From the IMG/VR virus record IMGVR_UViG_3300024255_000017, positions 1 to 64,000 of that record: 64,000 nt of DNA; one strand, 5' to 3'. Position 1 is the stretch's first letter, and each line of letters begins with the position of its first letter. The notes under the pieces are model-generated. The model was not told the origin of the DNA. It was given only the letters and a program-made list of their open reading frames with translations, and did not search any database. The DNA comes from a virus. The position numbers and the translations under genes were made by a program. Positions 1 to 64,000 of the stretch are shown piece after piece.

Positions 1-14
1 TAAACTAAACGAAC

Positions 15-95
15 ATGCAAAACCATCCAAACCACTACAGCCAGCAAAATGCTCAAATCTATTGGAATGATGAATGGAATTTAAACTCTAAGTAA
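15..95 (+). CDS. possible 26-aa peptide
   Basis: A short frame opens with ATG and ends with TAA after 26 codons, giving a Gln/Asn-rich peptide. It lies at the window edge, so upstream context is missing. No domain or membrane segment is visible. It could be a real small phage peptide or chance; the gene-poor sequence that follows argues for caution. Confidence 0.2.
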   Translation: MQNHPNHYSQQNAQIYWNDEWNLNSK

Positions 96-598
96 TCTAC
101 CAGCTTTTCATAAAATACTATATAAAAGGCAAGAACCCTAGATACCTCTAAGTCTCAAACAATTCAAATACCTATATAGTAATCAACGGTACTATCGCAA
201 TACTATTAATAATCGCGTATACCAGTACTAGCATAGAATAGTCGTATCCAGAGTAGTTATCATTGGACTATCAGTTTATCCGTACCGGAGGTCTGATTGC
301 TAATATCTGGTTACTGGTACTACGATCCAGAGGAGTCTAATATATACTAGCCATTTTTTACCGTTTTCTACCGTATTACCGCTATTTTCACTCAAAGTAC
401 TCAAAGTAATCAACTGACAAGACCCTTAGTAACCCAATGTTACCAGGTCTGAACCAAATCCGGCTGTGAAGCGTGACACCTGTAACCATACCTGAAATCA
501 GAGCTCGCAGTATCTAGTAAATAGTGGATGTACAGTCTACTATAGTGGATGTACAGTCAATAGGAATATCCTTGTAGTGGATAAAGGGTAACTACCAA
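96..598. other. gene-free stretch with short repeats
   Basis: About 500 bases hold no frame of convincing length on either strand. The DNA is less AT-rich than the genes and full of recurring short words such as TACTA, TAGTA and TACCGT, plus a 17-base direct repeat near its end. It leads directly into a promoter-like element. It may be a regulatory region or part of a replication origin; nothing seen decides between these. Confidence 0.45.
521..558 (+). repeat. tandem direct repeat, 17-base unit
   Basis: ATAGTGGATGTACAGTC occurs at 521-537 and again at 542-558 (period 21). A third partial copy, TAGTGGAT, lies at 575-582. The core TGTACA is palindromic, as in protein-binding sites. The repeats end about 40 bases upstream of the promoter-like element at 599-677, so an operator or iteron role is possible. 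Confidence 0.7.
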
Positions 599-677
599 AT
601 TGTTAATAACTTTTAGAAAATAACTGCCTAAGTATGGCCACAATCGCGAAAAATTGATTATATTTATATTATAATAA
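599..677 (+). promoter_or_regulatory. family A promoter-like element, copy 1
   Basis: This is the first of four related elements. It starts with ATTGTTAATAACTT followed by GAAAA and ends with TTGATTATATTTATA plus TATAATA. The outer blocks match the other copies almost exactly while the centre differs. It sits 20 bases upstream of the 58-aa gene at 698. The same architecture before several early-type genes suggests an early or middle promoter. Confidence 0.65.
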
Positions 678-697
678 AAACCGTAAAACTATACACT

Positions 698-874
698 ATG
701 GCATATCCTTACAAAAACAAACAAGACCGCTATCCAAACGGATTCCTACCAAAGATCCAATACTGGAGTCAGGTACTATCCGAAGCTTGCGAAGCGAATG
801 ATACCGAAGCGGCTGAGTACGCGAAGTCTAAACTAGATTACTTCTGTGATCGTCACGCTAACCTACAAGGCTAA
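698..874 (+). CDS. small hypothetical protein, 58 aa
   Basis: I do not recognise this protein. It is hydrophilic and compact, with an N-terminal basic/aromatic part (MAYPYKNKQDRYPNGF), an Ala/Glu-rich probable helix around residues 30-45, and two cysteines (C30 and C52). The start is an ATG 20 bases after the family A promoter-like element at 599-677, and the gene is followed by a second copy of that element, so it is probably transcribed as its own unit. Expression from an early-type promoter suggests a small host-takeover or regulatory protein; that role is inference only. Confidence 0.6.
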   Translation: MAYPYKNKQDRYPNGFLPKIQYWSQVLSEACEANDTEAAEYAKSKLDYFCDRHANLQG

Positions 875-901
875 CGGGATGGCCTAGGTTGTTAACATGG
901 G

Positions 902-980
902 ATTGTTAATAACTTCTTGAAAAAAGTCTAGGAAAAGTTTTCAAATCCCAACAAAATTGATTATATTTATATTATAATAA
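902..980 (+). promoter_or_regulatory. family A promoter-like element, copy 2
   Basis: This copy carries ATTGTTAATAACTT, GAAAAAAGTC, TTTTCAAATCCCAA and TTGATTATATTTATA followed by TATAATA, in the same order and spacing as the copies at 2054 and 16900. It drives the 58-aa gene at 1002 and probably the ATPase gene behind it. Confidence 0.7.
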
Positions 981-1001
981 AAATTAAAAAAACGGAAAAA
1001 A

Positions 1002-1178
1002 ATGGTAGAAACTACAAAACAATTCAAAGTGGAACTCCAAGGAGATTTACTAATGGTCAAGGACCTCAACAACAATTTGCTAAAAGGTATGGCGGTACCT
1101 GCATGGGACGCTGTTAACCGATTTAAGGCAATGGTATTAAAAGTAAAAGAAGTTGAATCTAAAAACCAATCTAAGTAA
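1002..1178 (+). CDS. small hypothetical protein, 58 aa
   Basis: The frame opens with ATG 22 bases after a family A promoter-like element and ends one base before the ATG of the ATPase gene, so the two are very likely translationally coupled. The product is basic, with a short beta-like N-terminus (residues 5-20) and a Lys-rich C-terminus (VLKVKEVESKNQSK). No family is recognised. Position suggests a partner or regulator of the downstream RecA-like ATPase; this is inference from gene order only. Confidence 0.6.
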   Translation: MVETTKQFKVELQGDLLMVKDLNNNLLKGMAVPAWDAVNRFKAMVLKVKEVESKNQSK

Positions 1179-1179
1179 T

Positions 1180-2040
1180 ATGGGAGTATCTAAACTAAAC
1201 AACAGGCTAACAAAGATTAGCAACGTCAAATTCGCAAAAGGACTATTTGACGCACACAAAACAAACACTCCATTAGACGGTCTATTTAGTATCGACGGCG
1301 GTGTACCTAAAGCTACTAACTGGATGGTAGTAGGAGATCCAGGAGTTGGTAAATCAACGGTTACTCTAGATATTATTGCTAACGCAGAAAGGACTGGTTC
1401 TAAGGTACTATTTATATCAGCAGAAATGAGCCCGGTGGATCTAAAACTATATGTTGACCGATACCCTAAATTTGGAGACCTGGATATATTCTTTCCACAA
1501 GAAATCGCTGATGATGAATCTCCAAAAGCTATATTAGAAGAAGTACTAAATGAAGGTTACGATATTGTATTGATTGACTCCTTTATTGAACTACAAGCTA
1601 CTATCCAAGAATCTGATAGAATGACAAGGAATAGAGCTGAGAAATGGTTATTGGATTTAATGTATCAACAAAACCTTGGACAGAATAAAGGTAAGAACTA
1701 TACTTCCTTCCTTAATATACAACAGGTAAATAAAGGTGGTACATTCGTTGGATCTAATAAACTAAAGCATATGACAACCGGTATGATGGAGATTAGATTC
1801 GTGGATACGCTATCACAAGATGAAAGGTATGTTGTATTTAGCAAAAACCGTCGAGGTCATGTTGGAAAACAAATGTTCTTTAATCTTGCTGCAACCGGAG
1901 ATGTTACTTACGATACTGAAAGGTTCAAAAAATCTGAATCTTTAAAACAACTGAAAAAGAAAGAAAAGGAAATGGTCAAAAAGGATGGCCTTGAATTTGA
2001 TAAGCTATTCGGATTAAAGGATGAGGTAACAACTGAATAA
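1180..2040 (+). CDS. RecA/RadA-type ATPase
   Basis: The 286-aa product has a RecA-fold ATPase core: Walker A GDPGVGKST at about 52-60, an SAEMS segment typical of RadA/DnaB-like proteins near 80-84, and a hydrophobic Walker B strand ending in an Asp (DIVLID, about 128-133). The Lys-rich C-terminus (about 255-275) could bind DNA. It is shorter than T4 UvsX (about 390 aa) and has no visible zinc finger, so a recombinase mediator, RadA-like or helicase-loader role is as likely as strand exchange. A TTG start at 1153 is possible, but the ATG at 1180 lies one base after the preceding stop and is preferred. It acts in the cytoplasm in replication or recombination. Confidence 0.8.
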   Translation: MGVSKLNNRLTKISNVKFAKGLFDAHKTNTPLDGLFSIDGGVPKATNWMVVGDPGVGKSTVTLDIIANAERTGSKVLFISAEMSPVDLKLYVDRYPKFGDLDIFFPQEIADDESPKAILEEVLNEGYDIVLIDSFIELQATIQESDRMTRNRAEKWLLDLMYQQNLGQNKGKNYTSFLNIQQVNKGGTFVGSNKLKHMTTGMMEIRFVDTLSQDERYVVFSKNRRGHVGKQMFFNLAATGDVTYDTERFKKSESLKQLKKKEKEMVKKDGLEFDKLFGLKDEVTTE

Positions 2041-2053
2041 ATAAAGAAAGGGA

Positions 2054-2130
2054 ATTGTTAATAACTTTATGAAAAAAAGCATAGATTTATTTTCAATTCC
2101 CAACTATATTGATTATATTTATATTATATA
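2054..2130 (+). promoter_or_regulatory. family A promoter-like element, copy 3
   Basis: ATTGTTAATAACTT, GAAAAAAAGC, TTTTCAATTCCCAA and TTGATTATATTTATA follow each other as in the other copies, and the element ends 26 bases before the DUF932-like gene. Near identity over about 77 bases while neighbouring coding sequence is unrelated marks it as a functional element. Confidence 0.7.
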
Positions 2131-2156
2131 AAAACAATTAAAAAACGGTAAAAATT

Positions 2157-3314
2157 ATGCAAAGTTTAACAACACTAAGTCAATCTGCCTTCGACGTTAA
2201 AAAGGCTGAAGCAATTAACAATCAGTTAATGCGAAAAGAAATTACTCTATCTGAGTTCAATGTAATAGACAACAACCATATTGATGTGGATGGTGTTAAA
2301 ATTGAAGTAACGGATAAAGCATTCGGTAAACTATTAGGAAGGTTAAGAATTCCTAAGGCGTTTGCTAAAAGGTTTTCTGATGGATTCGGTAATGATGGTC
2401 TACGTCAATTAATCCAAATGATGAAAACTGCTAAATCAAGTCGTAACGAACAAACTGTTACTCTATTAGTGGATCCTAATTCCAGAAAGATAATGGATAT
2501 ACTGCCTGCAGGATATGCCTCTATTAGTAATGAGAATTTTATTGATTTTGCTTCAAGGTATATTGATCAATATAATTTAGGAGTTACTCATATGGGATCT
2601 AGCCAATATGGTGGAACTCAAATTAACTGTGTATCTCCACAAGGTATGTTTAATGTACCAGGAATGACAAACGAAGTATTTAATACTGGTGTAACATTCA
2701 GAAATACTCCAACTCGCGGTTTAGAAGTATCGCCTTATTTGGAACGCCTAATCTGTGCAAACGGTATGACATCCACCGCATTCGCTGAAAACTATGGTTT
2801 ACATAACCTCAACGATAAAAACATCAATGAGTTTAATGAACATATGATCCGAATGGCATCTACTAACTTCCAACCAGTAGGATTAGCCGACAATATCAAA
2901 AAGGCTAATAGTACAGATGCCAGTTTAGCGGAAATGCAAAGAGCTGCCTCTAGTATACTATCCTTAGATAAAGCTGTAGATTATGAATATGTACAGAAAT
3001 ACATTCCGGTAGAAAGAGCATTCAAGGCGTATAGCCAATTAGGTGCTGATCCAAATACCTTTACAAAGGCTCAAATGAAAAATGCTAAATCTGGTATGTC
3101 TGTTTGGGATCTAGTAAATGGTATGACCAATTTTGCCTCTAACGATACTAAGTTCGGTATTAACGAAGGTAAAATGGGGAATCTAATGGTAACAGCCGGT
3201 AACATACTCTGTAAAAAGCAATATGATACTGAAGGAGTATTGGATATCAATCCTTTTGCTACCAGAGATCTACTAACTTCTTCTGAATCGGCAAGAGTCC
3301 GAGGAGAAGCATAA
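2157..3314 (+). CDS. DUF932-like phage protein
   Basis: The 385-aa protein resembles the DUF932 phage/plasmid family in layout: an N-terminal alpha/beta part, then a central segment with the marker RLICANGMTST (about 197-207), where an invariant-looking Cys-Ala-Asn-Gly-Met follows a predicted beta hairpin, and a helical C-terminal third. Family function is poorly known; members are common on phages and plasmids near replication and recombination genes, which fits the RecA-like ATPase upstream. The gene has its own family A promoter-like element and is followed by a structured 3' region and a strong intrinsic terminator, so it is probably a single-gene transcript and may be highly expressed. 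Family assignment is by pattern, not search. Confidence 0.6.
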   Translation: MQSLTTLSQSAFDVKKAEAINNQLMRKEITLSEFNVIDNNHIDVDGVKIEVTDKAFGKLLGRLRIPKAFAKRFSDGFGNDGLRQLIQMMKTAKSSRNEQTVTLLVDPNSRKIMDILPAGYASISNENFIDFASRYIDQYNLGVTHMGSSQYGGTQINCVSPQGMFNVPGMTNEVFNTGVTFRNTPTRGLEVSPYLERLICANGMTSTAFAENYGLHNLNDKNINEFNEHMIRMASTNFQPVGLADNIKKANSTDASLAEMQRAASSILSLDKAVDYEYVQKYIPVERAFKAYSQLGADPNTFTKAQMKNAKSGMSVWDLVNGMTNFASNDTKFGINEGKMGNLMVTAGNILCKKQYDTEGVLDINPFATRDLLTSSESARVRGEA

Positions 3315-3408
3315 TATCAATTGCAATATTGCCTTAGGTGGTTTTACCCGTTCCATCGGGCAGTATTGCAATTACTATTGATTATGAAATAAACCACCGG
3401 GTTTTAAA
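3315..3408 (+). promoter_or_regulatory. structured 3' region with possible pseudoknot
   Basis: A 13-bp stem with one G-U pair forms between TTGCAATATTGCC (3321-3333) and GGCAGTATTGCAA (3359-3371). Its loop contains a CCCG/CGGG mini-stem (3347-3360). The loop segment GGTGGTTT (3337-3344) is also complementary to AAACCACC (3391-3398), so a pseudoknot or an alternative fold can form. It lies between the DUF932-like gene and its terminator. Confidence 0.6.
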
Positions 3409-3433
3409 TTTCCGTTTTTCTCCCTTGGTTATA

Positions 3434-3475
3434 GGGCAGCCACAAATCTGTATTTCAGACTAGGCTGCCCTTTTT
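3434..3475 (+). terminator. intrinsic terminator
   Basis: GGGCAGCC (3434-3441) pairs with GGCTGCCC (3463-3470), with an inner TCTG/CAGA extension, and is followed directly by TTTTT. The stem is GC-rich in AT-rich DNA, which makes this a confident Rho-independent terminator for the gene ending at 3314. Confidence 0.9.
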
Positions 3476-4238
3476 AGTGCTTAAAACTCACACATTCTAG
3501 AGGGCCTTCTAGAGCAGCCAAGTAAATATGCCTATTTTATGATGATTTTTACCCACATTTAGGGCATTATATCTCGGTCCTGCTAGCCATAGCCTCTAGA
3601 ACGGCCCTCTAGAGCCCATATATAGCCCATATATAGCCCATTATTTCACATATATACACACAAATAGCACTCTAGAGCACCTTCTAGACACATAATATAG
3701 CCTATATGGTGATATATCGGCCCTACAGGAGATAGTCCTCCACAGAGCAGCTAATAAGCAGCATTGTCAAAAACCCTAAAACCAGTCCACAGCTTGCTAC
3801 AACCACCATTAGGGCATAATCTATTAGAATATCGCTGTAGACGGTAATAGGGTATATACAAGCTATATCCGCCCTAGAGCAGCCCTAGCAGGTACTAGAG
3901 CTAGTAGTACATGGTAGTACATGGTAGTGGTAGTAGTACATGGTTAGTCAATGGTGGTCTATCTGGTCTGGTATGGTCTATTGCCATGGTGGTAGCTAGT
4001 ATTGTCCTTGCTAGTCATTGATTGCTATTGTGGTAGTCATAGTACCCTTAGAGAATTATACCCTTGAATACTATTATTCGCTTGATGCTTTTTAGGTCAA
4101 ACTGGCTCATGAGTTTGGGCCCACACAAAAATTCTAGCCAGAAAATTTGCTAGTATCTAGAATGTGAGTCTAAGAAAGATGTCTAGTAATGCCAAGTCTA
4201 GTCCAGAAATTTTTTCATCCTGTAAAAAAAGAGCTCTT
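3476..4238. other. gene-free, CTAG-rich repeat region
   Basis: No convincing gene is seen on either strand over about 760 bases. CTAG appears about 19 times, often as CTCTAGAGC or TTCTAGAGC, whereas about three would be expected by chance. There are also CATATATAGCC doublets (3618-3640), a TAGTACATGG cluster (3905-3943) and long runs of TGGTAGT-like words. The composition differs from the flanking genes. Candidate roles are a replication origin, a packaging or recombination site, or multiple binding sites for a phage protein. Confidence 0.55.
3905..3943 (+). repeat. three copies of TAGTACATGG
   Basis: TAGTACATGG occurs at 3905-3914, 3915-3924 and 3934-3943, the first two exactly head to tail. 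The repeats lie in the CTAG-rich gene-free region and could be iterons or operator sites. Confidence 0.75.
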
Positions 4239-4239
4239 T

Positions 4240-4288
4240 AAAAACTTTCAGATACTTCTAGTACTTGTTATATTTTAATTATAATAAC
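4240..4288 (+). promoter_or_regulatory. promoter-like element (TTTCAG / TTGTTATATTT type)
   Basis: AAAAACTTTCAG (4240-4251) is followed after 12 bases by CTTGTTATATTTTAATTATA and then ATAAC. The same pair of blocks occurs before the genes at 6377 and 10792 and is a looser relative of the right half of family A. It lies 17 bases upstream of the gene at 4305 and ends the long gene-free stretch. Confidence 0.55.
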
Positions 4289-4304
4289 AATAACAAATTT
4301 ACCT

Positions 4305-4469
4305 ATGAACGAATTCTTAAATAATCATACTGACCAGGCAGATGCTCTAGCATCCATTGCGGAGTCCTTATCCGCAATCAGTACAAGTGCTACTCTACTT
4401 GTGGTACTCATGGCTAGTCTAGTAATACTCAAAGGACTAAAGGAACTTCGTAATTACCTCTATTCGTAA
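4305..4469 (+). CDS. small membrane protein, 54 aa
   Basis: The product has a short acidic N-terminus, a Ser/Ala-rich helix, one hydrophobic segment (about residues 30-45, LLVVLMASLVILK) and a basic tail. This predicts a single-pass inner-membrane protein with the C-terminus inside. It is the first gene after the long CTAG-rich region and is followed three bases later by the zinc-ribbon-like gene, so the two probably form an operon with the next membrane protein. Function unknown. Confidence 0.6.
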   Translation: MNEFLNNHTDQADALASIAESLSAISTSATLLVVLMASLVILKGLKELRNYLYS

Positions 4470-4472
4470 ACC

Positions 4473-4865
4473 ATGAAGCTACTCTACTGTAATACCTGCA
4501 AGGATACTTTCAGTCTATCGTATACTACCAAGACCTGCCATTGCGGCGAGTCTGGTGGTCATTACGAGGCTGATGGACTAAACGCGAAATACTACGGTAA
4601 CTCGACGCCACTCGGATTTACTAATGATACTTTTAAATTCGCGAGGGAACGACAACCAGAATGGGGTAACGGATTTGAGTTTACCGCGTTCGTTATTCCA
4701 AAGGTTTGTCCTACTATGGTCCATATAGATTATTCAGAGTATATTCCAGTTGCTGATAGTACTTATGATGATGGATACGATTATTTAGAGGAAGATGTGG
4801 CTAAGATAAAGGCAGAAAAAAAATTAGGTAATGCATTTAAACAAACTGATAGTGATGCTATATAA
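4473..4865 (+). CDS. zinc-ribbon-like hypothetical protein
   Basis: The 130-aa protein starts with a compact metal-binding pattern: C6-x2-C9 (CNTC) and C22-x-C24 (CHCG). The remainder is acidic and aromatic with no recognised domain, and the tail is Lys-rich. Zinc ribbons of this size in phages often contact nucleic acid or RNA polymerase, but no specific function can be given. It starts three bases after the upstream small membrane protein gene. Leucine codons here are often CTA/CTC rather than the TTA that prevails elsewhere, suggesting a different recent history for 4.3-5.1 kb. Confidence 0.6.
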   Translation: MKLLYCNTCKDTFSLSYTTKTCHCGESGGHYEADGLNAKYYGNSTPLGFTNDTFKFARERQPEWGNGFEFTAFVIPKVCPTMVHIDYSEYIPVADSTYDDGYDYLEEDVAKIKAEKKLGNAFKQTDSDAI

Positions 4866-4882
4866 TAATAACAAATGGAACG

Positions 4883-5047
4883 ATGAATATGAAGACTAAA
4901 AAAATTAAAAGAACTGCTGAACTCTGTCTATGGTGTTTAGGCAACGGCGCAATCGGACTACTATTACTAACTCTTCTCTTCGCGTTTACGGTGGCGTTCT
5001 GTCATATATTTGGATTGGAAACCTCCTGGGCTAACAATATACTCTAA
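4883..5047 (+). CDS. small membrane protein, 54 aa
   Basis: A basic N-terminus (MNMKTKKIKR) precedes a hydrophobic segment from about residue 23 to 45 (AIGLLLLTLLFAFTVAF), as in a single-pass membrane protein with the N-terminus inside. An ATG two codons later is an equally possible start. It follows the zinc-ribbon-like gene after 17 bases and ends that operon. Function unknown. Confidence 0.55.
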   Translation: MNMKTKKIKRTAELCLWCLGNGAIGLLLLTLLFAFTVAFCHIFGLETSWANNIL

Positions 5048-5053
5048 GGGAAC

Positions 5054-5107
5054 TATGTGCGACTATGCAGAATGTGCGACCGCCATTTGAATAATGTGCC
5101 GACCATC
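5054..5107 (+). repeat. three imperfect ATGTGCGACC repeats
   Basis: TATGTGCGACT (5054), AATGTGCGACC (5071) and AATGTGCCGACC (5093) are spaced 17 and 22 bases apart, on roughly similar faces of the helix, upstream of the gene at 5163. They may be an operator. No gene fits this gap. Confidence 0.5.
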
Positions 5108-5162
5108 TAAGAACTCAGAAAACAACTCTACATTTTTATATAAACTTTTTTAATTAGAAACC

Positions 5163-5387
5163 ATGTCAAGAAACATTAAAGACTGGACGATCAAAGAACC
5201 TGTTAAGGGTAACCATTACAAATTGTGGCGCCTCCTCCCTGGCTCCGTGTTTACTATCTCTACACCAACTGGAACTGATACCCTTTTGGTGAACAAACAA
5301 AAAGGTAGTTTAACTCATTGTCAGATATTTGACGGTGGAGAGTTTACCGCGATAGACTCTTCTGTTATAGTAACCGCTATAGGTTAA
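5163..5387 (+). CDS. hypothetical protein, 74 aa
   Basis: The product is a small soluble protein with alternating hydrophobic residues (VFTISTPTGTDTLLVNK) that suggest a small beta-barrel or SH3-like fold. No family is recognised. The ATG is preceded by an A/T-rich leader with TATATAAAC and a T-rich run. It is followed nine bases later by the degenerate tRNA-like element, so both may be on one transcript. Confidence 0.6.
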   Translation: MSRNIKDWTIKEPVKGNHYKLWRLLPGSVFTISTPTGTDTLLVNKQKGSLTHCQIFDGGEFTAIDSSVIVTAIG

Positions 5388-5395
5388 CTAAACAT

Positions 5396-5472
5396 CGGCC
5401 GGTATCTCCTCAAGCTTATACCTTGTAGAAAGAGTAATTGGTTACATGAGAGTTCAAATCTCTCTCGGCCGA
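5396..5472 (+). tRNA. degenerate or atypical tRNA-like element
   Basis: The acceptor stem (CGGCCGG with TCGGCCG, one G-U), the T-stem and the T-loop (GAGAG-TTCAAAT-CTCTC) and a discriminator A followed by CC are convincing. The middle does not fold as a normal tRNA: the TTGTAGA segment would give a Tyr(GTA) anticodon loop and GTAA-TTGG-TTAC could be a long variable arm, but the 5' side of the anticodon stem and the D-arm are absent or altered. It may be a decayed tRNA-Tyr, a tRNA mimic or a processed RNA. It lies close to the intact phage tRNAs. Confidence 0.4.
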
Positions 5473-5518
5473 CCGTAAACAAAATACATATTTGCAATAT
5501 AATAATAAACATAGTAAC

Positions 5519-5824
5519 ATGCTCAAGAAAAAATACCTAAGGAAGAAAGACGATTTAATTAATTCATTAAACAATATTGAAAGGCGAACCATAGTTCTAA
5601 GTATTGAAGTAATTGAAACTTCTAAAATTAAAGATCACCTCATCTATGAATGTGACTATTTAGATAATGGTACTCAAAAGCAAATTAATATTATAGCAAA
5701 GGACATTACTGAAGCTATGCAAAAACTTGAGCCTTATGTAGGAAAGGGAATCCCTGATACTACAACTAATCTAATACTAGGAAGCCAATTGTACCAAGCA
5801 GTACATTTAGATCCGCCTGTATAA
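5519..5824 (+). CDS. hypothetical protein, 101 aa
   Basis: The protein opens with a highly basic stretch (MLKKKYLRKKDD), then a predicted alpha/beta region without known motifs; function is not recognised. The ATG at 5519 is preferred over an in-frame TTG at 5492 because the TTG would overlap a promoter-like sequence (AATATAATAATAAAC, 5496-5510). It lies between the tRNA-like element and thioredoxin and is followed by an A-rich spacer typical of start sites in this genome. Confidence 0.6.
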   Translation: MLKKKYLRKKDDLINSLNNIERRTIVLSIEVIETSKIKDHLIYECDYLDNGTQKQINIIAKDITEAMQKLEPYVGKGIPDTTTNLILGSQLYQAVHLDPPV

Positions 5825-5846
5825 ATAAAGAAATAAAAAACTTATT

Positions 5847-6128
5847 ATGACTAAAGAAGATTTAAAAGGACCTAAAGTATTAGTAGACTTTTGGGCATCA
5901 TGGTGTGGACCGTGTAAAGTAATGAAACCTAAACTTGAGAAATTTGCTACTGACAATCCAGATATAGAAGTTATCTTTTGTAATGTAGATGAAGAATCAG
6001 ATCTTGCTAAAGAATACGGTATTAGAAGTATTCCTACACTTATCTATTTTGAAGATGGCGAGATTAAAGGTAAAAAGATTGGAATGGTAGAAGATAAACA
6101 AATCAAAGAAATGATTGATGCTAACTAA
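5847..6128 (+). CDS. trxA: thioredoxin
   Basis: The 93-aa protein has the full thioredoxin signature: WCGPCK at residues 19-24 with active cysteines 20 and 23, cis-Pro motif IPT at 62-64 and a GK-rich C-terminal strand. It is slightly shorter than cellular thioredoxins (about 105 aa). It would reduce disulfides in the cytoplasm; T4-like phages often encode thioredoxin or glutaredoxin to feed ribonucleotide reductase, though none is in this window. It overlaps the next membrane-protein gene by 11 bases, so the two are coupled. Confidence 0.93.
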   Translation: MTKEDLKGPKVLVDFWASWCGPCKVMKPKLEKFATDNPDIEVIFCNVDEESDLAKEYGIRSIPTLIYFEDGEIKGKKIGMVEDKQIKEMIDAN

Positions 6129-6303
6129 CTGGTTACTTATTTATATGGGAATAGGTATAGTGTGTGGGTTATGCTTTGATATACTCTTTGATAGATTAGA
6201 CATGGAACCTCCTACTAACTTTGAAAGATTATTTTGGTTTGTAGCATGGCCTTTCTTTTTAGTTATATTTCTGTGGGGAATTTACAGTGATGATGAAGAA
6301 TAA
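6118..6303 (+). CDS. small membrane protein, 61 aa
   Basis: Two hydrophobic segments (about residues 3-23 and 39-54) flank a short charged loop, and the tail is acidic (SDDEE), predicting a two-pass inner-membrane protein. The ATG at 6118 overlaps the end of the thioredoxin gene by 11 bases; a later ATG at 6145 is possible. No family is recognised. Confidence 0.6.
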   Translation: MLTNWLLIYMGIGIVCGLCFDILFDRLDMEPPTNFERLFWFVAWPFFLVIFLWGIYSDDEE

Positions 6304-6319
6304 AAAAGTTTTTTAATAA

Positions 6320-6364
6320 ACACTTTCAGAATCCTTTCTAACCTATTATAATTATACTATAAAC
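6320..6364 (+). promoter_or_regulatory. promoter-like element
   Basis: ACACTTTCAGAA is followed after 10 bases by CCTATTATAATTATAC and TATAAAC, 13 bases upstream of the membrane-protein gene at 6377. The TTTCAG box also appears before the gene at 4305, and TTTCA before 10792. Confidence 0.45.
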
Positions 6365-6376
6365 AATATAACAAAT

Positions 6377-6604
6377 ATGAATAAAATTACCGCACCCTTC
6401 GCATTCGCCTTTTTACTTATACTAGGCCTTGTGATTTTGGCATTGATATTAGCATGGCCTACACAATGGCTCTGGAATGCATGCCTCGTACCGGCTATAG
6501 ATGCTGTTAATCCTATTGGATTCTGGCAAGCCTTCGGATTAAATGTATTATTTTCAATTATGTTTAATAAGAGCACAGTAAACCATAAGAATAAGAAGAA
6601 GTAA
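6377..6604 (+). CDS. small phage membrane protein, 75 aa
   Basis: Residues 6-27 form a strong transmembrane segment, followed by an aromatic motif WPTQWLWNACLVPA and a second hydrophobic stretch at 48-62; the tail is basic (HKNKKK). Proteins with this WPTQWLWN...FWQAFGL layout are seen in many large phages, but their function is unknown to me. It has its own promoter-like element and is followed eight bases later by tRNA-Leu, possibly on the same transcript. Confidence 0.7.
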   Translation: MNKITAPFAFAFLLILGLVILALILAWPTQWLWNACLVPAIDAVNPIGFWQAFGLNVLFSIMFNKSTVNHKNKKK

Positions 6605-6612
6605 AAACGAAT

Positions 6613-6697
6613 GCCGTTGTGATGGAATTGGTAGACATGACAGACTTAAAATCTGTTGGGCTGAAAGCCCGTGGCGGTTCGATTCCGCCCAGCGGTA
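6613..6697 (+). tRNA. tRNA-Leu (anticodon TAA)
   Basis: A complete class II tRNA: 7-bp acceptor stem, D-arm with AATTGGTAGA, anticodon stem ACAGA/TCTGT with loop CTTAAAA, long variable arm GGGCTGAAAGCCC, T-arm GGCGG-TTCGATT-CCGCC. It reads TTA (and TTG), which looks like the dominant Leu codon of the phage genes. CCA is not encoded. Confidence 0.97.
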
Positions 6698-6718
6698 CTA
6701 ATCTTTAAATAAATAAAA

Positions 6719-6988
6719 ATGACAAAAGTAGAATTAAACGTAGGAGACAAAGTTTCGTGGATCAGGCCAATGACATGTGTACCACATCCTGAAGGTAAAA
6801 CTGATCGTGATGGTAATGTACTTCCAGTGTTCAGAGACAAACTTGAAAAGGGAAGAGTTATTGGAACTAATGCAAACGGTTATTCAATCCGACCAGACTG
6901 GGCTGAACAATACAAAGATGCTATCTGTGGCGAAAGGTATTATGACAAGACCGTTAGTATCAAAGACGAAACATTAAAGAAACTATAA
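6719..6988 (+). CDS. hypothetical protein, 89 aa
   Basis: The N-terminus (VELNVGDKVSWIRP) reads like the first strand of an SH3-like or KOW-like barrel, and the rest is compact and polar. No family assigned. It starts after an A-rich leader and is followed two bases later by the 75-aa gene at 6991, so the two are in one operon between the tRNA-Leu and tRNA-Arg genes. Confidence 0.65.
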   Translation: MTKVELNVGDKVSWIRPMTCVPHPEGKTDRDGNVLPVFRDKLEKGRVIGTNANGYSIRPDWAEQYKDAICGERYYDKTVSIKDETLKKL

Positions 6989-6990
6989 TC

Positions 6991-7218
6991 ATGGAAAATA
7001 CTATTGATGTAAAAAGTAAAGATGAAGTATGGTGGGCAACCACTAATGAATACGATCTTGAAGTAAACGGAGAAAACTTATCAGTAAGAATTGCTGAAAC
7101 ACCAAAGAGTACAGAATTCTTTATATGGAATGAATCTACTGGATGGGAAGAAGCTGATACTGATACAGGTATTATGGAAATAGTTCATGACGCATGGAGT
7201 AACGGAGAATTAGAATAA
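6991..7218 (+). CDS. acidic hypothetical protein, 75 aa
   Basis: A small, strongly acidic protein rich in Trp, Glu and Asp (EVWWATTNEYD at 11-21; SNGELE at the end). Predicted beta-strands; no known motif. Its acidity and small size are typical of phage proteins that mimic DNA or bind host enzymes, but that is speculation. It sits directly between the 89-aa gene and tRNA-Arg. Confidence 0.6.
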   Translation: MENTIDVKSKDEVWWATTNEYDLEVNGENLSVRIAETPKSTEFFIWNESTGWEEADTDTGIMEIVHDAWSNGELE

Positions 7219-7229
7219 AACAATAACAT

Positions 7230-7303
7230 GGACTCGTAGCTCAGCTGGATAGAGCATCGCCCTTCTAAGGCGACGGTCATAGGTTCGAATCCTATCGGGT
7301 TCA
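7230..7303 (+). tRNA. tRNA-Arg (anticodon TCT)
   Basis: Complete cloverleaf: acceptor GGACTCG/CGGGTTC with two G-U pairs, D-arm GCTC-AGCTGGAT-AGAGC, anticodon loop CTTCTAA in a CGCC/GGCG stem, T-arm ATAGG-TTCGAAT-CCTAT. It reads AGA, which looks like the preferred Arg codon in the phage genes. CCA is not encoded. Confidence 0.97.
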
Positions 7304-7322
7304 CTCTTAGCAAAATAAAGAT

Positions 7323-7811
7323 ATGGTAGAATATAAAAATAGATACGGAGACGTATATACGTTTACAAAACAAGAAGATGGTTCAGTCCTATGGGAAGGT
7401 TCTTTTGAACACTGTAGATTTGGAAGCTCTAATGATTATAAATTAGCATATCAGAATTACTGTAAAGATAGTTCAGGGATGGGAATTCACCCAATGCATA
7501 TTGAAGATTTTAAAGAAGCGATTCATGAAAGTGTATATGACGAAAACGATCATTATGTAGGACCTAGCGTTATTGGAAAACAATACCAAAACCTTGTGAA
7601 ATCAAATCCATGGATTAGTATGGTAGATCCAAGCGGAGGCCCTTACATTAACGAACATTCTAAACTAGATATTTTTGGTAAAGAACTAAAAGGATTATGT
7701 GTTAGGAGTTTTGAGGTGATTGAAACAGGATATAAGATTAACACATACAATGAGTTTGACCATTTAGCTGATACTAAAATCATTGGTGGTATAATTAATA
7801 CTTCTGAATAG
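7323..7811 (+). CDS. hypothetical protein, 162 aa
   Basis: Soluble protein with a beta-rich N-terminus (RYGDVYTFTKQEDGSVLWEG) and mixed alpha/beta remainder; no catalytic motif recognised. The ATG is 19 bases after tRNA-Arg. The stop is followed immediately by the family B promoter-like element that precedes the large structured RNA, so it ends its transcription unit. Confidence 0.65.
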   Translation: MVEYKNRYGDVYTFTKQEDGSVLWEGSFEHCRFGSSNDYKLAYQNYCKDSSGMGIHPMHIEDFKEAIHESVYDENDHYVGPSVIGKQYQNLVKSNPWISMVDPSGGPYINEHSKLDIFGKELKGLCVRSFEVIETGYKINTYNEFDHLADTKIIGGIINTSE

Positions 7812-7848
7812 TGAAACTATTTTTAAACTAAGTATATAATAATAAATT
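7812..7848 (+). promoter_or_regulatory. family B promoter-like element
   Basis: TGAAACTATT is followed by AAGTATATAATAATAAA. Very similar pairs occur at 10024 and 32961 and weaker ones at 9362 and 24221. It sits about 30 bases upstream of the structured RNA and would start its transcription. Confidence 0.65.
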
Positions 7849-7878
7849 CAAACGAATTAATACGTTCTTTAAAATTAT

Positions 7879-8313
7879 GGGAAGGCACAGAACGGAAAAC
7901 TTTAGGTAGCTCCTAGATGATTATTCCAATTATGTGTAGATGCGTTGCTGAAAAATTCCTGAGCAAAAGGGAATAAGGCACTAAGCTAGAACGATGGTTC
8001 ACTGATATCTCAAATGAGAAATTCAGAATTGGTTAATCACCAGAGCATTAGGTTTAACGCATTAAAAATCTAACAGAGATTTTGCAAAGACTTCCAGGTA
8101 AGCATACCGCTGAACCCTGGTTAATGACTGAACAACGCAAAGAGTATGTGGCGTAAGGTACACTTGAAGATTATGATAATCAATTACGATGATTAAGCCT
8201 CGGCCGGTTTAATTAAGTAATAGGACGGCAGTCCAAAGAGTGGTAGTCTATCATAAAGCAGCTTTCGTTAATAAAGGTATTCTCAAATCCTTTCGCATCG
8301 TCTTCCCTTTTTT
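7879..8313 (+). ncRNA. large structured non-coding RNA candidate
   Basis: About 435 bases without a gene fold into many helices. The ends pair: GGGAAGGC (7879-7886) with GTCTTCCC (8300-8307), then TTTTTT, a terminator-like end. Inside are TTTAGG/CCTAGA (7901-7916), TTATTCC/GGAATAA (7921-7976) enclosing TTGCT/AGCAA, TCTCA/TGAGA near 8009-8020, AAAATCT-aacag-AGATTTT (8065-8083), CCAGG/CCTGG (8094-8120), TTAAGCC/GGTTTAA (8193-8212) and GGAC-ggca-GTCC (8223-8234). The segment is more GC-rich than other gaps. It lacks the tRNA-like 3' end of tmRNA, the RNase P signature GAGGAAAGTCC and group I/II intron cores that I know. It may belong to a large phage RNA class such as GOLLD/ROOL or be new. Confidence 0.75.
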
Positions 8314-8328
8314 ATTAAATCAATCAAT

Positions 8329-8880
8329 ATGGCAAAAGTAAAAACAATTACACTAAACGGTAAAGCTACCGAGTATGATGTTCAATACACTAAAGCGTAT
8401 GTGGCAAAAATCATCTCAGCTCAATCAGACTTGTACCAAGAATTAAACGCAGTATCACTTCCATACAATACAGTAAAAGAAATTTATGTTGATGGGCATT
8501 TAACTGCTGAGTTGGTAGGTACTAGTTTATTATATGTTAAGGAAAAACCTAAACATGATCCTTATGTAGATCGCCATGAACCACCAAATGCAGGTATGGG
8601 TAGATATAAAGGTCATACAGTTCCAGAAGTTCCAGAAGAGTTTGATGAATCACATGCATTAGACATGGTTTTAAATGACATGATTGAATCTATGACCGAT
8701 GAAGAATTAGAGGAATTTTATAAAAACGAAAATCCACCTGAACCGTTTGCTACCGATGTAGAGTTAGCGGAGATGAAAAATGAATCCAAAGGTATTTACT
8801 TACAGAGTGTTTCTTCACCTCCACCTTACTGGGTAACTGATACTACGGCTGGAAATGTAGATATAACCTACACTAACTAA
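8329..8880 (+). CDS. hypothetical protein, 183 aa
   Basis: The N-terminal 75 residues look like a small alpha/beta domain (MAKVKTITLNGKATEYDV...); the middle is Pro-rich (PKHDPYVDRHEPPNAGMGRYKG), followed by a very acidic helix (ESMTDEELEEFY, about 123-134) and a Pro/Ser-rich tail. No family assigned. The ATG is 15 bases after the T-run that ends the structured RNA, so read-through from the RNA promoter could feed it. Confidence 0.6.
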   Translation: MAKVKTITLNGKATEYDVQYTKAYVAKIISAQSDLYQELNAVSLPYNTVKEIYVDGHLTAELVGTSLLYVKEKPKHDPYVDRHEPPNAGMGRYKGHTVPEVPEEFDESHALDMVLNDMIESMTDEELEEFYKNENPPEPFATDVELAEMKNESKGIYLQSVSSPPPYWVTDTTAGNVDITYTN

Positions 8881-8905
8881 ATATATAAAAAAATCAACTA
8901 GAAAT

Positions 8906-9358
8906 ATGTTAAACGTTTATTATACACCAGGTGATAATTGGTATCAAAAAATTGTATCTTTGATGCCTAAAAACTCTTATCAATTATTTGATAAAGATAG
9001 CTATCCACAAGCAGGTGATGCTGATTGGGTTATTGCCTTAGACTCTGGAGATGATAGGTTATCAGTTATGAATACTGAATTAGGTGGAGCTTCTATGAAT
9101 ACATTTTTTAAAGGCTGCAATAATTTAGACGATGTAACAGTTGGAAAAGGATTAACTGTTGGATGCTGTTCTTTAATTAGACCAGGTTCTATTATAGGTG
9201 ACCAGGTTTATATTGGGGCAGGTACTATTATTGATATTAACTGTACAATTGAAGATGGTGTAACTATTGGAGATAATGTAACAATTCATGAAGGTGTATT
9301 TGTACCGGCAAACACAGACATACCTTCAGGTTCGGTAGTTCAGATAGATAATGACTAA
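8906..9358 (+). CDS. hexapeptide-repeat (left-handed beta-helix) protein
   Basis: The C-terminal half (about residues 70-145) carries hexapeptide repeats with an aliphatic residue every six positions (IIGDQV, YIGAGT, IIDINC, TIEDGV, TIGDNV, TIHEGV), the left-handed beta-helix of acyltransferases and carbonic-anhydrase-like proteins. The first 65 residues form a separate small domain. Members of this fold are trimers that acetylate sugars or other small molecules, or are purely structural. No catalytic His is evident near a usual position, so substrate is unknown. It lies just upstream of the outer-membrane-like protein, so a cell-surface sugar role is possible. Confidence 0.75.
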   Translation: MLNVYYTPGDNWYQKIVSLMPKNSYQLFDKDSYPQAGDADWVIALDSGDDRLSVMNTELGGASMNTFFKGCNNLDDVTVGKGLTVGCCSLIRPGSIIGDQVYIGAGTIIDINCTIEDGVTIGDNVTIHEGVFVPANTDIPSGSVVQIDND

Positions 9359-9361
9359 TTC

Positions 9362-9399
9362 TGAAACAATTTTATTTAATGCTATATAATTAGTATAAC
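9362..9399 (+). promoter_or_regulatory. family B promoter-like element (weak)
   Basis: TGAAACAATT followed by GCTATATAATTAGTATAAC resembles the elements at 7812 and 10024. It would start the transcript for the secreted beta-barrel gene with a leader of about 150 bases. Confidence 0.5.
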
Positions 9400-9417
9400 A
9401 AAAAAATTAGAAAAACT

Positions 9418-9498
9418 ATGAACACTTCTGTTCATGGCCACTCACTTAAAAATTTATGGAAATTCAATTACTAGATTCATTCTCATTGTATTTAAGTG
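9418..9498 (+). promoter_or_regulatory. structured leader of the outer-membrane-like gene
   Basis: ATGAACA-cttc-TGTTCAT (9418-9435) is a 7-bp hairpin with a tetraloop, and CACTTAAA (9443-9450) pairs with TTTAAGTG (9491-9498). The gap 9359-9549 has no other gene; an 18-codon frame at 9418 is unconvincing. The folds could control stability or translation of the downstream mRNA. Confidence 0.45.
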
Positions 9499-9549
9499 TT
9501 TTAAAAAGTGACAATAATTAATTAATAATAACAAAAACAAATTTTAAAA

Positions 9550-9966
9550 ATGAAAAATTTTATTTTAACACTCGCTCTAATAGCACTAGTAAGCATTGGC
9601 GCAAACGCACAGAACACAAAAGGAGATTGGTATGTAGGTACTAGTGATTTTACTAACACTGCATGGACTGAATTATCAATCCAACCAACAATCGGATACG
9701 CATTCTCTGATAAGTACATGGTCGGTATGAGTCTTTCTCAAGCTGATTCAACAGAGGACATGACATTAGGTCTAGAAGGAAGATATTTCCACAAAGGATT
9801 TTTTGGATATGTTGCACTAAATGATTTTGATTTTGATCAAGCTCAATTAGGTGTAGGTAGAATGTTTGAATTCCACAAAGGATCTATGTTTGTAGATCCT
9901 AAGATCGTTTATGATCTAGGAATGGAAACAACTAACTTACAGATTGGATTTGGATTAAAATTCTAA
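9550..9966 (+). CDS. secreted outer-membrane beta-barrel-like protein
   Basis: Residues 1-20 are a clear signal peptide (MKNFILTLALIALVSIGANA) cut before Gln21, the Ala-Gln junction typical of Bacteroidota. The mature 118 residues alternate hydrophobic and polar residues with aromatic girdle positions and end in Phe (GFGLKF), as in small eight-stranded outer-membrane barrels. It would be exported through Sec and inserted in the host outer membrane during infection. Phage-encoded barrels can block receptors (superinfection exclusion) or alter the surface; which applies here is unknown. It has its own promoter-like element and a strong terminator, so it is a single-gene unit and may be well expressed. 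Confidence 0.8.
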   Translation: MKNFILTLALIALVSIGANAQNTKGDWYVGTSDFTNTAWTELSIQPTIGYAFSDKYMVGMSLSQADSTEDMTLGLEGRYFHKGFFGYVALNDFDFDQAQLGVGRMFEFHKGSMFVDPKIVYDLGMETTNLQIGFGLKF

Positions 9967-9986
9967 ACTAACTTTATATTAATATC

Positions 9987-10019
9987 AAAACCCAGGATTC
10001 TAGGACCCTGGGTTTTTTT
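9987..10019 (+). terminator. intrinsic terminator
   Basis: AAAACCCAGG pairs with CCTGGGTTTT around a 10-base loop and runs into seven Ts. It ends the outer-membrane-like gene transcript; the A-tract on the left could also serve the opposite strand. Confidence 0.9.
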
Positions 10020-10023
10020 GTGC

Positions 10024-10060
10024 TTAAACTATTCATCATTTAGGTATATAATAATAAATA
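10024..10060 (+). promoter_or_regulatory. family B promoter-like element
   Basis: TTAAACTATT followed by GGTATATAATAATAAATA, directly after the terminator and 36 bases upstream of the gene at 10096. It is the best match to the elements at 7812 and 32961. Confidence 0.7.
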
Positions 10061-10095
10061 AGGAATGAACTTTATTTTGTAAAAAAAACAAACAA

Positions 10096-10440
10096 ATGGA
10101 AATATTTTATTACACTTTAGGTATACTATCGGTTCTTGTAGTCATTGGGATTTTTGGTATGGTTAAGGTTTGGAACAAAATTTCAGAAATTGAATTTTCT
10201 GGAGAAGACATGGAAGAATACATTGGCGATACTGCTGATGATTTTTCTGGTGAGTTAGAAAAATTACAATACCACTTTGAGGCAGAGGTTGAAAGATTAG
10301 AAAGAAACTTTGGAGATGAATCTGAAGGCTTAAGTAGATTGATTGATTCAAGAATTGATAACCTTCACAATACCCTCATTAAAAAAATTGAAAATTTAGA
10401 AGGCACTATAGCTAGGCTAATTGTAAAAGACAATAGGTAA
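10096..10440 (+). CDS. membrane-anchored coiled-coil protein, 114 aa
   Basis: One N-terminal transmembrane segment (about residues 5-26) is followed by an acidic, heptad-patterned region to the C-terminus, predicting a membrane-tethered coiled coil facing one compartment. Similar layouts occur in phage spanin-like and structural accessory proteins, but no family is recognised. It is the first gene of a transcription unit that continues through tRNA-Gln into the bS21 gene. Confidence 0.65.
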   Translation: MEIFYYTLGILSVLVVIGIFGMVKVWNKISEIEFSGEDMEEYIGDTADDFSGELEKLQYHFEAEVERLERNFGDESEGLSRLIDSRIDNLHNTLIKKIENLEGTIARLIVKDNR

Positions 10441-10450
10441 GTAATTACCA

Positions 10451-10523
10451 TGTGCTGTGGTGTAACTGGCAACACGTCTGTTTTTGGTACAGAAGAGTCG
10501 GGGTTCGAGCCCCTGCGGCACAA
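10451..10523 (+). tRNA. tRNA-Gln (anticodon TTG)
   Basis: Complete cloverleaf: acceptor TGTGCTG/CGGCACA, D-arm GTG-TAACTGGCAA-CAC, anticodon stem TCTGT/ACAGA with loop TTTTGGT, T-arm CGGGG-TTCGAGC-CCCTG. It reads CAA, the codon used in the many Gly-X-Gln triplets of the collagen-like fibre gene. CCA is not encoded. Confidence 0.95.
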
Positions 10524-10538
10524 CAAAATATATACTAT

Positions 10539-10739
10539 ATGATAATCATAAAACGTAATGAAAAAGAATCTATTGATAGAATGCTTAAGAGGTATAAGAT
10601 AAAGCAAAAAAGAACTAAGCTAAGATCTCAACTTAAGGATAGAAAACATTTTACAAAACTTTCCCAGGTTAGAAGACTACAAAAACAAAAGGCTATTTAT
10701 ATACAGAGCCTTAGATCTGATGAAGAAAAAAGATCTTAA
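10539..10739 (+). CDS. rpsU: ribosomal protein bS21 homologue
   Basis: The 66-aa, very basic protein matches bS21: a hydrophobic first strand (MIIIKRNEKESIDRMLKRYK), then a long basic helix with the SQVRRLQKQKAIYIQSL pattern seen in Bacteroidota bS21. bS21 sits on the 30S platform next to the 3' end of 16S rRNA; in Flavobacteriia bS21 helps hide the anti-Shine-Dalgarno sequence. A phage copy would be expected to replace the host protein on new or existing ribosomes and bias initiation toward phage mRNAs. The ATG follows tRNA-Gln after 15 bases and has no Shine-Dalgarno sequence. Viral bS21 genes are known; function in this phage is inference. Confidence 0.88.
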   Translation: MIIIKRNEKESIDRMLKRYKIKQKRTKLRSQLKDRKHFTKLSQVRRLQKQKAIYIQSLRSDEEKRS

Positions 10740-10780
10740 AAAACTTTCACTTTACAGGTAGATTTGTTATATTTAAATAA
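10738..10780 (+). promoter_or_regulatory. promoter-like element (TTTCA / TTGTTATATTT type)
   Basis: AAAAAACTTTCAC is followed by ATTTGTTATATTTAAATAA, closely matching the element at 4240-4288, and lies just upstream of the phosphatase gene at 10792. It begins at the stop codon of the bS21 gene. Confidence 0.5.
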
Positions 10781-10791
10781 ATTAATAAATT

Positions 10792-11301
10792 ATGGAAATT
10801 AAATTAGACATCAACGAATTTGAATTAGACGGTACAGCTAATACTGTTATCTTTGATTTGGATGGTACTTTGGCTGACATTGAAGAAAGACGACAATTGT
10901 CTACAAAGGAAGACGGTAAAATGGATTGGGATAAATTCTTTGATCCTAATAACATTAGTTTAGATAAACCTAACTGGCCAGTTATTCACATGGCTAAAAT
11001 ACTTAAAGATGCCGGTCATCAGATTGTAATTTTCAGTGGGAGAAGTAAAGCTACTAAAGATACTACTAAGGAATGGCTAAATAAATTTGGTGTTCCTTTC
11101 GATGTATTAAAAATGAGACCAACCGGCCATCCATTTAAGTGGATGCCAGATGATAAGCTAAAGAAGCACTGGTTAGATTTATTATTTGAAGGCGAAAAGA
11201 AAGATGATATTCTTTGTGTCTTTGATGATAGAGAAAAGGTAGTTAAGATGTGGAGAGAAAACGGACTTGATTGTTTTCAGGTTGCTGAAGGCAAATTTTA
11301 A
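10792..11301 (+). CDS. HAD phosphatase, PNKP 3'-phosphatase-like
   Basis: A HAD-superfamily domain fills the protein: motif I FDLDGTLAD (nucleophile Asp22, Asp24), motif II FSGRSK (Ser near 83), a conserved Lys in the third motif region and motif IV FDDREK near 144-149. The insertion ending in MRPTGHPFKWMPDDKLKKHWL matches the 3'-phosphatase half of T4 polynucleotide kinase (PseT). It would remove 3' phosphates from nucleic-acid ends, useful in tRNA or DNA repair; the kinase half is absent here. Alternative: another nucleotide-directed HAD phosphatase. Confidence 0.75.
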   Translation: MEIKLDINEFELDGTANTVIFDLDGTLADIEERRQLSTKEDGKMDWDKFFDPNNISLDKPNWPVIHMAKILKDAGHQIVIFSGRSKATKDTTKEWLNKFGVPFDVLKMRPTGHPFKWMPDDKLKKHWLDLLFEGEKKDDILCVFDDREKVVKMWRENGLDCFQVAEGKF

Positions 11302-11311
11302 AAATAAACAT

Positions 11312-11482
11312 ATGACAAATAAACTATATAGAATAAATGGATACATCGGTGGTGTATGCCAAGGGTTAGGCGAATGGTCAGGGATACCCTCAATCTTATG
11401 GAGAATTTTATTCCTCTTTTTTATACCTGCAGCATTTTGGGTATACTTAGGTTTGTGGATATTTTTATCTAAAGAATCATGA
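11312..11482 (+). CDS. PspC-domain membrane protein, 56 aa
   Basis: The sequence fits a minimal PspC domain: a short N-terminal strand (KLYRINGYIGGVCQGLGEWSG) with the GGVCQGL core, then one transmembrane segment (about 28-50). PspC proteins sense or respond to membrane stress with PspA/PspB in bacteria. A phage copy could protect the envelope during infection or interfere with the host stress response. The ATG at 11312 is used because earlier in-frame codons overlap the preceding gene. It overlaps the next small gene by four bases (ATGA). Confidence 0.75.
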   Translation: MTNKLYRINGYIGGVCQGLGEWSGIPSILWRILFLFFIPAAFWVYLGLWIFLSKES

Positions 11483-11571
11483 AAAGATTTTTAACTAAAT
11501 TAGAATCAATAGATATTTTTCTAATTATAGCATTAGGGTATTTTACTTTAATGCTTATTTGTTTAACTTAA
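11479..11571 (+). CDS. tiny membrane peptide, 30 aa
   Basis: An ATGA overlap with the PspC-like gene starts this 30-codon frame. It has a short basic start (MKRFLTK) and one hydrophobic helix of about 20 residues. Coupling and hydrophobicity suggest a real small membrane peptide, possibly a PspC partner; no family is recognised. Confidence 0.45.
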   Translation: MKRFLTKLESIDIFLIIALGYFTLMLICLT

Positions 11572-11580
11572 AAAAAGTAT

Positions 11581-12156
11581 ATGATATTTCAATACGACAA
11601 GGATCAATTAAAGTATAGCCGAGTATGTATAAAGACTTGGGTTCTTTATCTTTTATCAATTTTATTATTAATTTCTATTATTGGATTTTCTATTGGTAGA
11701 GGTACAGCAAAGGAAGTTATTATTGAGAATCTACAAGAAGGGGAAACTCAAATTTTTATTGCTCAAGTAGATACTTTCTCTCAAGACAAATTAATATCGA
11801 TGTTAACCGATCTTAATGTTGACTACCCACACATAGTAATGGCACAATCTATTTTAGAAACTGGTCATTTTAAAAGTGATATCTTTTTAGAGAACCGTAA
11901 TCTATTTGGTATGAAACAAGCAAGGCGTAGAATTACAACAGCAGAAGGTACTAATAGGAATCATGCTTATTATAATCATTGGAGAGAATCGGTATATGAT
12001 TATGCTTTTTATCAGTGTAGGTATTTAAGTAAGCTAGATTCTGAAGAAGATTATTTTGAATACTTAGGTGCAAGTTATGCAGAAGCAACAAACTATGTTA
12101 AGATGCTTAAACAGGTAATTAAGAAAAATGACCTTGAAAAATTATTTACTAAGTAG
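11581..12156 (+). CDS. membrane-anchored glucosaminidase (probable endolysin)
   Basis: Residues 20-40 are a transmembrane or signal-anchor segment; from about 75 to the end the protein matches the GH73-type glucosaminidase fold, with AQSILETGHF containing the probable catalytic Glu93, then NLFGMKQ and AYYNHWRESVYDYA, all hallmarks of the family. It would cut the GlcNAc-MurNAc bond of peptidoglycan from the periplasmic side for lysis. The N-terminal anchor suggests a Sec-exported, membrane-tethered (SAR-like) endolysin needing no holin for export. The gp5-like spike in this phage lacks a lysozyme domain, so this may be the main muramidase-type activity in the window. Confidence 0.85.
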   Translation: MIFQYDKDQLKYSRVCIKTWVLYLLSILLLISIIGFSIGRGTAKEVIIENLQEGETQIFIAQVDTFSQDKLISMLTDLNVDYPHIVMAQSILETGHFKSDIFLENRNLFGMKQARRRITTAEGTNRNHAYYNHWRESVYDYAFYQCRYLSKLDSEEDYFEYLGASYAEATNYVKMLKQVIKKNDLEKLFTK

Positions 12157-12159
12157 ATT

Positions 12160-12531
12160 ATGAAATTAGCATTAATAGCACACGATGGTAAGAAGGCAGA
12201 TATGGTTGCCTTTGTTATGAAGAGATTAGATTTCTTTAAAAGAAAAGGAGTTTCTTTAGTAGGAACTGGAACTACTGGTACAATGATCAAGCATGCTGGG
12301 TTAGAAGTTCAGTTAGTAGCCAGTGGTCCAATGGGTGGTGATGCCGAGATTGGAGCTATGGTAACCCGAGGTGAAATAGATGGGGTTATATTTTTTAGAG
12401 ATCCATTAGATAAGCACCCACACGATGTTGATATTGCAATGTTAATGAGGCTATGCGATGTACACCAAATACCCTTAGCAACTAATTATAAGTCAGGCCA
12501 TATATTAGTAAAATACTTTAAAAATAAATAA
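12160..12531 (+). CDS. mgsA: methylglyoxal synthase
   Basis: The 123-aa protein aligns by motif with bacterial MgsA: AHD at 7-9, TGTTG at 36-40, GPMGGD at 56-61 with the catalytic Asp61, and DPLDKHPHD at 81-89 with the conserved His88, followed by IPLATN. All key residues of the phosphate- and substrate-binding pocket appear intact. MgsA converts dihydroxyacetone phosphate to methylglyoxal and phosphate, bypassing lower glycolysis and releasing phosphate. In a phage this would be an auxiliary metabolic gene. It sits three bases after the endolysin gene and three before the oxygenase-like gene, so it is expressed with them. Confidence 0.9.
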   Translation: MKLALIAHDGKKADMVAFVMKRLDFFKRKGVSLVGTGTTGTMIKHAGLEVQLVASGPMGGDAEIGAMVTRGEIDGVIFFRDPLDKHPHDVDIAMLMRLCDVHQIPLATNYKSGHILVKYFKNK

Positions 12532-12534
12532 ACT

Positions 12535-13131
12535 ATGATAGCTGTATTTGACAATTTTATAAAAGACCAGTCCTTATTAGATGAAATAAAAAATGATGAT
12601 ACCTTTTTTAGTGATCCAGGCATATATAGGTATTGGAAGGGATGGTGGGAAAAAGAGCCATGTAATATTAAACAAAAATTAGCAAATTACATTTTTAATG
12701 ATAACCTTCCTTTAAGAATAAATTTAGAATTAGATGGTTTTGAATATTGGACTGGTTTACAAGAAGCTAAAGGTAATCATAGTGATGATGTAGTTTTTAA
12801 AGATAATTTAGAAATGCACTATGATGATGATGTTGCTTATAGAAAAGAAAACAAGGATTACGATGGCATACCTCTTAAGCCGGTTTTAGGTTGTGTATAT
12901 TACCCTGAAGGTTTTGATTTTACTGGTGGTGATCTTTTGATTTATACCGAAGGAGAAGATAAAACACCTGAGGTAATAAAAACTAAACCTAACCGATTAG
13001 TAATATTTAATCCTGGTGATGTCGCACACTGTGTGTCACCTGTAACTGCAGGTAGAAGAGGTGCTATTGCAATTAACCTTTGGGCCGAAGAACCTTGGTC
13101 AGTTGCCAATGGGTTTATTGAATTACAATAA
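12535..13131 (+). CDS. 2OG-Fe(II) oxygenase-like protein
   Basis: The 198-aa protein has the iron-binding triad pattern of prolyl-4-hydroxylase-type oxygenases: H95-x-D97 (MHYDDD), distal His165 (GDVAHCVSPV) and a 2-oxoglutarate-binding Arg about ten residues later (AGRRGAI). The jelly-roll spacing between the motifs fits the family. Phage members are frequent in marine T4-like phages, with substrates mostly unknown; hydroxylation of protein or nucleic acid is possible. It is the last gene of the lysis/MgsA operon. Confidence 0.8.
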   Translation: MIAVFDNFIKDQSLLDEIKNDDTFFSDPGIYRYWKGWWEKEPCNIKQKLANYIFNDNLPLRINLELDGFEYWTGLQEAKGNHSDDVVFKDNLEMHYDDDVAYRKENKDYDGIPLKPVLGCVYYPEGFDFTGGDLLIYTEGEDKTPEVIKTKPNRLVIFNPGDVAHCVSPVTAGRRGAIAINLWAEEPWSVANGFIELQ

Positions 13132-13213
13132 ACAATTCTTTGAATGTGTAAGGTTCTTGAGAGTTGAACCTAAACAAAAATTAAACTCTCCATATAATTA
13201 AATAAAAATAAAG

Positions 13214-13738
13214 ATGAAGAAGATTTTAATGATGGTAATGGTTTCGCTTGGCCTACAATTACAAGCACAAACGTTATGTGATTCAAATATGACTTACACA
13301 ACAGGTTCACAGTATCAATTAGAAATAGCAATTCCACAAACTGGAAATAGTTTACCAACAATGGCTCCACTATATGCTGTAACTTATGGCGGTCAAACAG
13401 TGTTGGGTCAAGACAGTTGTTTTGCTGGTCCTTGTACACATACAGTATACAATTACAATCCAACTACAGGAATGCCGTATGATACGATTACAACATGTAT
13501 TAGTTATACCTTAACAGATTCGTTAGGTTATGTTGATACGCTAAACTGTTGCTTTAATCAAGTATGGGACGGGCAAGCTTGGATGAGAATGACTATGGGT
13601 ACTGTTGGTATAGAAGAATTAAATCCTACTATGATTGGTGATAATAAAATCTATGATGTTTATGGAAGAGAATTACTTACTGCACCTATTGGTCAGATGT
13701 ATATTCAGAATAGAAAGAAGTATATCAAACTAAGATAA
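13214..13738 (+). CDS. secreted protein with T9SS-like C-terminal tail
   Basis: Residues 1-18 form a signal peptide (MKKILMMVMVSLGLQLQA) with an Ala-Gln cut site. The body has six or more Cys, suggesting disulfides in an exported protein. The last ~40 residues contain KIYDVYGRELL (145-155) and a final strand IKLR, closely resembling the type A C-terminal sorting domain of Bacteroidota T9SS cargo (K-x-YD-x-xGRE ... Y-I ... KI). It is therefore a candidate for export by Sec and the host T9SS to the cell surface or medium. Function of the body is unknown. It ends at a bidirectional terminator. The domain match is by pattern. Confidence 0.7.
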   Translation: MKKILMMVMVSLGLQLQAQTLCDSNMTYTTGSQYQLEIAIPQTGNSLPTMAPLYAVTYGGQTVLGQDSCFAGPCTHTVYNYNPTTGMPYDTITTCISYTLTDSLGYVDTLNCCFNQVWDGQAWMRMTMGTVGIEELNPTMIGDNKIYDVYGRELLTAPIGQMYIQNRKKYIKLR

Positions 13739-13751
13739 TAAAAAGCTATAA

Positions 13752-13788
13752 GACTAAAAGGCCACTCATAGAGTGGTCTTTTTTAGTT
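13752..13788. terminator. bidirectional terminator
   Basis: ACTAAAAGGCCACTC and GAGTGGTCTTTTTTAGT pair around a 3-base loop, with T-runs on both strands. It lies between the converging genes ending at 13738 (+) and 13805 (-), exactly where a two-way terminator is needed. Confidence 0.9.
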
Positions 13789-13804
13789 TGTATGTAAATA
13801 GAAA

Positions 13805-14236
13805 TTACCTTTCCATTCTAATTGCTATTCTCATTAGATTACCTAATGCATTTTTTAAGATTCTTACTTCTCTAGGATTTAACTTTTTAAATAACTTATG
13901 GTCTTTCATAGCAGGTTCTATATCCTTGTAGTTCATAATAGTATACTTAGGATCATCAAGACCTATCTCTAAATCTAAATCTCTATAAATTTCCATTCCT
14001 TCATCACCTAAACCATCGGTAGTTTTTCTACCTTCAGTTACATTTGAAGTTTCCCAATGTTTACTATCATTAGCACCACGAGTTGGATGTACATCATTAA
14101 AGCCTTGGTATTCTGGAGTACCGAATGCATTAGTTTCAGTTCCAGCCATTTCATCCCAGTAATTTTTAAAATCTTTTACCGTACCTTTATAATGGCGGAT
14201 TTTGCTTAAGTCTTCTCTTTCTTGGTTATTTTCCAT
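13805..14236 (-). CDS. hypothetical protein, 143 aa
   Basis: Third gene of the only minus-strand cluster. The protein is acidic and polar with a central Gly/Asn/Thr-rich part and a helical C-terminus rich in Arg and Lys (NPREVRILKNALGNLMRIAIRMER). No family recognised. Its start overlaps the stop of the upstream gene by one base, so the cluster is co-translated. Confidence 0.65.
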   Translation of the reverse strand: MENNQEREDLSKIRHYKGTVKDFKNYWDEMAGTETNAFGTPEYQGFNDVHPTRGANDSKHWETSNVTEGRKTTDGLGDEGMEIYRDLDLEIGLDDPKYTIMNYKDIEPAMKDHKLFKKLNPREVRILKNALGNLMRIAIRMER

Positions 14237-14481
14237 TACTTTCCATTCTTTTGTTTTAACTGGTGAATTGCGGTTTGTACCTTTAACCCTTCGAGGTCAA
14301 TTTTATCCATCTTAATTTTTAGTTCATATAATTCAATTGCATAATTATCTCCTCTATCTTGAGCAGCTCTATATCTTTGGATGTTTTCTTTTTCTCTATC
14401 CTTTAATCTCCTTGCAGCTTCATTAGGATTAAATTCATAATCAGAAGCTTCATTTAAATAGTTTTCAAATTTAGGTATCAT
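14236..14481 (-). CDS. helical protein with capsid-targeting-like N-terminus
   Basis: The 81-aa protein begins MIPKFENYLNEASDYE and continues as a charged helix. The first 12 residues match the pattern of T4 internal-protein capsid-targeting sequences (Met-Lys-x-aromatic...Leu-x-Glu), and L-N-E followed by Ala fits the T4 prohead protease gp21 consensus (Leu/Ile-x-Glu). The same pattern recurs in the protein at 60310. It may therefore be packaged in the head and processed there. This is inference; no head gene lies nearby. Confidence 0.6.
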   Translation of the reverse strand: MIPKFENYLNEASDYEFNPNEAARRLKDREKENIQRYRAAQDRGDNYAIELYELKIKMDKIDLEGLKVQTAIHQLKQKNGK

Positions 14482-14482
14482 A

Positions 14483-14989
14483 TTATACTTTATAGTTTTT
14501 AAGAAGGTCCTTTAATTCTACAATATCAGCAGGATTTAACTGAACATAATTTCTTCCTATGTTTATTTGCATGCATTTTCTACCTAAGCCAAATGATTCA
14601 ACATCCTTAGGTCCAGCAAAAGTAGTTACTAATGCATTTGTATCTCCTTTAATTCCAGCTTGATTCCATGAACTAATATCAGTCCCTTCATTAACCGCTG
14701 ATTCCTCCATAGCCCCAGCTGCATAGTTTTCGCATGCTTCGTCTATCTTATCGTTTATATGTTTCTTTGCTTCTTTAATATATGCTTCTGCTGTATGTTC
14801 AGCATTATCATTTGATTCATAACTGTTAGCTTGTTCAGCTACATGGTTAGAACATTGTTCAACTGGACCAACTATAGCATTCATATCATAACCAGTTTCT
14901 TTGTAGCCACCACCTAAACCATAGTTAGCTGCATTACTTCCTCCAAACCCTACTGGGATGAAATCTTCGAATAAAGGTACCTTTTTCAT
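14483..14989 (-). CDS. hypothetical protein, 168 aa
   Basis: First gene of the minus-strand cluster. The N-terminus (MKKVPLFEDFIPVGFGG) weakly resembles the internal-protein pattern of the next gene; a Gly/Asn-rich stretch follows, then an acidic Ala/Glu helix (about 60-100), and a compact C-terminal domain of about 45 residues with IGRNYVQLNPADIVELKDLL. No known family. Its promoter would lie in 14990-15060, an intergenic gap shared with the divergent gene at 15061. Confidence 0.65.
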   Translation of the reverse strand: MKKVPLFEDFIPVGFGGSNAANYGLGGGYKETGYDMNAIVGPVEQCSNHVAEQANSYESNDNAEHTAEAYIKEAKKHINDKIDEACENYAAGAMEESAVNEGTDISSWNQAGIKGDTNALVTTFAGPKDVESFGLGRKCMQINIGRNYVQLNPADIVELKDLLKNYKV

Positions 14990-15060
14990 ATTGTTGTTAT
15001 TTTGATTATATATTCATAAAACTAAGTCGCATTTTTGCATATAAAAATAAACAACTTATT

Positions 15061-15246
15061 ATGTCAGAATTTTTAAGAACAGGTATTGGTCGTAAATTAT
15101 TGGAAAAGGATATTCCAAAACTAACATCAGTACTAGAAAGAATTGCTAATCAATTAGAAATAGCAAACAAATTAGATGAAAAGAAATATGTATTGGAAGA
15201 AAGGATCCACAAGATTACAATAAAAGAAGCAAACCAAAATGGCTGA
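15061..15246 (+). CDS. small coiled-coil protein, 61 aa
   Basis: A hydrophilic protein with heptad-like spacing throughout (LLEKDIPKLTSVLERIANQLEIANKL), predicted as one long helix. It overlaps the next gene by eight bases. The start is preceded by AATAA-acaac-TTATT abutting the ATG. No function assigned. Confidence 0.6.
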   Translation: MSEFLRTGIGRKLLEKDIPKLTSVLERIANQLEIANKLDEKKYVLEERIHKITIKEANQNG

Positions 15247-15505
15247 TAAAGACATTACATATAAACAATTTATTGCTCACATGGATAAAGGAAATAAAGT
15301 TTATATGAAAAAACCTAAGTCATGGCAAAAGGTATGGTTTTGGTGGGAGAGTAAAAAAGAGAAGTGGTTTTTAAATAAAGCGTTTGATAAAAGAGAAGAT
15401 GGTATCGTAAAACCAGAACCTTCTGTATGGATAACAGCAAAGCAAATGGAATCTCACATGGACCACATGGTTAGGATGGGTTATAAATATTATATAAATG
15501 AATAA
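15239..15505 (+). CDS. hypothetical protein, 88 aa
   Basis: A basic, Trp/Lys-rich protein (KPKSWQKVWFWWESKKEKWF at 27-46), probably a small alpha/beta domain that could bind nucleic acid or membrane surfaces. No family recognised. Overlaps both neighbours by eight bases, so it belongs to the operon 15061-16907. Confidence 0.6.
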   Translation: MADKDITYKQFIAHMDKGNKVYMKKPKSWQKVWFWWESKKEKWFLNKAFDKREDGIVKPEPSVWITAKQMESHMDHMVRMGYKYYINE

Positions 15506-15842
15506 GTTAATTTTAGCATTTTTTTTGTTCTTCTTAGGGCAATCAGCAATATGGTTTCAAACTAATGGTCAATTTGTATGGCCTTGGTTTAAAAAGAATC
15601 CTTTTATAGTATCATTAACATTTGGAACTATAATAAGTTACATTTTAATTTTTGGTACAAGATTTATAGTAGAGTACTATGATGGTCTTTTATGGCCAGG
15701 AAGATTCATTGCATTTGGATCAGGAATTATTTCATTTACTTTTTTAACATGGTATTTTCTTGGAGAAGGTATTACCACAAAAACAATAGTATCATTATGC
15801 CTGGCTTGTAGTCTTATAGGCATACAGTTATTTTGGAAATGA
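15498..15842 (+). CDS. multipass membrane protein, 114 aa
   Basis: Four hydrophobic segments (about 3-22, 35-55, 68-86 and 94-112) predict a four-helix inner-membrane protein similar in size and spacing to small EamA/SMR-like half-transporters; similar proteins occur in other large phages. No transport motif is certain. Its stop overlaps the DnaJ-like start as ATGA. Confidence 0.65.
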   Translation: MNKLILAFFLFFLGQSAIWFQTNGQFVWPWFKKNPFIVSLTFGTIISYILIFGTRFIVEYYDGLLWPGRFIAFGSGIISFTFLTWYFLGEGITTKTIVSLCLACSLIGIQLFWK

Positions 15843-16663
15843 AAGACCCATATCAATCATTAGGTGTAAATAAAGGAGCCACTGAAAATGAGGTGAAGAA
15901 GGCGTACCGAAAGTTAGCCAAAGAATATCACCCAGACAAATCTTCAGGCAATGAAGAGAAGTTTAAGGAAATAGCAGATGCATACGAAACACTTAGTGAT
16001 CCTAAAAAGAAAGCACAATACGATCAAATAACTAATGATCCATTTAGAGGTGGATTTAATGAAGGGTACTTTGATGACTTTATTAGAACAGGAGGATTTA
16101 ACAATCCAGGATATGGTGGTGGCTTTAGAGGTAATTCTGGATTTAGCACAAGAGGTGCAAACGTTGATTCTAAAATACATATTACTTTACATGATGCTTA
16201 TTATGGGTGTGTTAAAGAAATTAGGTTAGGTACGAGAACAATTAATATTGACATTAAGCCTGGTGTAAAACATGGCCAAAGAATGAGGCTAAAAGGATTA
16301 GGTCAACGCGGAATGACAGAAGATCAAAATGGCGATCTTATTTTAACCATTCTTTTACAAGATGACCCTAACTTTTATTTAGATAAAAAAGGTTTACATA
16401 CGATACGACATATTGATATGTATGATGCTCTTTTAGGAGGTAAAGGTACTATAGATGTTTTTGATAAAAAGATTACATATACAATTCCTAAATGTGTAAG
16501 GAATGGTACAATGTTAAGAATACGAGGAAAAGGATTCCCTGCATATAATAATCCAAATGTACTTGGGGATTTTTATATAAATATATTTGTTGATTTACCT
16601 GAATCTCTTACTGATGAGCAGGAGGATTTAATTAAAAAAATGAAGGAAATAGAAAATGGATAA
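15839..16663 (+). CDS. DnaJ/CbpA-type co-chaperone
   Basis: Residues 2-65 are a J domain with the HPD motif at 31-33. A Gly/Phe-rich linker (about 67-105) follows, then two C-terminal beta-sandwich substrate-binding domains (about 110-270) without the DnaJ zinc finger, as in CbpA (class B). It would stimulate host DnaK and pass client proteins to it. At 274 aa it is shorter than CbpA (about 306) because the C-terminal dimerisation part is reduced. The ATG at 15839 (ATGA overlap) is preferred to a TTG six bases earlier. Together with the GroES-like protein at 61457 it suggests that the phage manages folding of its own structural proteins. Confidence 0.92.
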   Translation: MKDPYQSLGVNKGATENEVKKAYRKLAKEYHPDKSSGNEEKFKEIADAYETLSDPKKKAQYDQITNDPFRGGFNEGYFDDFIRTGGFNNPGYGGGFRGNSGFSTRGANVDSKIHITLHDAYYGCVKEIRLGTRTINIDIKPGVKHGQRMRLKGLGQRGMTEDQNGDLILTILLQDDPNFYLDKKGLHTIRHIDMYDALLGGKGTIDVFDKKITYTIPKCVRNGTMLRIRGKGFPAYNNPNVLGDFYINIFVDLPESLTDEQEDLIKKMKEIENG

Positions 16664-16907
16664 CGGTGAAGAGGAATTTATGAAGAGACTCCTGGATAGT
16701 TTGGAGCATACGAGCTGGGATGAGTATATGAATTTATGTTATACGGTAATAGCAATGTTTCCTGATCAAGTTTTAAGGTATGATGAAAAAACTGCCAAAC
16801 ATAGAATACATAGTTTAGATGCTATCCTATTACATTTTGAAGAAAAGGAGGATTATGAAAAATGCGCCAAGCTTAAAGCTATACAGGATCAGTTAAAAAA
16901 TTGTTAA
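16656..16907 (+). CDS. small protein with UVR-like motif, 83 aa
   Basis: The C-terminal part (LHFEEKEDYEKCAKLKAIQDQL, about 59-80) resembles the UVR motif shared by UvrB, UvrC and McsA/ClpC, a helical hairpin for protein contacts. The N-terminal part is acidic and helical. It overlaps the DnaJ-like gene by eight bases, suggesting an adaptor or partner role. Its 3' end overlaps the family A promoter-like element for the ligase gene. Confidence 0.6.
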   Translation: MDNGEEEFMKRLLDSLEHTSWDEYMNLCYTVIAMFPDQVLRYDEKTAKHRIHSLDAILLHFEEKEDYEKCAKLKAIQDQLKNC

Positions 16908-16977
16908 TAACTTTTTGAAAAAAGTCTCCCAAAAATTTTCAATTCCCAATTAAATTGATTATATTTATAATATAATT
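16900..16977 (+). promoter_or_regulatory. family A promoter-like element, copy 4
   Basis: ATTGTTAATAACTT, GAAAAAAGTC, TTTTCAATTCCCAA and TTGATTATATTTATA, with the last block followed by ATATAATT. It starts inside the end of the preceding gene (stop at 16905-16907) and lies 13 bases before the DNA ligase ATG. Confidence 0.7.
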
Positions 16978-16990
16978 AAATAAACGGAAT

Positions 16991-18313
16991 ATGACTGAAT
17001 ACACAAACCTTACTTATCTACAATCCTTCTTGGATGAAATGCGATCTTCCTCTTCAGGAAATCATAAAATTGCAACTCTTAAAAAGTATGCTGATAACTC
17101 TGATGAAAATTCTGATAGAGAATTCTTACAGAAAGTTTTCTTCTATACTTACAATCCTTATTTCAAATATAATGTAACTCCTAGGAATTGCAAAAAGAAT
17201 TCAGATTTACTAGGTCACCCAAATACATACGGTAGTATCTTTACCTTATTGGATGATTTAAGAAATAGGGTATGTACCGGTCATACGGCAATTGCAAATG
17301 TAAATAGATTCGTCCTAGAGAATAAACAATGGGAAGATATTATTTACTATATGCTAAACCGAGACCTTAATATGGGATGTGGTACTACTTCTATTAATAA
17401 GGCAATCCACTCAGATTTAATTCCAACCTTTAAGGTCGCTTTAGCAAATGCATATAATCCTAAGAGAGTGGATTTTAAAAGTGGAGAATGGTACGGATCC
17501 AGAAAATTGGATGGAGTAAGATGTATCTGTAGAAAAGAAATGAATACTGTAACATTCTTTTCAAGGAACGGTAAAGAATTTACTACTTTAGGTAATTTGG
17601 AAAATGAAATTTCTAAGATAGGTGGAGACTTTATATTAGACGGAGAAATCTGTATGGTGGATAAAGATGGTAATGAAGACTTCCAAGGAATTATGAAACA
17701 GATTCGAAAGAAGGACCATCAAATTGAAAATCCTAAATTCTTTGTATTTGATTATTTAACTTTAGAGGAATTTGATAACAAGACTGGAACTACACCGCTT
17801 ACTGAAAGACTTAAGAATGGTTATGATATTTTACCAGAAGGAATTAACTCTTCTATGTTGGAATTCTTAAAACAAGAACAGTTAACTACTGAGGAAAGAT
17901 TTACTGAAATTAAAATAGCTGCTGAGGATGCAGGATTTGAAGGAATCATGGTTAGAAAGAATATCGGCTATGAAGGTAAAAGAAGCCATAATCTTCTAAA
18001 GGTTAAAAAATTCCATGATGCTGAATACACGGTATTAGAATGTGTTAACGGAACAATGAGATGGACAGAAAATGGTAAACAAGTTGAAAAGGAAGGATTA
18101 AGTAATATTATAATTGAACATAAAGGTAACCGTGTAAGTGTAGGATCTGGATTCTCTAAAGATCAAAGAGAACATTACCTCAACAATCATAATGAATTAG
18201 TCGGTAAAACCGTAACCGTTCAATATTTTGAAGAAAGTCAAAATCAGAATGGTGGATATTCACTAAGGTTCCCGGTAGTGAAACACATATATGAGAATGG
18301 AAGAAATTGTTAA
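16991..18313 (+). CDS. ATP-dependent DNA ligase
   Basis: The nucleotidyltransferase motif I is RKLDG (171-175) with the adenylated Lys172. Further motifs follow in order: FSRNGKEF (about 190), DGEICMVD (about 217), FVFDYL (about 253), EGIMVRKN (about 316) and LLKVKKF (about 336), then an OB-fold C-terminal domain. Size (440 aa) and N-terminal helical domain resemble T4 ligase gp30 (487 aa). It would seal nicks in phage DNA during replication and recombination. It has its own family A promoter-like element. The next gene starts at the stop codon (TAATG), so both are coupled. Confidence 0.94.
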   Translation: MTEYTNLTYLQSFLDEMRSSSSGNHKIATLKKYADNSDENSDREFLQKVFFYTYNPYFKYNVTPRNCKKNSDLLGHPNTYGSIFTLLDDLRNRVCTGHTAIANVNRFVLENKQWEDIIYYMLNRDLNMGCGTTSINKAIHSDLIPTFKVALANAYNPKRVDFKSGEWYGSRKLDGVRCICRKEMNTVTFFSRNGKEFTTLGNLENEISKIGGDFILDGEICMVDKDGNEDFQGIMKQIRKKDHQIENPKFFVFDYLTLEEFDNKTGTTPLTERLKNGYDILPEGINSSMLEFLKQEQLTTEERFTEIKIAAEDAGFEGIMVRKNIGYEGKRSHNLLKVKKFHDAEYTVLECVNGTMRWTENGKQVEKEGLSNIIIEHKGNRVSVGSGFSKDQREHYLNNHNELVGKTVTVQYFEESQNQNGGYSLRFPVVKHIYENGRNC

Positions 18314-18963
18314 TGTATCCATTTCATATCTCACCTGTGGTGAAGCAACAGAAATTAACCGATATATATTGTATGGAATTATTTGAAAAGTATAGAAAAT
18401 GGGGGAAGGACATAACTGTCTTTGACGTTGACGATACTTTGATTGTAACCAAAAGTAAAATTAGAGTATTTAATCCAAAAACAGGATATGAGATTGATCT
18501 TACTCCACAAGAATTTAATACATTTAAAACTAAGCCTCATGATGAGTTTGATTTTAATGACTTTAGAGATTTAGAAATTCTTAAGGCTGGTAAAATAATT
18601 GATTGGGTTTTTAGGATACTCAAAAGAACAATTGCAAAAGGTACCGCTGTAGGTATTATTACTGCAAGAGATGATTCAAAACTTATCTATGATTTTCTAA
18701 TGCATAACGGTGTTGATGTTAATCCTGATTTTATCTTTGCAATCAATGATCCTAATTTAGGATTCACTGGCTCTACTGCACAAAAGAAAAAAGACGCCTT
18801 TATGAAATTTGTGCAAATGGGATTTAGGAATTTTCAATTCTTTGATGATGATAAAGAAAATATAAGAATTGCAAATAGCCTCAATAAAGAATTACCTGAG
18901 GTAAAAATGAAAGCTACTTTAATTAAACAAAAATGGATCCCAAACTTCAGCGACTTCAAATAA
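18313..18963 (+). CDS. HAD-superfamily hydrolase
   Basis: Motif I is FDVDDTLI with Asp38 and Asp40, motif II IITARDD (about 115), and motif IV FFDDDKENI (about 177), a complete HAD core for a phosphatase. Substrate unknown; related phage proteins are often annotated only as HAD hydrolases. The ATG at 18313 shares a base with the ligase stop; an ATG at 18373 would remove the first 20 residues and is also possible. It overlaps the dCMP deaminase gene by 31 bases. Confidence 0.75.
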   Translation: MYPFHISPVVKQQKLTDIYCMELFEKYRKWGKDITVFDVDDTLIVTKSKIRVFNPKTGYEIDLTPQEFNTFKTKPHDEFDFNDFRDLEILKAGKIIDWVFRILKRTIAKGTAVGIITARDDSKLIYDFLMHNGVDVNPDFIFAINDPNLGFTGSTAQKKKDAFMKFVQMGFRNFQFFDDDKENIRIANSLNKELPEVKMKATLIKQKWIPNFSDFK

Positions 18964-19406
18964 AGCTAAAAGCATTCACTAATATTTTATTAAGTATTAG
19001 AGATCTTTCAAATTCTTCTACTACTAAGGTTGGTTGTATGGCAATAAAGAAAGACTTTAGTAAAATAGCAAGCTTCGGATATAATGGCTCTTATAGTGGA
19101 GCTGAAACGAATAGTAATACTGGAACTGAAGAAGATTCTTTAACACCAGGAGAAAGTGGATTTATTCACGCTGAGGTAAATATGATTGCTAAGTTTCAAG
19201 AATACGATCCACAAAATTATATAATACTCTTAACACTTTCTCCGTGTAAAATGTGCACCAAGATTCTGGTTAATGCCGGATTTAAGCATGTTTATTGGAT
19301 GCAAAATTATCGTGATACTTCTCACCTTGAGATTTTTAATGAATGTAATGTGACACACGGTAAAATTTTCAACCTATTAAATGACTACCGCATAATAAAG
19401 GACTGA
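18933..19406 (+). CDS. dCMP deaminase
   Basis: A cytidine/deoxycytidylate deaminase fold with the zinc site HAEVN (His79, catalytic Glu81) and PCKMC (Cys105, Cys108). The DNA-phage type is supported by N-terminal RDLSNSSTTKVGCMAI. It would convert dCMP to dUMP, feeding thymidylate synthesis for phage DNA. It ends at 19406 within a conserved 20-base element (see 19400-19430). Length (157 aa) is close to cellular enzymes and shorter than T4 cd (193 aa). Confidence 0.9.
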   Translation: MDPKLQRLQIKLKAFTNILLSIRDLSNSSTTKVGCMAIKKDFSKIASFGYNGSYSGAETNSNTGTEEDSLTPGESGFIHAEVNMIAKFQEYDPQNYIILLTLSPCKMCTKILVNAGFKHVYWMQNYRDTSHLEIFNECNVTHGKIFNLLNDYRIIKD

Positions 19407-19430
19407 ATATATACTAAAAATAGCAAGTCC
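19400..19430 (+). promoter_or_regulatory. family C element with hairpin at the module boundary
   Basis: TGAATATATACTAAAAATAG (19404-19423) is identical at 26423-26442; in both places the TGA is the stop of the preceding gene. Flanking GGACT and AGTCC pair to form a hairpin whose 3' arm ends two bases before the TTG start at 19433. It marks the switch from nucleotide-metabolism genes to the structural module, so a late promoter or a translation-control hairpin is likely. Confidence 0.6.
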
Positions 19431-19432
19431 TC

Positions 19433-20014
19433 TTGGTTGTAGAAGCACTAACATTTAAACTTTCCTTAGACTTTTTTGTTTACTTAAAAAAGTACAAGAT
19501 AGCAGTGTCAAAAATCCGTATTGGGTTTTTTGATGTTGCTGAAAATAAATCAACATACACTGATTTTAGTAGCATTGATGAAATGGAATTATTTTACCAG
19601 AGTAATTATGTACCATTTGATCCATGTTTTGTTGGAGACTTAGCATCTATACAGGTATTTATAGGTGAAAGCAGTCTATATGATTTTACTACAGAATACC
19701 GAGCGGAGAATATTACAAAGGTTTTTAAGCTTACTCCTGGTTCATCATTTGATATACAAAGAAATAAGCAGAGAGAAATTTTAATTAATAGACAAGTTGG
19801 GTTTATAAACAGAGCAGTTGAAGATTATAGAAAATTCTGGAATGAAATTAATAGAATATATACAACAGGCATTTATTCTATATGCTATGCACAACCAGGA
19901 TGGTCAGAAGGTACTTGGTATTTAGATCAACTAAGATTAGCATTTACAGAAAAAGATGATGTGGCGGAATTCCCATATGATGATGTAAATATTATTCCTG
20001 AACCACCTGAATAA
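19433..20014 (+). CDS. hypothetical virion-module protein, 193 aa
   Basis: A soluble acidic protein with a beta-rich N-terminal half and helical middle (RQVGFINRAVEDYRKFWNEINRIY, about 123-146) and a Pro/Asp-rich acidic tail. No family recognised. The start is TTG because the same frame has a stop (TAG at 19421) upstream and the next ATG is over 150 bases inside. It is the first gene of the structural module and precedes the collagen-like fibre gene by 20 bases, so a fibre attachment or chaperone role is plausible but unproven. Confidence 0.6.
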   Translation: MVVEALTFKLSLDFFVYLKKYKIAVSKIRIGFFDVAENKSTYTDFSSIDEMELFYQSNYVPFDPCFVGDLASIQVFIGESSLYDFTTEYRAENITKVFKLTPGSSFDIQRNKQREILINRQVGFINRAVEDYRKFWNEINRIYTTGIYSICYAQPGWSEGTWYLDQLRLAFTEKDDVAEFPYDDVNIIPEPPE

Positions 20015-20034
20015 ATAAAAAAAGAATAGGTTAA

Positions 20035-23000
20035 ATGGCATTCAATCTAAAAGAATATATCATCTACAGAAATGAAATTAAAAGGGAACTTTTTAATGGT
20101 GAGGTAGATGAAAATTTTAAAGCAGTAGCTAATCCGTGGGTAGACAATAGAACATATGACACTGGGCATATTGTATATCACCCAGTAGAAGTATTAGAAC
20201 CTACCGGTGTTACCAGTGTGGTAACAGAAACTCTAGTTTGGTGGAGAGCAAATAGACGAACTACACAAGGTGTGTTTGTAACAGCTGAGTGGGATATCAT
20301 TGGTGGTATTGGAACTGGCGACGTGACAGTAGGCTCAGCAAATGGTTATGGTAAAATAGTTGTTAATTATACAGGTGCTACACCTTTATTAGCAGCAGCA
20401 AATGATTTTACTTTAAATTCTACAATTGCAAACGATACATTTAGATTAATAGCCGGAGATGGTGTTCAATTACAATATGATAGTACTGTTAATGCAATTA
20501 AATTAATTAACTCTTCTGCTGGTGGTGAAATAAATCAAGGATTAAATATAGGTATAGGCGTAGGTGTACAGAATGTGTTCGGCGGAATGAGTGGTACTAC
20601 TTTAACCTTTAGAGGACTTAATGCATCTAATACATATAGTTCATTAGGTGAACCTTTAGCATTAGCTTTAAATTCACCTAACCAATCTGTTGTTTATAAT
20701 TTTGATTCTTCTTTAATTGACTTAGCAACTCTTAATAATAACAATACCGATATTAATAGCCTAGGAAATGTTAATGCATCTGCAGCAGGAACTTCTGAAT
20801 TTTTACAATATGATGGTAACAATTGGGTAAACGTAACGGCAGCTGCTGCTGGTTTGCTTGGAAGTCAAGGTGTAACCGGGTCCCAAGGTTTACAAGGTTT
20901 ACAAGGTAATGATGGTTTCGGCTTACAGGGTACTATAGGTGCACAAGGTATACAGGGAACTCAAGGTTTACAAGGTTTACAAGGTAATGATGGTTTCGGC
21001 TTACAAGGTACGCAAGGTGTACAAGGAGAAGCATCAACTATATCAGGACCTCCTGGTACACAAGGTGCACAAGGTGTAGGATTGCAAGGTGCTAGCGGTG
21101 GTACTGGTTTACAAGGATTTGTAGGTACTCAAGGAACCAAAGGAGATCAAGGTGGTTTTGGTGGTGCTTCTTTTGATTATAATTTCAATATACAAACATC
21201 TGTGGCTGATCCAGGCTTTAGTTATGTTTCTGTAAATAATACAGATCAATATTTAGCTAACATAATGGCCATTAACGACTTTGGTGTTACAGGAAATAAT
21301 ATATCAACCTTTTTAGAAACTATAAGAAGTTCCACATCAATACCTAAAGGTCATGTAAGGATTACATCACAAAGCGATGCTAATGAATTTATACTTTGGC
21401 AAATAACAGAAGTGTATGATAGACCTTCTTCTGGTGGAACATGGTGGGAATTAGATGTTGTACCAGTTGCTTATACGGAAAATGCTCCATTTATAATGGA
21501 TGAAGATGTTCTAGTATCATTTGTTGTAACAGGTGATAGAGGAGCTCAAGGTACTGAAGGAAGTGGTACACAAGGAACAACAGGTTTACAAGGAACTCAA
21601 GGTTTACAAGGAACTTTAGGTACTCAAGGTATTCAAGGTTTACAAGGCGTCCAAGGTTTACAAGGAACTGATGGTTTACAAGGAACACAAGGTTTACAAG
21701 GAACTGATGGTTTACAAGGAACGGATGGAACACAAGGTGTACAAGGTTCAGGTTCTCAAGGAACTCAAGGTTTACAAGGTTTACAAGGAACTCAAGGTTT
21801 ACAAGGTTTACAAGGTTCAGGTACTCAAGGAACTCAAGGTTTACAAGGTTTACAAGGTTCAGGTTCTCAAGGTGTACAAGGTTTATCCGGTTCTATAAGT
21901 GGATCCGTTGCATACGGTTCTATGCTATTAGATAGTACAGCACCAGGAATAACATTAACAAATTCTTATGTAGGTTTACTATTATCTTCTGGTGAAATAA
22001 ATCAAATGACATACGTTGCTTCAGGTGGAAGCCCGCAAGGTAATGTACTAAGTATTGATGCTAATGAAGCCGGCAATTATGAAATTAACTTTACTCTTAG
22101 TGGAGTAGCCGCATCAACTGTTGGTATTTTTGCTGAAATATTTGTTAATGGTACTCCATACGGTGTAAGTGGTGCTACTGAAATCCGATCAACTTTTAAT
22201 GCAAACGATTATAATAGCATGTCTACTGTAGATATATTGGATCTTAATGGCGGTGATCAAGTTGAGGTTAGAATTAAGGACACAGCAGGTACTTTTGTAA
22301 ATTTCGCAACAGCAAATATTTCACTTACATTAGTTAAACTTGTTGGTAATGGAGATCCTGGTACACAAGGAACACAAGGTTTACAAGGTATTTCTGGTTC
22401 AGGTAGCCAAGGTACATTAGGAGCCCAGGGAATAGATGGTTCGCAAGGAATTCAAGGATTAGACGGTTCACAAGGAACTCAAGGATTACAAGGTTTACAA
22501 GGTTTACAAGGAACCGATGGTTCTCAAGGTTTACAAGGAACTGATGGTTCTCAAGGTATTCAAGGTTTACAAGGTTTACAAGGAACTGATGGAACACAAG
22601 GAGCCCAAGGTTTACAAGGTTTACAAGGTATACTCGGCGCACAAGGTATACAAGGCTTACAAGGAGCTGTAGGAAACACCGGTTCACAAGGAACTATAGG
22701 AATTAACGGCTTAGGTTCTGGTTGTATTGCCGGTGGTACATTTGGCTGGTCAACCGTTGCCAATACTTTAAATCCCGGCAATCCAAATGTCATTTCGATG
22801 AATGCCCAGACTACAGGTGGTGTTACTATAATTTATATAGGTAGTAATATTATTCATCCAGTTGCCCTTAATGTAGGTGACACTATTTCATTTAACATAT
22901 CACAAAATGGAATTAATGCATTATATACGGTAAACAGTATTACCGGTAATGTTGGATATGATGCTCTAGGTGTTACATTCCAAACTGGAAATTATACTAT

Positions 23001-24213
23001 ATTACCTGCGTCCACCCCTGGATTATTTGATGACTATACATATTGTATATACCCTGCAGTTGTGGCAGGATCTCAAGGAACTCAAGGAACTAATGGTTTA
23101 CAAGGAACTAATGGTTTACAAGGAGCTAATGGAGCTAATGGTGCATGCGTTGAAATACCAGGAGCAAACTATATCTCACAGCTTCCATTAAATTCTGGTT
23201 CTCTTGCTTCTTTTGAAGTAGCAGTTAATGTAGCATCCGGTGGAATCACTAGTAATATTACCGAAATATTTTTAGGACTTGCTAGTGGAGCTCTACAACC
23301 GAGCACGGGTTTACCTCCAGGTAGTACAATAACATTATCAATATCACCTGCAAATACTACCACATCAATATTTACTGTAAACAGTTCTACTATTGTTGGT
23401 GTAACCGGAATTGTTTATGATGTTACTTACGTTAGTGGTTTAGATTTTAGTACCACCGGTCAGGACCATCGATTATGTACTTCAACCGCAGGTGTACAAG
23501 GTGTACTCGGTTTACAAGGTATACTCGGTGTACAAGGTGTACTCGGTTTACAAGGTGTACAGGGTGCAGGTGGAGGAAGTGGAACCGAATTAAGAAGAGA
23601 AATAGTAAAATCATCGTTTAGATCTCCTACAGGTTTACCTGCTTATATAAGTGGTGATCCAGGAACTAGTTCATTTAGAATAGGTTCTCCTAGTGATAGT
23701 AATTTAACTGATGGTGGTGGATGGAATGCTGCGTATTGGAGTTCTACCACTACTGGTGGAATACTAACTGGTGTTAATGGAACTCAAGACCAATTCTTGT
23801 TAATGGGTAATGGTATTCCTTTAACAAAGAGTTATGATATTAATGATCAGATATCCTTTAGAGGAGTGGTCGTTGGCCAAAAAGCAAGTGGTGCATATAC
23901 GTCATCTTCAAAAATTGCAATTAATTTATATAAACTAAAATGTGGTATACTTGGCGATGGAACTAATGAATGGGAAACTGTATCATCTACTGTTGTATTG
24001 TCCAGTAACGTTGTAACCGAAACTAATATTGACGGTGAAGGTAGAGGTAGGATTTGTATTAATGGCGCATTTACACTTGATCAACCTGTTAATAGATTTG
24101 TTGAATATTTAGCGGTAGGTTTTGCTACAACTGTTGATGGTGATGAAAGTTTCGGTGGAAATGACATTATTGCATCTTATGTATTATATGAAGGTACTGA
24201 CCCACAGCCTTAA
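20035..24213 (+). CDS. giant collagen-like tail or head fibre protein
   Basis: The 1392-aa protein starts with a short anchoring region (FNGEVDENFKAVANPW, about 20-35). Collagen-like Gly-X-Y blocks lie at about 276-377, 502-622, 773-895, 1011-1037 and 1152-1181; unlike animal collagen the Y position is almost always Gln and X is Leu, Thr, Ile, Val or Ala (GLQGTQGLQG). Between blocks are beta-rich domains; the one after the second block (about 625-765) looks like a C1q/TNF jelly roll as in bacterial BclA-type collagens. The C-terminal ~200 residues form another beta domain, probably the receptor-binding tip. It would form a trimeric fibre on the virion. The near-identical DNA triplets make length variation by recombination likely. 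Confidence 0.85.
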   Translation: MAFNLKEYIIYRNEIKRELFNGEVDENFKAVANPWVDNRTYDTGHIVYHPVEVLEPTGVTSVVTETLVWWRANRRTTQGVFVTAEWDIIGGIGTGDVTVGSANGYGKIVVNYTGATPLLAAANDFTLNSTIANDTFRLIAGDGVQLQYDSTVNAIKLINSSAGGEINQGLNIGIGVGVQNVFGGMSGTTLTFRGLNASNTYSSLGEPLALALNSPNQSVVYNFDSSLIDLATLNNNNTDINSLGNVNASAAGTSEFLQYDGNNWVNVTAAAAGLLGSQGVTGSQGLQGLQGNDGFGLQGTIGAQGIQGTQGLQGLQGNDGFGLQGTQGVQGEASTISGPPGTQGAQGVGLQGASGGTGLQGFVGTQGTKGDQGGFGGASFDYNFNIQTSVADPGFSYVSVNNTDQYLANIMAINDFGVTGNNISTFLETIRSSTSIPKGHVRITSQSDANEFILWQITEVYDRPSSGGTWWELDVVPVAYTENAPFIMDEDVLVSFVVTGDRGAQGTEGSGTQGTTGLQGTQGLQGTLGTQGIQGLQGVQGLQGTDGLQGTQGLQGTDGLQGTDGTQGVQGSGSQGTQGLQGLQGTQGLQGLQGSGTQGTQGLQGLQGSGSQGVQGLSGSISGSVAYGSMLLDSTAPGITLTNSYVGLLLSSGEINQMTYVASGGSPQGNVLSIDANEAGNYEINFTLSGVAASTVGIFAEIFVNGTPYGVSGATEIRSTFNANDYNSMSTVDILDLNGGDQVEVRIKDTAGTFVNFATANISLTLVKLVGNGDPGTQGTQGLQGISGSGSQGTLGAQGIDGSQGIQGLDGSQGTQGLQGLQGLQGTDGSQGLQGTDGSQGIQGLQGLQGTDGTQGAQGLQGLQGILGAQGIQGLQGAVGNTGSQGTIGINGLGSGCIAGGTFGWSTVANTLNPGNPNVISMNAQTTGGVTIIYIGSNIIHPVALNVGDTISFNISQNGINALYTVNSITGNVGYDALGVTFQTGNYTILPASTPGLFDDYTYCIYPAVVAGSQGTQGTNGLQGTNGLQGANGANGACVEIPGANYISQLPLNSGSLASFEVAVNVASGGITSNITEIFLGLASGALQPSTGLPPGSTITLSISPANTTTSIFTVNSSTIVGVTGIVYDVTYVSGLDFSTTGQDHRLCTSTAGVQGVLGLQGILGVQGVLGLQGVQGAGGGSGTELRREIVKSSFRSPTGLPAYISGDPGTSSFRIGSPSDSNLTDGGGWNAAYWSSTTTGGILTGVNGTQDQFLLMGNGIPLTKSYDINDQISFRGVVVGQKASGAYTSSSKIAINLYKLKCGILGDGTNEWETVSSTVVLSSNVVTETNIDGEGRGRICINGAFTLDQPVNRFVEYLAVGFATTVDGDESFGGNDIIASYVLYEGTDPQP
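21540..21888 (+). repeat. dense GGT-TTA-CAA triplet array
   Basis: About 350 bases consist almost entirely of 9-base units such as GGTTTACAA and GGAACTCAA coding Gly-Leu-Gln and Gly-Thr-Gln. Similar but shorter arrays are at 20862-21165, 22354-22706, 23069-23140 and 23492-23570. Unit identity at DNA level suggests recent expansion or gene conversion. Confidence 0.9.
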
Positions 24214-24220
24214 CATTTAA

Positions 24221-24258
24221 TTAAACAATTTTCTTTTTCCAAGTATAATAATTATAAA
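24221..24258 (+). promoter_or_regulatory. family B promoter-like element
   Basis: TTAAACAATT followed by AAGTATAATAATTATAAAA, in the gap after the fibre gene and 11 bases before the gene at 24270. Similar to those at 10024 and 32961. Confidence 0.55.
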
Positions 24259-24269
24259 ATGATACAAGT

Positions 24270-24761
24270 ATGGAAAATACAGAAGAAGTAAACCTACAGT
24301 GGATAAAGGGAGATAAGTTCGGTTCAGTAGAAACAGTTGAAAGTACTGAAGGTGAATGGACGATATTTAAAAACGGTGGTAGGATAGCAACAAATTTACT
24401 TAGCGAATTTTTAGAACCAATAGATGGTGAACCTTTAGATTTTAATCCGCCTAACCCAGCATTAATACAAGCAGCCGAGGTATATAAAGAAAAGGTACCA
24501 CCACAAAAGGCTATTACATCTCCAATAAGAACACTCTTTGATAAACAGAAAAAGAATGATAAAGTAAAACTGAATCTTTCATTTCCAATAGACGTTCCTA
24601 AAAAGGCTATATATGAAATTATTAGTTCTTCATTTGATAGTGAAGAAGTAAATGATGAATTAGAAGTCTTTATTAAAAATCAAATATCCGAAGACTTAAT
24701 TTTAAATAGTCTTTTTGATAGCATTAAAGAATTAATTAAAACTAGATACGGTATTGACTAG
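24270..24761 (+). CDS. hypothetical protein, 163 aa
   Basis: The N-terminal 60 residues look like a small SH3-like beta domain (WIKGDKFGSVETVES), the middle is Pro/Lys-rich and the C-terminal half helical (VPKKAIYEIISSSFDSEEVNDELEV). No family recognised. It begins a run of five small genes between the fibre and the first baseplate gene. Such genes in T4-like phages often encode assembly factors; this is positional inference. Confidence 0.6.
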   Translation: MENTEEVNLQWIKGDKFGSVETVESTEGEWTIFKNGGRIATNLLSEFLEPIDGEPLDFNPPNPALIQAAEVYKEKVPPQKAITSPIRTLFDKQKKNDKVKLNLSFPIDVPKKAIYEIISSSFDSEEVNDELEVFIKNQISEDLILNSLFDSIKELIKTRYGID

Positions 24762-24762
24762 G

Positions 24763-24790
24763 CAATTTAACTTATAATATATAATAAAAT
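24763..24790 (+). promoter_or_regulatory. promoter-like A/T element
   Basis: CAATTTAACTTATAATATA followed by TAATAAAA lies immediately upstream of the gene at 24798. It resembles the -10-like half of family B but has a weaker left box. Confidence 0.4.
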
Positions 24791-24797
24791 CAATCAT

Positions 24798-25172
24798 ATG
24801 ACACAAGCACCAAATAGAAGACAGAGAAGATTAGCGATGAAGTACCAAGGACTTCTTAAAGCAAAGAGTAAATTACCATTTCATAAGTGGATGGAAGTTA
24901 CTATGCAAAATATTAAACAGGGAAAGGAGTTACATGCTGCAACTGTTGATGCTCAAGATAAAAGACTAACAGAGCAATTAGAAAGTATGGAAGAAAGAAA
25001 GATAGAAGCATGGAAGGATACCGGGTATAATGATAAGGAGATTGAAATGTTAAGAGAAGCTAATGCTATCTTATCCGTTAAAGATAAGGAGACTTGGCAT
25101 ACTGATAAGAAGGTCGCTAGAAAATTAATGAAAGAAGCTAGAGAATCTTTAAATAAAAGACTAAATGATTAA
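24798..25172 (+). CDS. basic helical protein, 124 aa
   Basis: Arg/Lys-rich, almost wholly helical, beginning MTQAPNRRQRRLAMKYQG. The pattern fits a nucleic-acid- or protein-binding helical protein, for example an assembly chaperone. No family recognised. Overlaps the next gene by eight bases. Confidence 0.6.
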   Translation: MTQAPNRRQRRLAMKYQGLLKAKSKLPFHKWMEVTMQNIKQGKELHAATVDAQDKRLTEQLESMEERKIEAWKDTGYNDKEIEMLREANAILSVKDKETWHTDKKVARKLMKEARESLNKRLND

Positions 25173-25494
25173 AATTGTTTTAGAGCCTGCCAGAAATGGA
25201 GTAATAAAAAGAGTGATTAATGATAATCATGGTGGTGGGAAAGAACAGTGGACCTCAACCGATGTATTTGAATCCAATGAAGATCATAGGAATAAGTTTG
25301 AATATATCATGAGATTCTTTTATGAGCTTGCTGACGATTTAAGTTTAGAGTGCGGTAATAAATTTGAAAAACAAGTTTTAACAATTGGCACTGAATGGGG
25401 AACTCATTATGAACCTAATCAAAAAGAAGTAGAAAGTAAAATAAAAGAACTCCAAGCTGAGATCGATTTATTATCTGAATGGAAACAAACATAG
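25165..25494 (+). CDS. hypothetical protein, 109 aa
   Basis: A small alpha/beta protein; the last 25 residues are a helix (EVESKIKELQAEIDLLSEWK). No known motif. It overlaps both neighbours, so it is translated as part of the operon 24798-26425. Confidence 0.6.
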   Translation: MIKIVLEPARNGVIKRVINDNHGGGKEQWTSTDVFESNEDHRNKFEYIMRFFYELADDLSLECGNKFEKQVLTIGTEWGTHYEPNQKEVESKIKELQAEIDLLSEWKQT

Positions 25495-25865
25495 AATTTA
25501 ATTTCATATATTCAAAAGACGCAGTAAAAGTAAAATCGTTTTTAGGAAATGTACCAAGAAATATTGAGTGTATCAATTATATGGACATTTTTAATAAGCT
25601 AACGAAAAATGACTTTTATCAATTTGAACCATCTGATGCTGTTGTATCTTCCTACTTAATGAAGCAACTGCAAACGGTATTTGATAGGAATGCTGTGTCT
25701 ATTTTTTATGTGTTAGGTAATTTAAATGAGCCTACTGTTACAGGAATAAAAACTTATGTGGAATCTTTAACTAATAATGAAATCACATATAACATATATC
25801 ATTCACCTGACATTAATGTAAATGGTAGCGCTAAGCTATTTGAAAATGTCATTGAGTTTGAATGA
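25479..25865 (+). CDS. hypothetical protein, 128 aa
   Basis: A mixed alpha/beta protein with aromatic-rich strands and no catalytic motif that I recognise. It overlaps the previous gene by 16 bases and the next by four (ATGA), which supports the chosen start. Possible tail assembly factor by position. Confidence 0.6.
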   Translation: METNIEFNFIYSKDAVKVKSFLGNVPRNIECINYMDIFNKLTKNDFYQFEPSDAVVSSYLMKQLQTVFDRNAVSIFYVLGNLNEPTVTGIKTYVESLTNNEITYNIYHSPDINVNGSAKLFENVIEFE

Positions 25866-26425
25866 AAGCACACAGAATATTTACCAAAGGACAAATCGTA
25901 TATTGCCTACTATCCTCTTTTAGTAGGCCTAATGTTTTGTTGCCAGTAAAAGGACTTATTGTAGATACACAATGGGATCCTATTAATCCTCTTTATCAAA
26001 TTCGTATTATTAAGATGTATGATAATATGAAATATCTTAAGTCTCATTTTTTTGATATGAACTTTAAATATGAGTTTAACAATAGGGCTAGAAAAATGCC
26101 TATTAAAAAAGAAGACTTTAAAAATGTAAAATCATTAGAAGATAGATTTGACGAAAGTGATAGAGATAGGCTATATGTAATTGTAGAATCTGTTATGTGT
26201 AAGAAAACTAAAAATGATTTACAAGGTTTATTTGAAAAAGTTCAATTTTATATAATATCAAAAAACCTAAAAGAAATAAGAGATATATCATCAAGGCCGT
26301 TTTTTAAAGGTTCTCTTTCTACTGATAGCTCACAAGAGTTTAATGTTAGGTTTAAAAAAGGGTGGGTGGATAAATTCCAAAAAGGAGATATTGACATTGA
26401 TAAGTATCTCAACAGCTTAGGCTGA
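25862..26425 (+). CDS. hypothetical protein, 187 aa
   Basis: The N-terminal part (FTKGQIVYCLLSSFSRPNVLLPVKGLIVD) reads as an SH3-like barrel; the rest is basic and alpha/beta. No family recognised. The stop TGA is the first part of the conserved element at 26423-26442, as seen also at the end of the dCMP deaminase gene. Confidence 0.6.
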   Translation: MKAHRIFTKGQIVYCLLSSFSRPNVLLPVKGLIVDTQWDPINPLYQIRIIKMYDNMKYLKSHFFDMNFKYEFNNRARKMPIKKEDFKNVKSLEDRFDESDRDRLYVIVESVMCKKTKNDLQGLFEKVQFYIISKNLKEIRDISSRPFFKGSLSTDSSQEFNVRFKKGWVDKFQKGDIDIDKYLNSLG

Positions 26426-26444
26426 ATATATACTAAAAATAGTC
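26420..26444 (+). promoter_or_regulatory. family C element, second exact copy
   Basis: TGAATATATACTAAAAATAG is identical to 19404-19423 and again begins with the preceding stop codon. Flanking GGCT and AGTC can pair, keeping the hairpin seen at 19400-19430. It precedes the first large baseplate gene by seven bases. Confidence 0.6.
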
Positions 26445-26451
26445 TATCTAT

Positions 26452-28239
26452 ATGTCCACAACAACAACAGGAAGTAACAGCAGTGTAAATAATAACATGG
26501 CACCTAATCCTAATTCACCATCGCCTAATAGGCTAGGTGTTTTTGGTGGTGAATCCACGGGTTTTGCTCATGGTGTTGAAACTGAGATGGCTAAATCATT
26601 TTATTCTAATGGAGCAGTGCCAGATCAATTTGGTGTAGCTACAGGTATGAAAGCAGTTGTACCTAGATCCATATTTAACAGATATGCTTTATTTAATTTT
26701 AGAGGTTTACATGGTGGACTAACCGGCGGAAAACCTTTTACTGATTTTAAGGATAGTCCTGATAATGCTACTATGGGTGGCTCGGATTCAAAGAATGTTT
26801 CCATCGCCAAACTTATAGATTATTTTAATACCAATTATCCTAGGATATCATATACTGCGCAAGATTTCTTATATTGTAAATATTATAAACAAATACCAGT
26901 GAATCACCTTATTACATTAAGGCGTTTCCCAACACCAGTAAATGATAACATATTTGATTTAAAAATGGATATAGCAGGAAAGGATCCTGATACGCCTAGA
27001 GCTGCAGAAAATGTAGATGCTACACAAACTGCCGGTGTTACTGCCATTACATATTTAGGTGAAAAGGCAGGAAATAAATTAGATGACATATTAACAATGT
27101 CTTATGGTTTAAACTATAAGGAAGTTAAATCTGAAATGGAAGATATTAGCAGTGGTGACGGTGGTTATACTTCTCAACCTTTCTATTCTAAAATGGGCGG
27201 TGTAGGTAAAGCAACTGCTGATGCATTTAAAGGAATTAGCTCAAGACAAAAATTTGCCAAACAAAATATGTCTACTGGTGATCAGCTAGGAACTACTTAT
27301 GCTAACTTTGTAATAGGACCTGTTAATGTTATTGATTCTACTCAGATTAGAGATCGTGGTATGAAATTTTCAAATGACTTAAAACTTAATTTTGAATATG
27401 AACTAAAATCTCTTAATTATGTTAATCCTAAAATTGCAATGATTGACATTATTAGTAATATGTTAACAATGACTTATAATAATGGACAATTTTTTGGTGG
27501 TGGTCAAAGGTACTATGGTAGTGCTGGTGCCGTTGCTAGTCAATTTGGAGATATTAATAAATTAAAACAAGGAGACTTTAGTGGTTATATAGGAAGTGTA
27601 GTTACCGATGTTGAAACCGGATTTAAAAGTGTATTTGGTGATTCTAATGGTAATGTAAATGCTGAGAGTGGAATTGAAGGATTACTTAAGGTTGGTAAAA
27701 CTCTGTTAGGTAATATGCTAGGTGGATTCTTAAGTGATAACGTTGGGGCCGTTTCAGGTACCCAGGCATCTAAAGCTTTGATAAGTGCAGAGCCTACCGG
27801 TGATTGGCATGTAACTGTAGGTAATCCACTTAACCCAATTGTTACAATGGGTAATATGTATTGTGATAATTCAACAATGACTTTAGGTCATGGTTTAGGG
27901 TATGATGATTTTCCAATGGAGGTTAAATTTGAAATTGATCTAAAACATGGTAAGCCTAGAGATAAAGGCGATATAGAAAATATGTTTAATGCCGGTCGTG
28001 GTAGAATTTACGCGTCAGCACAAGGCGAAGAAGATATTTTAAATTTAGCAGGTTTAGATGTTGCAACTTATGGAGCAGTTAAAGCAGGAAAAAGTCAAAC
28101 AGAAGCTACACAAGGTGCACGTGCTGGTAATACTAAAAGTAGTCAAATATCCAATATAAAAGATAATCCAAATAAACAAGCAACTAGCGATAGTGCCGAG
28201 TATATTTCTAATACGGTAAGTATGTTTATTGATTCTTAA
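26452..28239 (+). CDS. baseplate or tail-tube-associated structural protein
   Basis: The 595-aa protein has a low-complexity Ser/Asn/Pro N-terminus, a structured central part and a C-terminal domain with HVTVGNPLNPIVTMGNMYCD and FPMEVKFEIDLKHGKPRD (about 464-510), a segment resembling tail-tube or tube-initiator domains of T4-like baseplates. It is followed by gp53-like, hub-like and gp5-like genes, so it is most likely a tube initiator/cap (gp48/gp54 role) or another hub-proximal protein. Exact T4 equivalence is uncertain. Confidence 0.6.
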   Translation: MSTTTTGSNSSVNNNMAPNPNSPSPNRLGVFGGESTGFAHGVETEMAKSFYSNGAVPDQFGVATGMKAVVPRSIFNRYALFNFRGLHGGLTGGKPFTDFKDSPDNATMGGSDSKNVSIAKLIDYFNTNYPRISYTAQDFLYCKYYKQIPVNHLITLRRFPTPVNDNIFDLKMDIAGKDPDTPRAAENVDATQTAGVTAITYLGEKAGNKLDDILTMSYGLNYKEVKSEMEDISSGDGGYTSQPFYSKMGGVGKATADAFKGISSRQKFAKQNMSTGDQLGTTYANFVIGPVNVIDSTQIRDRGMKFSNDLKLNFEYELKSLNYVNPKIAMIDIISNMLTMTYNNGQFFGGGQRYYGSAGAVASQFGDINKLKQGDFSGYIGSVVTDVETGFKSVFGDSNGNVNAESGIEGLLKVGKTLLGNMLGGFLSDNVGAVSGTQASKALISAEPTGDWHVTVGNPLNPIVTMGNMYCDNSTMTLGHGLGYDDFPMEVKFEIDLKHGKPRDKGDIENMFNAGRGRIYASAQGEEDILNLAGLDVATYGAVKAGKSQTEATQGARAGNTKSSQISNIKDNPNKQATSDSAEYISNTVSMFIDS

Positions 28240-28253
28240 TATAATTATTAAAT

Positions 28254-28805
28254 ATGAATGTAAAATCATTAACTTTAAAAAATAAATTAACATTAGATAG
28301 AACAGGTGAAGGTTATTGGGACCTTACTGCGCCTTCGTTTATTTATGATGCTGATCTTGGTGTTAGGGCATTGCATTATGTTACACAAGATCAGATAGGT
28401 AGAATAGATAAGATATCAGAGGTGTATTTTGGTAGTGGTGAATTTATAGATGCTATCTGTGTAGTTAATAATATCTTTAATCCTTTTAGTGTTAATGAAG
28501 GTGATGTTTTAATAATACCTAATTTAAAGAGAAAGGATATAGTTTATAAGAAACCTAACCCAGCAGTAACTCCGTCCGCGCCACAACAGGCTTATGTAGA
28601 TACAGGCAGACAGAGTGAAAAGGATCAAGGAAGAATGCAAAGATTAATAGAAAAGGCAAAGAGTAGTGAAGCTGGCGTAAAACAACCAATGCCACCTAAT
28701 ATGCTACAGCCAGGCCAAGAATCAAAAACCTATAGCGGTGGTAAAATACAACTAGGAACTAATTTAAAAAGTAAAAGTACTTTAAAGAAATCACAAACTA
28801 ATTAA
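28254..28805 (+). CDS. gp53-like baseplate wedge protein with LysM-like domain
   Basis: Residues about 45-105 fit a LysM-like fold: DQIGRIDKISEVYFGSGEFI, then AICVVNNIFNPFSVNEGDVLIIP, the typical IxxxNxIxNPFxxxxGxxLxIP pattern found in T4 gp53-type wedge proteins. The C-terminal third is Lys/Gln/Pro-rich and probably disordered. It would join wedges in the baseplate. Genes before and after are baseplate genes and spacing is 2-14 bases. Confidence 0.7.
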   Translation: MNVKSLTLKNKLTLDRTGEGYWDLTAPSFIYDADLGVRALHYVTQDQIGRIDKISEVYFGSGEFIDAICVVNNIFNPFSVNEGDVLIIPNLKRKDIVYKKPNPAVTPSAPQQAYVDTGRQSEKDQGRMQRLIEKAKSSEAGVKQPMPPNMLQPGQESKTYSGGKIQLGTNLKSKSTLKKSQTN

Positions 28806-28807
28806 AT

Positions 28808-30307
28808 ATGTCTGCAGTAGAAAGAAATATATTAACTGTGGTAGAACCTACCATTGTACTTGATGAATTAGAAATGACTGATGTTGAGAGTGGTACTGAA
28901 AACTCGGATGGTGAAACTATGAAAGAAAAACCATCAAAGTTTTCTACGATGATACCGCTTATTAAGATTAACAATTATGAAGTACAGGGTGATAGATTGG
29001 AAATGTTTGAGCTTGAGTGTACAGGATTTTATCCTACATGTAGATTTAGTTTCTTTGATAGGGATGGTATGTTTACTGCTAGATTTTTTCCTAAAGATGG
29101 AGACTTAATTCAGTTATACATTAGATCACAAGGTGATGAAACTACATTTAAGCCAATAAGAATTGATTTTACTATTGAAAATATTAAACCGCTAGGTGGT
29201 GGTGGTGCAACAAATACCTCATCACAATTAATGGTTGAAGGCAGAATGAATGTACCTAACTTATTTACAGAGAAGGTACAGTTTCAGGATAACACAAGTT
29301 GGAATTCTTTACTTGCAATAGCAGAAGGATTAAAATTAGGGTATGCTTCAAATGTAGAAGATACTGCAGATCAGCAAGTTTGGACTAACCCATACGATAC
29401 TTCTGAAAAATTCATACAAGATATTACTTCAAATTCATACTTAAATGATGAGTCATTTTTTACTGCTTACATTGATCCTTACTATTACTTAACCTTTGTT
29501 GATGCTAATAAATTTTTTGGACAAGACGGTGATTTAGAAGTTAGTCAAATGTTTCAGCAGAATGCAATGGATACTATGGGTAGTGGAGATCAAGCTGAAA
29601 CTGATAATGAGTTTCCAAATATGCTAAGTAATCAGTTAGATTTTCAAGGAACTGCCAGATACATATCTAAATATCAACAAGTAAATAATAGTGGTAAGAT
29701 TAGTAAAAATAATGGCTATAAAAGATTTACACAATATTGGGACTTAAATGCAAAAGAATTTGTAAGTGAATTTGTAGATCCCTTAACTACTGATACAGAA
29801 GGAATGGTACCAGTCACTAAAGGTAGAGTAACACCAGAAGGTGAAGTAGAAGGTCCTAGAGAAGAACAAGTTAAGTTTAAATTTTTAGGTACACAAGGGG
29901 ATAATGTACACGAGAATTATTATTATGCATCTATACAAAATTTTCAAAACCTCGCAGAAATTAATAAGCTAGGTATGACTATTGAATTAGATACAGTTAA
30001 TCCTGCTATATTAAGGTATAGTAGAATTTATTGTCATATGATGGAAACTGCTCAGATGGTAAAGGGTGTTTTAACTGCTACTGAAAATGATGAGAATGCA
30101 CCAACTGATACACAAAGAAGAAAGGAGACACCTGATAATGCAGGTAGTGATACTTCAAATGAATTTGGGGTTATTAACGAATACCTTTCTGGTTTTTATG
30201 TTATCACAGGTATAGAATATTTTATGACAAAAGGTCCTCAGGCAGGTGGAGCAGGAATGAGACAGAGATTACATTTACGTAGAAGAGAGGTTACTCCTAC
30301 AACATAA
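28808..30307 (+). CDS. baseplate hub protein (gp27/gpD-like)
   Basis: The 499-aa protein has the beta-rich layout of phage hub proteins: an early domain (EVQGDRLEMFELECTGFYPT, about 58-77) and a second with NSYLNDESFFTAYIDPYYYL (about 211-230), typical of gp27/gpD/VgrG N-terminal hubs that form the ring gripping the central spike. The gp5-like spike gene follows one gene later. T4 gp27 is about 390 aa, so this is larger. Function by layout and order. Confidence 0.6.
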   Translation: MSAVERNILTVVEPTIVLDELEMTDVESGTENSDGETMKEKPSKFSTMIPLIKINNYEVQGDRLEMFELECTGFYPTCRFSFFDRDGMFTARFFPKDGDLIQLYIRSQGDETTFKPIRIDFTIENIKPLGGGGATNTSSQLMVEGRMNVPNLFTEKVQFQDNTSWNSLLAIAEGLKLGYASNVEDTADQQVWTNPYDTSEKFIQDITSNSYLNDESFFTAYIDPYYYLTFVDANKFFGQDGDLEVSQMFQQNAMDTMGSGDQAETDNEFPNMLSNQLDFQGTARYISKYQQVNNSGKISKNNGYKRFTQYWDLNAKEFVSEFVDPLTTDTEGMVPVTKGRVTPEGEVEGPREEQVKFKFLGTQGDNVHENYYYASIQNFQNLAEINKLGMTIELDTVNPAILRYSRIYCHMMETAQMVKGVLTATENDENAPTDTQRRKETPDNAGSDTSNEFGVINEYLSGFYVITGIEYFMTKGPQAGGAGMRQRLHLRRREVTPTT

Positions 30308-30329
30308 AGAATAAATAAAAAAAATTTAT

Positions 30330-31721
30330 ATGCCTAAACTCGAGTTATATAATCCGTTAGACCCTAAGGGAGTTCCTGAAGATTACCTAAATGCTGATAA
30401 GCTAGGTAATTTGACAGGTCAGTTTCCAAGTTCTTATGATTTTGCAAAATCATTTGTCACACCAAGCTTTAGCGCGCTAGGTGGAGGGAATGGTGTTACT
30501 GCTTTAGACGATCCAACTTATTTAGGATTTAATATTAGATTTGATATTATGAGTCCTTTATTTAATGGGGGAACAACAGGTGCACCACAGCAACCTAGAC
30601 CAGGTGGTAGTGATGCTGTTGCAGCTGAGCCTAATACTCATTCAGGTACGCCTACTCATCCAGGTGGAGAATCTGCTGTTGGGTATTTAGAATCTATTGG
30701 GCAAACCACTAGAGCTAGTTATTTGAAAGCATTCATTCAAGGCATAAGAGAAATAGAAATAAAAAGACCTTATTATTTTCAGACCATCGAAGGTGTAACG
30801 GAAGCATACAATAAAACAATGGATATGACTCCTTATGGTGGATCTGCCGAAGGTGAAGGTATTACCGTAGGATTATTAGAAGCTATTGATTTAAAAATGT
30901 CTGCATTATTTAGTTTATATAAAGCTGCGTGTTATGATGTTAAGTATAGAAGAAACATTATTCCAATTAATTTAAGATATTTTAATTGTTATGTTGATAT
31001 ACTAGAAATTAGAAAATTTAAATCTGTTGCAAAAGCGACAACTGCAGGTAATCCTAACTCACCAGAAAATGACATAACCAGGCTAGTAAACAACAATACC
31101 TCGACTATTACATTTAGATTTGAGGAATGTATTTTTGATCCTACTGCAAGTGGCCAGGTATTTGCAAATGTTGCAAACGATGGAAGTAGTTCATGGGCAA
31201 CATCACAAATGAAATGGAGTTATGGAAGATGTGAAATGGAATCTCAATTTTCTGGATATGATTCAGCTATAAAAGATCAAGCTAGATTACAACCATCTTC
31301 GATAAATGGTGAAACTAATTTACAGAATAGGATATTAGATAAACAGACATTTAGTGAACAGCTTGCAGGTAAGGCTGATGCATTTAAAGATGGCCTTGTA
31401 AAAGGGGCTACTAATCTTGCGGAGAGAACTATTAACTCCTTTACACAAGGTTTGGTATTTGGTAATGTATTTGGTATAAGAAATAATTTAGTAGGAGCTA
31501 TTAATAATCCACAAGGTTTAATTAATTCTTTAGCTGGTGCAGCAGTACAGGAATTGGCAGGTAACGCGGCTCGAGGTATAAATCAAAGTATAGATGATAA
31601 TATATTTTCTGGTCAAATACCTTCTGCTAGTGGAGATAATTTAAGTGGAACAGAAAACATATTTGGGCCTGGACCATCAGGACCAGGTGGTAATTTTAGT
31701 GGTGGTAATATTTTTGAATAA
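30330..31721 (+). CDS. baseplate structural protein, 463 aa
   Basis: The protein has an acidic, Pro/Gly-rich region (about 85-115), a helical middle and a segment RRNIIPINLRYFNCYVDILE (about 210-229) reminiscent of tail-tube-like proteins; the tail is Gly/Ser/Pro-rich. It lies between hub- and spike-like genes, with a one-base overlap (TAATG) to the spike gene. A hub-associated or tube-initiator role is likely. Upstream, ATAAAT and ATTTAT can pair around an A-tract directly before the ATG. Confidence 0.55.
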   Translation: MPKLELYNPLDPKGVPEDYLNADKLGNLTGQFPSSYDFAKSFVTPSFSALGGGNGVTALDDPTYLGFNIRFDIMSPLFNGGTTGAPQQPRPGGSDAVAAEPNTHSGTPTHPGGESAVGYLESIGQTTRASYLKAFIQGIREIEIKRPYYFQTIEGVTEAYNKTMDMTPYGGSAEGEGITVGLLEAIDLKMSALFSLYKAACYDVKYRRNIIPINLRYFNCYVDILEIRKFKSVAKATTAGNPNSPENDITRLVNNNTSTITFRFEECIFDPTASGQVFANVANDGSSSWATSQMKWSYGRCEMESQFSGYDSAIKDQARLQPSSINGETNLQNRILDKQTFSEQLAGKADAFKDGLVKGATNLAERTINSFTQGLVFGNVFGIRNNLVGAINNPQGLINSLAGAAVQELAGNAARGINQSIDDNIFSGQIPSASGDNLSGTENIFGPGPSGPGGNFSGGNIFE

Positions 31722-32635
31722 TGGGAAAACTAACAACAAAAGATTTAAAAGATGATAATCTTAAAGGTACTCAATGGATAGGAATTGTTGAAGATACCGA
31801 GGATGATTTATTTGAAGGTAGATGTAGAGTTAGAGTCTACGGAAAAATGGATCAAAGAGAAGATCCTGAAGATCCTGCAAGTGCATACCTTATGCCTACT
31901 GAATCTTTGCCGTGGTCAAGACCATCGGTATCATCTTCAGGCGGAAGCAATACTGGGAGCGGTACATTTTCAGTACCTAAACTTGGTACTATATTAAGAA
32001 TGAGTTTTGATAATGGTAATTATTATTCACCAGTATACCACGAATCTCTATACCCTTCTGATGAGACTAAGGCGGAGATAGAAGCAGCGTACCCTAATTC
32101 ACATGTATTAATATATGATACAGCATTTGGGTTATCTGGTGATCTACAATCCGGTAGTGCAGAGGTAACAAACGAAAGGGAAGGTGAACATATTAAAGTT
32201 TTCTTTACAGAGGAAAAAGGTTTAATGATGGACTATACTACAACCGAAGGACCAACCACGGTTAATATAAAGCCTGATAACTCAGTTGAAATAATAAATG
32301 CAAACGGAGATTCTATTGTAATGCTTAATGATGGTAATATAACATTTACACATTCTGCTCAGTTTACAATTAATAGTGGAGCTGACACTGTAATTAACGC
32401 TACAACAGATACACTTATTAACTGTGTTAATGCAGTAGTAACTGCAACAGGTGAAACACATATTAATTCACCAAGAATTAAATTAGGAGAAGCGGCTGCT
32501 GAGGCTGTTATTAAAGGTGATACATTTGCAGGTATATTTGATTCACATTATCATATTGGTAATTTAGGTGCTCCTACTAGCCCACCTAATAAAGTAACCG
32601 CGCCTGCTTTAAGTAAGAAGAATACAACCGACTAA
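31721..32635 (+). CDS. gp5-like baseplate spike protein (OB fold, no lysozyme)
   Basis: Residues about 18-115 form a gp5/VgrG-type OB domain (WIGIVEDTEDDLFEGRCRVRVYG ... VPKLGTILRMSFDNGNYYSPVY). From about 150 to 270 there is a repetitive beta-helix (INSGADTVINATTDTLINC), the shaft of the cell-puncturing spike. The T4 gp5 lysozyme domain is absent. It would form the trimeric needle under the hub. A small Ala/Gly/Pro-rich protein follows and may cap or accompany it. Confidence 0.82.
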   Translation: MGKLTTKDLKDDNLKGTQWIGIVEDTEDDLFEGRCRVRVYGKMDQREDPEDPASAYLMPTESLPWSRPSVSSSGGSNTGSGTFSVPKLGTILRMSFDNGNYYSPVYHESLYPSDETKAEIEAAYPNSHVLIYDTAFGLSGDLQSGSAEVTNEREGEHIKVFFTEEKGLMMDYTTTEGPTTVNIKPDNSVEIINANGDSIVMLNDGNITFTHSAQFTINSGADTVINATTDTLINCVNAVVTATGETHINSPRIKLGEAAAEAVIKGDTFAGIFDSHYHIGNLGAPTSPPNKVTAPALSKKNTTD

Positions 32636-32664
32636 TATATAAACTATAAATAAAACAATAAATT

Positions 32665-32958
32665 ATGCCTTTAGTACCACCAGTAATTATATCAGGAATG
32701 GATGCTGCCTTTGTTGCAGGGATGAATGCCATGAACGCATTTTCAACCGGAGCGGAGGGTACTCAGCAAAATGATCCAGGCGCTGTGATTGCTGCCGGGG
32801 CTGCTGCCTTTGCTGCTGTAGCTGGACCATCAATAGATGCTTACATAAGATCACAAGTTATAATTTTGCCACCTGGGCAAGCCGTTGCAACCGCAGGATC
32901 ACCTGCAGCACAGGTTGGGGCAACAACTGCACCTTCACCACCAGCTATTATTGCATAA
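32665..32958 (+). CDS. Ala/Gly/Pro-rich small virion protein, 97 aa
   Basis: Low-complexity, with many Ala, Gly and Pro and almost no charged residues (SGMDAAFVAGMNAMNAFSTG; VIILPPGQAVATAGSPAAQV). Position directly after the spike gene suggests a spike-associated or tip protein, but it lacks the His/Cys and length of a typical PAAR domain. No family recognised. It ends the gp5 cluster and is followed by a family B promoter-like element. Confidence 0.55.
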   Translation: MPLVPPVIISGMDAAFVAGMNAMNAFSTGAEGTQQNDPGAVIAAGAAAFAAVAGPSIDAYIRSQVIILPPGQAVATAGSPAAQVGATTAPSPPAIIA

Positions 32959-32960
32959 TC

Positions 32961-32997
32961 TTAAACTATTAGATATTCTAAGGTATAATAATTAAAT
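32961..32997 (+). promoter_or_regulatory. family B promoter-like element
   Basis: TTAAACTATT followed by AAGGTATAATAATTAAA, starting two bases after the stop of the preceding gene. It lies 48 bases upstream of the S1-like gene. Left and right boxes match 7812 and 10024. Confidence 0.65.
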
Positions 32998-33045
32998 CTA
33001 AGACAGGTAATATATAATCTATAATAACACTTTAATAAAAAAATA

Positions 33046-34218
33046 ATGATTGAACAAGAAATCACAGTTATGAATGGTGATGATCCATTTGATACTACAA
33101 CGATAAAAGTAATGGTTCCTAAAGGTACTAAATTAATGAGTACTGAAGCTTATGCTGCTGATGTAATGGCAATGTATGATTTATCAGAGATTGATGAAAA
33201 GAGGCTAAGGATGTCCGAGGAGAGTACCAATTATATTACACAAGGTGAAATTGTTTATATTAAAACTGAGATTCAAAATATAGATGGTGAAGATACTGAA
33301 GTTAAAAAAGAAGCTCTAGTAGAAATATCAAGAAAGAATACAGCTATATGTAATCTTTTAAAAGAACCTAAAGAAATTGTTGACCAATTAGAAAAAGGTA
33401 TGATTGTTGATATTAAAGTCAAAGATCATAAACAAGGAACAATGTATGCTTCTATCGGTGATGCAATGGATGAAGTTAAACGTAATGAAATTTACAATGC
33501 CATTGGAAATAAGTCAATCGGTTTTACTGGTAAAGTTAAAGAATTAATCCATGGAGGATATTGGGTTGAAGTTGGTGGAGTTCAATGTTTTATGCCAGGT
33601 TCGTTAGGTGGATTAAATAAGCTACATAATTTTGAAGCTATAGTAGGAAAAGAATTAATCGTTATGCCTATTACATATTCAAATGAAAAACAAACCATTG
33701 TCGTTTCACATAGGGAGTATTTAAGAACTATGATCCCAACAGCAGTAGAAAATCTTAGAGAAAATATTAAAGAACCTATTATAGGAATAGTAACCGGTAC
33801 AACTAAGTTTGGTGTATTTGCTGAATTTAATGAATCCTTAACTGGACTTATACCTAAAAATGAATTGGATGAATCTACTTTACAATTATTCGATAATAGA
33901 AGTATAAAGCCAGGTGATGAGATTAATTTCTGGACAAAGGAAATTATTTCAGAAAGAAAAATTATTTTAAGCCAAGCCGGTCCTAAAATTGATTTATGGG
34001 ATGGGGCTGATGAAAAATATAAACCTATGATGATCACAGAAGGTAAAGTTACTAAGGTTACGAAGTATGGTGCATTTGTAGAATTGGAAAAAGGTATCAG
34101 TGGACTTATTCATAAAACTAAGCTAAAGGATACTGAAGTTTCAAAAGGTGATGTTGTTAATGTTAAAATCGGCAGTGTTAATACTAGTGATCGTAAGATT
34201 ACTATGAACTTAGTATAA
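33046..34218 (+). CDS. S1-domain RNA-binding protein (ribosomal protein S1-like)
   Basis: The 390-aa protein contains three clear S1 (OB) domains at about 159-231, 245-318 and 330-390, the last with GKVTKVTKYGAFVELEKGIS, and a degenerate one at about 65-145. The layout is that of a shortened ribosomal protein S1 (E. coli S1 has six domains). S1 binds A/U-rich leaders and brings mRNA to the 30S subunit, which matters most when Shine-Dalgarno pairing is not used, as in Bacteroidota. A phage copy could favour phage mRNAs or act as an RNA chaperone. It sits inside the virion module yet has its own family B promoter-like element, so it is probably regulated separately. Confidence 0.88.
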   Translation: MIEQEITVMNGDDPFDTTTIKVMVPKGTKLMSTEAYAADVMAMYDLSEIDEKRLRMSEESTNYITQGEIVYIKTEIQNIDGEDTEVKKEALVEISRKNTAICNLLKEPKEIVDQLEKGMIVDIKVKDHKQGTMYASIGDAMDEVKRNEIYNAIGNKSIGFTGKVKELIHGGYWVEVGGVQCFMPGSLGGLNKLHNFEAIVGKELIVMPITYSNEKQTIVVSHREYLRTMIPTAVENLRENIKEPIIGIVTGTTKFGVFAEFNESLTGLIPKNELDESTLQLFDNRSIKPGDEINFWTKEIISERKIILSQAGPKIDLWDGADEKYKPMMITEGKVTKVTKYGAFVELEKGISGLIHKTKLKDTEVSKGDVVNVKIGSVNTSDRKITMNLV

Positions 34219-34220
34219 CC

Positions 34221-34259
34221 TTTATCCTGGTTTGGAATATATAAACAAATCAGGATAAA
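34221..34259 (+). promoter_or_regulatory. 9-bp inverted repeat flanking a family C element
   Basis: TTTATCCTG (34221-34229) and CAGGATAAA (34251-34259) are perfectly complementary and enclose GAATATATAAACAAAT. The right arm ends one base before the ATG at 34261. It may be a terminator-like hairpin, an operator or a translation-control stem. Confidence 0.65.
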
Positions 34260-34260
34260 T

Positions 34261-35559
34261 ATGTATTCTAACGAACAACTTAATGCTATACATTCTTCAA
34301 AGATAGGTTTTGAATTTGAGTTTTTTTCAAATGAAAATTTAGACCTTACTAAAGAAGGCTTAGCACAAACCTTAAACAAGGCAATTAGAGTAGAAGAAAA
34401 AGCTCATAGTGACTTTACACCTACTCAAGATATCTTTAAATTAGAACCAGATAATTCCGGTGGTACTGGAATGATTGAACTGGTAACCGGGCCTCTGCCT
34501 TTTGTTGAAGCTAAGATAATTATGGCTAAAACTTTAAAATGGATTAGAGAAAATGGAAAGACTAATGAAAGATGTTCAATCCATGTTAATATTGCATTTG
34601 ATGGAAAAAAGCTAGGACCTATTGTTAATATGTCTAAATTAGATGTAGGTAAATTTGTACTTAACTTTGATGAAAACAAAGTATATGAAGCCTTTCCAAA
34701 TAGAAGAGATTCTGTTTATGCAAAATCTATAAAGTTTATTGTACCTCTAAGTGGTATGACCCAACCATCACCAGAAAAAAATCTTTGGAAAAACTATATG
34801 TTTGTCAAAGAGAAGTATTATGGTATTAATTTTGAAAAGTTACAAAAGGGTTATATTGAATTTAGGTATCTTGGTGGTGCCGATTATGAAAAGAGGTATT
34901 CTACAATACTTTCAATGACCGAACATTTTATTACTTCATTGTATGAAACTTTGGTTAATCCACAATACAATGAATCTGACTTAAAAGTTTTAGATAAGAT
35001 TTTAGAAAAACATAAAACTGTTGTTGAATCTTACAGAACCTATTCTTCATTTAAAGAAAAATTTCCGAAAGTTCATTTAATGATTGATCTAAAAACGTAT
35101 GATCAAATTGTTGAAATGTATTACCCTAAAATTAGAGAAAAGATTTTTGATTTAATTACTAGGGCTGATATGAATGAAGGATTAATTAATTATGATAGTG
35201 ATACTGGAAGAATACAGATTAAAGATGCTAAGCTAATGAGATGTTTTGAAATAAGCGGTGTTGATATTGTTGATTCAGTTATTCAAGGAAATATAGTTAA
35301 TTGTGATATCTTTGGATGTGACCTTAAGAATTCATCAGTATTTGAATCTAACTTATTTGGCGCGACTGTAGCAGAAGACTGTAAAATAGAAGAATCGTAT
35401 GTTAGTAGAAATGTAATAGTCGAGAAAAGTTATGTATTTGGAAAAAGAGGAGTATTCAGCGGAGAAATGGTTGGAGGTATTTTTAGACAAGGTAGAGCAA
35501 CCCCTCTTGCAAGATTTGGTGATAATACTGAAGTAATAGAAATAGAAAAAATTAAGTAA
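34261..35559 (+). CDS. amidoligase-like enzyme fused to pentapeptide repeats
   Basis: The N-terminal ~260 residues match the amidoligase / glutamate-cysteine-ligase-like COOH-NH2 ligase pattern: IGFEFEF at 15-21, GTGMIELVTGPL (about 68-79), SIHVNI (about 105-110) and GYIEFRYLGG (about 200-209); the Glu residues would bind metal and ATP. After a helical linker, residues about 325-400 look like pentapeptide repeats (CDLKNSSVFESNLFGATV), a right-handed beta-helix. Such a ligase could join an amino acid to a peptide or protein, for example peptidoglycan or a virion protein. Substrate and role are unknown. It lies within the baseplate module, unusual for an enzyme. Confidence 0.65.
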   Translation: MYSNEQLNAIHSSKIGFEFEFFSNENLDLTKEGLAQTLNKAIRVEEKAHSDFTPTQDIFKLEPDNSGGTGMIELVTGPLPFVEAKIIMAKTLKWIRENGKTNERCSIHVNIAFDGKKLGPIVNMSKLDVGKFVLNFDENKVYEAFPNRRDSVYAKSIKFIVPLSGMTQPSPEKNLWKNYMFVKEKYYGINFEKLQKGYIEFRYLGGADYEKRYSTILSMTEHFITSLYETLVNPQYNESDLKVLDKILEKHKTVVESYRTYSSFKEKFPKVHLMIDLKTYDQIVEMYYPKIREKIFDLITRADMNEGLINYDSDTGRIQIKDAKLMRCFEISGVDIVDSVIQGNIVNCDIFGCDLKNSSVFESNLFGATVAEDCKIEESYVSRNVIVEKSYVFGKRGVFSGEMVGGIFRQGRATPLARFGDNTEVIEIEKIK

Positions 35560-35563
35560 GAAT

Positions 35564-36430
35564 ATGGCTAGGAATAAAAGCTGGTGTAACCCAGATAACC
35601 AAGAATGTTTAGACGCACTCATAAAGGAAATTAATGATGATTTAACTGTAGGTTGTCAAATACCTTTTACTGTGCCTAAGAAAGAGTTGGCTCATATTAT
35701 AACTAGAGCTAAAGATTATTTTTATAAAATATATGAAGATAGTGTAGAAGAAATGTTTATTGCATTACCGAGATCTGCCTGGGGTGAAGCTGAGTTTAGA
35801 CAAGGTATTAGTCATAACAGTACAACTGGAGCTAATCCTAATAAGTTAACAGAGAAGGATGTGAATAATCCTAGAGGTGTTGTAAAAATGCCTTCTACTG
35901 TTTGGGCAGTTAATAATGTATTCCAAATAAATGGATTCTCTGGTGAGGATGGTGGATTTGGAGATAGTTCATTTTCCGCAGGTGATCCTGACTTTTCATT
36001 AGATAAATTTATATACTCTGATGTATATGGAGCTGGGATTGGTTCAGAGGATTTAATGTACTATGTAATTAATTCAAAATTTATAGATAATGCAAGGCAG
36101 GTTTTACAAGCTCAGATATCATATAACTATAATAGGTTAACTAAGAAGTTTAGATTTATGGGGGAGTTACCTAAAAATGGCGCATGTATATTTCAGGTTT
36201 ATAATACTATTCCTGATTGTGATCTTTTTCAAGATGAAGCATTTATAAGATACTGCTGTGGTATGGCTAAGATTCAATTAGCTAGAATCGTAGGAACCTT
36301 TCAATTTAACCTACCAGGTAATATTACTATTAATTATGATTTAATTTCTGGTGAAGGGAGAGAAGAAGTTGATAGAATAGTAGAAGAGATAAAAGGTGAT
36401 GAAGGCGTGGATTACTTTTTCACTGGATAA
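35564..36430 (+). CDS. putative neck or baseplate protein, 288 aa
   Basis: The protein has a Cys-rich N-terminus (SWCNPDNQEC), a beta-rich middle and the conserved-looking C-terminal segment YCCGMAKIQLARIVGTFQFN followed by LPGNITINYDLISGEGREEV (about 226-267), which I associate with T4-like neck or portal-adjacent structural proteins. No enzymatic motif. Gene order (before gp25/gp6) also allows a baseplate role. Start ATG is four bases after the previous stop. Confidence 0.5.
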   Translation: MARNKSWCNPDNQECLDALIKEINDDLTVGCQIPFTVPKKELAHIITRAKDYFYKIYEDSVEEMFIALPRSAWGEAEFRQGISHNSTTGANPNKLTEKDVNNPRGVVKMPSTVWAVNNVFQINGFSGEDGGFGDSSFSAGDPDFSLDKFIYSDVYGAGIGSEDLMYYVINSKFIDNARQVLQAQISYNYNRLTKKFRFMGELPKNGACIFQVYNTIPDCDLFQDEAFIRYCCGMAKIQLARIVGTFQFNLPGNITINYDLISGEGREEVDRIVEEIKGDEGVDYFFTG

Positions 36431-36459
36431 AATATAATCTAAGACCCTCAAAAAATGTA

Positions 36460-36486
36460 GAGAATATATAATAAAAGAATATTCTC
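36460..36486 (+). promoter_or_regulatory. 8-bp inverted repeat with family C element before gp25
   Basis: GAGAATAT (36460-36467) and ATATTCTC (36479-36486) pair around AATAAAAG-like loop sequence; together with AATATATAATAAAAG this matches the family C motif. The right arm ends one base before the ATG at 36488. Confidence 0.6.
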
Positions 36487-36487
36487 A

Positions 36488-36853
36488 ATGATAAAAGAAA
36501 TATACAGTAGAGACATAGATGCACCGAAGTACAATGATGATGTAATCGAGGTGACAGATCAATTACAACAGCTTATTCTTAAGATTGAGAATTGTTTGTT
36601 TACAAGACAAGGTGATGTTTTAGGTTCTCCTAACATGGGATGTAATTTAGATGATCTTGTCTTTTCTTTGGTATTAAACGAATCGGTTATTTCCCAAAGG
36701 ATTAGTAACCAAATTCAGTCATATTGCTTAAACAGTAGTAGTTCTGCTTTTGGGTTAGATGTAAGAGTACAATTTTACAGCACAGTAGATAGAAACGGTT
36801 GTTTAGTTGATATTTATATAAATGAAGAGAGAGTCATTGGGGCTTTATTTTAA
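36488..36853 (+). CDS. gp25-like baseplate wedge protein
   Basis: The 121-aa size and the core LQQLILKIENCLFTRQGDVLGSPNMGCNLDDLVF match the GPW/gp25 family (T4 gp25, 132 aa), including the Arg/Gly-rich turn (TRQGDVLGSPNMG) that contacts the sheath-like fold. gp25 initiates sheath polymerisation in the wedge. It is followed 14 bases later by the gp6-like gene, the same order as in T4. Confidence 0.88.
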   Translation: MIKEIYSRDIDAPKYNDDVIEVTDQLQQLILKIENCLFTRQGDVLGSPNMGCNLDDLVFSLVLNESVISQRISNQIQSYCLNSSSSAFGLDVRVQFYSTVDRNGCLVDIYINEERVIGALF

Positions 36854-36867
36854 AAATAAAATAGTTA

Positions 36868-38724
36868 ATGTCATTTTTTAGTAAAACAAGAATAAAGGCA
36901 ACAGAGTTATTCTTTGATGCATTTCAATATTTACAACGTCAGTATGACCAAGCTGGTGAGGTGTTTACTCCTGCTTCTCCATTTGGACAAATACTTACAG
37001 TGGTTGCAAACCTAGGTGAGTTAATTTTATTTTATATTGAAGCAGTAGCAACTGAGCTTAATATTAGTAGAGCTAGAAATATTGAATCAATATATGGATT
37101 ATCAAGATTAACTGGTCATGATCCTACTAGAGGTATATCTTCACAAGGTATAATTGGATTAAGATTAAACACATCTGCTGCAACTCTTGTTGAAGGGGAT
37201 TTTGTTCAAATACTAAATTACGTAGAATTAGAAGTTGGTCAAAACAACCTATCTTACTTTTTAAAATTTGATAGTGATTATATTAGATTAGAAAAAACTA
37301 CAAGATCATTTGTAAATGTACAATTAATTCAAGGTGAAAGAGAAGATCAAAAATTTACTGGTACTGGCTTAGATTTACAGAGTTACAATTTAACTACCAA
37401 AGATCCAACTGACCAATATATGGTTAGCATACATGTTGATGGTAAGCTATGGAAAAATGTAAATTCATTATATGACATGAATAACGGTGAGGAAGCTGTT
37501 ATGGTAAAAACAAGTGTAAATGGTGGAATAACAATTTTCTTTGGTAATAAGCAATTTGGAGAACCGCCTGCTTTAGGATCTATTATAAAAGTTACATATG
37601 TAAAAACTAGAGGATCTGCTGGTAATATAGGTGGTAAAAATATAGATTTAAAATTTAAAGATCCTGGTACGGATTCACAAGGGAACGAGGTTAATTTAGA
37701 TGAAGTACTATCATTAAATATTGTAAGAAATCCTATGTTCGGTTCTGATAGTGAAGATCCACAGTTTACAAGATTGATTGCACCGTATCAAAGTAATTCA
37801 TTTGTTTTAGCCAATCCTAATAATTACATTTACTATTTAAGTAAGTATGACTTCTTTTCTTTCGTAGATGCATATAATACTAAAGATGACCAGTATTTGG
37901 ATGATGACAATATTATATACTTATTTTTAATACCTGATATTGCTAAAAAGATAACAAGTGATAGAGATTATTTTAATGTTCCTGTTGAAGAGTTCACATT
38001 AACAGCAGATGAAAAAGAAATGGTATATGAAATTTTAAATGAGAGCGGTAGACAAATAGTTACAGCTGAAGTTAGAATTAATGATCCTGTAGTTAAAAGA
38101 TATGCAATGAATATTGTTATAAGATATGTGGAAGGTTTTGATAAAGACGAAATACATGCATCTATAAGAGAGCAACTTAGTACATATTTTATATACATAA
38201 ACAGAAGAGATAGAATTCCTAGATCAGATATTATTTCAATTATTGAAAATGTAGATGGTGTAGATTCTGTAAATGTATTCTTTATTTCTGAAGAGAACGA
38301 AAAAGCAATAAGAGATGGTTTTTATGAAGTACCGGTTTATGGTACAGATCCAGTAACCGATCAAAGAGTATTAATAGAAACTAATAAAATTACCATTAGA
38401 GGTGATGAAGATCCACAGTTAGGATTAGATGAGTTTGGTGATGTTGTTATTGGACCTGAGGATTTAGCAATCATAAGAGGTGGTTGGGATGATAGGAATG
38501 GATCATTCTATGAAGCAACACCTAACAAGAATGCACTAAGTTCACTTAACATATTCTTTAAAGGTACCATACCTAATAACCTTTATAATAAAACTCAGCA
38601 AGCTAAGTTTAATGATCTTAAGAGAAGTAGAGGAACTACGATTGCAACGGGAGGTAACTCAAGAAGCACTAACACTGGAAGATTACAAGATAATCCTACA
38701 TTAAAAGCAATAAGAGGAAAATAA
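36868..38724 (+). CDS. gp6-like baseplate wedge protein (gpJ family)
   Basis: The 618-aa protein has the length of T4 gp6 (660 aa) and the baseplate-J layout: an N-terminal helical pairing region, then ARNIESIYGLSRLTGHDPTRG (about 70-90), a central beta domain, and a C-terminal domain of the type IRYVEGFDKDEIHASIREQL (about 415-434). gp6 dimers form the inner ring of the baseplate. It follows gp25 as in T4. The last ~100 residues are unusual and Arg/Ser-rich. Confidence 0.82.
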   Translation: MSFFSKTRIKATELFFDAFQYLQRQYDQAGEVFTPASPFGQILTVVANLGELILFYIEAVATELNISRARNIESIYGLSRLTGHDPTRGISSQGIIGLRLNTSAATLVEGDFVQILNYVELEVGQNNLSYFLKFDSDYIRLEKTTRSFVNVQLIQGEREDQKFTGTGLDLQSYNLTTKDPTDQYMVSIHVDGKLWKNVNSLYDMNNGEEAVMVKTSVNGGITIFFGNKQFGEPPALGSIIKVTYVKTRGSAGNIGGKNIDLKFKDPGTDSQGNEVNLDEVLSLNIVRNPMFGSDSEDPQFTRLIAPYQSNSFVLANPNNYIYYLSKYDFFSFVDAYNTKDDQYLDDDNIIYLFLIPDIAKKITSDRDYFNVPVEEFTLTADEKEMVYEILNESGRQIVTAEVRINDPVVKRYAMNIVIRYVEGFDKDEIHASIREQLSTYFIYINRRDRIPRSDIISIIENVDGVDSVNVFFISEENEKAIRDGFYEVPVYGTDPVTDQRVLIETNKITIRGDEDPQLGLDEFGDVVIGPEDLAIIRGGWDDRNGSFYEATPNKNALSSLNIFFKGTIPNNLYNKTQQAKFNDLKRSRGTTIATGGNSRSTNTGRLQDNPTLKAIRGK

Positions 38725-38725
38725 T

Positions 38726-38995
38726 ATGAATATAGCCACAGAGAAAAGAACCGGTATGCCTAGTGTCTACAAAGCTACCTATGAAGAAGGCTGGGAGTTA
38801 AAAAACCTAGGTAATGACTATAATGAAAATTTAATGAGAAATTCATTTTCAAATTATATGTTTAGGAATGAAAGACTTTCAACCTTTTTAGATTCTTACT
38901 TAAAGCCTATTATGACATTTTGGATTAATAAAGTAAAATACCTTAGAATCTATTATAACTTTGGCGTGCCTAAAGATTACCAAAAAATAAATTAA
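38726..38995 (+). CDS. small wedge-module protein, 89 aa
   Basis: Encoded between gp6-like and gp7-like genes with one-base gaps. Basic, aromatic and helical (FSNYMFRNERLSTFLDSYLKP, about 44-63). It has no T4 equivalent that I recognise. Position suggests a wedge assembly protein. Confidence 0.55.
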   Translation: MNIATEKRTGMPSVYKATYEEGWELKNLGNDYNENLMRNSFSNYMFRNERLSTFLDSYLKPIMTFWINKVKYLRIYYNFGVPKDYQKIN

Positions 38996-38996
38996 G

Positions 38997-41900
38997 ATGG
39001 TTAATAACTGGAAACATTTAAATTTCTTTGATAAAGGTGGTAAGTATCTTAATTTTGATTATGACCCATCCGAAGATAGATGGTCAGGTACTATGTACTT
39101 ACCTGAAGTGTCTATAGGTTTATTTGAAGTTGGTCAAATTTTTATATTAGAAGAGTTTGTAAATAGAAATACTAATCTAAAGGAGTTTGGCTTTCCTCAT
39201 GGTGTTGAGGTTGCAACAGGTACTACTGGGTCTACTGGTGGAGTTTGTGAATGGACCGCTGAATGGGAAACAACAGATCCTAATGAAATATTCTTATTTC
39301 AATTTGACATGGATTTTAATACAGGTACACAGACCTCTTTAGAGATGGAAGCTGATGGTCCACCTTTAGAAATTATAACAGAATTAGAAATATCATTAAA
39401 TTCAGATCCTACTGAAACTATTGATCCTCAAGGGTATACCGTTACTGATGTAATTAACGCTGAGGCATTACAGCTCAATGTTGCAATAAGGTCAGAAAAA
39501 GAAAATACATTTAAAAGAACATTACTTATAAAGGATAGCTGCACAGATAAAATTATTGCAGAAATATTAATATATGGAGAGACTACTGGTGAAGACGAAA
39601 GATTAAGAGTTATGACTCAGAATATGGGTTATAATATTTTAGAATCAGATAGTGAAATATTTAGAAATACAAATATAAAAGAACTGCTGCCTGACTTTGA
39701 TGAGGTTAATTTGAAGAGAAAGGAAATTATGATGGAAGGTTATAATATCTATCCATTCATCGGTTCTTATAAAGGTTTAATAAATGCAATAAAGTTTTTT
39801 GGATATGATACTTTAAAAGTTAGAGAGTTCTGGAAAAACGTTGATGCTAATTCACCGATGTTTGGCAAATACATTATGAGTAATGATATTGATGTTTTTG
39901 AACCAACGGTTCAACTAAATGATAAAAAAATAACTTTACCTAATAAAAGGTTTAGAAAAACTAGTTTGTTTAGTTTAGTTTATAGAATTAATAACATTGT
40001 GCCTAATAGATTTGATGAAGAGTCATTACCTATAACTGAAGAGAATTATGATTTTACTATTGAAGAAATTTTAATTAAGTTATTTGGATTAAAGAAAAAA
40101 TTAGAAAATGAATTTTTACCACTTAATGCTAGAATTAAAGATATAACAGGTGAGGCTGATTTTTTCGGATTACTTGAAGTTGTTAATACATTAAGTAGAA
40201 ATGATAAAAGAGAAATTGTAGCAGGTATAGATACCAACTTTAAATTGTCAACTGAAGATTGTATATACATGGAGGACCTAAGATCATTTAGTTCATTCTG
40301 TCTAGCATCAGAAGGGATAGTTGATGAAGCTATTGTTAATTTTTGTAATGCTTATATTGCACCACTCTCACCGGTTAATGCAATAGGTAGAAATTTATTG
40401 TTAGGTCCAACTACACCAGGACAGGTTTACCCACCATCACCAATAGGACCGGATTTTAATGGACCTATGGGAATCCCATATGATGGAAGTAATGTTACAA
40501 TAGCAGGATTAGCTGATGCATTTTTAGCATACTTTACTAGATATGCACCAGATTTAAATAAGGTTGGAGCGTGGCCTGATGGGGAGTCTTCATACTATCT
40601 TCCAGATAAACCAGGTATACCAGTTGGTGCAATGACAATTTTAGAAAACGATTCTTTTAATAATATAACTTGGGATAATGTTGATTCTACTTGGGACCAG
40701 TTAAATGATGCCAATAAATTCTTTACATTTGATATAGATCCACAGGGTGTTGCTGCAGGCGATGTATTTACAATTAATGACCCAGACACTAACACAGGAG
40801 CTACATATACTGCTGTTCTTGGTGATACTGATACTGATGTAAGAAATGCTTTATATAATCAACTTATAGCATTGAGTAATTTATTTAACCAACCGTGGAT
40901 ATGGTGGGATATTACAAAAGAGACTGGTGTAACCGGGGATGTTCTTAGATTATTTGGTCAAAATGTAGATAGATTAAAAGTAACATGCCAATCATCATTT
41001 GGGTCTGCTTTGCTATTTAACCAATTACCAGGTGAAACGTTATTTACTTGGGATGGTATTGAACGTGGAAATTTTGAAGAAATAGAATGGACAATTTATA
41101 AGGAAGAGACTGATATTTCTCCATCATACTACAAGGTATTTAGAGGACCTCTATCACAGTATAATAAATTGCCAATAATATTACCGTATGTTGGAACATA
41201 TAGTGTAGAGATGAAGCTATTTGATCTGTATAACAATATATCATCTAATGTAAAGACTGATTTTATTTGTGTAGAAAATAGAGAGGTTGAATATTCAGGT
41301 TGGTACCAAGCAAGGAAAGCTAACTATAGCTGGAACAGCGAGGCTAAAGAAGTTTGGAATAATTATGGCTCATTATGGAATTTACCTATTACACCTAGTG
41401 TTACATGGGATGAAGAAAGTCCTAGCTTATATGAATCACTTGATAGGGTTAATGCTATTCTTAATAACTTTGGTTTAGGTGCTTCACCAGACTTTCAATT
41501 ATTGAATTACCAAGATGATGGTAAAGCTAGTTTTAGTGGCCCATACAGATGGGATAATTTAACAACGGGTGGTTGGAACGATACTTATCATTTATGGTGG
41601 GATATGACTAGTACATCTGGTGATACTCCTGCATTCTTTCAGTTTAAAGAAGTTCAACCAGAAACATATTTAAAAATTACAGCATTAAACGGAGATACAG
41701 CAGAACATTATTTTGACTCTTCTATAACTACATTAGCTGAAGCAGCCGCTGATTTAAATGTAAGTACTAATACTATTATTAATAAGTATGTATATAATGT
41801 TGTATATGACGCATCTAATAATCAGATGTTTGTACAAGCAGTTTGTAGATATTTTGGGTTACATGGAGATTTTAAAAATGTGGATATAGTATATGCAGAC

Positions 41901-42284
41901 GGTGATAATGTTTGCCCATCTACTGGAACCGGTTCACCGTGGCCAACTGGAGATGACAATTGTCCTAGTTTAATTTATAGAAAAGGACAAAGTGTAGCAA
42001 GCAACCCGACATGGAACACTGCTAAGTTTATAAATAATGGAAAGACTTTACCAAAAATGACTTGGCTTATGTTTGTTTATGATAAATGTAAGATACCTGG
42101 TAAAGGTAAGCCTAGATGGATAATTAAGAATACAACTAACTCCAGCATGGCTGATATATATTTTGAGAGTAAATACTTAACTTATTTGTTTAAGAATTCA
42201 GGGAAATATGAAATCACCCTTGAACTTACTGATACGAATGGGAATAAATATAAAAAGAATAGAAATATTCTAGTAATTAAATAA
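38997..42284 (+). CDS. gp7-like large baseplate wedge protein
   Basis: At 1095 aa it is close to T4 gp7 (1032 aa) and occupies the gp7 place after gp6. It begins with a compact domain (NWKHLNFFDKGGKYLNFDYD), contains a conserved-looking helical segment (PFIGSYKGLINAIKFFGYDT, about 252-271), several beta-sandwich domains and a C-terminal PKD/Ig-like domain (KYEITLELTDTNGNKYKKN). gp7 links the inner baseplate to the outer ring and fibre sockets. Equivalence rests on size and order. Confidence 0.6.
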   Translation: MVNNWKHLNFFDKGGKYLNFDYDPSEDRWSGTMYLPEVSIGLFEVGQIFILEEFVNRNTNLKEFGFPHGVEVATGTTGSTGGVCEWTAEWETTDPNEIFLFQFDMDFNTGTQTSLEMEADGPPLEIITELEISLNSDPTETIDPQGYTVTDVINAEALQLNVAIRSEKENTFKRTLLIKDSCTDKIIAEILIYGETTGEDERLRVMTQNMGYNILESDSEIFRNTNIKELLPDFDEVNLKRKEIMMEGYNIYPFIGSYKGLINAIKFFGYDTLKVREFWKNVDANSPMFGKYIMSNDIDVFEPTVQLNDKKITLPNKRFRKTSLFSLVYRINNIVPNRFDEESLPITEENYDFTIEEILIKLFGLKKKLENEFLPLNARIKDITGEADFFGLLEVVNTLSRNDKREIVAGIDTNFKLSTEDCIYMEDLRSFSSFCLASEGIVDEAIVNFCNAYIAPLSPVNAIGRNLLLGPTTPGQVYPPSPIGPDFNGPMGIPYDGSNVTIAGLADAFLAYFTRYAPDLNKVGAWPDGESSYYLPDKPGIPVGAMTILENDSFNNITWDNVDSTWDQLNDANKFFTFDIDPQGVAAGDVFTINDPDTNTGATYTAVLGDTDTDVRNALYNQLIALSNLFNQPWIWWDITKETGVTGDVLRLFGQNVDRLKVTCQSSFGSALLFNQLPGETLFTWDGIERGNFEEIEWTIYKEETDISPSYYKVFRGPLSQYNKLPIILPYVGTYSVEMKLFDLYNNISSNVKTDFICVENREVEYSGWYQARKANYSWNSEAKEVWNNYGSLWNLPITPSVTWDEESPSLYESLDRVNAILNNFGLGASPDFQLLNYQDDGKASFSGPYRWDNLTTGGWNDTYHLWWDMTSTSGDTPAFFQFKEVQPETYLKITALNGDTAEHYFDSSITTLAEAAADLNVSTNTIINKYVYNVVYDASNNQMFVQAVCRYFGLHGDFKNVDIVYADGDNVCPSTGTGSPWPTGDDNCPSLIYRKGQSVASNPTWNTAKFINNGKTLPKMTWLMFVYDKCKIPGKGKPRWIIKNTTNSSMADIYFESKYLTYLFKNSGKYEITLELTDTNGNKYKKNRNILVIK

Positions 42285-42293
42285 AGAAAAGAA

Positions 42294-42938
42294 ATGGCAA
42301 TTAGCGTAACAGAAATTCTTGGAACAGATTCGTTATCCGGATCCAGACTGGTATTGAATGATAACTTCAATATCTTGACCAGTGAAATTAATGCAATGGA
42401 GGTTTATTTTAATCCTACCGCAGGAACACTCAGTAATCTACAAAACGTGCAAACAGAAGCACTAAGAGTAGGTTTAAGTACTGTTCTATTAGACATTAAT
42501 GCTTCTACATTTGATGTATTAACAAATGTTAATATGACAGGTAATCTTAACCTTAATGGTGGAGGATTATTTAGAAATGATGTAGATCCACAAACATTAA
42601 ACGATGGTTTTGCAACAGGGTTACCTGGTGTAATTACTGTTGGTACAAGTACAGCAATACCACCATATACAGTGGAGAGAGTTGGAAATAGTACCGGTAC
42701 TGTAGTAACTATACAGCTTAATGATGGTGCAATTGGTCAAGAATTATTTTTTGTATACTCCGAAGCACAAACAGGATTGATCACTATCCAAGGTGCATCT
42801 ACTCCATTAGTACTACCAGGTGGTACTAAAATTGATTTAGATGCGCAAGGTAAAACTGCTCACCTACTTTGTGTAGACGATGGTACAGGAAATGGGGTTT
42901 GGTTCTTAGTAGGTGGAACTGGTTATACAATAAGTTAA
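42294..42938 (+). CDS. small fibre or baseplate-tip protein with shared N-terminal module
   Basis: The first ~30 residues (MAISVTEILGTDSLSGSRLVLNDNFNIL) resemble those of the 856-aa protein at 53696 (MAITIQELIASDTVSQAVDKINFNFDQL), suggesting a common docking element. The rest is a beta-rich domain (VTIQLNDGAIGQELFFVYSE...). Probably a small fibre or baseplate outer-ring protein. Spacing to neighbours is 9 and 18 bases. Confidence 0.55.
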   Translation: MAISVTEILGTDSLSGSRLVLNDNFNILTSEINAMEVYFNPTAGTLSNLQNVQTEALRVGLSTVLLDINASTFDVLTNVNMTGNLNLNGGGLFRNDVDPQTLNDGFATGLPGVITVGTSTAIPPYTVERVGNSTGTVVTIQLNDGAIGQELFFVYSEAQTGLITIQGASTPLVLPGGTKIDLDAQGKTAHLLCVDDGTGNGVWFLVGGTGYTIS

Positions 42939-42956
42939 TAAAAAGAAAAACGATAC

Positions 42957-45074
42957 ATGGCAACGACGCCTTTAATTAAAACGCCGCAGGCTGATGGGGG
43001 TACATTTTATACCTTCTCTTCATCTGCACGAGATCTCTCAAAGACCCTTAACAATGATGAGCTTAAGTTGGTCTTTTCTAAGTTTGTGCTTTTAAATATA
43101 CCGGATTTTGATAGACTAAATCCAGTAAGTTTTGATAGTTATGAAAACTATATGCAATTTGATACTATAGATGGTATGATTGCAAGTGGTGGTTTAAAGG
43201 GTGATCCTAATGTTAACTTTACCGAAAGTCTTCAGAATTACGCGCTGAACTTAGAGGAGTTAATCATTAGTGATTCATCATATGATAATACAACACAGAG
43301 ATCTGTAGCTGAAAGAGTATTCTTTAAATGGATGAAAGAAACAGGTGCAATGAGATTTAGACCTGCTACTAATTTAGAGAAAAATCCTGGAGTAACACGA
43401 CCTCTATTTGTAGAAGAAGATACAATGGAGACTGGTGATTATCAGTACAGGAGAGTTGTAAAATATGTAGGTGATATAGATATTGTAAATAATGTAGATA
43501 AAGCAGGTGAGGCTTATACTGAACTTTATATTAATGTACCGACTGAAGTAGGTGGTACTCCAACTATTTTATTTGATTCTATTTCAGATGCAAACTATCA
43601 ACCTAGTTTAAGAATACAAGGTAAAGATGAATTTATTTTAGGTCGTGGCCCAAGCACAGTACAACCACAAGGTTTAAGTATTAATGCATTTTATGATTAT
43701 GATGATCCACTACAGGGTGATCCTGCAAATGGAGGTTATACAGATCCTAATGCTAACTGGATGTTAGAACCTAATCCACCTACATCTAAAGAATCTTATT
43801 TTACTGAACCTAATACATTTACTAATACTGCTAATATTAATATAAGAAAATATCCTGCTGATTATGGTAATCCTCCAGGGTTTAACGGTTCTGCTTATGT
43901 TAGGAATCAACTAGATGGAATTTCTGTAGATTTTACACCTAATGATTATGAGCAGATTATAACAGATCCAACAATTGCAACAATACCCCAATTTAATGGA
44001 ACTGATTTAGCAAGTACATTTGAATTTAATGCCGTGTTAGTTTATTATGACATGGTAGATACTAGTAACACTGCAAATACTGTTACTAATCTTTATGGTA
44101 TTTTATTAGTGGATAATATTACACCAACAACAGATGGTGGCTATATTCAAAGATACCCTAAATATAAACCTAATAAAGTAACAGGACAGAACGGAAACAG
44201 TTATGGATTTAAAATTAATTTACGATTTGATGCTTCACCAGGAACGGCCGGTATCGACACAATCGTTAATGACTATAATACATTTTCAATGCAGCTCTTC
44301 AGTGAAGCGACTGCACAACTACAAGAATCAGCTAAAATATTCCAATCTCAACAATTAGAAATATCTGAATTAGATCAAAAGGTTCAAACTTTAGAAAATC
44401 AAATAACTAACGTAGCAGATGTCACTTCTCTACAAGCACAGATCACAAGTGTACAAAATCAATTAGATAATGCTAACTTGGCATTTGCCAACGATACTGT
44501 TTTATTAGATCTTATTGCTAAAAATTCTGATGAGATACAAGGTTTAGCAAATGGAAATGTACCGGTATCTTTACAATATAATACAGACGTGGTAAGACAG
44601 GGTACTGGTATAAGTGTAGATACTAATACACCTAATTTAATAACTGTATCATTAGCTACACAGGAATACTCGTTTGTGATTCCTTTTAATTCAAGTGAAA
44701 CTGTTATAGATACATTAAATCCATTAAATCTAAACACCGCTTTACCACAAGTGTTTACTGAATTGGTAACCTATACAAATATGTTAAGGTTGGATACGGT
44801 TAATGAAGCAGGTGGTGATTTAAATATTTACATAGATGATACTATGATACAATGGAAAACTGGTCAAACTTTTAGATTAGCATTTAATAATAATTTAAAT
44901 ATAGGATCAAGAAATATAAGACTATGGACCGATGCACCTAGTAGACTTAATACTGGTTCGTTTGGTATTTCAATGGGAGTGATTCCAAATTCTGAAATTT
45001 CCACAAAACCTATAATAGAATTTATATGTACAGAGCAAGGTATTTTAAATTTCGTGTTTGATATCATTAAATAA
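42957..45074 (+). CDS. large virion structural protein, 705 aa
   Basis: Begins with TPLIKTPQADGGTFYTFSSS, then a helical and beta-rich body; residues about 455-500 form a coiled coil (SQQLEISELDQKVQTLENQI), followed by a beta domain. Layout (globular, coiled coil, beta) suggests a trimeric fibre or baseplate spoke such as T4 gp8/gp9-like parts, without a specific match. Confidence 0.55.
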   Translation: MATTPLIKTPQADGGTFYTFSSSARDLSKTLNNDELKLVFSKFVLLNIPDFDRLNPVSFDSYENYMQFDTIDGMIASGGLKGDPNVNFTESLQNYALNLEELIISDSSYDNTTQRSVAERVFFKWMKETGAMRFRPATNLEKNPGVTRPLFVEEDTMETGDYQYRRVVKYVGDIDIVNNVDKAGEAYTELYINVPTEVGGTPTILFDSISDANYQPSLRIQGKDEFILGRGPSTVQPQGLSINAFYDYDDPLQGDPANGGYTDPNANWMLEPNPPTSKESYFTEPNTFTNTANINIRKYPADYGNPPGFNGSAYVRNQLDGISVDFTPNDYEQIITDPTIATIPQFNGTDLASTFEFNAVLVYYDMVDTSNTANTVTNLYGILLVDNITPTTDGGYIQRYPKYKPNKVTGQNGNSYGFKINLRFDASPGTAGIDTIVNDYNTFSMQLFSEATAQLQESAKIFQSQQLEISELDQKVQTLENQITNVADVTSLQAQITSVQNQLDNANLAFANDTVLLDLIAKNSDEIQGLANGNVPVSLQYNTDVVRQGTGISVDTNTPNLITVSLATQEYSFVIPFNSSETVIDTLNPLNLNTALPQVFTELVTYTNMLRLDTVNEAGGDLNIYIDDTMIQWKTGQTFRLAFNNNLNIGSRNIRLWTDAPSRLNTGSFGISMGVIPNSEISTKPIIEFICTEQGILNFVFDIIK

Positions 45075-45099
45075 ATAATAAAAGAAAGAAGAAAAATAA

Positions 45100-48000
45100 A
45101 TGGCTGAAAATAATTCAATATCAACAATGCTTCCGGAGCTTCTTAGACTTTTTAATAATTCTTTAGAAAGTTTTGAGAAAGTTAATCAGGCCATAACTTC
45201 TAGTAATGAGTCGGTAACTATTAATATTCAAAACAATGACGGAACAAATTCAAGAGTAACTATTCCTAGTTTTGGTTTTCTAAAAAATTCAGTAGATAGG
45301 CTACAGAATAATATTGATACTATTACAAATGTTGGTGGTCAAAACAGTTCTATTAGATTATCTGATGGTACCTTTAGAAAATTAGTATTAGCTAAACTAC
45401 CAACAGAAGCAATAGACTTAACTTCGATTAATTCAATTGAGAATTTTAATATTAAACCTAATTGGTTTTTTGAAGAATTAATTAATCCTCTTCTTTACGT
45501 ATCATTTGATTTAACTGGGCAGGTTCCTATAGACACAGAAAGAGCAATAATCCAAAGATACATATTAAATACAAATACCCAGAGTAAGATTAACTTTTTT
45601 AATAATACTTATAACGGTAGAGCAGATATAAGTTATGATGAATTTTTACAACAAATAGTTGAACGAAATATTTCATATGTATTAGATGAGGATGTTGTAG
45701 ATTTACCACCAAGAGTTAAAAGATATACTGGAAAGTTTAGTGTACTTAGAATATCAGATGTTACTTCTACTGATGTAATAAATGGAGCTAGTGTAACAAC
45801 ACAACGCAAACAATATAAATTAAATAAGATTTTTTATACTGATGTAGAGGCTGACTTTGATGACACAGTACAGCTTTCAGTAGGAGATAGTCTTGAGGTT
45901 CTTTCTAATCCAATAAGCACAAGATATAAAGTAACTAATGTTGACTCTAGTACAAACACAGTTATTGTAGAATTAGTTGAAGGATCGGATCCAATTAGAA
46001 TAGGCGCGGATCAGTTAAAAATTGCATCTTCATTAGAAGATAATGTTCAAGTTGATGTTACAGTAGGATTCAATGAGAGGTGTATTACTTTTGTAAAACC
46101 TATTGATCCTGATTCAAAAATACCTGCAGTAAATTGGTCACCAGGTAGTGGATATTATACTAATACATTGACAACCATTAATGCTGATGGTGTTAAACAA
46201 ACATTAGCAGAGTATTACCAACAGAGTGCAATTGATTTTGGATCAATGTTACTTTCTTTTGCTGATGATAAGATACCAACAACTAGAGAAGGTATTAAAC
46301 CTAACTCTCCTATTTTAAATGATAGTGATTTTTCAGTTAAATTAATTAATGCTCAAGTGAGTGATTCATCTTCGATAGTTGAACTTACTGATCTTAATAA
46401 CCAGAAAAATACGATAGAAGCTACATTAAAAGAATTGGATGGTGCAATTGCACAAAGCAGAACTAAAATTCAAACCACTAATTATAAAACTGAAGTAGAA
46501 AGAGATGCTGATAAGAATGCATTACAAGGTTTAATTACCGAGAGATCTTCGCAAGCTGAATTATATGCATCGGTTGTTAAAGAGATTGATGCTAAAGCAA
46601 AAGATAATTCAGTATCTAGTATTACACCTAAATATAGAGCTCGTGGTTTTTGGGCGATGCCAGAAGAAAAATCTACACCGGCAACTGGTCTACAGTCAAT
46701 AGTTAAATTTAAGACTAGGTATAGATACTTATCCAGCGACGGCGCAGCAAACCCAGTTGATCAATTTACATTTAAGGATGGTTCAGGTGATACACAAGGT
46801 GCGTTTTCAAATTATAATATTGTAGAAAGTACACTAAGACCTAGAGCAAAGAGTTCTCTAACTGGTGTATACCAGTGGGTTGATATAAATACTGATAATG
46901 CAGATGCTGTTAATATTAATCAATTAGATATCCCAATAAGAAAAGGTGAGCAAGTAGAGGTTCAAGTAAAATCTATATCCGAGGCAGGATGGCCATCTAA
47001 TCCATTAGAAAGCGATTGGTCTAATTCTATAATTCTTACATTCCCAGCAGATCTTAGTTCAGATAATGCAACAGAGGCTATCATAAATCAAAATCAGCAA
47101 GATTTAGCAAAAGTAGCATTAGAACAAGATTTAAATGAAATGGGAATACAGGAACATTTAAGTTCTTCCTTTGTTGCTAATGAAACTTATTTTGCTCATT
47201 CTAGTCCGGTAATTGCATCAGGATTTTTATCGGAAAACCAAACGCCTATTGACTTATTTACAAAGTTATCACAGATGCAATCCCAATTGGATTTATTCCA
47301 AGAGTTACTTGCACAGGCACAGGGTAATTTGGTGGTTACTATAATTGATGATCAGGGTAATGTACAAAATCTAAAAAGAAATTCAGTAACAAAAATATTT
47401 GCTGGTTTCTATGCACAGGAGGTTACTAATCTTGATGATCCAAGAGGGGCTATTATATCCAAAACATTCTTTATTAACTTAGCTAATAACGAACAAACTG
47501 GTTTAAGGTTAATTTCTAGAATATCTGGTAATAGAAGCCGAATGGTTAAGCAATCAGAAAATCCTAATTATGTTGGTAATATTAGCTCTATTACAGGTGG
47601 TACTACAATATTACCTGCAACATATTCATGGTTAGATAATAGCCAAGCAAACCAAAGCAACAATCAACCAACGTTTAAATCTGATGATGCAGATTATAAT
47701 ACAGTAAGAAAATATGATCTTACTCCTATTATATTATCTAACCCTGATGTAACAGCTCAGACTAAGTATGGGCAAACTACATCATTATCACCTTTTCAAT
47801 CAACACAGAATAAAAACCAATTTATAAATAGTAGGTTTAGTGATGTTTCATCTGAAAATGATTTTTACAGTTATAGCAGACCTGGTGATGGTAAATTTAC
47901 ATTTAATTTAGATACTGCTGAAAACTTTTATGGAAGACAAAATGGAACAATGGGTACAACTTCTGGTCAGTTTATTTGGGGTGGTGGTTTTAATGAAGAT

Positions 48001-49029
48001 GGTACGCCATTCACTGCAGGAAGTTACCCGGTTGCAGCAACACCTGATGATATATTAGAAATCCAAATAACTCACCCTTATGTAACTAGCTACGCTACTT
48101 ATAAGAAGGCATATGAAAATATGACAGGAGATACTAGTAATACCACATTACCGTCAACAATACCGCCTCTTGGGATTGATTGTACAACTGGTGGAAATGG
48201 TACTGCAAATATTCTATTTAGACAATCTAGATTTATAACTTTGACATCGGATGCGCAATTAGGTAAATCTCAAGCCATCTACTTAAATGAAAATGCTGTT
48301 GATTTAACTGCATTAAGTAGTAGTACAGATTTTAATGGAATCGTATGGCCTAATGGTCAACAATTACAGGCTAGCCCATCTATTACTGCTATTGGTCCAT
48401 TAGGACAAGCAGGGGATCCTAATTTAGTAGACGGCGGGTCAGGTTATAGTAGAAATGTTAAAGGTGCATTTGAAAACTTTGATCAATATACACTAGGACA
48501 ACAGGGATGTGGATCATATCTCTTTGTGTCGTCTGATGACCACTTAAATTTACAGACAGGTGGAGATTCAGCACAATCTTCAAAATTAATACAATTCGGT
48601 CAACAAAATTCAATAAACATACCTATGGTATTTCAATATAGAATGACTGATTACTTTGGTACTGGTTCAGGTGCTGATGGTGGTATAGGTAATATTGGTG
48701 GAGATTCTACTGGTGCTACTACAAATATAACTTATGCAAAGAAAATAGGATTTGATATTTATCCTAATAACTCAGAGCCTTACCAATATGATGTTGAAAT
48801 ATTTGCAAAATACCGATCAAACAAATTAAATATAAATGTGTTCCCAACTAAAACAGTAACCAAAGGGTTAAATGATTTAGAAAAGGTATTAACGAAACTA
48901 AGCCCAACAGTTACTTCAACTAGAGTTAACAGAATAGTTAACGAAGGTGGCGTAGGTGGCGGTCGTGGTGGTGGAATTAACAGAGGTTTATTTACTGAGG
49001 ATAGTGGCCCTGGTAACAATGTACTGTAA
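45100..49029 (+). CDS. very large baseplate/fibre protein, 1309 aa
   Basis: N-terminal helical segment (about 1-70), long beta-rich body, a coiled coil (about 427-500), a probable fibronectin-type III-like domain (GEQVEVQVKSISEAGWPSNP, about 624-643), a second coiled coil (about 665-745) and a Gly-rich end. Likely a central or side fibre/baseplate arm. I cannot name a T4 counterpart. Confidence 0.6.
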   Translation: MAENNSISTMLPELLRLFNNSLESFEKVNQAITSSNESVTINIQNNDGTNSRVTIPSFGFLKNSVDRLQNNIDTITNVGGQNSSIRLSDGTFRKLVLAKLPTEAIDLTSINSIENFNIKPNWFFEELINPLLYVSFDLTGQVPIDTERAIIQRYILNTNTQSKINFFNNTYNGRADISYDEFLQQIVERNISYVLDEDVVDLPPRVKRYTGKFSVLRISDVTSTDVINGASVTTQRKQYKLNKIFYTDVEADFDDTVQLSVGDSLEVLSNPISTRYKVTNVDSSTNTVIVELVEGSDPIRIGADQLKIASSLEDNVQVDVTVGFNERCITFVKPIDPDSKIPAVNWSPGSGYYTNTLTTINADGVKQTLAEYYQQSAIDFGSMLLSFADDKIPTTREGIKPNSPILNDSDFSVKLINAQVSDSSSIVELTDLNNQKNTIEATLKELDGAIAQSRTKIQTTNYKTEVERDADKNALQGLITERSSQAELYASVVKEIDAKAKDNSVSSITPKYRARGFWAMPEEKSTPATGLQSIVKFKTRYRYLSSDGAANPVDQFTFKDGSGDTQGAFSNYNIVESTLRPRAKSSLTGVYQWVDINTDNADAVNINQLDIPIRKGEQVEVQVKSISEAGWPSNPLESDWSNSIILTFPADLSSDNATEAIINQNQQDLAKVALEQDLNEMGIQEHLSSSFVANETYFAHSSPVIASGFLSENQTPIDLFTKLSQMQSQLDLFQELLAQAQGNLVVTIIDDQGNVQNLKRNSVTKIFAGFYAQEVTNLDDPRGAIISKTFFINLANNEQTGLRLISRISGNRSRMVKQSENPNYVGNISSITGGTTILPATYSWLDNSQANQSNNQPTFKSDDADYNTVRKYDLTPIILSNPDVTAQTKYGQTTSLSPFQSTQNKNQFINSRFSDVSSENDFYSYSRPGDGKFTFNLDTAENFYGRQNGTMGTTSGQFIWGGGFNEDGTPFTAGSYPVAATPDDILEIQITHPYVTSYATYKKAYENMTGDTSNTTLPSTIPPLGIDCTTGGNGTANILFRQSRFITLTSDAQLGKSQAIYLNENAVDLTALSSSTDFNGIVWPNGQQLQASPSITAIGPLGQAGDPNLVDGGSGYSRNVKGAFENFDQYTLGQQGCGSYLFVSSDDHLNLQTGGDSAQSSKLIQFGQQNSINIPMVFQYRMTDYFGTGSGADGGIGNIGGDSTGATTNITYAKKIGFDIYPNNSEPYQYDVEIFAKYRSNKLNINVFPTKTVTKGLNDLEKVLTKLSPTVTSTRVNRIVNEGGVGGGRGGGINRGLFTEDSGPGNNVL

Positions 49030-49034
49030 ACATT

Positions 49035-49083
49035 TAATTTTTCACTAATCGTTTGGTGAATAAATAAAAAAAGTGAAAATTAA
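49035..49083 (+). promoter_or_regulatory. inverted repeat abutting the 1534-aa gene start
   Basis: TTAATTTTTCAC (49035-49046) and GTGAAAATTAA (49073-49083) pair with one T bulged; the right arm ends directly before the ATG at 49084. An inner TTCAC/GTGAA alternative also exists. Possible translation control or weak terminator. Confidence 0.5.
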
Positions 49084-52000
49084 ATGGCCGAAAAATTATT
49101 TGATAAAGCATCCTATAGTATAGCTAGAACTAATCCTAAGTTAACAGGTAATGTTAAACTTGTTAGTGATGGTAGTAATTTGTATCTAGAATCATTTAGT
49201 GCTAATACTGAACTGTCATCTTCTACATTTAAAGCATTTAAAATAAGTGGTAAAGATACTTATGATAGAGATGTTTGGAAATTCTTTCAAGGTGGAAAGT
49301 TCCCAGCACAATTAGCATATGAGGTATTCCAAGAATACCAAGATGTATCAGTATTATCCCAATATCAAAACCAGTATGAAATGTTTTATTCAGCTGGTAC
49401 TAGATCAGTCTCGTCCAATTCATATTCTCAAGAGTTAGGAATGCTCGCGCCTTTATGGTTAAACGAACAAATTCCTGAAAAATTTGTAATATTTAGAATA
49501 GACAATCCTGCTGCTGTTAATAATATAATGGCAACAGTACAAAACACCAATTCTGATTTAGCACAAACATCAGCTGCATTTACTAAAAATGTTTTGGAGA
49601 ATTGTACTGCCGTTAAAACTTTTGATTTAACAACAAATAGTTTACTAGGATCTTATATTAGAAACTATAGATCACAAGAATCCTTTCCTGCATCACCGCT
49701 AAATATTTCATGGAGAAAGGATGAAGCAATGCAATGGGCAGGAATTAATTACAGTAAAGGTGGATTCACATCGGCTGGTAGTTTTTCATATGATGGGATA
49801 GTCACAGAAGATGCTACTATTATACAAAATGAATTCTTTTTTACTGAAGGGTTTGAAAGAAATAATGTTTTATTAGCTAATCTAATTAACATGGAATTTT
49901 TATTTACTGATGAAACTGCTTCTGATTATTCGGTAAACAGATACTTTGGTTTATATGTAAATGAAGTAGAGGAAGGTCGTTTTGATTTATCAGGAGAAGG
50001 GTTTTATAAAAATATTGAAAAAACACAATTACCTAAAATAACCACCATCACTGAAGTATCGGAACAATTAAATACACCGTTTGAAATTTCTAACAGTCAA
50101 GGTGTTTTACTTTATATTGATCCAGCTAAAACAGAAACTATTACAGGTGTACCAACTCCTAGTAGAGTAAATGAAGTTGAGTCAATCTTTTATGTTAAAG
50201 ATAAAGAAGAAAATTTTCATACTGTTAAGAAAGGATCTAAATGGGGTACTAATCAAATAAGAATTTTTGATACGGCTGTTGATGTATCAAAATTTGCTGG
50301 TTTTAAAAGCCCTGATACTTTTGCAGATGCAAAAATTATTAATAGAAAAGGTAAAGCTACATGTTCTTTTAAAATTGCAAATGAATTATTAAACGGGTTA
50401 AGTATTACGTTTTATGATGGAATAGATTTAATAGGAGAAGTTGCAGCTACTTCAATAGAGGCACCTGTACCAGGATCCAATAAACAGCAATTCTTTAATC
50501 CTAATGGAACTAATCAAGAAATAGCTAAAGCAATAACTAATGCAATAAATCAAGGCATATCACCAGAGAAAAGATTTTTTGTAGCTTCTTATAATGATGA
50601 TACCGTTTATGTTCAGTCAAGATTTGGTGGGAGCAGATTTAATAGACTTAACTTTAAGATTAATTATTCAGCATACCCTTTACAGATAGATAATTTAGTA
50701 ACCTATCCACTTGCTACAATAGTAGATGATAATAAAAACTTTGTTGGTGGTAATGATGTAAATTCATCTTTATTAAGAGTTGCTAATGGCGACCAAGATA
50801 GATTTGTATTAGGTAATTGGATTCAGTCAAAAAATGGTTACGCTGAAATAGGTAACTGGGTTCCTTACTTAGAAAATCCAGTAGAAGACAACACAGGAAC
50901 TGTTACAAGCTATAAAGAAATCGATGAGTATGTTATTATAACTTTAAATGATAATCAGATACAAGTTACTAATAGTGGACAAGTTGCACTGTACTCTGAC
51001 TATAAACCTTCGTTTGGTAGATTTTCAATATTTCCTATGAAGGATTTTGATTATGACTTCTTTAGTACTATGTATAGTCAAATGGGTGAATTAGATTATG
51101 AGTATGATCAATATAACGTAGGCAGCGGCGGTGTATATTACAATATTAGTGCTAATCCTAATGTTAGAGATTTTTATGATTCTGGTGGATTTTTTAAATT
51201 AGTGGGGTTATTAAGAGAGGCAGACCCGGACAAAGATTTTGATTCAGTCATTTCTTCAGAGTATGACAGATTAGAAGAAAACTTTTTAAGGCAGCAATCA
51301 GTAGCATCTAGAGTTATTCCATATATTAATAAATGGTCTTGGGTAAACGAAGGTAAGAATGTTAGAAACCTTCCATATAGTTTAAATGTTAATGAAGCAT
51401 TTAGCCAAAATAATTTTTCACCTTCTAAATATACAACAGGACAAAATGCAGAAGGGTTTACTCATGAATGGTATTACTTATGTGAATTTCCAGATTACTT
51501 TAATAATTCAGCAGCAATAAAAAGTTCATGGAGTTATATTGATAAGGCACCTGTTGATACTATAGAAACAAATCCTTTAACTGGTGCGGTATACACACCA
51601 GGTACTTTTCAAAAGGTTGATAGAGATTATTTTAATGATTATTTTATAGTAGATAAATTTACAACCGGTGGTGTTGTTAATTTAATTGACAGACAATTAA
51701 GATATGGTAGATTTAGCGGTGGTGATGAAAAGAATTTTGCAGAATCATTTTTGCGCGGTGTTAGGATTATTGCAAAAACTAAAGCGGATGTTTTAGCTAA
51801 ACCTAATTTTAATGCAAGGTCACAAAAATATGTTAGTGACGGTAGATTTAATGATTATAGATTTTCAGTAATGTTAATTCCTAATGCACCAGATAAACCT
51901 GAAACTCAGGTGAAGTTTGTAAAAAATGATAAATGGAAAACTGTTGTTATGATGGTATTCTTAGCATTAGAAAATGACTGTATAAATGGTATAGGTGACC

Positions 52001-53688
52001 AGAGTATTGACCGAACAACATTGTATTCATATGAAAGTCATTTTGTAGGAAGTCCTGTAATAGGTGAATCATGTAAACCGTTTATAAATCCACTAGGGGA
52101 TTATGAATATTTAGATGGCCCTCTACAAGGAGCAATTAATTTTAGTGCATCTGGTTGGAATGGAGCAGCTGATGCATTCTTAATACAGGGTACTATGGAT
52201 TCTAATGGAAATTTAACTAGATTTTTACGTGATGTTTCTATAGGTTCTAGTGGTAACTTTAATTCAATAGAAATGGTGATAGGTTCAGATGTCTATGAGA
52301 TTAACGATATTGTTAAAGTTATAAGTGATGATAGATTATTTGCTAAAACTATATTAAAGAATGGTAGCAGTTTTGTACCTGGTGGATTATCACCATCTAT
52401 AAATGATGCGAAGAGTGCCGATTATAAGGTAATCGGTGGTGGCTTTAATACATATTCATCCAGATTAAATGATACTGGTTTTGCAACATTATTTAGATTT
52501 ATTAATGAAGGTGCACCTGGTATTATTTATGAAACTATTGACGAGGATGGAAATAGAGTGCTATCACCTGATGGTTCTATTGCTGAAACCTTCTCTATAG
52601 AACTTAGAGCACAAGAAGATATTTTAAAATCAGTTTACATAGGGAGGTTACCAGATCCTGCTAAACCGACTAAGTTTAATCTTACCGATGTTATAGGCTA
52701 TGATTTATCACTTCAGACAAAACCTAGAATAACACCAATTGGAAGACATGCTGGAACATATCAACCTACTACCAAGAACTTATTTTATTTCAGAGATCCT
52801 TATATAGACCTTTTAGTTATAACTGGTGATGATGCAGTGTATAAAGAAAAGGTAAAAGATTTATGTAGGTATTCAAATACTCAGTTTAATTCTAGTGATA
52901 CTCAAAATTTTGGTCAATTAAGAAATCTGTTTTATCATAAAGTAAACGAAGAAGATCCATCCACTATATTAGAGCTTTCAACAGAGGATGCATTCTTAAG
53001 TCTATATCCACTCATAAATGAAATTGGTATAGCAAAAAGAGACTTCTATATATTTTCTTCTAACTGGGAACCTTCTTATTTTAGAAAGAGTATAGATAAA
53101 TCTGAAGTTGAATCCATCATAGGCACACGATCCATGACAGAGAAAAAATCCTTCCTAGGTTCTAAATATTTAAAGGTTCCACATGAAATTAAACTAGAAA
53201 CATTTTTACATGAGCCTGTTGCAGTTAAAGCTGCGATAAAACAACCTAGCTTAATAAAAGGTACATTTATGACCAGGGAGAATGACACTTCTGTATTATT
53301 CTATATGTTTATACAAAAAAGATTAATTCAATTTTTATTCGAACCTATTAAGGAACAGTTTAAAAAATACATTAAGCCTGAATTTGGTTTTGGTGATATT
53401 GATACATTAGATGATGATGTTGAGAGATACATAACTCAAAATATTTTACATCTATATAAGTTAGATAGTATTGACTTTTATGTTAAAAGTACCAGAGTTG
53501 ATGCACCGTTGGATTATTCTACTGCTCAGTTAAATAATGCTGATAAAGTAGAAAATGGTTTAACTGTTAATACTTCAATAGGATCAAAAATATTAAATAC
53601 AAATCCATTTGATCTTAGCCTAATATATAACAAAAGAAAGGGTTTTACTGAATCATTTGGATTTAGCATTACTATAGTTAAAAAATAA
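49084..53688 (+). CDS. giant virion structural protein, 1534 aa
   Basis: The largest protein in the window. Mostly beta-rich and aromatic, with repeated Asp/Asn/Tyr-rich strands, an early segment KAFKISGKDTYDRDVWKFFQ and a C-terminal beta domain (SFGFSITIVKK). No catalytic or coiled-coil region is evident. Position among fibre/baseplate genes suggests a baseplate outer-ring or long-fibre scaffold. No family recognised. Confidence 0.55.
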   Translation: MAEKLFDKASYSIARTNPKLTGNVKLVSDGSNLYLESFSANTELSSSTFKAFKISGKDTYDRDVWKFFQGGKFPAQLAYEVFQEYQDVSVLSQYQNQYEMFYSAGTRSVSSNSYSQELGMLAPLWLNEQIPEKFVIFRIDNPAAVNNIMATVQNTNSDLAQTSAAFTKNVLENCTAVKTFDLTTNSLLGSYIRNYRSQESFPASPLNISWRKDEAMQWAGINYSKGGFTSAGSFSYDGIVTEDATIIQNEFFFTEGFERNNVLLANLINMEFLFTDETASDYSVNRYFGLYVNEVEEGRFDLSGEGFYKNIEKTQLPKITTITEVSEQLNTPFEISNSQGVLLYIDPAKTETITGVPTPSRVNEVESIFYVKDKEENFHTVKKGSKWGTNQIRIFDTAVDVSKFAGFKSPDTFADAKIINRKGKATCSFKIANELLNGLSITFYDGIDLIGEVAATSIEAPVPGSNKQQFFNPNGTNQEIAKAITNAINQGISPEKRFFVASYNDDTVYVQSRFGGSRFNRLNFKINYSAYPLQIDNLVTYPLATIVDDNKNFVGGNDVNSSLLRVANGDQDRFVLGNWIQSKNGYAEIGNWVPYLENPVEDNTGTVTSYKEIDEYVIITLNDNQIQVTNSGQVALYSDYKPSFGRFSIFPMKDFDYDFFSTMYSQMGELDYEYDQYNVGSGGVYYNISANPNVRDFYDSGGFFKLVGLLREADPDKDFDSVISSEYDRLEENFLRQQSVASRVIPYINKWSWVNEGKNVRNLPYSLNVNEAFSQNNFSPSKYTTGQNAEGFTHEWYYLCEFPDYFNNSAAIKSSWSYIDKAPVDTIETNPLTGAVYTPGTFQKVDRDYFNDYFIVDKFTTGGVVNLIDRQLRYGRFSGGDEKNFAESFLRGVRIIAKTKADVLAKPNFNARSQKYVSDGRFNDYRFSVMLIPNAPDKPETQVKFVKNDKWKTVVMMVFLALENDCINGIGDQSIDRTTLYSYESHFVGSPVIGESCKPFINPLGDYEYLDGPLQGAINFSASGWNGAADAFLIQGTMDSNGNLTRFLRDVSIGSSGNFNSIEMVIGSDVYEINDIVKVISDDRLFAKTILKNGSSFVPGGLSPSINDAKSADYKVIGGGFNTYSSRLNDTGFATLFRFINEGAPGIIYETIDEDGNRVLSPDGSIAETFSIELRAQEDILKSVYIGRLPDPAKPTKFNLTDVIGYDLSLQTKPRITPIGRHAGTYQPTTKNLFYFRDPYIDLLVITGDDAVYKEKVKDLCRYSNTQFNSSDTQNFGQLRNLFYHKVNEEDPSTILELSTEDAFLSLYPLINEIGIAKRDFYIFSSNWEPSYFRKSIDKSEVESIIGTRSMTEKKSFLGSKYLKVPHEIKLETFLHEPVAVKAAIKQPSLIKGTFMTRENDTSVLFYMFIQKRLIQFLFEPIKEQFKKYIKPEFGFGDIDTLDDDVERYITQNILHLYKLDSIDFYVKSTRVDAPLDYSTAQLNNADKVENGLTVNTSIGSKILNTNPFDLSLIYNKRKGFTESFGFSITIVKK

Positions 53689-53695
53689 TAATAAA

Positions 53696-56266
53696 ATGGC
53701 GATAACCATACAAGAATTAATTGCATCAGATACTGTTTCACAGGCTGTAGATAAGATTAATTTTAATTTTGATCAACTGATACTTAATGGCGGTGGTCCT
53801 TTAGGCCCGTCAGGTCCACAAGGCCCGGCAGGTCCAATTGGTGGTAGAGGAGAACGTGGTACAGAGTGGTATGAAGATGACTCAGTAACCGGACCAGGTA
53901 AAGACCCAAATGCCTTCCCACCAACTTTGCTTCCATTAAAGGCAGATTACTATCTACAATTTGATGGACAAGTTTGGGAATATAATGGTAGCTTATGGGA
54001 AGAGACGGAGGTTAATCTTACAGGACCGCAAGGCCCTACTGGTGCATCGGTTGGATTATCACAATTTGGTAATTCACCTAATCCTGGTAACCCAGGTGGC
54101 GTTGCACCAAATAATTATGCACAGAACGCTAAGAACGTAGGGTACCCTTCATTAATGGCAGCAGGATCACAGACTATTTCTACTGACAATCAAGGTGTAC
54201 CTACCTTTGCTGTTGGTATTGCAGGACCTAATGATATTGCAACATATCCTAATGGTGTATCTGTAACACAAGACTTTAGATTACTAGAAGAGTTTGCAGG
54301 AACACTTGATTCAACTAATACAAGTTTTCTATTACATCAGAAAAACAGCGGTGCTACTGCGTTGCGTTTTATGGGCGGTATTCAAGCAGGTGAAAATTTT
54401 GAGCAGCTAGATTATAGTAAGTTATCACAAATAAAGTTATCTTCTGATGACACTTTAAATATATCAGTACCTAAATCACCTACTGCTATAAATAACATAA
54501 ATGATACTATTGGTTTTAATATAGAAACTGCCGAAAGAGGTCAGACTTATAGATCTGGTGCTGGGTTTAAGTTTGTTACTGGAACAAAAGGTGGGTCTGG
54601 GTCACCGTTCTTTAATTCTAATTTTGAAGCAACGGTTTCTACATTTAATCCACTAGGTAGCTCTGAAAAGGGTAAATTTGATTTAAACACCACTGGTACT
54701 GGTGCTATTACTAGGCTACAGATGGGTGGTGATGATATAACAATACCTACCACGACATCAGCTACTGGGTTTTTAGTAGCGGAGGCTAGGAATATAGATC
54801 TTGTGTCTTCAAGCCAAATTGAACTTAATGCAGGATCTGATGCTTATATAAAATCCCAAGGAGCTACTTTAACCGTTGATGGTAATATTCAATTAAGTAC
54901 AGTAGCAACAGGTGAAATTAATCTTACTTCTAATGGTAGTGGAGATGTAATTTTAAAATCAGATGGAGGAGGTATTACTGGAATATATAGTAATCTTTCT
55001 ATAGGTTTAGCTGCTGGTTCACTATCTGAAACTTTCTTTGACCTTGACACAGTAGGTGGTGCCTTTCTTAAAACACAGGTAGTTAATAATAATATTATAC
55101 TTGATGCATCAGGAACGAGCAATAGTATTGAATTAAAAGCTAGAGAAAATATTGAACTGCGAACTACTTCTGCTGATTCTAATATCTTCCCTAATGTTAA
55201 AGCTTTATTTGATGGTGTAACTAATCCATCTATTTCATATAGAGGTAAATCAACATGGGGAGCATCTTTAGCACAGGTACCTAATTCGCTTATAAATGCA
55301 CCGGTATATAAACATGAATGGACAAACCTAGCGGCAGCAGATGCTCCTATACTTGGTGGTTCAGTAGTAAGGCAAATGGGTAGTCAATCTTATATGACTA
55401 ATTCAGGTGTACAATACCAACAATATAATGATGGGTTTACTGCTATGATGATTGGTAAACCTGCCTATAATAGCGGTGTGCTAGGTGGTGATAGATTAGG
55501 ATTATTTGTCAACAATCTAGCCAGTACAGTACCGCCACAATTTAGTAATTCTGGGACAGTAAAGGAAAATCCGGCAATGGAGCAAGTTAGAATAGATTCC
55601 ACGACTACTAAAATTAGTAATAATTTTTGTTTAGGTGGTGAAAACGGGAATGAAGTATTAAATCTTGACCCGCTATGGGACACTACAGATATTGACGGGA
55701 GGACTATTGAAATTACCCCTGGTACCCCATATTTACAAGTTAACATAGGTACATTTACACCAGTGAATAGTCAAATAGCAATTAATAGTATGCCTTTTGG
55801 AAATCGTACACAGGCATGGGAATGTGATTTAATATTAAAATTTAACCCATCCAATATGTATCATGGGGCGCAGTTTATTATTGAAATATATAACATGCCA
55901 TCTAAGTTTGCATGGAGTGGAAACTATAACAGTAGCTATGCTACACAGTATGGAAAAATAAATGTATTTTATGAAAATTTAGATAATGCAGGTACTGTTA
56001 CTACAAAGTCAGCAGGATCAATTGAGACTGATGCTAATGATATCTCAGGTTTTGGTAGTGGTACAACTACATATACAGCTAAAGTTGGCCTGTATAAATT
56101 TGGTTTTAGTAACATGGGTGTTAAAACTTTTTATAATGGAAACGGTGTGGGTGCCGCCGGTGGATTAAATTTACAAAAAGGGTGGACATTACATCAATCT
56201 ATCTTTACTACGTTCCAAGAAGAAAATAATACCTCATACAGTATGCAGGCACCGGCTAATTCATAA
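53696..56266 (+). CDS. fibre protein with short collagen-like stretch
   Basis: The 856-aa protein has the shared N-terminal module (see 42294), then a short collagen-like region with classical GPSGPQGPAGPIGGRGERG (about 37-55) and GPQGPTG near 110-116; the long beta-rich shaft (SSQIELNAGSDAYIKSQGATL, around 360-380) shows repeating strands, and the C-terminal domain (about 640-856) is a probable binding tip. Likely a short tail fibre or gp10/gp12-like protein. Unlike the giant fibre its collagen triplets contain Pro. Confidence 0.65.
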   Translation: MAITIQELIASDTVSQAVDKINFNFDQLILNGGGPLGPSGPQGPAGPIGGRGERGTEWYEDDSVTGPGKDPNAFPPTLLPLKADYYLQFDGQVWEYNGSLWEETEVNLTGPQGPTGASVGLSQFGNSPNPGNPGGVAPNNYAQNAKNVGYPSLMAAGSQTISTDNQGVPTFAVGIAGPNDIATYPNGVSVTQDFRLLEEFAGTLDSTNTSFLLHQKNSGATALRFMGGIQAGENFEQLDYSKLSQIKLSSDDTLNISVPKSPTAINNINDTIGFNIETAERGQTYRSGAGFKFVTGTKGGSGSPFFNSNFEATVSTFNPLGSSEKGKFDLNTTGTGAITRLQMGGDDITIPTTTSATGFLVAEARNIDLVSSSQIELNAGSDAYIKSQGATLTVDGNIQLSTVATGEINLTSNGSGDVILKSDGGGITGIYSNLSIGLAAGSLSETFFDLDTVGGAFLKTQVVNNNIILDASGTSNSIELKARENIELRTTSADSNIFPNVKALFDGVTNPSISYRGKSTWGASLAQVPNSLINAPVYKHEWTNLAAADAPILGGSVVRQMGSQSYMTNSGVQYQQYNDGFTAMMIGKPAYNSGVLGGDRLGLFVNNLASTVPPQFSNSGTVKENPAMEQVRIDSTTTKISNNFCLGGENGNEVLNLDPLWDTTDIDGRTIEITPGTPYLQVNIGTFTPVNSQIAINSMPFGNRTQAWECDLILKFNPSNMYHGAQFIIEIYNMPSKFAWSGNYNSSYATQYGKINVFYENLDNAGTVTTKSAGSIETDANDISGFGSGTTTYTAKVGLYKFGFSNMGVKTFYNGNGVGAAGGLNLQKGWTLHQSIFTTFQEENNTSYSMQAPANS

Positions 56267-56295
56267 TTAGAAGATTAATATTTAAATAAATAAAA

Positions 56296-56538
56296 ATGAC
56301 AAAAAAGGAAAAAAAGGAATTAACTAGTTTTGTAGATAGATATAAACAAATAGAAACTTCTATTGATCTAATGCAAAAAAGTATTTTAAGTTTAGCTGAT
56401 AAAAGAGATAAACTTTTTGATGAATTAGATACCATGAAAAGTCAAGAAAAAACTTTTATGGAAAAGCTTATTAAAAAATATGGAGAAAGTAATGTTACTC
56501 CTTATAAGTTAATGAAAATTTACGAGGAAGGTATATGA
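56296..56538 (+). CDS. small coiled-coil protein, 80 aa
   Basis: Entirely helical with heptad spacing (ETSIDLMQKSILSLADKRDK, then LDTMKSQEKTFMEKLIKKYG). The stop TGA overlaps the next ATG (ATGA). Possible partner of the membrane protein that follows. Confidence 0.6.
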   Translation: MTKKEKKELTSFVDRYKQIETSIDLMQKSILSLADKRDKLFDELDTMKSQEKTFMEKLIKKYGESNVTPYKLMKIYEEGI

Positions 56539-57305
56539 TAATTTTAAAAAACATAATAGCGATAATCACTGATCCTAAAAATACAAGAATGTTTTTATTA
56601 GGTGGTATTGTAGTGTTGTGTTTTTTATTGTTTAGACAGTGCGAACAAACTAATATAGCAAAGAGTGAAGCTACTAAGATTAGTAATAATTGGAAAGCTT
56701 CGTTAGATACAATTGAAAACTATATTGACAAAAATGGAAATGCTGCCGCTGAAATAAGAGCTCTTAATTTAACATTAGAAGAAATTGAAGATGAGCTAGA
56801 GTTTGAGAAAGATAAACCGCCGTTGACTATTATTAAAACTGAAACGGTAATAAAGGAAGTTATTGTAGAGGTACCGGTAAATGTTATTGATACTATATTA
56901 GGTAATTTTAATTCAGCATTAACAGTTTCCGATTCTGCTACCTGGGGTAAAAGTTTTAGAGATATTGGAGTTTTTGTTCCTTATGAAATTGATGGTACTT
57001 TAATAAATTTTGGTAATGCTACTATTGATCTAAAACAAAATATATTTTTATCTGCCTCATTAACAAGAGACAATAAAACAAAAGAATTATTTGTAAATCT
57101 TTTAACTGATTATCCTGGTACTACTTTTAATAGTGCAGAAGGTATATTAATTGACCAAAGGAGTAGCGCGTTTAAAAGCTTACAATATGAAAACAGAAAA
57201 ACATTAGGACTAGGATTACAACTAGGTGTCGGTTTCAGCGGTAACGGAGTTGCACCTTATGTTGGTATAGGTTTAAACTATACCCCTAAGTTTTTACAAT
57301 GGTAA
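56535..57305 (+). CDS. membrane-anchored, possibly spanin-like protein
   Basis: One N-terminal transmembrane segment (about 20-37, FLLGGIVVLCFLLF), a periplasmic helix with coiled-coil character (about 40-100), then a beta-rich C-terminal domain ending GLQLGVGFSGNGVAPYVGIGLNY (about 229-251). The inner-membrane anchor, coiled coil and C-terminal domain recall a spanin that links the two membranes in lysis; a barrel-like end would be unusual. Similar proteins occur in Bacteroidota phages. Assignment is tentative. Confidence 0.45.
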   Translation: MIILKNIIAIITDPKNTRMFLLGGIVVLCFLLFRQCEQTNIAKSEATKISNNWKASLDTIENYIDKNGNAAAEIRALNLTLEEIEDELEFEKDKPPLTIIKTETVIKEVIVEVPVNVIDTILGNFNSALTVSDSATWGKSFRDIGVFVPYEIDGTLINFGNATIDLKQNIFLSASLTRDNKTKELFVNLLTDYPGTTFNSAEGILIDQRSSAFKSLQYENRKTLGLGLQLGVGFSGNGVAPYVGIGLNYTPKFLQW

Positions 57306-57317
57306 ATAAATAAAATA

Positions 57318-58697
57318 ATGGAATCATCTAAATTTTTACAATTATCAGAAGGAATATTATTAGAGTATATTTACACTAGTCAATCTGAACCAACTGAACT
57401 TAACACTGCTGACTATCCGATAGACATAATGCGAGACGGTCATACCGGTGGTAGCTATCTATTTAATACAAGTGATGTTTCGGCTGAAATGGGTAACTAT
57501 ACAGATATCTCTGCTGCTGCTATTAATGTAAATAAAACTCAGTACGCATATTTAGATACTGATATAGGAGTACCTTATAATGATTTTGATCCATTATTGA
57601 CTAACACGGTAGACCTCCTACAGACGTTCTCCCCTCAGCTAAATATAGCATATGATAAAATAAGAGTACATTTTATCTCAGGCTTTTCATTTACAGGATT
57701 TGATGGTATTATATTTGAAACCTTAGTACCTCGTAGGGATGGTGTATTATTAAACCTATCTTCAATAAACTTTTTAAAGACTGATACTCCGGTATTTAAT
57801 CCAGATCCAGTTTTAATAAATGATAATCTTTATGCCAGTTTTATTGAATGGAGAGTACCATCTCTTTACTTCATGAATAACAGCTTTAATGCTGCTGATT
57901 CTAATGGCCTAGGATTTAAGTTAACTGAAGGTAAAGGATTTTTAAGTACTCCTACAATTACATTTAAGGCTACAGGTATTTATGAAACTATAGTTGAAAA
58001 TAGTTATAGCTATTATAATGTAGAAGAAATAAATTCAGTTACATTACCAAGTAGGGATATTTATGATAATCTTTATGCTAGTGTTACAGAGGCGGAAGGT
58101 GGTGATTATTTTGAATTAACAGGTTTGGTAACAGGTTCAACATTTTCTAATTTTATAAGTCAGCTAAACGCCACGTCAGGTGGAGCAAACAATATAGTAT
58201 TTCATGAAATTAATGTGAGTGAGCAAATAGATACTTCATTTGTTAAGACTAGCACACAGGTATTTACACAGACTAACAGTTTTGATAATCCTATTCTATT
58301 TAGACCAATTATTTTAAATAGTGCTATTGCCGCTTCTTTTACAATTAATTATATGCTAAGAATTTATAACCGAGCTGATAATACTCAGATAATTAAGCAA
58401 GCTAAATTAACTTCATTTGATGTAAAGAAATACGGAAGGCGATTAATGAAAATAAATTTAGGAGTAGTTCCAACTGTGGCTAATGTATACAATCAAATTG
58501 CACCGAATGATGGAAACAATATTATTGTAAACAATGGTGGAAATGGAGGAGCTGGACAAACAACAGAAAAAATAGTAGAACAACTGGTAGTGAAAACTAA
58601 GTATGTAACTTCATTTAGAGATAAATTACATGTGAAGGCGTCAATATCTCCAGCTAAAATACAAACAATAACAGAAACCGATGGATCAACAGAATAA
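57318..58697 (+). CDS. virion structural protein, 459 aa
   Basis: Beta-rich throughout, with a C-terminal linker of Gly/Asn/Gln (IIVNNGGNGGAGQTTEKIVEQ, about 414-434). No motif recognised. Overlaps the next gene by 17 bases, so the two products are translated together and may form a complex. Confidence 0.55.
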   Translation: MESSKFLQLSEGILLEYIYTSQSEPTELNTADYPIDIMRDGHTGGSYLFNTSDVSAEMGNYTDISAAAINVNKTQYAYLDTDIGVPYNDFDPLLTNTVDLLQTFSPQLNIAYDKIRVHFISGFSFTGFDGIIFETLVPRRDGVLLNLSSINFLKTDTPVFNPDPVLINDNLYASFIEWRVPSLYFMNNSFNAADSNGLGFKLTEGKGFLSTPTITFKATGIYETIVENSYSYYNVEEINSVTLPSRDIYDNLYASVTEAEGGDYFELTGLVTGSTFSNFISQLNATSGGANNIVFHEINVSEQIDTSFVKTSTQVFTQTNSFDNPILFRPIILNSAIAASFTINYMLRIYNRADNTQIIKQAKLTSFDVKKYGRRLMKINLGVVPTVANVYNQIAPNDGNNIIVNNGGNGGAGQTTEKIVEQLVVKTKYVTSFRDKLHVKASISPAKIQTITETDGSTE

Positions 58698-59721
58698 CAA
58701 AGAAGAACGCGTTAGTGCATTTACAAAACCATTAGCTTCTTTACCTTTAGTATCAACGGCTCCTATTGGAGTTTCAACTAATGTAGCTACAACTAAACCT
58801 TACCAAGAATATTTTCAAAGGTTTGTAGTATTAGATCCGGATGCTAGAACTTTACCTAACGGCGATGGGGTTATAAGAATATCACCATTTGATGATTATG
58901 TTATTTTTACAATATATGATGACACTATAGGATCTGTTCCAGTTGATCCAGCAAATCAGAAAAAAGCAAATCCTAATGAAGCGGCCGCCGCTGTTAATAC
59001 AGCTGAAAAGCCAATTGATCTTAGTAACGTAGGAACTATTACTTTAGTTTTTGTTGGTGAGAACGATGAAATTAGAATACCTAATTGGACACAGGTACAA
59101 ACCGTGGATCTTTCACAAGGTCAGGTATTATTTAGAATAGACAAAGAAAGCTCAAAAAAGATATTAGCATTAGATAATAATAACTTTTATATCTCTACAA
59201 GAATGGAGGACATTAATGGTACTAGTGATGAAAGCGTATTATATACCGGTACCTTTTTAGGATTGGTTGATGCAGCCAAAGAAACTATGACAGCTAAAAT
59301 GGAGGCACAGGTTGCCTTATATTCAGACGAGCTTGCGAGATTGCAATTACTGATAGCGAATTATAAATCTAATGAAGCTGAATACCAATCTACTATAGTA
59401 GAACTAAATGATACTGTTGAAGTATTAGAAAATTCTAATCTTAAGTTAACGGATGAAGTAGCTACTTTATCTAAGGAATTAGGAAGTACAGAATCTGAGT
59501 TAGCAATTGAAGAAGCTAGAAATGCTCAATTAAGAGCTAATCTTGCTAAGAAAAGAAAAATTCAGGTAATGGGATTAAAGGTGTTGGCTGATCAAGCTAG
59601 ATCAAAAGCAGTTAAACGAAGATACTTTAGACAATCAGCTAAATCTAATCAAAGCTTTAGTACTACAAACAATGCAATAAGTGTACCAAGAAGACCGAGT
59701 AGTTTTAGACAGGTTTCATAA
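58681..59721 (+). CDS. structural protein with coiled-coil C-terminus, 346 aa
   Basis: A globular, beta-rich N-terminal part (about 40-200) precedes a long coiled coil (about 205-285, ELARLQLLIANYKSNEAEYQ ... LEN-SNLKLTDEV) and a basic tail (KKRKIQVMGLKVLADQARSK). The pattern suits a fibre or whisker-like protein. No family recognised. Confidence 0.55.
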   Translation: MDQQNNKEERVSAFTKPLASLPLVSTAPIGVSTNVATTKPYQEYFQRFVVLDPDARTLPNGDGVIRISPFDDYVIFTIYDDTIGSVPVDPANQKKANPNEAAAAVNTAEKPIDLSNVGTITLVFVGENDEIRIPNWTQVQTVDLSQGQVLFRIDKESSKKILALDNNNFYISTRMEDINGTSDESVLYTGTFLGLVDAAKETMTAKMEAQVALYSDELARLQLLIANYKSNEAEYQSTIVELNDTVEVLENSNLKLTDEVATLSKELGSTESELAIEEARNAQLRANLAKKRKIQVMGLKVLADQARSKAVKRRYFRQSAKSNQSFSTTNNAISVPRRPSSFRQVS

Positions 59722-59731
59722 TAGATAAGAT

Positions 59732-60286
59732 ATGATATTAAGCGCAAGAAATAACCAGTTTAAATTTGAATTTCCTAGAAATTTTATTCCTAAGGAAATA
59801 TCAGATAAGTATAAGCCATACTTAAATAGAATGCCAGGTGCTATGATTAAAGAACCTATCGATTATTTTAATTATGGAATACAATCAATGAATTTACCTG
59901 GACCTTCATTTGATCCAGTAACACAAAATGACTTTCCTGGAAATACTAGAAGATTTAGAACAAGTCTACCTAAGCAAGAACTGTTTGATAAAGATCTAAC
60001 TATTACGATGCAAGCATTTGATGGTTGGGTTAATTATTGGATGGCTATCGAAGTATTTGATTACTATTATAAACAGAGTGGAAAAAATCCGTTTGTACCA
60101 GAAGGTATTGGATTGCAAATGATTGATGGTGATGGAAATATTTTTGTTACTTGTCAATTAAAAGATATGATAATGACTGGTGTTAGCGCATTAGATTTAA
60201 ATTTCTCAAGCAACACGATAGAATTTCAAACATTTGATATTAATTTTACATATAACATTTTAGAAACTAAAGTTAATCTTGTCTAA
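59732..60286 (+). CDS. tail-tube-fold protein (gp19-like)
   Basis: The 184-aa protein has the size and beta layout of T4-type tube proteins: RFRTSLPKQELFDKDLTITM (about 71-90), AFDGWVNYWMAIEVFDYYYK (about 93-112), and a C-terminal beta pair ending SNTIEFQTFDINFTYN. It could be the tail tube protein or a tube initiator. Downstream, a 4-bp TCTA/TAGA pair and TAATATATAAAC motif precede the next gene. Confidence 0.55.
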   Translation: MILSARNNQFKFEFPRNFIPKEISDKYKPYLNRMPGAMIKEPIDYFNYGIQSMNLPGPSFDPVTQNDFPGNTRRFRTSLPKQELFDKDLTITMQAFDGWVNYWMAIEVFDYYYKQSGKNPFVPEGIGLQMIDGDGNIFVTCQLKDMIMTGVSALDLNFSSNTIEFQTFDINFTYNILETKVNLV

Positions 60287-60309
60287 TATATAAACAAATA
60301 GAAAGAGCA

Positions 60310-60666
60310 ATGAAAACATTTAAAGATTACCTTACTGAAAGTCATGATGATTCTATAGATATACAAAATCTAATAAATGAATCTTATGATTTAACAGAAG
60401 AACAAGAAACTGCAATAGATAATGCAGTTGATAGAATTATGGAAGAACATAATAACGGAAAAGATTTAGAAGTTATTATGGAAGAAATAATTAATGAAGG
60501 TATATTAGGATCTGTTTTAGGTGGTCTTACTGGTTTTGCTTTAGGTAAATCTGTAGGAAAGGCTATCGCAAAGGTACTAGGTATTCAAAAAGGAGCCTTG
60601 TATGATTTATTAACCAGTCGATTAATTGGTGCTGCATTAGGTGCAGTATTAGGTAAAAGACTTTAA
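60310..60666 (+). CDS. candidate internal capsid protein with processing sites and glycine zipper
   Basis: The 118-aa protein begins MKTFKDYLTESHDD, matching the capsid-targeting N-terminus of T4 internal proteins. Three sites fit the prohead protease consensus (Leu/Ile-x-Glu before Ser or Gly): LTE-S at 8-11, INE-S at 22-25 and INE-G at 60-64. An acidic middle is followed by a Gly-zipper, membrane-active-looking C-terminus (GSVLGGLTGFALGKSVGKAI, about 66-85). It could be cleaved in the head and ejected with DNA, perhaps inserting in the host membrane. Inference from pattern. Confidence 0.55.
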   Translation: MKTFKDYLTESHDDSIDIQNLINESYDLTEEQETAIDNAVDRIMEEHNNGKDLEVIMEEIINEGILGSVLGGLTGFALGKSVGKAIAKVLGIQKGALYDLLTSRLIGAALGAVLGKRL

Positions 60667-60676
60667 TCCAATATAA

Positions 60677-61351
60677 TTGATTTACTCAGGTATAGATTTT
60701 TCTCTCAATAGTCCAGGTACATGTACACAGGACCATAAAGGCAAATACACATTTATTACATTCTTTAATTACGGTAATAGAATATGGGATGAAGAAGGTA
60801 GAAAGATACCAAAGTCCTTTTCGGTTCATAAAGAACTAATGGATAGCAAAACAATATTAGGATTTCCTTATTATAGACAAGTAAAGGATAAGGACTTTTT
60901 ACTCAGGGAACGAGAAAAACTCACAGATGGCCAAAACATAGCCGAATTAATGTCAAATATTTTAATAACCTTATATGGAACAAAAAACCATAAGATTGCA
61001 TTAGAAGGGTTCTCCTATGGTTCAAAAGGAAATTCATTCATTGACATTGTTCAGTATAATACATTTTTAAGAAATGAAATAGTTAATGCTTGGGGTGTAG
61101 AAAATATCTCAATTTACCAACCATCCCATGTTAAGAAATTAGCAGGTAAAGGTAATGCAAACAAACATTACATGGTTAAGGCATTCCAAGACGACGTTTT
61201 TAATGATAAAGATTTAAGGAAAACAGATTTATGGAAATGGACTCAAGGTAAAGACTTTACAGAAAAGATCCCTAAACCAATAGATGACTTAGTAGATGCG
61301 TACTTTATACTAAATGCTAATAAAGAAAAAGGGTGGTCATTAAATACTTAA
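60677..61351 (+). CDS. RuvC-like Holliday-junction resolvase
   Basis: RNase H-fold nuclease pattern: GIDFSLNSPG with Asp7, ALEGFSYGSKGN with Glu110 and IDDLVDA with Asp203/204 and Asp207 supply the metal-binding acidic residues. It would cut branched DNA during recombination-dependent replication or before packaging (T4 uses the unrelated gp49). The start is TTG: an in-frame TAA lies directly before it and no ATG follows near the conserved first strand. It precedes the GroES-like gene. Confidence 0.8.
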   Translation: MIYSGIDFSLNSPGTCTQDHKGKYTFITFFNYGNRIWDEEGRKIPKSFSVHKELMDSKTILGFPYYRQVKDKDFLLREREKLTDGQNIAELMSNILITLYGTKNHKIALEGFSYGSKGNSFIDIVQYNTFLRNEIVNAWGVENISIYQPSHVKKLAGKGNANKHYMVKAFQDDVFNDKDLRKTDLWKWTQGKDFTEKIPKPIDDLVDAYFILNANKEKGWSLNT

Positions 61352-61410
61352 TACATAGAAAACCACTAAATACATTGAGTCTAGTAATTACATACTTCTC
61401 TTTCTTTAAT

Positions 61411-61431
61411 TAGTTATATTTTATATATAGC
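61411..61431 (+). promoter_or_regulatory. promoter-like element before the GroES-like gene
   Basis: TAGTTATATTTTATATATAG, with TTCTCTTTC about 15 bases upstream, resembles the elements at 4264 and 10763. It lies 26 bases before the GroES-like ATG, in a 105-base gap. Confidence 0.45.
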
Positions 61432-61456
61432 AACTAGAACTTAGTTTCAGAATATT

Positions 61457-61723
61457 ATGATAAAAGCAATAAAAAATAGAATATTTATTAAAAAAGATGA
61501 ATTACCAGAAAAAATTGGTAGTATATATGTACCTAAAACCGAAGGTCAGTATGCTCCACCTTATTCAGGTACAATCATATCTGTAGGTGGTGGCATAGAG
61601 GATTCAGATTACAAAATAGGTTCACGAGTACTATTTCACGACTTAGCAGGTACAGAGTTTAAATATAATGGCGATACTATATTCAGCATCAGAGAAAACG
61701 ATGTAACCGCTATTATGCAATAA
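61457..61723 (+). CDS. GroES-like co-chaperonin
   Basis: The 88-aa protein follows the GroES layout: N-terminal strand (IKAIKNRIFIKKD), a mobile-loop region (GSIYVPKTEGQYAPPY, about 22-37), the conserved turn GTIISVGGGIED and a C-terminal beta barrel ending in EFKYNGDTIFSIRENDVTAI. It is closer to bacterial GroES than to T4 gp31. It would cap the host GroEL chamber, possibly widening it for a large capsid protein as gp31 does. Own promoter-like element; a DnaJ-like co-chaperone is at 15839. Confidence 0.92.
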   Translation: MIKAIKNRIFIKKDELPEKIGSIYVPKTEGQYAPPYSGTIISVGGGIEDSDYKIGSRVLFHDLAGTEFKYNGDTIFSIRENDVTAIMQ

Positions 61724-61740
61724 AAAAGTTCTATTTAGAC

Positions 61741-61774
61741 TGAAACTAAATAGAGATATGAATATATAATAAAC
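61741..61774 (+). promoter_or_regulatory. promoter-like element before the ssDNA-binding protein
   Basis: TGAAACTAAATAGAG then GAATATATAATAAAC combines the family B left box with the family C right box. It gives the gp32-like gene a leader of about 140 bases. Confidence 0.5.
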
Positions 61775-61806
61775 AAAGGAATCAATATTATATTGGTACT
61801 TTTTAA

Positions 61807-61915
61807 ATGGCATATAACAAGGCAAAGTATATCGGCAATACCCGGGCAAATTAAAGATAGGCAATGTTTTGTTATGGCTTAAATTAAATAAATAACAAAC
61901 AAATAAAAAAGGCAA
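61807..61915 (+). promoter_or_regulatory. ssDNA-binding protein leader with repeated GGCAA and stem
   Basis: GGCAA occurs at 61821, 61834, 61845, 61860 and 61911, the last just before the start codon. ATAACAA (61814-61820) can pair with TTGTTAT (61869-61875). A 15-codon frame at 61807 is unlikely to be a gene. T4 gp32 controls its own translation through a pseudoknot and unstructured repeats in its leader; the layout here could serve the same purpose. Confidence 0.5.
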
Positions 61916-61920
61916 TTAAA

Positions 61921-62844
61921 ATGGCAAATGAATTCGACATTTTCAGTGTTAGCGTCAAGGACCTAGACACTGGAGACAGACCGCAAACAACAAGCGATCT
62001 TTACACACCAAAACCTGATCAAGGTTCAGACGGTACTTACCGTTCACTAATTAGGTTTCTACCTAATGTAAAAAATCCACGCAAACCTTTCGTTCGTAAA
62101 TATGTCTACTGGTTAGAAGACAGAGATGGCAATGGTTTTTACGCAGACTCACCTTCAACGGTTGGAGACAAATGTGCTGTACAGGACATGTTCTTTAAAC
62201 TTAGAAACTCTGAATCTGCTGTAGACAAAAAGATGTCAGAGGGACTTAAGCGTAGAGAAGTATTTTATGCATTAGTACAAATCGTAAAGGATCCACAAAA
62301 CAGAGATCTTGAAGGTCAAATTAAAGTAATGAAATTTGGTTATAAGATCAAGACAAAAATTGATGAGGAGTTAAATCCACAATTTGATGAACCAACACAA
62401 GTATTCGATCCGTTTGAAGGAAAGAATTTTGAATTGGTAATTTCAAAGAAAGGTGGATATCCAAACTACGATTCATGTAAATTCCAAGGGAGTAGATCTC
62501 CAATGTCAATTAAAGGTGATGATGTAACCGCAGATGATGCAGGAAGAACTGCAATTCTCGATTATATTAAAGATGCACCGGATTTAGGCAACTTTGACTA
62601 CAGACCATGGACTGACGATCAAAGAAACAAAGTAATGGGCGTACTTTCACAATTTAGTAACCCAGGTTCTTCTATTGATACTGTTACTGCAAGACAAGCT
62701 CCGGCTGCTCCTGCTGCAACTAAAGCAGCGGCTGCTAAGGTAACAGAAACTTCTGCACCTGCTGAAACTGCTACTGCAACTAAAACTGAAGATTCTTCTA
62801 AAGGAGATGATTTTGATGATTTCATTAATGGTTTAGATCTTTAA
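61921..62844 (+). CDS. gp32-like single-stranded DNA-binding protein
   Basis: The 307-aa protein (T4 gp32: 301 aa) starts with a basic/acidic N-terminal domain and a core with LIRFLPNVKNPRKPFVRKYVYW (about 41-62) and DKCAVQDMFFKLR (about 83-95), typical of the phage SSB OB fold. An Ala/Thr/Pro-rich linker (about 258-290) leads to an acidic tip DDFDDFINGLDL, which in gp32 recruits partner proteins. The zinc-binding Cys/His set of T4 gp32 is not evident: only two cysteines remain. It coats ssDNA in replication and recombination. The primase-like gene follows after four bases. Confidence 0.88.
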   Translation: MANEFDIFSVSVKDLDTGDRPQTTSDLYTPKPDQGSDGTYRSLIRFLPNVKNPRKPFVRKYVYWLEDRDGNGFYADSPSTVGDKCAVQDMFFKLRNSESAVDKKMSEGLKRREVFYALVQIVKDPQNRDLEGQIKVMKFGYKIKTKIDEELNPQFDEPTQVFDPFEGKNFELVISKKGGYPNYDSCKFQGSRSPMSIKGDDVTADDAGRTAILDYIKDAPDLGNFDYRPWTDDQRNKVMGVLSQFSNPGSSIDTVTARQAPAAPAATKAAAAKVTETSAPAETATATKTEDSSKGDDFDDFINGLDL

Positions 62845-62848
62845 TGAT

Positions 62849-63922
62849 ATGGGAACAGAAGTATTAATATCTTCTGAAATGAAAGCTCGGATCATCGATA
62901 AGGTGGTCCGAGTTCTTCACCTTAATCATTCTCACCCAGAAAAAAGGAGAATGTTAGAAAGTAAGGAACGATTAAATTTTGCATGTCCTTACTGTGGAGA
63001 CTCAACAGATTCAGTAAGAAAAAAGAGAGGTAATCTTTATTGGAAAAATTTACAATTCCACTGTTACAATTGTTCAGCTCACGAGAGTTTAGATGTTTTC
63101 TTAAAGGATCATAATTTAAACTTTGAAGGCGAAGACCGTATAGATGTAATTAATTTCATTAAGGAAAATAGAAAAAACTTTTCTTTAGGTGAAACTTTAG
63201 AATTTCATTTATTTGATAAGGCAAATAAATTAGCATTATCATTTGATGAAGTTGCATTAGGTTTTAATGTATATCCTATTAATTCATTAACATACCGAGC
63301 ATACCCATATCTTAAAAGTAGATTACTCCATCACAAAACTGAAAAATTCGGTTATGACCCAAGGAGAAAAGAGCTTTATGTTTTTAACTTAAATAAAAAT
63401 AAAAAGATAATAGGATTCCAGGTTAGAGCATTAGAAGATACGAGTGGCCCTAAATATAAAACTTGGAATATAGAAAGAATATATGATAGGCTAAAAAAAC
63501 AATTGAATGTATCTGAGGATGAACTTGATTCTTTAAATAAAATATCAATGATATTCGGAATCTTAACAGTTGACTTAGGTAGAGGATTTACGATATTTGA
63601 AGGACCTATAGATTCTTTCTTTATGTCAAACACATTAGGCTTAACTGGTGTTAAAAAGCAAATTTTAGATTTTGATGAAATACCAACAGCAAGATATATG
63701 TTTGATAATGATTATGAAGGTAAAGCTAAAATGATTCAGAAACTAAAGAAAGGGCAAACAGTTTTTATGTGGGATAAATATTTAAAGGATTTTGGAATAC
63801 CTAAGAAAAAGGTAAAGGATTTAAATGACCTAGTTAAATATGAATTTAAAAATAGGACTGGGTGTTTAAATGAGTTGGATAAATATTTTACAAACAATCA
63901 TTTAGATTTAATTTTCTTATGA
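62849..63922 (+). CDS. DNA primase (gp61/DnaG-like)
   Basis: A zinc-binding domain opens the protein: CPYCGDS (Cys46, Cys49) and CYNC (Cys72, Cys75). A TOPRIM-like catalytic centre follows with FEGPIDSFF (Glu251, Asp255) and FDNDYEG (Asp286, Asp288). At 357 aa it is close to T4 gp61 (342 aa). It would synthesise RNA primers for lagging-strand replication with a helicase encoded elsewhere. Its stop overlaps the next start as ATGA. Confidence 0.9.
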   Translation: MGTEVLISSEMKARIIDKVVRVLHLNHSHPEKRRMLESKERLNFACPYCGDSTDSVRKKRGNLYWKNLQFHCYNCSAHESLDVFLKDHNLNFEGEDRIDVINFIKENRKNFSLGETLEFHLFDKANKLALSFDEVALGFNVYPINSLTYRAYPYLKSRLLHHKTEKFGYDPRRKELYVFNLNKNKKIIGFQVRALEDTSGPKYKTWNIERIYDRLKKQLNVSEDELDSLNKISMIFGILTVDLGRGFTIFEGPIDSFFMSNTLGLTGVKKQILDFDEIPTARYMFDNDYEGKAKMIQKLKKGQTVFMWDKYLKDFGIPKKKVKDLNDLVKYEFKNRTGCLNELDKYFTNNHLDLIFL

Positions 63923-64000
63923 TAAAAAAATATAATGAATTTGTGGTTGAACAGTTCGAAGATTTTTATAATGACTTAGAAACTTCTAAGAAAAAGCTTA
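63919..64000 (+). CDS. partial gene with internal-protein-like N-terminus
   Basis: An ATGA overlap with the primase stop opens a frame running off the window: MIKKYNEFVVEQFEDFYNDL. The first 11 residues resemble the N-termini at 14481 and 60310 (Lys, aromatic, Glu at position 11), though the protease-type Leu/Ile-x-Glu is Val-x-Glu here. Product unknown because only 27 residues are visible. Confidence 0.55.
   Translation, partial: MIKKYNEFVVEQFEDFYNDLETSKKKL

Follow-up and report, generated by a model that had tools for sequence, protein, structure and literature searches.

Comparison with related viral sequences indicates that positions 7879-8307 (+ strand; 429 letters) of the 64,000-nucleotide stretch of viral DNA analyzed here, hereafter the window, almost certainly constitute a conserved gene for a structured non-coding RNA. 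Its architecture is very probably that of two manA-like modules in tandem, and kinship with manA RNA (Rfam RF01745) is, judged from model matches and shared motifs, scarcely less probable. On balance, we lean toward reading the locus as a stand-alone phage gene that would produce a stable, trans-acting RNA built from these two modules.

A structured RNA and its relatives

The window belongs to an 81-kb viral contig from a marine phage whose full genome is probably larger. It carries T4-like genes (baseplate wedge, gp32-like SSB and primase) as well as genes for DNA ligase and for DnaJ-like and thioredoxin-like proteins. The segment singled out in the original prediction, 7879-8313, is flanked on the + strand by ORF 7323-7811 and ORF 8329-8880, with tRNA-Leu (6613), tRNA-Arg (7230) and tRNA-Gln (10451) nearby. 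It had been described as gene-free, and indeed its longest ORF spans 33 aa and none reaches 60 aa. It had also been called richer in GC than other gaps: the RNA does exceed the window (39.4% vs 33.2%), but the gap as a whole has 35%, and GC is higher in the gaps that contain tRNAs. The + strand folded at -110.3 kcal/mol, compared with -95.8 +/- 5.7 kcal/mol for shuffled sequences (z -2.6; 0 of 100 shuffles as good), while the - strand was ordinary (z -0.06). Searching the whole window against Rfam returned three tRNAs and nothing else; no tmRNA was detected there by ARAGORN or Rfam, and no Rfam match to RNase P, group I or II introns or HEARO was obtained, in keeping with the earlier view that the segment is not a tmRNA, RNase P or intron. 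Elsewhere in the window, nearly 1 kb (3315-4280) lacks ORFs of 45 aa and is rich in repeats of the CTCTAGAG, CATATATAGCC and ACATGGTAGT type; an origin or a further RNA may lie here.

A search with the protein encoded downstream yielded 20 viral contigs, and nhmmer placed the full element upstream in those that were long enough; further loci were reached with DNA patterns, namely L026, L060, which is divergent, and L037, which is highly divergent. Compared with the window, close relatives were 88-96% identical in the RNA and 72-83% identical in the downstream ORF. The relatives' RNAs differ from that of the window by indels of 1-2 nt, so no reading frame is conserved across the homologues, an outcome on which the original prediction had staked itself. 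L037 was 62% identical to the window overall and identical over 44 consecutive bases (8124-8167, covering P3 and the start of P4 in the second module), and this block is likely a site of function. Matches in L046, L062-L073 and genome_contigs lay inside genes and were discarded as chance; resting on a single DNA pattern, they do not imply that bacteria lack the RNA. Neither the RNA nor 20 kb of the window had a blastn match among INPHARED phages.

To assess the structure, the strands of 19 helices were located in 11 sequences, picked with the alignment in view, and their pairs were counted. Standard pairs filled 1001 of 1012 cells (92 base pairs in 11 homologues). Two-sided changes occurred in 39 of the 92 pairs, compared with a mean of 4 and a maximum of 11 for shuffled partner columns; covariation among homologues had been set as the test of the prediction, and the RNA passed it. 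Eighteen helices besides the end helix had alignment support, where at least eight had been proposed. Many of the compensatory changes come from one divergent sequence, L037; nine pairs covary without it, in P4, P6b and P8 of the first module (D1) and in P5, P6b and P8 of the second (D2). Considered alone, D2 showed two-sided changes in 11 of 35 pairs, a count reached in 0 of 500 shuffles, and the signal dropped when partners were slid.

The end-joining helix was among the best supported. All six pairs of P0 (GGGAAG at 7879-7884 with CUUCCC at 8302-8307) covary, becoming AAAGGA/UCCUUU in L037, and the single unpaired cell is in L060. The original prediction had drawn an 8-bp helix, GGGAAGGC/GUCUUCCC, of which the outer 6 bp stand, but the next two bases fit P1 better. 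The P1 hairpin region (7886-7936) is closed by CACA/UGUG, which changes to CACU/AGUG in L037. P2 (GAUGCG at 7939-7944 with CGCAUC at 8294-8299) encloses both modules and changes as well, reading GUUGUG/CACAGC in L037 and containing a G-U pair in the L003 group. Supported structure ends at 8307. The predicted T6 tail follows at 8308-8313 and may act as a terminator together with P0; most close relatives share it with the window, but L003 has it interrupted and L060 lacks it. A candidate UGCGU/ACGCA pseudoknot was dropped because its 5' strand is P2, which pairs with the 3' end, and because ACGC lies in the D2 P3 hairpin. The central claim is borne out: this phage tRNA/accessory region contains a large non-coding RNA that is structured and has its ends paired.

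Two manA-like modules inside one closing helix

At relaxed thresholds, cmscan matched 7927-8125 (D1) to manA with 25.6 bits (E 1.2e-4). Significant similarity to the manA model was also found in independent relatives: D1 of L060 scored 29.6 bits (E 1.1e-5), and the halves of L037 matched separately, D1 with 27.0 bits (E 5e-5) and D2 with 29.0 bits (E 1.3e-5), all of these E-values counting the 4227 Rfam families. A manA search of the 25-kb L037 record alone gave E 9e-9 and 8e-8. D2 of the window scored 13.8 bits (E 0.14), which is not significant alone; the match spans exactly 8125-8293 and uses model positions 23-182, as in L037. Given that the two halves match manA separately, we read the RNA as two tandem modules inside P2, with P0 as the outer helix. 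D1 (7945-8124, + strand) comprises P3, P4 with three hairpins, P7 and P8, with covariation in P3, P4, P6, P6b, P7 and P8; D2 (8125-8293, + strand) comprises P3, P4 with three hairpins and P8, and its P7 could not be matched. The order of motifs is kept in both modules and is common to manA: CUGAANAA, helix P3, UAAGG, the three-hairpin junction at P4, and hairpin P8 with GGUA...AUCC. Also in common with manA are the P1 hairpin, which precedes closing helix P2, and an occurrence in T4-like phages.

The manA gathering score of 55.2 bits was not reached by the window, L060, L037 or Prevotella phage Lak-B5, and therefore we do not file the RNA as a manA member. Its build also differs: P2 encloses one module in canonical manA but two in the tandem RNA, which has the extra outer helix P0, and a sigma-70 promoter at P1 in the canonical form is replaced by a boxA leader. 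Canonical manA occurs in cyanobacterial phages, whereas the tandem RNA occurs in Bacteroidota-type phages; rather than lying in the 5' UTR of metabolic genes, it has downstream neighbors that vary. The earlier suggestion of a new class is borne out in part, as regards score and build. Narrow covariance models crossed poorly between the forms: R1, for canonical manA, found D1 of L037 at E 0.0012 and missed the window (E 2.1), and R2, for D2, found one of 30 canonical manA RNAs, in the right place, at E 0.65, so that cross-detection was unconvincing.

Canonical manA was described from cyanophages and marine metagenomes by Weinberg in 2010, with a riboswitch proposed by the authors (PMC2864571), and has been treated as a single-module cis element (PMC2864571, PMC9964418, PMC7779021). 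We found it in at least 120 IMG/VR contigs (L074-L193). In 92 of the 101 canonical manA RNAs listed, P1 coincided with a sigma-70 promoter having no more than one mismatch, compared with 11 of 905 control positions. Downstream, among the 88 matches listed, an ORF started within 60 nt in 52, a tRNA was found in 8 and a terminator-like hairpin in 23. In S-CREM1, canonical manA sits flush between tRNA-Leu and tRNA-Asn. The canonical form may thus far be read either as a leader or as a stand-alone RNA.

More distant candidates came from giant phages. In Lak-B5, tRNA-Thr and tRNA-Met are separated by a gap of 341 nt, within which two manA matches lie side by side (20.4 bits, E 0.025; 19.1 bits, E 0.059). 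The gap ends pair as AACAUAA/UUAUGUU in the minimum-energy fold (z -2.7). The Lak RNA is present in 15 Lak genomes. The 735-kb genome LR756501 has a 74-nt match to it (E 1e-6), and it is this match that suggests kinship: the RNA, whose ends pair over ~16 bp, gave E 0.43 and 1.1 against Rfam manA, which is not significant, although both best matches in the 735 kb fall inside it. The D2 P6 loop, UCGGCC, is invariant among the homologues; a hairpin loop of GGCC occurs in the RNAs of Lak and of the 735-kb phage. We regard the Lak and LR756501 RNAs as putative diverged relatives, joined by weaker links than L060 and L037. In LR756501.1 (L209), a second boxA-led and apparently gene-free stretch of ~330 nt (241-577) lies directly 5' of the RNA, and a search of LR756501 that included it found no RNase P (type A). 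In LR756500, which has the nearest primase found (48%), searches by RF01745, R2, DNA and motif turned up no homologue of the RNA. A limited search of the open-access literature found no report of a tandem manA, of a boxA leader to it, or of manA-like RNA in Lak phages.

The leader and the gene neighborhood

The promoter-like element of the original prediction was located at 7833-7847 (TATATAATAATAAAT, with TATATAATAATAAA at 7833; + strand), where it remains a prediction by consensus match. This 14-mer has an exact second copy at 10045, and copies with a single mismatch lie at 665, 968, 4859 and 5496; all of these stand just 5' of genes, and the element is kept in close relatives. It is followed by a small leader hairpin (AATTC-AAAC-GAATT, 7845-7858) that changes on both sides, to AATCC-AAAC/AAAA-GGATT, in relatives and is not found in this form in L060 or L037. 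Next comes a boxA-like antitermination element, GTTCTTTAAAA (7864-7874), whose 3' end lies 4 nt before P0. Its position relative to P0 is the same in the close relatives, L060, L037 and LR756501, that is, in all lineages in which the RNA has its own leader, where it reads GTTCTTTRAA, GTTCTTTGAA, GATCTTTGAAA, GTTCTATGAAA or a one-mismatch form; the motif is short, and the strict pattern has an expectation of 0.3 per 64-kb strand. GTTCTTTAAAA is identical to the boxA of the L. pneumophila Lens CRISPR leader, and long untranslated RNAs are known to be led by boxA (PMC7862264). Tethering by boxA and boxC favors formation of a leader-trailer helix (PMC10250234). Because boxA lies at 7864-7874, the transcript probably starts upstream of 7879. 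The same boxA-like motif (GTTCTTTGAAAATAT) occurs just before the tmRNA of the 462-kb phage LR756500.1 (~94,500-94,940, - strand), for which ARAGORN gives the tag GNNAEMRMAA.

What lies downstream differs between lineages: an ORF of no assigned function in the window, tRNA-Gln in L060, a tmRNA-like gene in L037 and tRNA-Met in Lak. Most relatives adjoin tRNA or tmRNA genes. ORF 8329, which starts 22 nt after the 3' strand of P0, also lies downstream of the RNA in most close relatives, a linkage that is biased because these relatives were mostly fetched through that very ORF. Given the varying neighbors, the tandem form is better explained as an RNA that stands alone and acts in trans than as a riboswitch.

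Several other features adjoin the RNA in individual relatives. The tmRNA-like gene of L037 (4806-4922; 117 nt; RF00023, 54.9 bits) directly follows the tandem RNA and has intact tRNA-like ends with a G3-U70 pair; inspection by eye found no tag frame with a stop. In L060, a hairpin-rich gap of ~100 nt separates the tandem RNA from tRNA-Gln (~10030-10062, - strand). Directly 5' of the tandem RNA in L003 is a stretch with long inverted ends, GAATTAAATATAGG...CCTATATTTAATTC (~4760-4890), that is absent in other relatives and is perhaps a mobile or structured element.

Proposed function and alternative readings

From its surroundings and leader, we consider it likely that the tandem RNA stands alone and acts in trans. 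Since most relatives adjoin tRNA or tmRNA genes, a link to translation is conceivable, at somewhat below even chances. The proposed course of events is as follows. Polymerase would start at the upstream promoter, and the nascent boxA would be held on the polymerase by host NusB and S10, as we infer. This tethering would block Rho-dependent termination of the untranslated transcript. It would also hold the 5' strand of P0 close to the exit while the 3' strand has yet to appear; P0 and P2 would then close, the two modules would fold and a stable RNA would be released. Lak phages would differ here, with the RNA excised from a tRNA array. In the least certain step, the modules would serve as repeated binding sites for a component of translation, such as the ribosome, a tRNA-handling protein or the tmRNA pathway.

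This logic would parallel that of pre-16S rRNA, with its boxA, boxC and leader-trailer helix. In both, boxA lies a few nucleotides before the 5' strand of a helix that joins the ends of a large folded RNA; however, the two are not homologous, the pre-16S helix exceeds 17 bp while P0 and P2 have 6 + 6 bp, and the use of NusB and S10 by the tandem RNA is inferred only. The LR756500 tmRNA offers a second comparison through its upstream boxA-like motif, but the tandem RNA has no tRNA-like end or tag reading frame. A broader proposal, which we put forward tentatively and would not expect to hold in full, is that these are a distinct and widespread class of large RNA genes in huge Bacteroidota phages (the window lineage, Lak and the 735-kb phage), made like a miniature pre-rRNA and acting in trans on the machinery of translation, whether that of the host or of the phage, with cyanophage manA as a single-module cousin and not a riboswitch.

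Other explanations account for part of these data. The RNA could be a cis-acting 5' leader of ORF 8329-8880, a tandem riboswitch-like element whose modules sense one ligand cooperatively. Such a leader would explain why ORF 8329 lies just downstream of the RNA, as it does both here and in most close relatives; canonical manA, moreover, is promoter-proximal (92 of the 101 listed) with an ORF start within 60 nt in 52 of the 88 listed, and its discoverers proposed a riboswitch. We nevertheless judge this reading unlikely, as the neighbors change (the tRNA-Gln side in L060, tmRNA in L037, tRNA-Met in Lak, tRNA-Asn in S-CREM1), the linkage to ORF 8329 carries the retrieval bias noted above, boxA is typical of untranslated RNAs, and no expression platform is free, since the 3' end is taken up by pairing with the 5' strand of P0. 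It is more improbable still that boxA, P0 and the fold amount to a processing or antitermination spacer, which would protect and order a polycistronic tRNA/tmRNA transcript and have no trans function. The boxA leader would suit such a spacer, as would the location within the tRNA arrays of Lak and S-CREM1 and ahead of the tmRNA in L037, but a protein gene follows in the window, and the interior loops are too conserved, with 44 identical nucleotides at 62% overall identity; we give it very little weight.

Two further alternatives concern what the RNA is related to. It might be a real RNA of an independent class, with its likeness to manA due to convergence on three-way junctions and similar loops, so that the tandem reading and the kinship would be mistaken. 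Scores below gathering, the unmatched P7 of D2, the failure of the narrow models to cross and the weak scores of the Lak and 735-kb relatives all leave room for this, but four separate significant manA matches in three lineages, in register, on the same strand and in both halves, along with the order from CUGAANAA to GGUA kept in both modules, make it quite improbable. The original prediction had offered a divergent GOLLD or ROOL as a possibility; on this reading, the RNA would assemble into cages or other homo-oligomers. Those RNAs are likewise large and ornate and often lie near phage tRNA islands (PMC12286853), they too have no known function, and the UCGGCC and GGCC loops are palindromic and could kiss. 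There was, however, no Rfam match to them at gathering threshold or even at E up to 10, their sequence and architecture are different, and at ~430 nt the tandem RNA is shorter than the studied ROOL (659 nt) and many GOLLD RNAs (>800 nt); membership of this type has hardly any probability left.

A stand-alone tandem RNA would bear on manA itself, an orphan riboswitch candidate since 2010: the tandem form points to a stand-alone RNA machine, and its tRNA/tmRNA neighborhood shows where to look for a partner. With the putative relatives counted in, the range of manA-like RNAs grows beyond cyanophages and takes in the giant Lak phages of human and animal guts as well as the largest known phage genome. 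The boxA leader, in turn, suggests that such phages may use host Nus factors for long untranslated RNAs.
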